This document shows, piece by piece, positions 1 to 11,480 of a stretch of DNA of 11,480 nucleotides. The position numbers and the translations under genes were made by a program. A model generated the notes under the pieces. It was not told the origin of the DNA, searched no databases, and worked only from the letters and a program-made list of their open reading frames with translations. The stretch's first letter is position 1, and every line of letters begins with the position of its first letter. This DNA comes from Acidobacteriaceae bacterium (lineage in GTDB: Bacteria; Acidobacteriota; Terriglobia; Terriglobales; Acidobacteriaceae): assembly GCA_003135495.1 (NCBI GenBank), contig PLBX01000143.1, positions 1 through 11,480 on the forward strand, read 5' to 3'.

Positions 1-1397
1 GCAGCCACCGTCTTCTTGTATTCGCGCGCCTTGGCAATGGCTTCTGCTTCGTTAACCGTCAGCAATTTGCGATCGCGCATCACAACACGGCCGCCGATCA
101 TCACCGTTTGCACATCGCTCCCCTTCAGCGCGTAAGCGATCTGCGCATAAATTTCATACATCGGCACGGCATTTGGTTCGTCGAGGCCAATCAGAATCAG
201 ATCCGCTTTCTTGCCTTTATCGAGTGACCCAATTTCATTTTCCATGTGCAGCGCCCGCGCACCATCGATTGTCGCCATCTCGACCACGGCGAGAGCATTC
301 AGAGCCAGCGGATTCATCTTTGAAATTTTCGCAAGCTTCGCCGCGAGGTCGATCTCTTCCATCAGATCGAGATCGTTGTTGCTGCCTGCCGGGCCATCGG
401 TTCCGAGCCCAACAGCGATGCCTGCGGCCCGCATCTCGGGCACGGGCGCAATTCCGCTCGCGATCATCATGTTGCTCGACGGATTATGCACGCACCCTAC
501 ATTGTGTTGCGCCAAAATCTTGCGATCCGTCTCGTCGACAAAGATGCAGTGTGCAGCGATGACATCGGGGCCAAGCACTCCGATCCGTTCCAGGTATTGC
601 ACCGGCGACGCCCCATTGTTCTTCTCACTGTCTTCCCATTCTTTTTTCATTTCCGCCATGTGAATCAGAATCGGAGCATGGTACTTTCGCGCCAAAGCAG
701 TCGCGTCCTGCAGGGTCTTCTGCGAGCAGGTATAAATCGAATGCGGAGCGGCCGCGGCATGGATCAGCGGATCCCACTGCCATTTCTTCAAGAATGCTTC
801 CGTGTAATTCAGCATGGCGGCTTCAGTTTTATTGTCGGGCGATGGGAAATCAATAAACGTCTCGCCCAGCACACCGCGCATGCCTGCTGCCTTGGTTTCT
901 TCAGCGACCGCGTCTTCGAAGTAATACATGTCTGCGAACGTGGTCACTCCCGAGCGAATCTGCTCGGCCGCTGCCAGCCGCGTTCCCCAGCGCACGAACT
1001 GCTCATTAACATTTTTCGCTTCCGCCGGGAAAATATATTTGTAGAGCCAGTCGCTAAGGGTTACATCGTCGTGCAATCCGCGAAATAAAGTCATCGGTAC
1101 ATGAGTATGCCCGTTGATAAATCCCGGCAGCACCAGCGTGTTCTTTGCATCAATTCGCTCGCGGCTCTCGTAGCGCGCTTCAATATCTTCCCGAGGCCCG
1201 ACGGCCACGATCGTATCGCCCTTCACGACGACTGCTCCGTCATTGAAGATATGCCGCTGGCCGTCCATAGAGACGACAATGCCAGTGATGATCGTATCGG
1301 AATGCTCTTTAGCATTTTGGCCGTAGAAAAGAATCGAGCAGCAAACTTGCAACGCACAAATCACTCGCATCAACCGATCCACACCTTTATTCGTCAT
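1..1397 (-). CDS. Exported-type amidohydrolase, MtaD/SsnA-like (5-methylthioadenosine/S-adenosylhomocysteine deaminase family), C-terminus beyond the window
   Basis: The reverse strand is open from an ATG at 1397 to the left edge (465 codons), so the extreme C-terminus is missing. The protein is a metal-dependent amidohydrolase with a TIM-barrel core. It shows the metal motif GHTH (His97, His99), a substrate-binding APHS (His219), IHMAE (His246, Glu249), AAHC (His283) and GLGTDG (Asp334). This spacing and the wording of the motifs match the MtaD/SsnA/TrzN group, which deaminates adenosine derivatives such as 5-methylthioadenosine or S-adenosylhomocysteine, or hydrolyses ring C-N or C-Cl bonds. 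The first 27 residues (charged start, then RVICALQVCCSILFYGQ) look like a signal peptide, which is unusual for this normally cytoplasmic group. A second possible start is Met10. The purine-rich stretch AGGGGAAGG before the ATG can act as ribosome binding site. It lies 54 bases after the AA_synth gene on the same strand, so co-transcription is possible. Family assignment is strong; substrate and location are inferred. Confidence 0.9.
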   Translation of the reverse strand, partial: MTNKGVDRLMRVICALQVCCSILFYGQNAKEHSDTIITGIVVSMDGQRHIFNDGAVVVKGDTIVAVGPREDIEARYESRERIDAKNTLVLPGFINGHTHVPMTLFRGLHDDVTLSDWLYKYIFPAEAKNVNEQFVRWGTRLAAAEQIRSGVTTFADMYYFEDAVAEETKAAGMRGVLGETFIDFPSPDNKTEAAMLNYTEAFLKKWQWDPLIHAAAAPHSIYTCSQKTLQDATALARKYHAPILIHMAEMKKEWEDSEKNNGASPVQYLERIGVLGPDVIAAHCIFVDETDRKILAQHNVGCVHNPSSNMMIASGIAPVPEMRAAGIAVGLGTDGPAGSNNDLDLMEEIDLAAKLAKISKMNPLALNALAVVEMATIDGARALHMENEIGSLDKGKKADLILIGLDEPNAVPMYEIYAQIAYALKGSDVQTVMIGGRVVMRDRKLLTVNEAEAIAKAREYKKTVA

Positions 1398-1401
1398 GCC
1401 T

Positions 1402-1440
1402 TCCCCTGTGTTCCTCTGTCTCTCCGTGACCTCTGTGGTA
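1402..1440. repeat. Short intergenic repeat-like element built on CTCTGTG/CACAGAG units
   Basis: The spacer between the amidohydrolase and the AA_synth gene contains several near copies of a short word: on the plus strand CCTGTG, CCTCTGTC, CTCCGTGA and CCTCTGTGG. The other strand reads as CACAGAGG-type units. Similar CACAGAGG-rich strings are, from memory, scattered between genes in Acidobacteria and other soil phyla. On the minus strand its end provides the purine-rich stretch just before the amidohydrolase start. Its repeat status in this genome cannot be tested from one copy. Confidence 0.4.
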
Positions 1441-1451
1441 GCCTTTGCCTC

Positions 1452-2036
1452 TCACCGCAGCCCGTCCTCACCCTTAATTTGATCTTTCGACAGCCCGCCG
1501 ACCCGAGCCAAAGGCCGCCCGCTATCCGTCACCGCAATCGCCACCACGATCTCGTTGGCACGTGGAGCGTCGCTGATCCGCACTTCCATGCCATCAAAAT
1601 GGCTGCGAACAAATGCAGCGTCTTTATGCCCGAGTGGAATATCGAGCACTACTCCTAACCCTCCGCGTTTTTTGGATGAAGGAATCAGCGCCGCCCCTTT
1701 GCCCAATACACGCCGCACCGGCGTGCCCAACTTGGGATGTAGGATCGCCGCAGCGTGCTCCAGTTCACCGTTCTCGCCCACCGCAGCGGCCTTCCCGTAA
1801 CTTTCGGCGGAGGGCCCGGCGATTCCAAGAGCCGCGACAGCGCGCTGCGTCAGCAGTTCGCCCAGTTCTTCGCCAATCGCCATCAACTCCGAGAGATCCT
1901 CAACGTACTTTCCCGCATACGGATTCTCAATCACCGCAACCGCCGCCGCGCGCCGCGTCGGCGGATCAACCTTCCTTCCCATCTCCGTCGACGTCTCTTC
2001 GACAAACGTTGCGATCTTCCGGATTTTAGCTTTCAT
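1452..2036 (-). CDS. AA_synth family protein (DUF1185), second copy
   Basis: This 194-residue protein belongs to the Pfam AA_synth family (formerly DUF1185), annotated as amino acid synthesis family protein although no reaction is established. Recognisable family segments are IRKIATFVEET at the start, VIENPYAGKYVEDL (about 36-49), ESYGKAAAVG, GELEHAAA (about 90-97), SSKKRGG, FVRSHFDGMEV and DAPRANEI. It has no signal peptide or membrane segment and is probably cytoplasmic. The ATG overlaps the TGA of the preceding paralogue as ATGA (4 bases), so translation is likely coupled. This copy looks like the more canonical of the two. It ends in the same six residues, GEDGLR, as its neighbour. As the last gene of the overlapping block it probably works on an intermediate of the molybdenum hydroxylase/reductase pathway; that is inference from position. 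Confidence 0.88.
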   Translation of the reverse strand: MKAKIRKIATFVEETSTEMGRKVDPPTRRAAAVAVIENPYAGKYVEDLSELMAIGEELGELLTQRAVAALGIAGPSAESYGKAAAVGENGELEHAAAILHPKLGTPVRRVLGKGAALIPSSKKRGGLGVVLDIPLGHKDAAFVRSHFDGMEVRISDAPRANEIVVAIAVTDSGRPLARVGGLSKDQIKGEDGLR

Positions 2037-2617
2037 CGCAGCCCGTCCTCTCCCTTAACCTCCGACGCCTTCAATCCGCCGACGCGCGCGTGAACTCGCG
2101 CGCCCGTTGTCATAACGAGTGCCAGCAAAATCTCATCGGCACGCGGAGCATCCGTGATTCCAATTTCCATCGCGTCGAAGTGGCTGCGGACGTACGAAGC
2201 GTTGATATGAGTAATCGGAATATCGAGCCGCGTGCCGGGCCCGCCAACTTTTTTTGTAGACGCCACGATCGCCTTCGCGCCTCCCAGTACCTCGCGCATC
2301 GCATAGCCGCCCGGAACATGCCAGAGCGCGCCGTGTTCCAGTTCTCCGCTCGCGCCAACGATCGCCCCTTTTCCGTAACCTTCAACCGCTTTGGGATTGC
2401 CACCCAGCGCTGCGACCAGCGACTTTGCCATTTCTAATCCGAGCGGCTTCAAGTCGTCCATGAAGTCTTCAATCTTTTCGACATAGCGACCAGCGTAGGG
2501 ATTCCGGATTACAACCAGCGCCGCCGCCCGTCGTTGCGGCGAAGGCGACACTGGCCCGCCTTCATGAAATATCTCTTCAACCAAAATAACTCGCTTGCGA
2601 ATCTGAACCTCAGGCAT
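2033..2617 (-). CDS. AA_synth family protein (DUF1185), first copy
   Basis: This is a 194-residue paralogue of the following gene: the two have identical length and roughly half their residues agree. Family motifs are QIRKRVILVEEIFHEGG near the start, VIRNPYAGRYVE, EGYGKGAIVG, GELEHGA, STKKVGGPG, YVRSHFDAMEI and DAPRADEI. The frame is open 25 codons further upstream, but the ATG at 2617 is preferred. It has GGAG eight bases upstream, gives a protein beginning like its paralogue, and overlaps the UPF0280 stop by only eight bases. The region after GELEHG (WHVPGGYAMREV) departs from the usual HPKLG-type sequence kept in the second copy, so the two may have divided roles or form a mixed complex. 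Biochemical function is unknown. Its place in a hydroxylase/reductase operon suggests a role in N-heterocycle breakdown (inference). Confidence 0.88.
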   Translation of the reverse strand: MPEVQIRKRVILVEEIFHEGGPVSPSPQRRAAALVVIRNPYAGRYVEKIEDFMDDLKPLGLEMAKSLVAALGGNPKAVEGYGKGAIVGASGELEHGALWHVPGGYAMREVLGGAKAIVASTKKVGGPGTRLDIPITHINASYVRSHFDAMEIGITDAPRADEILLALVMTTGARVHARVGGLKASEVKGEDGLR

Positions 2618-3509
2618 GAGCCGGACTCCAAATAAGACGTGAAACGTTTTCTGATGGCGCGCGTTTTTCCGAATCAAGAATACGCGTCGCACCCTGCAGA
2701 TTGAGAGCGGCGGCGCGAATCAGGCCAGAAGCTTTGAGCCTCTCAGCGACATCGAGTCCGCGCTCCAGCGCAATGCCAATTTCGCGCTGGCTGAGTTCAG
2801 GCACCGACTGAGTGACCATACGCTCGCCCAGATCGCTATCGGGAGCAAGGTCGCACGCCCGAACGCGGCCGATGCCATGGTGTTCGGGCAAGTCCACTGC
2901 ATTGGCTATGACGGTTGCCGCAGCATCAGCCATTGCGGCCGTCTCGGCAAGCACTGTAACCGCATCCGCAATGCCGAGCGAAAAACTTCGTCCGCGCCAG
3001 CCGCTCGTCGCGATGCCGCGAATCAGATCGCCATATCGAATTGTAGTTGTGCCGAAGAGCGAAGCTCGATCCGGACGTTCAACCATTCCCACGACAAAGG
3101 TTTCTTCATTCGCAAGATGCAGGGCGATATCGCCACCATCGTTCACATAAGCCTTGGAGAGCCTGGCGTTGGAAGTCATGGCCGCCAGAATTTCCTCCGC
3201 CACCGCACCCGCCACCGATGCCATTGGGGTAATGAAAATGTGCGCTGCGTAAGGCTTTACGGCCTCAGCCATCCGTCTGGCAATGGGGCCCGTGGGAAGC
3301 GGACCGTTTTGTCGCGCGGGCGATCGTAGAAAAATAAGTTCAGCGCACAACTCATCCAGCACTTGGACGAAGCGGGATGACGCCGCATTGTAAGCAGCAT
3401 TAATTTCTCTGGCTTCTCCGAAAGCTTCCACGATGAGGTCGATAGGACCGTCATGCATGTGCAGACGACAGCCGTCGGGAAGCATTCTAATTTGAGCGCG
3501 AGTGCTCAC
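2610..3509 (-). CDS. UPF0280 family protein (ApbE-like fold family)
   Basis: The 299-residue protein shows the UPF0280 opening MLPDGCRLHMHDGPIDLIVEA, followed by a helical segment with a conserved ELIFLRS-like stretch. Then come MASVAGAVAEEIL (about 105-117), AYVNDGGDIALHL (about 128-140) and GIATSGWRGRSFSLGIADAVTVLA (about 174-197). UPF0280 members are, from memory, placed structurally with ApbE-like proteins, the flavin-transferase/FAD-binding fold, but no activity is proven. The VNDGGDIALHL segment resembles the conserved NxGG region of ApbE, which fits a flavin- or metal-linked role. An in-frame GTG lies 24 bases upstream at 3533. The GTG at 3509 is preferred because GGAG sits eight bases before it and it overlaps the reductase stop as GTGA (4 bases). 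It is predicted cytoplasmic, with no signal peptide. Its tight placement right after the reductase suggests it serves that enzyme, for example in cofactor loading, or acts on its product (inference). Confidence 0.85.
   Translation of the reverse strand: MSTRAQIRMLPDGCRLHMHDGPIDLIVEAFGEAREINAAYNAASSRFVQVLDELCAELIFLRSPARQNGPLPTGPIARRMAEAVKPYAAHIFITPMASVAGAVAEEILAAMTSNARLSKAYVNDGGDIALHLANEETFVVGMVERPDRASLFGTTTIRYGDLIRGIATSGWRGRSFSLGIADAVTVLAETAAMADAAATVIANAVDLPEHHGIGRVRACDLAPDSDLGERMVTQSVPELSQREIGIALERGLDVAERLKASGLIRAAALNLQGATRILDSEKRAPSENVSRLIWSPAHA
2626..2629 (-). promoter_or_regulatory. Shine-Dalgarno GGAG deciding the start of the first AA_synth gene
   Basis: GGAG on the minus strand lies eight bases before the ATG at 2617, inside the end of the UPF0280 gene. 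It supports this start over the in-frame ATG at 2692, which would give an N-terminal extension not matching the family. Confidence 0.65.
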
Positions 3510-4960
3510 TTTATTTTCTCCGCTAGCGGCCACGGATTATCGGGCCGGGCTCCGAGCCGCCGTCGAGTGTCCGCGTCGCGCTGGATGGAGCCGAGAGGCC
3601 GTACGTGATCCATATATCCTCCCAGCGTGGCGTAGTCTGACAATTTCAACGTGAACTCAATTGGCGCCACCAGCGCGGGAGTTGGGACGTATCCGAAAGC
3701 ATCTTCCGGCATGCGGCTCACGTCAGCCATGATCGTAATTCCGCCGCCGGGCCAAACATAAACCGGAGCGCCTCCGCAAGTAACGCGAGTGAGCGCGTCG
3801 CGCACGGAATGCGTTAGCTTCACCGGATTCTCGGTGACGCCAGCGCGCAACGATCCTCCCGCGCCGCCCATGAACAATACCGTGCAGAGCGCAGGTTCGC
3901 AGTTTTCGCGAATGCGCGCCACCGACTCGCGCAACACTTCCGGCAGTTGTTTTTCTTTTGGATGGAGGTCATCGTCTAATTCAAAATATGCAAAGTGCTC
4001 ACCGGTGGTACTCACCATCAGCAACCGCATGCCGGGCCGAGCCACCTCACGATCAAATGGGGCAAGGATTGAAAGCGGATCATCAATGTTGGTGCCGCCC
4101 CACGAAGTGCCCGGCTCTGCGACTCGAAAATATCGTCCCGGCGTTGATCGCCGCCCCTTAAGCTTGATGCCGGTTTCTGGAACGCCGAGCAATTTTCCGG
4201 CTTGGTGTTCTGACAAAACACCGGTGATGTGATCGTCCACCACCACCACGTCGTCTACTTTTCCAAACCACTGCTTGGCGAACATGCCGATGGTGGCCGA
4301 ACCGCAGCCCACGCGCATGCGTTCTTCCTGCACTCCGTCGACAATGGGAGCCTTATCGGCTTGGACGACCACCGTCGCTCCGTCGTCAATCTTCAACTCG
4401 ACTGCTTTCCGATTGCACAAGTTCAACAAGGCATCGCACGTGGCAGTCCCTTCATGTCGAGTGCCGCCGGTGAGGTGCCGCACGCCGCCAAGCGAGAGCA
4501 TCTGCGATCCGTATTCGTTGGTTGTGACGTGTCCCACGGCCTCGCCCTGCGATCGCACTATGCTGCATTCCGCGCCCAGATGGCGATCGGTGTCGATCTT
4601 TAATTTCACGCCGCAGTAACTGAAAATTCCCTCGGTCACTACCGTGACCATATCCACGCCCGCGACTTCGGACGAAATAATAAATGGGGCAGGCTTGTAA
4701 TCGGGATAAGTAGTACCGGCCCCGATGGCGGTCACAAATGTTTCTTCGCCGCTTACAAGGGCGCCACTCCACTTGCGCGATTTTTCAAGAAAGGGAACTA
4801 CTGTCTCGCCCCGCGATACGGCTCCCTCCAGAACAACGTGCGGGTCAAGCCGCACCAGTTGGCCATCGGCGTTGCCGTAGCGATCGCACGAACCTGTTCT
4901 TCCGGGCTTGATGTAACACAACACCGGACAGGCATCGCAGCGAATTGCGTCGTCAGCCAC
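3506..4960 (-). CDS. hnr: 6-hydroxynicotinate reductase homologue (iron-sulfur enoate-type ring reductase)
   Basis: The 484-residue protein resembles 6-hydroxynicotinate reductase. In Eubacterium barkeri nicotinate fermentation that enzyme uses reduced ferredoxin to turn 6-hydroxynicotinate into 6-oxo-1,4,5,6-tetrahydronicotinate. The N-terminus IRCDACPVLCYIKPGRTGSCDRY holds Cys8, Cys11, Cys15 and Cys25, a likely iron-sulfur cluster site. Next come GAGTTYPDYKPAPFIISSEVAGVDMVTVVTEG-type and GVKLKIDTDRHLGAE segments (about residues 80-130), TGGTRHEGTATCD (about 165-177), MRVGCGSATIGMF (about 218-230) and WPGGGITIMADV (about 410-421). It is cytoplasmic. The start is GTG with GGAG six bases upstream, and it overlaps the molybdenum hydroxylase stop by eight bases. 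The neighbouring hydroxylase could supply the hydroxylated ring. The family match is strong, but similar proteins in soil bacteria are annotated by homology only, so the substrate may be another pyridine or N-heterocycle. Confidence 0.82.
   Translation of the reverse strand: MADDAIRCDACPVLCYIKPGRTGSCDRYGNADGQLVRLDPHVVLEGAVSRGETVVPFLEKSRKWSGALVSGEETFVTAIGAGTTYPDYKPAPFIISSEVAGVDMVTVVTEGIFSYCGVKLKIDTDRHLGAECSIVRSQGEAVGHVTTNEYGSQMLSLGGVRHLTGGTRHEGTATCDALLNLCNRKAVELKIDDGATVVVQADKAPIVDGVQEERMRVGCGSATIGMFAKQWFGKVDDVVVVDDHITGVLSEHQAGKLLGVPETGIKLKGRRSTPGRYFRVAEPGTSWGGTNIDDPLSILAPFDREVARPGMRLLMVSTTGEHFAYFELDDDLHPKEKQLPEVLRESVARIRENCEPALCTVLFMGGAGGSLRAGVTENPVKLTHSVRDALTRVTCGGAPVYVWPGGGITIMADVSRMPEDAFGYVPTPALVAPIEFTLKLSDYATLGGYMDHVRPLGSIQRDADTRRRLGARPDNPWPLAEKIK
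3518..3521 (-). promoter_or_regulatory. Shine-Dalgarno GGAG deciding the GTG start of the UPF0280 gene
   Basis: GGAG on the minus strand is followed by eight bases (AAAATAAA) and then GTG at 3509, which itself overlaps the TGA of the reductase gene. This arrangement favours 3509 over the upstream in-frame GTG at 3533. Confidence 0.65.
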
Positions 4961-7787
4961 GCGAGACTCCGGTTGTATTCTGATTTGTCGCCGCTTGAAT
5001 CGCGGCCAGCACGCGATCAGGAGTTGCTGGAATTTTTCTTAGCCGGACTCCGATGGCGTCATGCAGCGCATTCAGAATCGCCGGGGCTGTCGGAATCACC
5101 GCCTGTTCGCCAATCCCTTTCGCTCCAAACGGGCCGACCGGCGAGGGATCTTCGATCAGTATCGATTCAACTGGAGGAATATCTCCCGCCGACGGAATTA
5201 AATAATCGTGCAGGTTCTCGCCTTTGCCGGGGAAGAATTCCTCCATTAAAGCCATGCCTAAACCTTGGGCCACGCCGCCTTCGATCTGTCCCTCGATCAG
5301 CGTCGGATTGATGGCGCGGCCTACATCATGAGCCGCCGTCACACGCAATACGCGCACCGTGCCAAGTTCAATATCGACTTCAATCTCCGCCATGTGTGCC
5401 CCGAATCCGTAGACGCAATAGGGAGAACCCTGCCCGTTTTCATCGAGCGGACTGGTTGGCGGATCGAATGTTGCCTCGCTGGTGATCACATATCCACGCT
5501 CATCAAGCGGCAAATCCTTGAGCATCAGCGCGTGTGATTCAGCGCCATCGCGAACAGTGATGCCCGCATCATCCCACACAAGACTCGCGCACTCGCATGC
5601 TCCCGCAAGTTTTAAAATCCCGCCACGCAATTTTTCGCCTGCCATCTGCGCTGCCCTGCCGGTCACGAGTGTCTGGCGAGACGCGGAAGTTTTGCCGCAA
5701 TCCGGCGTGATTGCCGTATCTCCTGAAACTAAATCGAAGCGCTCAATGGGAGCGCCCAGTGCGTCAGCGCAGATCTGCGTCACAATCGTGTTCGATCCTT
5801 GTCCAATATCCACCGCTCCTTGATGTAGCGCGATTCGGCCATCGCGCTTCAATCCAATTCGCATCGTTGAAGGATTGGGCAGGGAAGTATTCCCGCATCC
5901 ATACCACATCCCGGCAACGCCGACGCCGCGTCGCAGCGCACCACTCGGGAGCCGATTGAATTTCGCCGCTTCGCTACGCGCCGACTTCCATCTCGGGCGC
6001 AATGCTTCGAAGCAGGCGCGAATGCCAACGCCAGCGCCCAGAACCTGGCCCGTAACGGTCGGAGTCGTTCCGTCAAGCGCATTCAGAATACGGAACTCCA
6101 GGCGATCCATCCCGACGCGATCGGCCAGTTCGTCATAAAGTTGTTCTTGCGCAATGGCGGCCTGCGGAACTCCGAACCCGCGAAACGCCCCGGCTGGCAC
6201 CAAGTTTGTGTGCACCGCGCGCGTTAAAGCTCGGTAATGCGGAACATAATAAGGACCAGAAGCATGAACCGGCACACGCGCCGAGACCGTCGGTCCCCAG
6301 GAGGAATACGCGCCGGTGTTAAAGTCGGCGGCGAAATCGAGCGCGACCAGTTTGCCATCCTTATTGCAGCCGCCGCGAAGGCGCATGCGCGCAGGATGCC
6401 TTTTTGTCGTCGAGACAATCGACTCCGTCCTCGAATAGACCATGCGCACCGGCTTGCGTAGGTGCCATGCAGCGATGGCGAGAAACGGCTGCATTGAAAG
6501 ATCGAGCTTCGAACCAAATCCCCCACCCACTGCGGTCGGGATAATGCGAACTCGTTCGGGCGCGATGCCCAGAATCGCGGCGATATCGCTGCGATCCATG
6601 TAAGGAGATTGCGTGCAGGCTTGAATTTCGATCTGATCGCCGACGCGGCGCGCGAATCCCGCCTCGGGTTCAATGTATGCGTGCTCGACAAACCCAGTTT
6701 CGTATTCGGCTTCGGCGATTACATCAGCCGAGGCCATCGCGAGATCAACGTCGCCACGCACCACTCGTCCGCGCACCAGAACATTCTCTGGACGATGGTC
6801 GTGGATGAGCTCCGCGCCCTCCGCAAGCGCCGTATCAATATCGCGGATTGCCGGCAGTTCTTCCCATCTCACGGGGAAGTCCGCCACGTTCAGCGACTCG
6901 ACGACCGCCGCATCGCCAACGATGGCCGCCACGGCTTCGCCGCGATAACGCGCTTCAGTCTCAGCAAATACGGGTTGATCCGCGAACTTGGCGATGACGC
7001 CGTAGCAATTTATTCCCGGCACATCGTTTGCAGTAAACACGGCTTCAATGCCGGGGTTATCGCGAAAAAATGCTTTGAAATCCTCAAAATGAAATCGCGC
7101 CCTATCATAAGGTGAACGAATCGCTCTTACCGCCAGCGCTCCTGCAGGAGTTTCGTCGGCACCAAAGACTTCACTTCCATCTATTTTTCTTTTTCCATCC
7201 AACCGGGCGAGTCTGTTTCCAACCGCGGCTCCAGCGTTCGGCGAGACGAACCACTCGTGAGCGCAATTCGTCGAAGCATCGAGAATTGCGGTGATGATTT
7301 TGCGATATCCGGTGCACCGGCAAAGGACGCCGCCGATTGCATCCATCACGTCGCTTTCGTTGGGCGAGGAATTCTGTTCCAGCAGCGCAGTTGCCGCTAC
7401 CAACATTCCCGGCGTGCAGGCTCCGCATTGCGCGGCCCCGTGCGAGAGAAATGACTCCTGTAACCTGCGTCCCAGGAAGTCGCCTGAAGGTGACGTTCGC
7501 TCCGCTAATCCCTCTACCGTCGTCACGTCGCAGCCTTCCACCTGTCCGGCGGCGACGAGGCAAGCACACACCGGATCGCCGTTCAACAATACCGTGCAAG
7601 CTCCGCAATCTCCCGCGTCGCAACCCACCTTCGTTCCCGTAAGCCCTAGGTCATCACGCAATACACGGGAAAGGCGCTGCCACGGCAGGCTGCCAACAGT
7701 AACCGGCCGCCCATTCACGCGGAATGCGATGGGATCGATAATCGATTCCTTCGGCGCGTTTTGTGTCATTTGTTGAGTCCGATCCAT
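4953..7787 (-). CDS. Molybdenum hydroxylase large subunit: [2Fe-2S] domain fused to molybdopterin-binding domain (xanthine dehydrogenase family)
   Basis: This 944-residue protein fuses two subunits that are often separate. Residues about 15-170 form the double [2Fe-2S] unit: a plant-type cluster (Cys56, Cys61, Cys64, Cys76) and an alpha-helical cluster (Cys121, Cys124, Cys156, Cys158 in CGACTPG and CRCTGY). From about residue 185 a xanthine dehydrogenase a/b hammerhead leads into the molybdopterin domain. That domain has GGGFGSK (about 421-427), GAFRGFG (about 533-539), GQGSNT (about 662-667) and GAKGIGE, whose Glu894 is the expected catalytic base. The enzyme family hydroxylates aromatic N-heterocycles or aldehydes with water-derived oxygen. 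The ATG at 7787 is preferred over the one at 7805 because GGAGAAGAG precedes it and its A is shared with the TGA of the FAD gene (TGATG, one-base overlap). The next gene, a ring reductase, suggests a nicotinate-like substrate; specificity cannot be read from sequence alone. No XdhC-type maturation gene is in the window. Confidence 0.92.
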   Translation of the reverse strand: MDRTQQMTQNAPKESIIDPIAFRVNGRPVTVGSLPWQRLSRVLRDDLGLTGTKVGCDAGDCGACTVLLNGDPVCACLVAAGQVEGCDVTTVEGLAERTSPSGDFLGRRLQESFLSHGAAQCGACTPGMLVAATALLEQNSSPNESDVMDAIGGVLCRCTGYRKIITAILDASTNCAHEWFVSPNAGAAVGNRLARLDGKRKIDGSEVFGADETPAGALAVRAIRSPYDRARFHFEDFKAFFRDNPGIEAVFTANDVPGINCYGVIAKFADQPVFAETEARYRGEAVAAIVGDAAVVESLNVADFPVRWEELPAIRDIDTALAEGAELIHDHRPENVLVRGRVVRGDVDLAMASADVIAEAEYETGFVEHAYIEPEAGFARRVGDQIEIQACTQSPYMDRSDIAAILGIAPERVRIIPTAVGGGFGSKLDLSMQPFLAIAAWHLRKPVRMVYSRTESIVSTTKRHPARMRLRGGCNKDGKLVALDFAADFNTGAYSSWGPTVSARVPVHASGPYYVPHYRALTRAVHTNLVPAGAFRGFGVPQAAIAQEQLYDELADRVGMDRLEFRILNALDGTTPTVTGQVLGAGVGIRACFEALRPRWKSARSEAAKFNRLPSGALRRGVGVAGMWYGCGNTSLPNPSTMRIGLKRDGRIALHQGAVDIGQGSNTIVTQICADALGAPIERFDLVSGDTAITPDCGKTSASRQTLVTGRAAQMAGEKLRGGILKLAGACECASLVWDDAGITVRDGAESHALMLKDLPLDERGYVITSEATFDPPTSPLDENGQGSPYCVYGFGAHMAEIEVDIELGTVRVLRVTAAHDVGRAINPTLIEGQIEGGVAQGLGMALMEEFFPGKGENLHDYLIPSAGDIPPVESILIEDPSPVGPFGAKGIGEQAVIPTAPAILNALHDAIGVRLRKIPATPDRVLAAIQAATNQNTTGVSRG

Positions 7788-8638
7788 CAACTCTTCTCCG
7801 CGCATGCGTTTACTGCGCGCCGAACCAATTGTAGAGAAGCTTTCATACGGTACTCTGCGGTCGCTCGAACATCATCGATCGGTGAGAGCGAAGCCAGATG
7901 TTCAGGACGCACCCTGGCTCCGAGATCGCGGTTGGCGGGCAGTCCAACCAACTCATGCTCTAGAGCGGGCAAGCGACGCGCCACAGCCGAGCATGATCCT
8001 ACCGCGATTCTGGCGGCCAAAACTGTTTCTTCCTCGCTCATCTTTAACACCACCGCGACCATCGAGATCGAGATGACCAGATAACGGCGCGCTCCGAGCT
8101 TCACAAATTTCGAAGCGGCGTTCTCCAATTCGCGCGGGACCAGCACGGCGGACAACAACTCATCCCCTCTGCGGTGCGTCTTTCGATTTCCTACGATAAA
8201 TTCTGCTAACGGCATTCTTCTCACGCCGCGTTGTGAAATTAACTCTACCTCCGCATCCAAGGCCAACAGCGGGGGAACGCCGTCGGCGGCGGGCGACGCA
8301 TTGCACAAATTGCCCGCGACCGTACCGCGGTTCTGTATCTGCACCGATCCAACTTCTCGTGCCGCGCTTTTTAATGCATAGAGAGCTCGAGGAAGCGGCG
8401 TTCGAATGACGTCCGTCCAGGTCGTCAGGCCGCCAATTCGGATGTAGTCTGGCTCAGTCGAGATGCCGCGCAGATCGCCCAGTCCGGAAATGTCCACAAC
8501 CGCATCTTGTACGACTCGCTCTCCGAGCGATGGATAAAAATCCGTTCCTCCGGACAAGATGCGAGTCGCACCCGAGGCCAGCAGAGCCGTGGCTTCGTTC
8601 ACCGTTTTAGGTTTGATGTAAGACGCTTGGGTGGACAA
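7787..8638 (-). CDS. FAD-binding subunit of molybdenum hydroxylase (CoxM/XdhB type)
   Basis: The 283-residue protein has the two FAD-contact motifs of the family: ILSGGTDFYPSLGE (about 28-41), and TVAGNLCNASPAADGVPPLLALD (about 107-129). The C-terminal CO_deh_flav_C-type domain follows (about 175-280, including KLGARRYLVISI and RIAVGSCSAVARRLPALE). It accepts electrons from the [2Fe-2S] centres of the fused large subunit and passes them to an external acceptor. The start is TTG at 8638: the reading frame has no ATG before the stop at 8681-8683, and the product begins SYIKPKTVNEA exactly where family members begin. A GGGGA stretch five bases before the TTG may bind the ribosome. It is the first gene of the overlapping operon. 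The rare start may lower its yield, so translation could be a control point (inference). Confidence 0.9.
   Translation of the reverse strand: MSTQASYIKPKTVNEATALLASGATRILSGGTDFYPSLGERVVQDAVVDISGLGDLRGISTEPDYIRIGGLTTWTDVIRTPLPRALYALKSAAREVGSVQIQNRGTVAGNLCNASPAADGVPPLLALDAEVELISQRGVRRMPLAEFIVGNRKTHRRGDELLSAVLVPRELENAASKFVKLGARRYLVISISMVAVVLKMSEEETVLAARIAVGSCSAVARRLPALEHELVGLPANRDLGARVRPEHLASLSPIDDVRATAEYRMKASLQLVRRAVNACAEKS
7791..7799 (-). promoter_or_regulatory. Strong Shine-Dalgarno GGAGAAGAG for the molybdenum hydroxylase large subunit
   Basis: The minus strand reads GGAGAAGAG three bases before the ATG at 7787 (the GGAG core is eight bases before it). The site lies within the last codons of the FAD subunit gene. 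It argues for the 7787 start instead of the in-frame ATG at 7805, which would leave this site inside the coding sequence. Confidence 0.7.
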
Positions 8639-8682
8639 TTGAGTCCCCGAGTTAACTTTTCCTGGAGTGCCGACTGTCCGCT

Positions 8683-8688
8683 ATTGTA
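8683..8688 (-). promoter_or_regulatory. Possible -10 box (TACAAT) for the catabolic operon
   Basis: The minus strand carries TACAAT, close to the TATAAT consensus, 44 bases upstream of the TTG start of the FAD gene. No good TTGACA-like -35 box is seen at 16-18 bases; the spot reads CACTAA. If real, the promoter would be weak alone and could depend on an activator, perhaps at the palindrome just upstream. Confidence 0.3.
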
Positions 8689-8712
8689 CGCAAACATGAG
8701 GGCTTTTAGTGT

Positions 8713-8788
8713 CGGGACGGGCGCCCGTCCTAGCCGAGCACAGCTCGGCCCGAAAAATGCTGCGGGGCGTTCGCACTGCGGCCTCGCA
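8713..8788. repeat. Cluster of three palindromes/hairpins in the divergent intergenic region
   Basis: Three inverted repeats lie in a row in the 228-base gap between the operon and the DUF3617 gene. At 8715-8730 is a perfect 16-base palindrome, GGACGGGCGCCCGTCC. At 8733-8749 GCCGAGC and GCTCGGC form a seven-base-pair stem with loop ACA. At 8761-8788 TGCGGGGC and GCCTCGCA pair with one G-U wobble around a 12-base loop. They may be operator sites for a regulator of the minus-strand operon, a structured leader, or an extragenic palindromic repeat of the REP kind. Both orientations are possible because the gap is divergent. The rest of the gap (8789-8866) shows no convincing promoter beyond the DUF3617 ribosome site. 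Confidence 0.6.
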
Positions 8789-8866
8789 AGAATGTAATTG
8801 ATTGGCGAGGGTCTCTGTGCAATCCTGTTCAGCGCAATTCGATGAAGCAAAAAATGGAGAATGCCG

Positions 8867-9394
8867 ATGCGACTCAAAGTTGCGCTCGCCGTGCTCGTCA
8901 GTTCCTCCCTCGCCCTCTGGGCCGCGGATACAATCATTCCGCTCGACGTTAAGCTTGGGCTCTGGCAGATGTCCGTTACTCACTCCATGAGTGGCATACC
9001 CGCACTTCCAGCCGACACGCTCGCTAAAATGTCGCCCGAACAGCGCTCTCGTTTCGAAGCTGCCATGAAGCAAAGCGGCGCGGGCGAGCCAACTACAAAC
9101 GTTCATAAAGAATGCGTCACCAAAGAAAAACTCGATAAGGATTTGGCGTTTAACGATAACCACAAGAATTGCACGCGTACCATCGTGAGTTCATCGAGCA
9201 GAAAACTTGAATTTAAGTTGCACTGCGAAGAAGAGAGAGGCAAGACCGACGGCACTTTCATATTGGAAGTTGTGAACTCCGAAGCCACCAAGGGCTCGAT
9301 GCATTCCGTCACCAATTTCAACGGGCGAAACGTCAATATGGATTTTACGTTCGATTCGAAATACCTCGGCTCGGATTGCGGAGACGTGAAGTAG
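8867..9394 (+). CDS. Secreted DUF3617 family protein
   Basis: The 175-residue protein starts with a clear signal peptide (MRLKVALAVLVSSSLALWAADT), cleaved probably after WA or AAD. The mature part begins with the DUF3617 signature LGLWQMSVTHSMSGIPALP (about 30-48). It continues with four cysteines (in KECVTKE, NCTRTI, LHCEEE and SDCGD) that may form two disulfide bonds, as expected for a protein outside the cytoplasm. The family is common in Acidobacteria and Proteobacteria and has no known biochemical function. An ATG at 8861 is in frame, but the ATG at 8867 is preferred because GGAGA at 8856-8860 is then six bases away and the signal peptide starts cleanly. It is transcribed away from the catabolic operon and converges on the membrane-protein gene. 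Nothing in it ties it to the N-heterocycle pathway. Confidence 0.85.
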   Translation: MRLKVALAVLVSSSLALWAADTIIPLDVKLGLWQMSVTHSMSGIPALPADTLAKMSPEQRSRFEAAMKQSGAGEPTTNVHKECVTKEKLDKDLAFNDNHKNCTRTIVSSSSRKLEFKLHCEEERGKTDGTFILEVVNSEATKGSMHSVTNFNGRNVNMDFTFDSKYLGSDCGDVK

Positions 9395-9421
9395 CACAAA
9401 TCGAGACGTGGGTCCCGGCGC

Positions 9422-9455
9422 AAAAAAAAATGCGCGCAGCCCGAAGGCTGCGCGC
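9422..9455 (-). terminator. Intrinsic terminator for the protease/membrane-protein pair
   Basis: A perfect ten-base-pair stem (GCGCGCAGCC at 9432-9441, GGCTGCGCGC at 9446-9455) with loop CGAA is followed, on the minus strand, by nine T residues at 9422-9430. It lies about 20 bases beyond the stop codon of the membrane-protein gene. On the plus strand the A-tract precedes the hairpin and no U-tract follows, so it would be at best a weak terminator for the DUF3617 gene. Confidence 0.9.
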
Positions 9456-9474
9456 TGGAAGGATTACTCGTAAG

Positions 9475-10200
9475 CTACCGACCGGCAGCCGCCATCGCCA
9501 TTCCCTGCGACTGTGGCTGTGCGGCTCGTCCAACGTACGTCTTGTACGACTGGTAGACGCCGAACAACACTGTCATCAGGACGGCAATAATTGCCAGTCC
9601 GCTGATCGAGCTGAAGGTGGAGACAATCGCAGTCAATCCCGCCCCGATTACGTAGTTCGGGAATGACCACAGGAACACTTTGTGCCAGAGCACCAGCGGA
9701 TTGCCACCCTCGCTTAGTCCGATGATGCTGGCTACCGGCGCCGTGTTTGCCAGGAAGTACGTAGCCGCGGCCACCACTAACGACATGGTATGTGCGGCTT
9801 CATGAATCCTGAACATCTGGCTATGGTAGGCCAGGTAAGCGAGTCCGGTTGCGTTCATCAAAGTGCATGCGTTGAATACAAACTGTATTGGTTTGGTTTT
9901 AATGCTGCCGGATGCGTAAGACTGTGAGACGGCTGCTGTTACAGCTACCAGCAGGCTGCCGAACAATCCCAGTTGAGTGACTCCGAGCAGAATGACCGGC
10001 AGATTTCCCGACATTGAGCTCGTCATCCAAGGTATTTTCACCTTGAGACGCGAACTCACTGCCGCTGCCGCTAGCAGGAGTACCAACTGTGGCCACGCTT
10101 GTGTCTGCCATCTGACGACTCCGAACGACAGAGCGCACAGACTAGCGACGGCCACCATTCCGATCATGACTTGGGCTTTAATTGGTAATGTGTTTGTCAT
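9475..10200 (-). CDS. Multi-pass membrane protein, sensor-domain-like, no output domain
   Basis: The 241-residue protein has about six to seven hydrophobic segments: roughly residues 11-29, 37-50, 66-91, 108-125, 138-160, 172-190 and 196-216. A basic tail rich in Gln, Ala and Gly follows. The part VSSRLKVKIPWMTSSMSGNLPVILLGVTQLGL resembles, from memory, the integral membrane domain found at the N-terminus of acidobacterial signalling proteins that carry HD-GYP or GGDEF domains. No such domain follows here. The ATG at 10200 has GGAG nine bases before it. The gene follows the protease by 30 bases and both end at one strong terminator, so they are likely co-transcribed. It could be a truncated or stand-alone sensor, or a partner of the protease. 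Function is not known. Confidence 0.7.
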   Translation of the reverse strand: MTNTLPIKAQVMIGMVAVASLCALSFGVVRWQTQAWPQLVLLLAAAAVSSRLKVKIPWMTSSMSGNLPVILLGVTQLGLFGSLLVAVTAAVSQSYASGSIKTKPIQFVFNACTLMNATGLAYLAYHSQMFRIHEAAHTMSLVVAAATYFLANTAPVASIIGLSEGGNPLVLWHKVFLWSFPNYVIGAGLTAIVSTFSSISGLAIIAVLMTVLFGVYQSYKTYVGRAAQPQSQGMAMAAAGR

Positions 10201-10230
10201 GTAAGTCTCCGATATGGTTTTGTCGGTTGT

Positions 10231-11480
10231 CTAGTTGTCCCCATCGTCGCCGCTGCTGAGTGCTGCCACATTACTGGGAGCCGTTGACATGGCGCCCCAG
10301 ACCACACTCAAGCTATTGAGCAGGTTAGAGCCTGCGCCCCAAACTACACTCGTGGCACCCCACACTACCGAGTTGCTTGTGATAGCGTTGGCACCCCAAA
10401 CTACTGAATTTCCCCAAACCACCGAATTCGCCCCCCAAACAACGCTGGCGCCTCCGAAGGCCGAGGTGGATGTATTCACGATCGTGACACTACCGTTCGG
10501 GTTTCGGACTGCGGTCGGAGAGAGAGCTAATCCGTTCGCGAGATCCGTACTGTTAAGAGCGGCGTCGACATCCATATAGCCCGCCCCGTAGGTGAAGATG
10601 TCGGCCTCGTTGTTGTAAGTATTGCCCCAGCTATCGTGCGACCACGAGAACTGGGAGTACTGGCCGAAACCTTTCCAGGCTGTCTTCATCAAGGTGGCTT
10701 TCACTTGATCCGGAGTCAGCGCTGGATTGTTCTGCAACAGTAACGCCACCGCACCGCTCACCACCGGCGTCGCCATGCTGGTTCCGCTTAACACGAAGTA
10801 CATTGGGGCGCCCGGAGGGGGTGGAGGTGGAGTTCCGGGAGGTCCAGGAGGTGCAGGAGCAGGCCCCACTTCGTACTGCGGATACTTTACGTCCAGCGTG
10901 CTGCCCGCGGCCCGCAAGGATACGAGTCGGTTGCCGGGTGCGACCAGGTCAGGTTTCACGACGTGATCGATTGCCGTCGGCCCTTTGGAGCTGTAGCTGG
11001 CAATCTTGTCGTCGACCCGCGACATCGTATTTTCAGTCATCGTCGCTCCCACGGTAAGAACGGCGGGATCGTTTCCCGGAACGCCGACAGTGACAAAACC
11101 CTGTGTCGGCGCATAGCGTCCGTTGTTGCCCGCAGCCACTACCACCACAATGCCTGCCTTCCACGCAGCTTCCACTGCCTGGTCGACTGGATCGAGGGTG
11201 TAGCTTTCGAACACCGGGCGTCCGAGAGACATATTGATCACCCGGATGTTGTAGGTGCTCTGCAGCTCGATCGCCTGTTCAATGGCAGCGATTACCTGGC
11301 TGTCGGTGCCGGAACCGTTCTGGTCCAGCACGCGCAAGTTGATGAGATTAACGTTCGGAGCCATACCGGCGTAGTTCGCTTGGTAGCCGTTGGCGTTGCC
11401 CGAATTAAGGCCTGAGCCACCGACGAGCCCGGCAACGTGCGTGCCGTGGCCGAAGGTGTCGGCAGTCGTGCTATCGCCAA
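10231..11480 (-). CDS. Subtilisin-like serine protease (peptidase S8), N-terminus beyond the window
   Basis: The frame is open to the right edge (415 codons visible plus stop), so the signal peptide, any propeptide and the catalytic Asp lie outside. The catalytic His is in FGHGTHVAG (11446-11448), the oxyanion Asn in VVAAGNNG (11125-11127), and the nucleophile Ser in LSGTSMATP (10777-10779). KPDLVAPG is also typical of S8. A proline-rich stretch (10804-10863: PAPAPPGPPG then TPPPPPPGAP) is inserted in the catalytic domain shortly before the nucleophile. After the domain ends (AGYMDVDAAL), the C-terminus carries six SVVWG repeats and an acidic end, DDGDN. Such proteases are normally secreted and act outside the cell; their substrates are unknown. 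No LPXTG or other sorting signal is seen. It precedes the membrane-protein gene by 30 bases. Confidence 0.93.
   Translation of the reverse strand, partial: GDSTTADTFGHGTHVAGLVGGSGLNSGNANGYQANYAGMAPNVNLINLRVLDQNGSGTDSQVIAAIEQAIELQSTYNIRVINMSLGRPVFESYTLDPVDQAVEAAWKAGIVVVVAAGNNGRYAPTQGFVTVGVPGNDPAVLTVGATMTENTMSRVDDKIASYSSKGPTAIDHVVKPDLVAPGNRLVSLRAAGSTLDVKYPQYEVGPAPAPPGPPGTPPPPPPGAPMYFVLSGTSMATPVVSGAVALLLQNNPALTPDQVKATLMKTAWKGFGQYSQFSWSHDSWGNTYNNEADIFTYGAGYMDVDAALNSTDLANGLALSPTAVRNPNGSVTIVNTSTSAFGGASVVWGANSVVWGNSVVWGANAITSNSVVWGATSVVWGAGSNLLNSLSVVWGAMSTAPSNVAALSSGDDGDN
10294..10446 (-). repeat. Six SVVWG repeats at the protease C-terminus
   Basis: The coding strand holds six copies of a unit encoding Ser-Val-Val-Trp-Gly, usually followed by Ala or Asn, with spacings of 7, 6, 12, 7 and 14 residues. 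The DNA copies differ in third positions (for example CCCCAGACCAC, CCCCAAACTAC and CCCCACACTAC on the plus strand), which indicates selection on the peptide and not a recent slippage event. SVVWG tails are, to my knowledge, frequent on acidobacterial S8 proteases, but their role is not established. Confidence 0.9.

Follow-up and report, generated by a model that had tools for sequence, protein, structure and literature searches.

What does an operon degrade that joins a molybdenum hydroxylase and a relative of 6-hydroxynicotinate reductase (Hnr) to one UPF0280 protein and two AA_synth (PF06684) proteins, and which steps would these last three serve? The locus that raises the question lies in the window, i.e., the whole stretch of DNA analysed, whose 11,480 bases are the entire contig C201 (11,480 of 11,480 bases) of an acidobacterial genome, whose relatives place it in Terriglobia. 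The explanation that we consider likely, the roles of UPF0280 and AA_synth included, is that the operon is nicotinate-catabolic and of the reductive type, which passes through tetrahydro-oxonicotinate (THON), as an acidobacterial representative of a route already described in Eubacterium barkeri, Azorhizobium and Bradyrhizobium. In this scheme nicotinate would be converted to 6-hydroxynicotinate by the molybdenum hydroxylase and the latter reduced to 1,4,5,6-tetrahydro-6-oxonicotinate by the Hnr-like protein, and THON would be split into 2-formylglutarate and ammonium by an enamidase whose gene would lie on the opposite strand, just past the end of the contig; a nicotinamidase-like gene beside that of the enamidase would feed nicotinamide into the route.

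The gene block and its recurrence

Searches of open reading frames combined with Pfam/NCBIfam profile searches locate the minus-strand block of six genes (Table 1); all six genes that had been described as overlapping are present, and each of the five junctions is indeed an overlap, of 19, 8, 28, 8 and 4 bases, when AA_synth copy A is started at 2617. The frame of this copy is open to 2692 and the longest ORF looks over-extended, the ATG at 2617 being probably the start, as judged from relatives. The two AA_synth copies score 250.5 and 239.7 bits, the Pfam gathering score for PF06684 being 27 bits. The fused molybdenum subunit has both [2Fe-2S] motifs and, in a motif scan, no CxxCH motif.

Table 1. 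Genes of the window, in the order of transcription
Feature	Coordinates	Strand	Evidence and remarks
FAD subunit of molybdenum hydroxylase	7787..8638	-	PF00941 E 1.5e-42, PF03450; first gene, TTG start
Fused [2Fe-2S]/molybdenum-cofactor subunit, candidate nicotinate hydroxylase	4953..7805	-	Fer2, Fer2_2, MoCoBD_1, MoCoBD_2
6-Hydroxynicotinate-reductase-like (Hnr-like) protein	3506..4960	-	GTG start; homologous loci, invariant residues
UPF0280, long type	2610..3533	-	NCBIfam NF003322 (PRK04334.1-2), 395 bits, above the cut-off of 290 bits
AA_synth copy A	2033..2617	-	PF06684 E 1.8e-71; clade A
AA_synth copy B	1452..2036	-	PF06684 E 8.4e-75; clade B, enamidase-linked
TRZ/ATZ-type amidohydrolase, cut by the contig end	3..1397	-	PF01979; seventh same-strand gene; best NCBIfam PRK09045, 443 bits, below the cut-off of 540

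From 99 loci 80 were kept as homologous, giving 81 with the window, and among these reductase-holding loci UPF0280 is found in 77, AA_synth in 71, the molybdenum subunit in 70 and the TRZ/ATZ-type amidohydrolase (cluster c11), which is distinct from the enamidase, in 10. The same gene order recurs in Acidobacteriota and Proteobacteria, so that the block can hardly be due to chance. The operon is rare in the phylum sample, where AA_synth occurs in four and the reductase in one of 297 genomes, the window's own genome being counted in both; a scan of genome contigs nonetheless gave many acidobacterial loci.

At E 0.001 the Hnr-like protein, many of whose 80 homologous loci have an enamidase nearby, falls into no family of Pfam or NCBIfam. 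An alignment of 44 of the 81 proteins displays four invariant N-terminal cysteines (8, 11, 15 and 25), which look like a probable [4Fe-4S] site, the cluster type being assigned from the sequence. The name and the presumed function rest on homology, by way of a Bradyrhizobiaceae homologue given as 42% identical to E. barkeri Hnr in the accessible text of its description (PMC3511419), and on genomic context.

The enamidase at the contig edge

The preliminary description had UPF0280 and AA_synth standing in for the enamidase. The contig, however, stops inside the seventh gene, so that nothing can be concluded from the window's lack of later genes. In the same genome, whose 592 contigs add up to 4.76 Mb at a completeness of 75%, another contig, C184, ends at its own base 5031 inside an enamidase gene (C184:3979-5031; residues 1–351 of 399), whose product is 85% identical over 351 residues to the enamidase of locus L007; the latter matches the structure of the E. 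barkeri enamidase (2vun) with E 2.1e-110. C184 also has the nicotinamidase-like gene together with other genes, arranged as in the relatives. In close relatives whose contigs run further (L001, L002, L003 and L005) a convergent gene comes after the amidohydrolase gene, with a nicotinamidase-like gene next, the member of the convergent gene's family in L007 being the 2vun-matching enamidase, and the gene order of C184 is that of the unbroken relatives L001 and L002. The two contigs would flank one assembly gap with their ends facing each other.

Because the genome's own enamidase sits at the end of C184 in the relatives' order, its absence from the window very probably reflects no more than the edge of the contig; the claimed replacement falls with this gene, and nothing points to UPF0280 or AA_synth replacing the enamidase. 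Of 49 reductase genomes (50 of the 80 loci having been taken and 49 searched, with L051 left out) 39 have an enamidase, including all 14 named as acidobacterial; the search gave no match in the other 10.

Two AA_synth copies and the enamidase

In a tree of the AA_synth ORFs of at least 170 residues (127 of 129, of which 102 are in two-copy loci) a single branch (support 0.839) sorts 102 of 102 copies from 51 two-copy loci into A, beside UPF0280, and B, the second; judged by this tree, the two copies are old paralogues. Copy B is close to SPO0826 (2qtp; phmmer E 4.9e-88).

The two copies differ in their company. In the class sample, for which enamidase and HyuAB were sought in the fetched stretches of 44 reductase genomes, 14 showed an enamidase, 18 a complete or partial HyuAB pair and 12 neither. 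Copy B, under score limits fixed after the scores were seen, is present in 14/14, 3/18 and 4/12 of these, respectively, with p 1.5e-6 for the first two, a generous value like all those given here, the genomes being related so that p-values overstate independence; copy A is present in 11 of the 14 enamidase genomes and in 8 of the 18 with HyuAB. In the first set, i.e., the same 49 genomes as above, the link between B and the enamidase is weaker: B is found in 39/39 enamidase genomes when two unclear cases are taken as B, as against 5/10 without a detected enamidase (p 1.3e-4), and in 37/39 when they are not counted (p 0.002). The samples overlap, L028 lying in genome G313 and L054 appearing to be the contig of L150.

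Gene position tells the same tale. In L036, L039, L041, L045 and L048 copy B has left the block and adjoins the enamidase, and A stays; B is likewise the enamidase's neighbour, at a distance from the block, in L160, L161, L169, L170 and L182, and the genome of L043 has enamidase and a B-like AA_synth together on another contig. AA_synth–enamidase pairs occur also in two genomes without reductase (G405 and G547, loci L196 and L204). On a reductase tree of 43 rows (G576 and G373, with Hnr cut or broken, dropped and the window added) five changes are needed for B and eight for the enamidase; within a 30-row clade, genomes with enamidase make up four separate branches, and B occurs on each of these as well as in G449, the sister of one of them.

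Copy B would not be a ring opener's substitute in our scheme; it would act together with the enamidase on its product, by decarboxylation of 2-formylglutarate or by a keto-enol conversion en route to glutarate semialdehyde, the aerobic route being reportedly (Kitts, in 1992) one that then decarboxylates. Copy A would stay with Hnr and UPF0280, its role being the least certain of all.

Outside these clusters the neighbours of nine other AA_synth loci were scanned in part (L120, L122 and L124–L126 excluded). Five (L115, L119, L121, L127 and L131) lie near genes for a luciferase-like monooxygenase, flavin reductase, alpha/beta hydrolase or aldehyde dehydrogenase, a make-up that we take to be that of the trigonelline cluster with TgnF, and four (L123, L128, L130 and L132) have unrelated neighbours. 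The product of the trigonelline pathway is also a formyl-dicarboxylate, and this compound, like that from nicotinate, loses CO2 to give a semialdehyde. Since both pathways yield a formyl-dicarboxylate with this fate, a 2-formylglutarate decarboxylase or tautomerase would explain the presence of AA_synth in both settings; as an assignment for copy B it is tentative and stands a modest chance. Two observations speak against it, namely the description of the E. barkeri enamidase as an enzyme that is bifunctional on its own, and the presence of B in three of the 18 HyuAB genomes.

Copy B might instead be non-catalytic, as a subunit or activator of the enamidase or of the aldehyde dehydrogenase that follows, a plausible alternative if still short of even chances. 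The tight pairing of AA_synth and enamidase genes would suit such a role, as would the behaviour of the AA_synth homologue TgnF, which, in the accessible part of the report, stimulates TgnE-dependent succinate semialdehyde oxidation, no such effect being observed for HcdD (PMC7913881). It is opposed by the many polar residues that are invariant in both copies, as in an enzyme, and by the two solved PF06684 proteins, which the accessible text describes as hexamers on their own (PMC2954203).

Nicotinate as the candidate substrate

That the ring is nicotinate is suggested by the nicotinamidase-like neighbours, present in 17 of the 81 loci, and by L028, L031 and L065, in which the same reductase block is accompanied by a molybdenum protein of 1,174–1,201 residues with three CxxCH motifs, a layout that we take to be that of NicB. 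The literature points the same way. The nicotinate cluster of Azorhizobium caulinodans and Bradyrhizobiaceae is described, in the accessible text, as comprising the first three steps, an Hnr homologue and two unknown genes, the aerobic route running via glutarate (PMC3511419), and the opening of THON to (S)-2-formylglutarate is attributed, again in the accessible text, to a bifunctional enamidase (PMC9304392). The two unknown genes would be UPF0280 and AA_synth, because Bradyrhizobium L031 carries a single gene of either family next to its reductase.

The operon might also degrade some other N-heterocycle (a pyridine carboxylate, pyrimidine or purine) with homologous enzymes, which appears unlikely. 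The hydroxylase has its best scores against xanthine-dehydrogenase-type models, all below cut-off, its type differs between loci with the reductase constant, and in some loci nucleoside genes are nearby (L001 has a nucleoside transporter, nine loci have nucleoside-hydrolase-like genes); however, the neighbouring enamidase and nicotinamidase-like genes as well as the published Bradyrhizobiaceae cluster point to nicotinate. The claim, made from the window alone, of an operon for an N-heterocycle is sustained, with nicotinate as the most likely ring.

UPF0280 as a probable partner of the reductase

The long UPF0280 hardly ever leaves the reductase. In the class sample all 44 Hnr genomes have a match to it, 42 of them above the cut-off, and in 43 of the 44 it lies within 300 bp of the reductase and on the same strand; 4 of 245 genomes without Hnr have matches, these being weak and none over the cut-off. 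A possible independence of the families had been raised: AA_synth is partly independent, as the family reaches beyond the pathway into 17 of the 245 genomes without reductase (one below-cut-off AA_synth match, in G401, being left uncounted), and the long UPF0280 is not. The view that both belong with the pathway is borne out. We infer that UPF0280 services Hnr, as a dedicated accessory that would load or hold a cofactor; the "cofactor work" once suggested for it is possible.

UPF0280 has the ApbE fold and could be imagined as a flavin transferase attaching FMN covalently to the Hnr-like protein, a reading that we find quite improbable. The flavin-transfer segment would have been lost: in hhalign (with a model of 34 UPF0280 proteins), a gap of UPF0280 lies opposite the H-V-I-D-P-Q-T-G of E. 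coli Ftp in a weak alignment (probability 25–47), and it is this segment, H-x-I-D-P-x-T-G, that bears the catalytic His of ApbE. Moreover, Pfam ApbE gives UPF0280 12 bits, short of the gathering score of 25.6, and the central [ST]GA[ST] of the known flavin-transferase target motif occurs in 0 of 81 Hnr-like proteins.

In the phylum sample a short UPF0280 and a PF01837 (DUF39, HcyBio) match lie at most 0.6 kb apart in 10 of the 12 other UPF0280-matching genomes; homology between the Hnr-like protein and PF01837 was undetected by hhalign (probability 0.2, E 0.35). A search mostly outside the subscription literature found no paper joining UPF0280 to this nicotinate pathway and none using the word UPF0280.

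A possible HyuAB branch

Enamidase and HyuAB were seen together in 0 of 44 reductase genomes (p 1.4e-4; fetched stretches). HyuA and HyuB of L044 have caprolactamase CapA (523 bits) and CapB (322 bits) as best matches, each below the cut-off of 1000. An Hnr–UPF0280–HyuA–HyuB operon is found in L044, L054, L148, L150, L151 and L154 (L054 and L150 being probably one contig), and AA_synth A lies between UPF0280 and HyuA in L153, L164, L171, L180 and L184, although L180 and L184 have the reductase on a different contig. Caprolactamase is described in the accessible text as ATP-dependent and akin to other lactam-hydrolysing enzymes (PMC8453981); THON is a lactam. HyuAB may be an alternative opener of the same ring or may act on a different substrate.

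Co-occurrence of the Hnr-like, UPF0280 and AA_synth families without enamidase, as anticipated, stands in part: such loci exist, but many carry HyuAB, and AA_synth B is mostly absent there. That AA_synth and UPF0280 themselves open the ring, in a variant pathway without enamidase, is very improbable: the window lacks the enamidase, ten reductase genomes gave no match to it, and three of these (L053, L065 and L073) keep both AA_synth copies beside the reductase, yet the window's own genome holds the gene, copy B accompanies the enamidase rather than taking its place, and many enamidase-less loci have the caprolactamase-like pair.

Meaning of the partition

To our knowledge, no reaction is known for PF06684 or for UPF0280/COG2122; the gain is that orphan families are assigned to pathway steps. 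New in the comparison are the pairing of UPF0280 with the reductase, the A/B split of AA_synth, the link of B to the enamidase and the finding of enamidase and HyuAB together in none of the 44 genomes. This partition, in which UPF0280 goes with the reductase, B with the enamidase, and the enamidase is swapped for HyuAB, points to the substrate on which each protein may act.

A joint reading, speculative and on balance doubtful, is that AA_synth B and TgnF act on formyl-dicarboxylates, that UPF0280/COG2122 is a general maturation or cofactor handler and that the HyuAB branch opens the reduced ring. If true, AA_synth B and TgnF would be a cofactor-free decarboxylase or tautomerase (for 2-formylglutarate and for 2-formylsuccinate from trigonelline, respectively), UPF0280/COG2122 would serve two unrelated redox families, Hnr and DUF39/HcyBio, and an undescribed branch would use a caprolactamase-like, ATP-dependent HyuAB instead of the enamidase.

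The genomic context behind the name AA_synth can also be read anew. The crystal-structure paper on PF06684 of 2010 ties SPO0826 (2qtp), in its accessible text, to amino-acid metabolism through neighbouring branched-chain ABC transporter genes (PMC2954203). A transporter of that type is often near AA_synth in the present clusters, and the one in the published cluster is given, in the accessible text, as a putative nicotinate transporter (PMC3511419); copy B being close to SPO0826, the transporter there may have had a like meaning.

Comparison with known systems

With the cluster of Azorhizobium and Bradyrhizobiaceae, as far as its accessible description goes (PMC3511419), the window shares the genes of the first three steps, the Hnr homologue and, by inference, UPF0280 and AA_synth. 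It differs from this cluster in its acidobacterial host, its two AA_synth copies, its extra TRZ/ATZ-type amidohydrolase and its lack of ABC transporter genes, and from Bradyrhizobium L031 in having a fused Fe-S/Mo subunit plus an FAD subunit instead of the three-CxxCH type. The nicotinate fermentation cluster of E. barkeri shares the molybdenum hydroxylase, the enamidase (2vun) and, presumably, the Hnr-type reduction. E. barkeri continues via 2-hydroxymethylglutarate to propionate.

In the COG2122/UPF0280 system with DUF39 (HcyBio), a UPF0280 gene likewise stands beside that of a redox enzyme; the window has the long UPF0280 and an Hnr-like partner, whereas the partner in the HcyBio system is DUF39. 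That system belongs to homocysteine synthesis, and a genetic phenotype is described for UPF0280/COG2122 (PMC5764234). The trigonelline (tgn) cluster with TgnF likewise has an AA_synth in a pyridine-carboxylate pathway, the AA_synth copies of the tgn-like loci, whose cluster identity is taken from gene content, fitting neither clade A nor clade B well. The trigonelline pathway also ends in a semialdehyde, its ring being opened by an oxygenase.

Gene neighborhoods

The Hnr-like reductase and UPF0280 form a single operon with caprolactamase-like HyuA and HyuB at the loci L044 (12294-16069), L148, L150, L151 and L154, neither enamidase nor AA_synth being found between these genes; this operon possibly represents a second ring-opening branch.

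A TRZ/ATZ-type amidohydrolase, as found beyond AA_synth B in the window, is present in 10 of the 81 reductase loci, and the hydrophobic, cysteine-containing N-terminal stretch of the window's protein could be a signal peptide or lipobox. At the opposite flank, the DUF3617 gene has relatives in the same position in L001 and L002, and the C-terminus of the subtilase contains repeated SVVWG-like units. A nicotinamidase-like gene followed by a Na+-dependent nucleoside transporter is an arrangement of the window's lineage, seen in L001 and in C184, another contig of the same genome.

Genes flanking the operon and at other loci
Gene	Location	Strand	Remarks
TRZ/ATZ-type amidohydrolase	window 3-1397	-	immediately 3' of AA_synth B
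DUF3617 protein	window 8861-9394	opposite to operon	immediately upstream of operon
Subtilase	window 10231-11478		PF00082 match; truncated at contig end
Na+-dependent nucleoside transporter	L001:17381-18616		after nicotinamidase-like gene
Na+-dependent nucleoside transporter	C184:1858-3090		after nicotinamidase-like gene
DUF2848 gene	L113:7298-8044		directly after enamidase-AA_synth pair

AA_synth in other settings

At L132, which belongs to one of the phylum-sample genomes lacking the reductase, an A-like AA_synth adjoins genes for FAA hydrolase, ketopantoate reductase and an aminotransferase, a further putative use of the family.
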